Assembly: GCA_015492395.1 (NCBI GenBank)
Contig: WGFD01000101.1
Coordinates: 1 to 5,432 of the forward strand
Length of the DNA: 5,432 nt
From: Deltaproteobacteria bacterium
GTDB taxonomy: Bacteria; Desulfobacterota; GWC2-55-46; S146-70
Direction: 5' to 3'
Shown here: in pieces, positions 1 through 5,432 of the stretch
Layout: each line of letters starts with the position of its first letter
Numbering within the stretch: the first letter of the stretch is position 1
Position numbers and translations under genes: made by a program
Notes under the pieces: generated by a model
Databases searched by the model: none
Told to the model about the DNA's origin: nothing
The model's input: only the letters and a program-made list of their open reading frames with translations

Positions 1-1
1 C

Positions 2-688
2 AGAAAGCTTATGGATGACATGAATATAGACTTGAAAGGATCCGGAGAGGAGGCTGCCAGGCTGGCCAATGAGGGGAAGACCCCCATGTTTATAGCCAAG
101 GGCAAGGCGCTGATGGGTATCATAGCCGTTGCGGATGTCCTGAAAGAGAACAGCGAAAAGGAAATTAAAGAGATTCACAAACTGGGGATAAAAGTGGCTA
201 TGCTCACGGGCGATAACAAGAGAACCGCAGAGGCGATTGCCCGTAAGGTGGGCATCGACCGCGTACTGGCGGAGGTCCTGCCGGAAGACAAGTCCAAGGA
301 GATAAAAAAACTCCAGGATGAAGGGTATAAAGTGGCCATGGTGGGCGACGGGATCAACGACGCCCCCGCGCTTACACAGTCGGATGTTGGTATAGCCATC
401 GGCGCCGGTACGGACGTGGCTATGGAATCGGCAAGGATCGTTCTGATGAAAAGCGACATCCTCGATGTGGTTAAGGCATACAAGCTAAGCGCGGCGACCT
501 TGAGGAACATCAAAGAGAACCTATTCTGGGCATTCGCCTACAATACCACCGGCATCCCGATTGCGGCAGGCGTTCTTTACCCCTTCTTTGGTTTTCTTTT
601 AAGCCCGGTAATAGCAGCGGCGGCAATGGCTCTTTCATCACTCTCGGTGGTTTCCAATGCCTTGAGGTTGAAAAGGGTGAAGTTATAA
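2..688 (+). CDS. copA: Cu+-exporting P1B-type ATPase, C-terminal part (5' end outside window)
   Basis: Partial gene. The frame is open to the left edge and the residues before the first Met (RKL) fit the CopA nucleotide-binding domain, so the ATG at 11 is internal rather than the start. Numbering from that Met: TGDN at 66-69 and GDGINDAP at 112-119 are the P-domain hinge motifs that bind Mg2+ and phosphate. Two hydrophobic segments follow (about 171-198 and 199-217). The first carries Tyr-Asn (177-178) and the second Met-x-x-Ser-Ser (206-210), the known transmembrane Cu+-site signature of CopA (P1B-1), which argues against a Zn/Cd/Pb pump. The phosphorylated DKTGT aspartate, the CPC motif and any N-terminal metal-binding domain lie outside the window. 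The protein sits in the inner membrane and exports cytosolic Cu+ (or Ag+) at the cost of ATP. It is followed by two genes carrying YHS metal-binding domains, which supports a copper locus. No convincing terminator hairpin follows the stop. Confidence 0.95.
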   Translation, partial: RKLMDDMNIDLKGSGEEAARLANEGKTPMFIAKGKALMGIIAVADVLKENSEKEIKEIHKLGIKVAMLTGDNKRTAEAIARKVGIDRVLAEVLPEDKSKEIKKLQDEGYKVAMVGDGINDAPALTQSDVGIAIGAGTDVAMESARIVLMKSDILDVVKAYKLSAATLRNIKENLFWAFAYNTTGIPIAAGVLYPFFGFLLSPVIAAAAMALSSLSVVSNALRLKRVKL

Positions 689-780
689 CATCCTGGGCTT
701 GGAGATAGGGGCAGTAGTTCATATTCTGTCTCAACACCTTATGACAGATGAGATGTCGTGTAAATACAAAACACAGAGAA

Positions 781-786
781 AGGAGG
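781..786 (+). promoter_or_regulatory. Shine-Dalgarno AGGAGG before a 17-codon ORF
   Basis: A perfect AGGAGG ends 7 bases before the ATG at 794. The spacing is ideal for translation initiation, although the ORF that follows is only 17 codons long. This is the main reason to suspect that a real or formerly real small gene or leader peptide starts here. Confidence 0.45.
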
Positions 787-793
787 AGAAAAG

Positions 794-847
794 ATGAGAA
801 GACGCTTCATGATACCAAGAGTGGCACACTGCGGAGAAGGCCACTGA
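794..847 (+). CDS. Possible 17-residue leader peptide or start of a decayed small gene
   Basis: The frame reads MRRRFMIPRVAHCGEGH and then stops at TGA 845-847. Support comes from the ideally spaced AGGAGG at 781-786. Against it are the very short length and lack of any recognised motif beyond one Cys and two His. A +1 shift near position 812 would join the start to a second open stretch (813-911, containing EWHTAEKATEVGPGHDLKLP) whose TGA overlaps the ATG of the YHS gene as ATGA. This may be a frameshifted small gene of about 38 codons, a leader peptide, or chance. No function is proposed. Confidence 0.2.
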   Translation: MRRRFMIPRVAHCGEGH

Positions 848-892
848 AGTCGGTCCCGGGCATGACCTTAAACTGCCCGCCAATAAAGACAG

Positions 893-898
893 AGGAGG
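893..898 (+). promoter_or_regulatory. Ribosome binding site of the small YHS gene
   Basis: A perfect AGGAGG lies 9 bases before the ATG at 908. It fixes the start of a gene that is otherwise short enough to be overlooked. Confidence 0.8.
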
Positions 899-907
899 CA
901 TATCATT

Positions 908-1054
908 ATGAGCAAAGACCCTGTATGCGGTATGGAAGTACATGATGAGCGCTTCTGCAGTACATATAAAGGGATGAAGTATTGCTTCTGCTCATCGAGT
1001 TGCATGAAAAAGTTCAAGGAGAACCCGTCCAGATACGTGGAAGCGGAGAAGTAG
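908..1054 (+). CDS. Small stand-alone YHS/TRASH-type metal-binding protein (48 aa)
   Basis: A complete 48-residue protein made of a single YHS domain. It opens with the family signature DPVCGMEV (residues 4-11), has the aromatic/Cys core KYCFCSSSC (24-32), and ends with a KFKENPSRY segment (35-43) typical of the fold. Cys7, Cys28 and Cys32 give C-x20-C-x3-C, which fits the TRASH spacing (C-x19-22-C-x3-C) associated with metal sensing and trafficking. Cys17 and Cys26 are extra possible ligands. It has no signal peptide or membrane segment, so it is probably cytosolic. The start is fixed by AGGAGG at 893-898. It lies between the Cu+ ATPase and a flavoprotein that begins with the same kind of domain (KDPVC-MEV in both), so a copper-binding or chaperone role is likely but inferred. 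YHS domains are also known fused to heavy-metal ATPases, which fits. The bound metal cannot be read from sequence. Confidence 0.85.
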   Translation: MSKDPVCGMEVHDERFCSTYKGMKYCFCSSSCMKKFKENPSRYVEAEK

Positions 1055-1224
1055 GAACGGCGTTGCTGAGGCATTTCTTGCATTTGGGCAGGGGGACCCA
1101 GTCTACGCTCATAATATTCTGACTGGCGGACTTCCGGGGGTGGTGCTGGCAGGGTAGATGCCGTTTTCCATCTATCAGATATGATTTCCCGTCCATGAGT
1201 TTTGAAATAAGGAGTTGACAAACC
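1055..1224 (+). other. Intergenic gap before the YHS-flavoprotein
   Basis: There are 170 bases with no convincing reading frame. A weak inverted repeat pairs CCAGTC (1098-1103) with GACTGG (1121-1126) across a 17-base loop. It has no T-run, so it is not a good intrinsic terminator. The right end carries the ribosome binding site AAGGAG (1209-1214). No strong promoter is visible. Confidence 0.5.
1209..1214 (+). promoter_or_regulatory. Ribosome binding site of the YHS-flavoprotein gene
   Basis: AAGGAG lies 10 bases before the ATG at 1225. It supports a start that includes the N-terminal YHS domain, so the fusion is not an artefact of choosing too early a start codon. Confidence 0.75.
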
Positions 1225-2286
1225 ATGCAAAAAGATCCTGTATGCAGAATGGAGGTCAATGAAGACGAGGCTGTTGTTACAGAATATGACAGCAAGGTGA
1301 TCTACTTTTGTTCAGAAGGTTGCAAAGATGCCTTTTTAAAAGAAAAGGCTTCAAAGCCTCCGCGTGCATCCTGTGATCTCATAATAGTAGGCGGCGGACC
1401 AGCCGGGCTGACTGCGGGTGTGTATGCCGCATCGCTTAAGGTAGACGCCTTCCTTATTACCAAAGATCTAGGTGGACAGGCTGTCGACAGCACGAAGATA
1501 AAGAACTATATGGGGTATGACTTTATAACCGGTCCAGAATTGATCGAGAAATTCAAATATCAGTTGATCCATTCACATTATATAGACCACTTGATAAGTG
1601 AGGTGGAAAAGATCGAACCTGCCGAAGGTGGATTCAACGTTACTACGGCGGAACTGAAAAAATATTTTGCTAAGACACTTATAATTGCGACCGGGATGAC
1701 AAGGAGAAGGCTGAATGTAAAAGGCGAAGAGAAATTTCAGCGAAAGGGTATATTTTATGGACATATTCAGGATCTCTCCTTTGTTCATGGCGAAGACGTC
1801 GCAATCATTGGCGGAGGGAACTCGGCGCTGCAGATTGCAGAAAACCTTCATACTGTCGCAAAGAATATTCATATTATATCCGATGCCGCGCTCACTGCGG
1901 ACGCCATGGCGATCGAACGTGTTAGTAAGTTTGAAAACCTGGAAAAGTATGAAGACTATAAGGTGCTTGAATTTATCGGAATGGAAACACTCGATCGTAT
2001 TATTTTAAGGAAAAAGGGAGAAGAGAAGGTATCTGTGATTCCAGTAAAAGGCGCCTTTATAGCCATAGGGCTTCAGCCCAATACATCTTTAATTTCTGGC
2101 ATTCTTGACCTTAATGAAAATGGAGAGGTGATAATAAATCCTGACTGTTCGACTGCTTATCCTGGAATATTTGCTACAGGAGATGTTACAAATGCTTTCG
2201 GAAAACGGATAATTATTGCCTCCGGTGAGGGAGCGAAGGCCGCCATGGCGGCAAGGCAGTATCTGCTGAACTTGTCGAAAGATTGA
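1225..2286 (+). CDS. YHS domain fused to thioredoxin-reductase-like FAD/NAD(P) oxidoreductase lacking CxxC
   Basis: A complete 353-residue, two-part cytosolic protein. Residues 3-40 form a YHS/TRASH-type metal-binding domain (DPVC at 4-7, YFCSEGC at 27-33; Cys7, Cys29, Cys33 give C-x21-C-x3-C). Residues 50-353 (about 304 aa, near thioredoxin reductase length) form a two-dinucleotide-domain flavoprotein: FAD Rossmann motif VGGGPAG (55-61), ATG (155-157), second Rossmann motif IGGGNSA (195-201), and C-terminal FAD motif GIFATGDV (314-321). Where thioredoxin reductase has YCATCDG before the second Rossmann motif, this protein has YGHIQDL (178-184), so both redox cysteines are missing. The HRRxxxR NADPH-binding segment is also absent (IISDAALTAD at 217-226). 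It is therefore unlikely to reduce thioredoxin; ferredoxin/flavodoxin-NAD(P)+ reductase-like or metal-linked electron transfer are alternatives. Position beside copA and a second YHS gene suggests a metal role (inference). The HD-GYP gene follows after 33 bases, probably co-transcribed. Confidence 0.9.
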   Translation: MQKDPVCRMEVNEDEAVVTEYDSKVIYFCSEGCKDAFLKEKASKPPRASCDLIIVGGGPAGLTAGVYAASLKVDAFLITKDLGGQAVDSTKIKNYMGYDFITGPELIEKFKYQLIHSHYIDHLISEVEKIEPAEGGFNVTTAELKKYFAKTLIIATGMTRRRLNVKGEEKFQRKGIFYGHIQDLSFVHGEDVAIIGGGNSALQIAENLHTVAKNIHIISDAALTADAMAIERVSKFENLEKYEDYKVLEFIGMETLDRIILRKKGEEKVSVIPVKGAFIAIGLQPNTSLISGILDLNENGEVIINPDCSTAYPGIFATGDVTNAFGKRIIIASGEGAKAAMAARQYLLNLSKD

Positions 2287-2319
2287 TTATTATGGATCAG
2301 GAAAGCCGGCATTCTGGAT

Positions 2320-3495
2320 ATGGCAATATATGTGCCGCAGTGGCTGGCGATAAGACAAAACAAAGCGTGTATGACTGGTAAGAAAGTTATAAATTCCTTA
2401 AGAATGCTTCACGACCTGTCAAAGACGATAAACTCCACACTTAATATCTATGAGGTTGTGGAAATCGTCATGGAAAAGACATCGAGGCTCATGAGGACGG
2501 ATAAGGTGCTTATACTGCTCCTGGACAGGGAAAAGAGTATTCTGACCGTCCACAGCTCTCTGGGTTTTGAAGAGGGAGAGTTACGTGTAAAACGTTTCCA
2601 TGATGTCGAATCGTTCGACCACTGTATCGTACACAGGGGCACGGTGATAACCCTGAAGGAAATCCTGCCGGAGGAAGAGTACCGGGAGTTGACCGTAGAC
2701 ATGCCTTTTCTTGCAGAAATAGTTCTTGCTCCACTTGAGATTAAGGGAAGGGCTTACGGTCTCCTCGGAATATCAGGCGGCAAACGAAAATTCTCACAGG
2801 TAGAACTGGAGATACTCTGCTCGCTGGCTAGCCAGTCTGCCGTGGCAATGGAAAACGCCAATCTGTACAAGAGATTGCAGGATACCTTTCTGCATACGGC
2901 TGAAGCGCTGGCGGAGGCCGTCAACAGCCGCGATCCATACACAGGAGGACATGCAGGGAGGGTCATGGACTACTCACTCCATTTTGCTGATGCTCTTGAT
3001 TTGTCTGAGGGGAAAAAAGAAGAATTGAAGCTTGCCGCACTCCTTCACGACATAGGCAAAATAGGCGTAGATGATGCCATATTGAGAAAAGGAGGAGTTC
3101 TCACTGAAAGGGAAGAGCTTTCGATGAGAAAACACCCTGAGATAGGGGCAAGGATACTGGGCTTTGTTAAAGAGATGCGGGAGGTGGTGCCTGGCGTGTG
3201 CTACCACCACGAACGGTTCGACGGGACCGGCTACCCGGAAGGACTTAAGGGAGAAGATATCCCGCTTTATGCCAGAATAGTAGCGATAGCCGACGCCTTC
3301 GATGCCCTGACAACCGACAGGCCCTACAGGAAGGCCATAGATAAGGAGGCAGCGATCGAAGAGTTGATTTTGGACGGAGGCGCACACTTCGACCCCTTTC
3401 TCGTAGATGCCTTCTGTAAAAGTGTTATCGGTGAATTCGGTGCAAAGGACTCCAAGCATGACCACTTACAGCGGCCGAGTGGAAAAAGATTATAA
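2320..3495 (+). CDS. GAF-HD-GYP protein, predicted cyclic-di-GMP phosphodiesterase
   Basis: A 391-residue soluble sensor-effector protein. An N-terminal GAF domain spans about residues 28-180 (begins LRMLHDLSKTINSTL, ends with the SQSAVAMENANLY helix). A short linker leads to an HD-GYP domain at about 190-375. Its metal and catalytic residues look intact: His211, HDIGK (243-247), the KHPEIGARIL helix (271-280), HHE (296-298), DGTGYPEGL (301-309), then ARIVAIADAFDAL (318-330) and RPYR (334-337). The family hydrolyses cyclic-di-GMP to pGpG and/or GMP at a two- or three-metal centre; activity here is predicted. The GAF domain presumably senses a ligand or redox state, which is unknown. No membrane segment is seen. 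The start is uncertain: the ATG at 2320 has no well-placed ribosome site, and ATG 2371 (residue 18) or 2404 (residue 29) would still keep the GAF core. It follows the flavoprotein by 33 bases and precedes the methyltransferase by 65, so one operon is plausible. Confidence 0.9.
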   Translation: MAIYVPQWLAIRQNKACMTGKKVINSLRMLHDLSKTINSTLNIYEVVEIVMEKTSRLMRTDKVLILLLDREKSILTVHSSLGFEEGELRVKRFHDVESFDHCIVHRGTVITLKEILPEEEYRELTVDMPFLAEIVLAPLEIKGRAYGLLGISGGKRKFSQVELEILCSLASQSAVAMENANLYKRLQDTFLHTAEALAEAVNSRDPYTGGHAGRVMDYSLHFADALDLSEGKKEELKLAALLHDIGKIGVDDAILRKGGVLTEREELSMRKHPEIGARILGFVKEMREVVPGVCYHHERFDGTGYPEGLKGEDIPLYARIVAIADAFDALTTDRPYRKAIDKEAAIEELILDGGAHFDPFLVDAFCKSVIGEFGAKDSKHDHLQRPSGKRL

Positions 3496-3550
3496 GAAAA
3501 GTCACGAATATCACCACTGCAAGAATAGACACTGAAAAAGCTTAATGAAA

Positions 3551-3555
3551 AGGAG
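3551..3555 (+). promoter_or_regulatory. Ribosome binding site of the methyltransferase gene
   Basis: AGGAG within AAAAGGAGAGG lies 5 bases before the ATG at 3561 and decides that start. Confidence 0.75.
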
Positions 3556-3560
3556 AGGTT

Positions 3561-4220
3561 ATGGAAAGCGGCCAACCAATATTAGGAGGCACATGGGCTA
3601 TTACCATAATTATGGTGGTAATAGCCTCGTGGGTGGTTTTTAAGTATCTGGTCCCGAAGGGTTTTAAGGAGTGGGGGAATGTGGGGCTGATCCAGGCTTT
3701 TATTATTGCACTCTATGCCGAGATGTATGGTTTTCCTCTGACCATCTATCTCCTGACAACATTTTTGGGATTCGATATCCCATGGCTCCATGTAAACGGC
3801 CATCTGTGGGCGTCACTCTTTGGAGGAGGCACAGGGATGGCCATGCTGGAGATGATTGTGGGGTATGCCTTCGTTTTCCTCGGCCTCTCATTGATTGCCA
3901 GAGGGTGGAAGCAGATTTATGCGGCCAGAAAAGAGGAAAGGCTTGTGACAGACGGCATTTACGGGTATATAAGGCATCCCCAGTATACGGGCATATTTCT
4001 GGCTATCTTCGGACAGTTAATCCACTGGCCTACCATTCCGACCCTGGTATTGTTCCCGGCAATCTTCGTTGCCTACTACACCCTTGCCAGAAAAGAGGAG
4101 AAGATCATGATTGAAAGGTTTGGAGATGAATACAGAGACTATGTGAAGAGGGTGCCCATGTTTGTGCCGAAATGGGAGGAAAGCATAGAGGCTATATTTA
4201 AAAGAGAGAATTCAGCATAA
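3561..4220 (+). CDS. Integral membrane methyltransferase, isoprenylcysteine carboxyl methyltransferase (ICMT/CzcN-like) family
   Basis: A complete 219-residue inner-membrane protein. Hydrophobic segments lie at about 11-31, 41-70 (probably two passes), 93-113 and 143-176 (probably a hairpin). The conserved C-terminal block of the ICMT/PEMT-type methyltransferases is present: LVTDGIYGYIRHPQYTG (128-144) with the RHP triplet at 138-140, the glutamates after LARKEEK (175-181), and RFGDEYRDYVKRVPMFVPKW (186-205), which closes the S-adenosylmethionine site in the family. Bacterial members methylate lipids or small or unknown substrates; true isoprenylcysteine processing is not expected here. CzcN and NccN of Cd/Zn/Co/Ni resistance operons belong to this family, so a neighbour of a copper ATPase fits a metal-resistance setting, although substrate and role are unproven. 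All nine arginines use AGA or AGG, matching the upstream genes and unlike the gene downstream. A good ribosome site lies just upstream. Confidence 0.88.
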   Translation: MESGQPILGGTWAITIIMVVIASWVVFKYLVPKGFKEWGNVGLIQAFIIALYAEMYGFPLTIYLLTTFLGFDIPWLHVNGHLWASLFGGGTGMAMLEMIVGYAFVFLGLSLIARGWKQIYAARKEERLVTDGIYGYIRHPQYTGIFLAIFGQLIHWPTIPTLVLFPAIFVAYYTLARKEEKIMIERFGDEYRDYVKRVPMFVPKWEESIEAIFKRENSA

Positions 4221-4443
4221 GGGTTATAAAGAGAGATATCCAATTGAGTTCCGGTATTTATATGAATCTTGCCCTGCCGGAGGAGACCACGGCCTTCATG
4301 AGAGATCTTCAAGCAAGGGATGGAGAAGGTGTTTGCGCCACTCTATAGGCGCCGAGCTTTCCGCCATTCAGTGGTTGAAAAAAGTCATGGGCAGTGAAAT
4401 CTGCAAATGTATGGGGGCGTCTAAATCTCAGCATACTGCTGCG
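4221..4443 (+). other. Gap between the methyltransferase and the PLD-family gene; probable compositional boundary
   Basis: There are 223 bases with no convincing gene and no terminator hairpin. Two short frames could be remnants or chance: 4262-4345 (28 codons, begins MNLALPEETTAF) and 4320-4397 (25 codons, begins MEKVFAPLYRRR). The frame of the downstream gene is free of stops from 4147 onward and contains ATGs at 4387 and 4411, plus a TTG at 4333 that lies 7 bases after GGAG, so that gene might start earlier than annotated. Arginine codon use changes across this gap. Confidence 0.45.
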
Positions 4444-5432
4444 ATGGAAACGGAAGAATCTGCTTGTGCGCCTCATTTAACCGAGGGACGCGAGCCTTTC
4501 ATCCTGTTCACCGAGGGGGATGTGCTCTATAATGAGATGTTGTCGTCTATTGCGTCGTCGCAACGCAGCATCAGACTGGAGAGTTTCATCTTCGCAGATG
4601 ACGAGGTGGGATGGCGTTTTGCTAAAGCTCTGGCCGAAAGTGTTCGAGCAGGGGTTGAGGTCAACCTGCTTATCGATGCCGCCGGTTCTCTCTTCTGGGG
4701 TTCCCGCTCCATGGAAAGGTATCTGCATGAACACGGCGCGCATATACGATGGTTCCATCGTTGGAACTGGCGTGTTCCCATGCGTTATAACAGGCGCGAC
4801 CATCGCAAGCTGCTGGTGGTGGATGAAGAACAGCTCTTTCTGGGTGGGTTTAACATTCACAGAAAAAGCTCCCGTGCCATATTTGGGGAGAGGCGCTGGC
4901 GCGATACCCATGTGCGCATCTCAGGTGGCCTTGCTGTCGAGGCTGCGCGCATGTTTGATGACTTTTGGGATGGGAAGCGTGATTGGCTGTTGAAAAAAGC
5001 TCCGGCTGTCAGCGCTCTGGTGCCAAACCATACTCGTGCTTGCCGGCGGACCCTGCACTGCCTTTATGTGGACAGTTTCCGTAGAGCCGTATCATCGGTA
5101 TATCTTACAACCCCCTATTTTGTGCCGGATCATCGCACACAGCGTGAGCTAAGTGATGCCGCAGGGCGCGGTGTTGATGTGCGCTTGTTGGTGCCGCAAA
5201 AGAGCGATGTATGGCTGGCCAGACCGGCCGCGCAGGCTGCCTACGCTAATTTGTTGAAGGCAGGCGTGCGTATCTATGAATATCTTCCCAGGATGTTGCA
5301 TGCCAAAACGGCCGTGGTTGACGGTAAGTGGGCGACATTAGGAACTGCGAACCTGGATTACCGCAGTTTTTTTGTTAACTATGAGCTGAACCTGGTGACA
5401 CGGGACAGGGATATTTGCAGCGGGCTTAATGC
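4444..5432 (+). CDS. PLD-family cardiolipin synthase (ClsB-like), 3' end outside window
   Basis: Partial gene, at least 329 codons and still open at the right edge; ClsB-type proteins are usually about 390-410 aa, so roughly 60-80 residues are probably missing. Both phospholipase D HKD motifs are present: HRKLLVVD (120-127, followed by GGFNIH) and HAKTAVVD (286-293, followed by GTANLDYRS and NYELN). The LESFIFADDEVG and TTPYFVPD segments are also typical of the cardiolipin synthase branch. These enzymes make cardiolipin by phosphatidyl transfer through a covalent phosphohistidine, usually at the inner membrane. No N-terminal membrane helix is seen, which favours ClsB-like over ClsA-like. The start is uncertain: ATG 4444 leaves about 20 residues before the conserved core but has no clear ribosome site; ATG 4411 or 4387, or TTG 4333 with a nearby GGAG, are alternatives. 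28 of 37 arginines use CGN codons, unlike the upstream genes, which suggests separate ancestry or transfer. Confidence 0.9.
   Translation, partial: METEESACAPHLTEGREPFILFTEGDVLYNEMLSSIASSQRSIRLESFIFADDEVGWRFAKALAESVRAGVEVNLLIDAAGSLFWGSRSMERYLHEHGAHIRWFHRWNWRVPMRYNRRDHRKLLVVDEEQLFLGGFNIHRKSSRAIFGERRWRDTHVRISGGLAVEAARMFDDFWDGKRDWLLKKAPAVSALVPNHTRACRRTLHCLYVDSFRRAVSSVYLTTPYFVPDHRTQRELSDAAGRGVDVRLLVPQKSDVWLARPAAQAAYANLLKAGVRIYEYLPRMLHAKTAVVDGKWATLGTANLDYRSFFVNYELNLVTRDRDICSGLN

What the first reader, a model, noticed from the sequence alone, without database searches (positions are those of the whole stretch)
1225..2286. YHS metal-binding domain fused to a thioredoxin-reductase-like flavoprotein with no redox cysteines
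Seen: a TRASH-spaced YHS domain (C7-x21-C29-x3-C33) precedes a full FAD/NAD(P) fold in which the YCATCDG active site is replaced by YGHIQDL (residues 178-184). Known: mercuric reductase joins a metal-binding domain to a flavoprotein disulfide reductase. Inferred: this may be a different solution in which metal held by the YHS domain, rather than a disulfide, exchanges electrons with FAD, or the YHS domain senses metal and gates the reductase. The position right after a Cu+ ATPase and a second YHS protein strengthens the case.
Basis: partly seen in the sequence, partly recalled or inferred. Interest (0 to 1): 0.7.

Follow-up and report, generated by a model that had tools for sequence, protein, structure and literature searches.

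The report
Copper-linked flavin enzyme lacking its disulfide
This gene joins a YHS domain, a small module predicted to hold copper, to a thioredoxin-reductase-like flavin enzyme that lacks the usual working cysteine pair, and because relatives often sit next to copper pumps it likely hands electrons from NADH straight to copper, which would be a new way for bacteria to process copper before pumping it out.

Summary
Window 1225-2286 encodes 353 residues: a YHS domain fused to a TrxR/AhpF-type FAD/NAD fold in which YCxxCD is replaced by YGHIQDL. It is not a one-off: 0 of 344 YHS-fused relatives examined have CxxC at this site, while 13 of 13 non-YHS TrxR homologues do. A tree of the flavin domain alone puts all 344 in one clade. 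They share H122 and R328 (344 of 344); R328 replaces the Gln found in all 13 controls and in AhpF. D4, C7, C29 and C33, matching the Asp + 3 Cys proposed as copper ligands in a YHS copper sensor, are nearly invariant.

A copper-type P1B ATPase lies beside the main subfamily in 7 of 13 loci (window included), against 1 of 12 control loci; cupredoxin, CsoR, HMA and further YHS proteins also occur there. A second, Deferrisoma-type subfamily shows no clear copper linkage (0 of 7).

The best explanation, inferred and untested, is an NADH-dependent metallo-flavoprotein that reduces YHS-bound copper and supplies Cu(I) to CopA; metal gating of another reaction is the main rival. No description of this fusion was found in the papers searched. 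New variant of a known kind.

The parts
1225..2286 (+). YHS-flavoprotein gene, 353 aa, the subject of the finding
   Evidence: 344-member family
1231..1344 (+). YHS domain (residues 3-40); candidate metal ligands D4 (1234-1236), C7 (1243-1245), C29 (1309-1311), C33 (1321-1323)
   Evidence: PF04945 39.1 bits; D4, C7, C29, C33 invariant in 98 chosen sequences; in all 344, where a residue is present: D4 316 of 317, C7 317 of 317, C29 and C33 343 of 343
1369..2283 (+). TrxR/AhpF-type FAD and NAD(P) fold (residues 49-353)
1756..1776 (+). YGHIQDL (residues 178-184), at the position of the TrxR active site YCxxCDG
   Evidence: alignment to AhpF; CxxC 0 of 344 YHS-fused, 13 of 13 non-YHS
1588..1590 (+). 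H122, family-specific invariant residue
   Evidence: 344 of 344 YHS-fused, 0 of 13 controls
2206..2208 (+). R328, replaces the Gln of TrxR/AhpF in the segment that (recalled from TrxR structures) contacts the flavin
   Evidence: R 344 of 344 versus Q 13 of 13; Q in AhpF (alignment)
2146..2148 (+). C308, conserved cysteine shared with AhpF, not specific to the family
   Evidence: C in 339 of 344 YHS-fused and 9 of 13 controls; AhpF KCET
908..1054 (+). stand-alone YHS protein, 48 aa
   Evidence: PF04945 58.7 bits; also found in the genome-wide YHS search
2..688 (+). C-terminal third of a copper-type P1B ATPase (CopA), cut by the contig end
   Evidence: NCBIfam PRK10671 CopA 278.6 bits and TIGR01511 246.1 bits, below the full-length cut-offs, as expected for a fragment; 66% identical to a relative's CopA
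2320..3495 (+). GAF + HD-type protein, also beside CopA and the YHS flavoprotein in L033 and L056
   Evidence: synteny
3561..4220 (+). ICMT/PEMT-like membrane methyltransferase, also in the copper clusters of L054 and L056
   Evidence: (70% and 67% identity)

Best explanation
The gene encodes a YHS domain fused to a thioredoxin-reductase/AhpF-type flavin fold without the CxxC disulfide, and it would likely work as an NADH-dependent oxidoreductase whose electron acceptor is copper held by the YHS domain, supplying Cu(I) to the neighbouring CopA exporter. Shown by calls: the fusion, the absence of CxxC throughout the 344 relatives examined, the single clade on the flavin-domain tree, the conserved D4/C7/C29/C33, H122 and R328, and the enrichment of copper-type ATPases next to the main subfamily. 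Inferred: (1) NADH reduces FAD as in AhpF, since the NAD-binding loop lacks the HRRxxxR NADPH signature (recalled); (2) the protein may rest in the flavin-reducing arrangement, because its predicted model matches an FR structure better than the FO structure of the same enzyme; (3) with no disulfide to carry electrons away, R328 near the flavin pyrimidine edge would favour one-electron steps (general flavin chemistry, recalled); (4) the electron goes to Cu(II) in the YHS site and Cu(I) passes to YHS proteins or YHS-CopA, then out. Steps 3 and 4 are untested.
For: CxxC 0 of 344 YHS-fused sequences versus 13 of 13 non-YHS homologues; in 395 genomes of the window's phylum, the 12 YHS-fused hits all lack CxxC and the 11 non-YHS hits all keep it, Fisher p 7e-7. 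YHS-fused clade monophyletic on flavin-domain columns only: 254 of 254 tips, support 0.92; 344 of 344, 0.81. H122 and R328 344 of 344, absent in 13 of 13 controls. D4, C7, C29, C33 invariant in 98 chosen sequences and nearly so in all 344 (one D4K), matching the Asp + 3 Cys proposed as Cu ligands in the copper-activated M. phlei adenylyl cyclase (PMC4626032, part 1 of 4 read; that D4 is the same Asp is my reading). Copper-type P1B ATPase in 7 of 13 main-subfamily loci, window included, versus 1 of 12 control loci, one-sided p 0.02 (the 12 controls all carry YCxxCD); the six full-length ATPases exceed the copper-ATPase cut-off TIGR01511, 489-651 versus 397 bits. CsoR-family repressor, HMA, cupredoxin, DUF302 and further YHS proteins in the same clusters. 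Linkage seen in the window's class and in L007 (Kiritimatiellota) and L008. Model agrees with FR more than FO TrxR: L. lactis rmsd 3.0 versus 6.2 Angstrom.
Against: No metal binding, flavin content or activity is known to me for any member. 6 of 13 main-subfamily loci show no P1B ATPase (some contigs are short), and the second subfamily shows none clearly (0 of 7; one 28%-identical P-type hit in L041). One neighbour ATPase (L036) is of the calcium type. Five of the seven linked loci, the window's among them, come from one class, so the loci are not independent. YHS-flavin proximity could not be measured; pTM is 0.71, and no CxxC control was modelled for the FR/FO comparison. Many hosts are probably anaerobes (inference), where cytosolic copper should already be Cu(I). 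YHS is read as a sensor in the one enzyme whose study I saw (PMC4626032).
Confidence: 0.38

Rival explanations
1. Metal-gated oxidoreductase: the YHS domain senses copper and switches an NADH-dependent flavin enzyme whose real acceptor is something else (oxygen, a quinone, a small electron carrier or a disulfide elsewhere).
For: In the M. phlei adenylyl cyclase a YHS domain makes the enzyme copper-activated (PMC4626032). YHS is attached to unrelated enzymes, for example a glucan phosphorylase in L056, as expected of a regulatory module. Copper linkage is equally explained.
Against: It leaves the loss of CxxC and the R328/H122 changes, common to 344 of 344 members, without a named acceptor.
Confidence: 0.27
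2. Relocated thiol relay: the YHS cysteines act as the redox disulfide that the flavin domain lost, as the N-terminal domain does in AhpF, and pass electrons to a protein disulfide.
For: C21 and C43 occur together: both in 96 of 120 close relatives, one only in 9, neither in 15; 104/12/5/133 of 254. In the second subfamily C21 is kept in 48 of 54 and a cysteine two residues after the conserved Phe of the helix in 47 of 52, so a shifted pair exists there too. The predicted hairpin 17-28 and helix 31-41 could bring them together. AhpF is the closest solved relative.
Against: The window protein has Y21/S43, and C21 is present in only 5 of 122 of the second search set, so the pair is dispensable. 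Without CxxC beside the flavin the relay lacks its usual first step. C7/C29/C33 look like metal ligands.
Confidence: 0.14
3. Ferredoxin/flavodoxin-type reductase: a TrxR-type FNR-like enzyme with a YHS domain that only gives structure or binds zinc.
For: TrxR-type FNRs share the fold, and (recalled) also lack CxxC; FNR structures are among the matches.
Against: FNRs score far below AhpF/TrxR (best FNR E 3e-24 versus 2.7e-45); the C-terminal extension that stacks on the flavin in BsFNR (PMC10526003, passages) is absent, since the last predicted helix ends at residue 352 of 353; it does not explain the copper neighbours.
Confidence: 0.13
4. Non-catalytic or decayed TrxR paralogue kept for a structural role.
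For: The canonical redox cysteines are gone.
Against: FAD and NAD glycine motifs and many flavin-fold residues are invariant over 98 chosen sequences down to 38% identity, and source names span several phyla: strong constraint, not decay.
Confidence: 0.05

Closest known systems
AhpF (alkyl hydroperoxide reductase subunit F, TIGR03140; 1hyu, 4o5q)
   Same: Closest solved relative by sequence; same FAD/NAD core, an NAD loop that also lacks the NADPH arginines, C308 position, and an N-terminal accessory domain fused to a TrxR-like core.
   Different: No CxxC in the core, no thioredoxin-like N-terminal domain; 217 bits of a 503-bit cut-off; Arg in place of Gln at 328.
Low-Mr thioredoxin reductase (TIGR01292)
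   Different: No CxxC, YHS domain added; 234 bits of a 343-bit cut-off.
Mercuric reductase MerA (TIGR02053)
   Same: A metal-binding N-terminal domain fused to a pyridine-nucleotide flavoprotein; the design is analogous.
   Different: MerA uses an HMA (NmerA) domain and cysteine pairs (recalled); this protein scores 46 of 454 bits and has neither.
Mycobacterium phlei adenylyl cyclase YHS domain (PMC4626032)
   Same: YHS fused to an enzyme; Asp + 3 Cys proposed to bind Cu; copper activates the enzyme.
   Different: Different catalytic domain; there YHS is a sensor at the C-terminus.
Archaeoglobus fulgidus CopZ and Rhodobacter CcoG, copper reductases named in the review PMC7558416 (section 12 read)
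   Same: Cu(II) reduction feeding Cu(I) to chaperones and P1B ATPases, the role proposed here; CopZ also fuses a redox domain to a copper-binding domain.
   Different: Both use iron-sulfur clusters; CcoG is membrane-bound. This protein has FAD/NAD motifs, and no Fe-S family was matched. A zf_CopZ gene with a weak [2Fe-2S] match lies in the L008 copper cluster.
TrxR-type ferredoxin-NADP reductases (BsFNR, FNR1 of B. cereus)
   Same: TrxR fold, without CxxC (recalled).
   Different: Weaker sequence match, no C-terminal extension here, no YHS there.

Membership tests
YHS domain (PF04945) | Score above the curated Pfam cut-off | tested here: met
   39.1 bits, cut-off 30.3
YHS domain (PF04945) | Conserved Asp and three Cys proposed as metal ligands | tested here: met
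   D4, C7, C29, C33 present and invariant in 98 chosen sequences; ligand proposal from PMC4626032; that D4 is the Asp meant there is my reading
YHS domain (PF04945) | Binds a transition metal | not testable with these tools
   needs purified protein
Thioredoxin reductase | CxxC redox disulfide in the NAD domain | tested here: not met
   YGHIQDL; 0 of 344 family members have CxxC
Thioredoxin reductase | Score above TIGR01292 cut-off | tested here: not met
   233.8 versus 343.45 bits
AhpF | Thioredoxin-like N-terminal domain plus CxxC in the core | tested here: not met
   N-terminus is YHS; no CxxC; 217.3 versus 502.9 bits
Mercuric reductase MerA | Score above TIGR02053 cut-off; redox cysteine pair | tested here: not met
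   46.4 versus 454.45 bits; no cysteine pair in the flavin domain
[quoted passage not shown]
   predicted last helix ends at residue 352 of 353; feature described for BsFNR in PMC10526003 passages
TrxR-type FNR | Reduces ferredoxin or flavodoxin | not testable with these tools
   needs assay
Cupric reductase (functional class) | Reduces Cu(II) to Cu(I) | not testable with these tools
   needs assay; only genomic linkage to copper-type ATPases was tested
Copper-efflux gene cluster member | Neighbourhood with P1B Cu ATPase more often than control TrxR genes | tested here: met
   main subfamily 7 of 13 (window included) versus 1 of 12, one-sided p 0.02; second subfamily 0 of 7

The most novel reading that the evidence does not exclude
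A widespread, undescribed class of cytosolic copper-reducing flavoenzymes: copper docked in a fused YHS domain has replaced the disulfide as the electron acceptor of a thioredoxin-reductase-type FAD, so that NADH reduces Cu(II) to Cu(I) one electron at a time for export by CopA.
Probability: 0.33. Interest if true: 0.82.

Novelty: new variant of a known kind. Interest (0 to 1): 0.6.

Why it matters
[quoted passage not shown] A NADH-driven flavoenzyme with its own copper-binding domain, encoded beside CopA, would give bacteria a dedicated soluble route and make the question directly testable. It would also show that the thioredoxin-reductase fold can trade its disulfide for a metal site. Where sources name these proteins, the names include AhpF, thioredoxin-disulfide reductase and NADH dehydrogenase; the first two are unlikely without CxxC. 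A cultured host of the second subfamily exists, Deferrisoma camini.

Tried and rejected
One-off loss of the active site: rejected, 0 of 344 YHS-fused sequences carry CxxC there. Mercury system: no MerA match above cut-off; L034 has MerR, HMA and thioredoxin-like genes 2.7-5 kb away, left as a lead. C308 as a new redox site: it is shared with AhpF and 9 of 13 controls, so not specific. C21/C43 as the general acceptor: absent from the window protein, and C21 in 5 of 122 of the second search set. Plasmid spread: no match among 72,556 plasmid records at E 1e-50. Solved structure of a related YHS by sequence: none at E up to 10; residues 1-44 were barely tested by the fold comparison. Promoter-like and terminator-like sites around the gene: 1 and 2 found, 3.3 and 1.2 expected, no use. 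Distance from C29/C33 to FAD: not possible, no coordinates were laid in the Python box. The named genome-contig scan gave only 6 loci; of these L009 and L010 are CxxC homologues. Samples in the phyla of three seed genomes found only the seed itself: 1 of 44, 1 of 124 and 1 of 387 genomes; class of G294 1 of 17. Thus the genome sample outside the window's phylum is thin. The first structure job was poorer (pTM 0.66) and was not used.

Rows dropped: in the context count L005 was left out because it is the reverse complement of L057; only L057 counted. L002, a truncated TrxR with CxxC at a contig end in the window's own genome, was not in the 13 sequence controls. The 12 context controls are the 11 non-YHS loci plus L071, all with YCxxCD. 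The 344 sequences include at least two genes twice (L012 and P0096; L016 and P0243, 100% identical) and were listed by similarity to YHS-fused queries, best 120 per search of 7645-7967 hits, so they cannot by themselves show how often the flavin domain occurs without YHS; the genome sample is the less biased test, though its query also carried the YHS domain and only 5 candidates a genome were scored.

Full report
OBSERVATION. The window is a whole 5432-base contig (G000:C101; contig length) of a 2.09-Mb, 93%-complete genome. ORF 1225-2286 has 353 residues. Pfam assigns YHS to residues 3-40 and Pyr_redox_2 to 51-331. Against the solved structures the flavin part is closest to AhpF (1hyu, E 2.7e-45), then thioredoxin reductases; the printed alignment puts YGHIQDL opposite the AhpF YCPHCDG site.

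SURROUNDINGS. Upstream are the C-terminal third of a copper-type P1B ATPase, cut by the contig end (2-688; CopA model best), and a 48-aa YHS-only protein (908-1054, 58.7 bits). Downstream are a GAF-HD protein, an ICMT/PEMT-like membrane methyltransferase and a cardiolipin-synthase-like protein. The genome search found three YHS domains, two of them on this contig, and a separate TrxR fragment with YCATCDG (L002).

THE FAMILY. Three protein searches, each listing its best 120 hits, gave 329 proteins (window protein included), which with three translated loci make 332; adding 12 genome loci gives 344 YHS-fused sequences. None has CxxC at the active-site position (0 of 344). Main-subfamily motifs are YGNIQD, YSSVQD and similar; residue 182 is Q in 263 and H in 21 of 290. 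The second subfamily (54 sequences, Deferrisoma-type) has EFHALLA, EYHDLLA or similar. C29 and C33 are present in 343 of 344; the exception is a 279-aa fragment. Source names on the listed hits include Nitrospirae, Thermodesulfovibrionia, Planctomycetota, Omnitrophota, Caldiserica, Chlorobi, Bacteroidales, Eisenbacteria and Deferrisoma. Distribution is patchy: 7 of 63 genomes in the window's class, and 12 YHS-fused hits in 395 genomes of its phylum.

CONTROL. The 395-genome search returned 23 matches at E 1e-60 or better: 12 with YHS, none with CxxC; 11 without YHS, all with CxxC (Fisher p 7e-7). Adding L009 and L010 gives 13 sequence controls, 13 of 13 with CxxC. A tree from flavin-domain columns only, rooted on L009/L010, places all YHS-fused sequences in one clade (254 of 254 tips, support 0.92; 344 of 344, 0.81). 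The monophyly of the main subfamily itself is weakly supported (0.43). Residues that separate the two groups: H122 (344 of 344 versus 0 of 13), R328 (344 of 344 versus Q in 13 of 13), D88 (339 of 344 versus 1 of 13), M158 (339 of 344 versus 0 of 13), Q203 (340 of 344 versus 0 of 13). So the fusion came with a coordinated rebuilding of the flavin domain, not only the loss of two cysteines.

METAL SITE. D4, C7, C29 and C33 are invariant in the 98 sequences chosen for alignment A2. Over all 344, where a residue is present, D4 is kept in 316 of 317 (one Lys), C7 in 317 of 317 and C29 and C33 in 343 of 343. In the M. phlei adenylyl cyclase, 1-10 uM Cu2+ activates the full-length enzyme but not the domain without YHS, and one Asp and three Cys were proposed as ligands (PMC4626032; part 1 of 4 read: abstract, introduction, part of the methods). 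Two further cysteines, C21 and C43, go together: both in 96, one in 9, neither in 15 of 120; 104, 17 and 133 of 254, with 16 joint changes by parsimony. Seven of those 17 are second-subfamily loci, which carry a cysteine one helix turn earlier (47 of 52 second-subfamily sequences). The pair may form a disulfide or a second soft-metal site. The window protein lacks both, so the pair is not needed for the common function.

CONTEXT. Blast of cluster proteins against 13 main-subfamily loci (window included), 7 second-subfamily loci and 12 CxxC control loci (controls' motif checked) found a P1B ATPase in 7 of 13 (W, L007, L008, L033, L054, L055, L056), 0 of 7 and 1 of 12 (L067). I did not count the calcium-type ATPase of L036, a 28%-identical P-type hit in L041, or the YHS self-hits in L034 and L037. 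One-sided Fisher p is 0.02 against controls; loci of one class are not independent, and contig lengths differ (3.7-17.2 kb). The six full-length ATPases score 489-651 bits against the copper-ATPase cut-off of 397. L055 also has a CsoR-family repressor (PF02583), an HMA protein and a DsbD-like membrane protein; L054 has a cupredoxin directly upstream, DUF302 and a YHS membrane protein; L056 has cupredoxin, CopA, the methyltransferase and the GAF-HD gene; L007 and L033 have CopA with its own YHS domain; L008 has CopA and a zf_CopZ protein with a weak [2Fe-2S] match.

MECHANISM. The window's NAD loop lacks the HRRxxxR NADPH signature (recalled), so NADH is the likely donor in the main subfamily; the second subfamily has basic residues there (TRSYRAD) and could differ. 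Without CxxC the ordinary TrxR cycle cannot run. With R328 where TrxR has a flavin-contacting Gln (contact recalled), and a metal domain fused to the core and encoded next to Cu(I) exporters, direct reduction of YHS-bound copper is my first choice (0.38), metal-gated activity second (0.27), a YHS thiol relay third (0.14).

NOVELTY. Searches for the YHS domain with thioredoxin reductase, copper, FAD-dependent and NADH, for TRASH domain with metal, and for bacterial NADH cupric reductase flavoproteins gave no description of this fusion in their listings. Beyond listings I saw part 1 of PMC4626032, passages of PMC3466566, PMC7558416, PMC8261052 and PMC10526003 and section 12 of PMC7558416. The library lacks most subscription journals. 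It is a new variant of the TrxR/AhpF-like flavoproteins, and by the tests listed not a member of TrxR, AhpF or MerA; for TrxR-type FNR one structural feature was not met on the model.

Noticed in passing
L056:2141-4063 (-): A YHS domain fused to the N-terminus of a glucan-phosphorylase-like protein (PF00343), inside the same copper gene cluster.
   Followed up: no
window 3561-4220; L054:213-869; L056:7665-8315: An ICMT/PEMT-like membrane methyltransferase, with a weak match to methanethiol S-methyltransferase MddA, recurs in three of the copper clusters (67-70% identity to the window's).
   Followed up: partly
window 2320-3495; L033:6308-7390; L056:8328-9200: A GAF-HD protein, best NCBIfam hit NosR-family c-di-GMP phosphodiesterase below cut-off, keeps company with CopA and the YHS flavoprotein.
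   Followed up: partly
L015-L021 and the 54 second-subfamily sequences: A Deferrisoma-type subfamily with EFHALLA in place of CxxC, mostly Lys in place of YHS Met9 and basic residues in the NAD loop, without clear copper linkage; its substrate may differ.
   Followed up: partly
YHS residues C21 and C43 of most close relatives: A strongly co-occurring second cysteine pair in the YHS domain, absent from the window protein; possible disulfide or second metal site.
   Followed up: partly
L006:4478-4861, L054:1615-2142, L042:10941-11279: DUF302 genes (in L042 only a blast match) near the YHS flavoprotein in three loci.
   Followed up: no
L008:6589-7059 and 7104-7583: A CopZ-type zinc-domain protein with a weak BFD [2Fe-2S] match followed by a pyridine-nucleotide flavoprotein reading frame (159 aa, near the contig end) in the same cluster as CopA and the YHS flavoprotein.
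   Followed up: no
window 4333-5430: A cardiolipin-synthase-like protein (PLD-like domains), cut by the contig end; no visible link to the copper genes.
   Followed up: no
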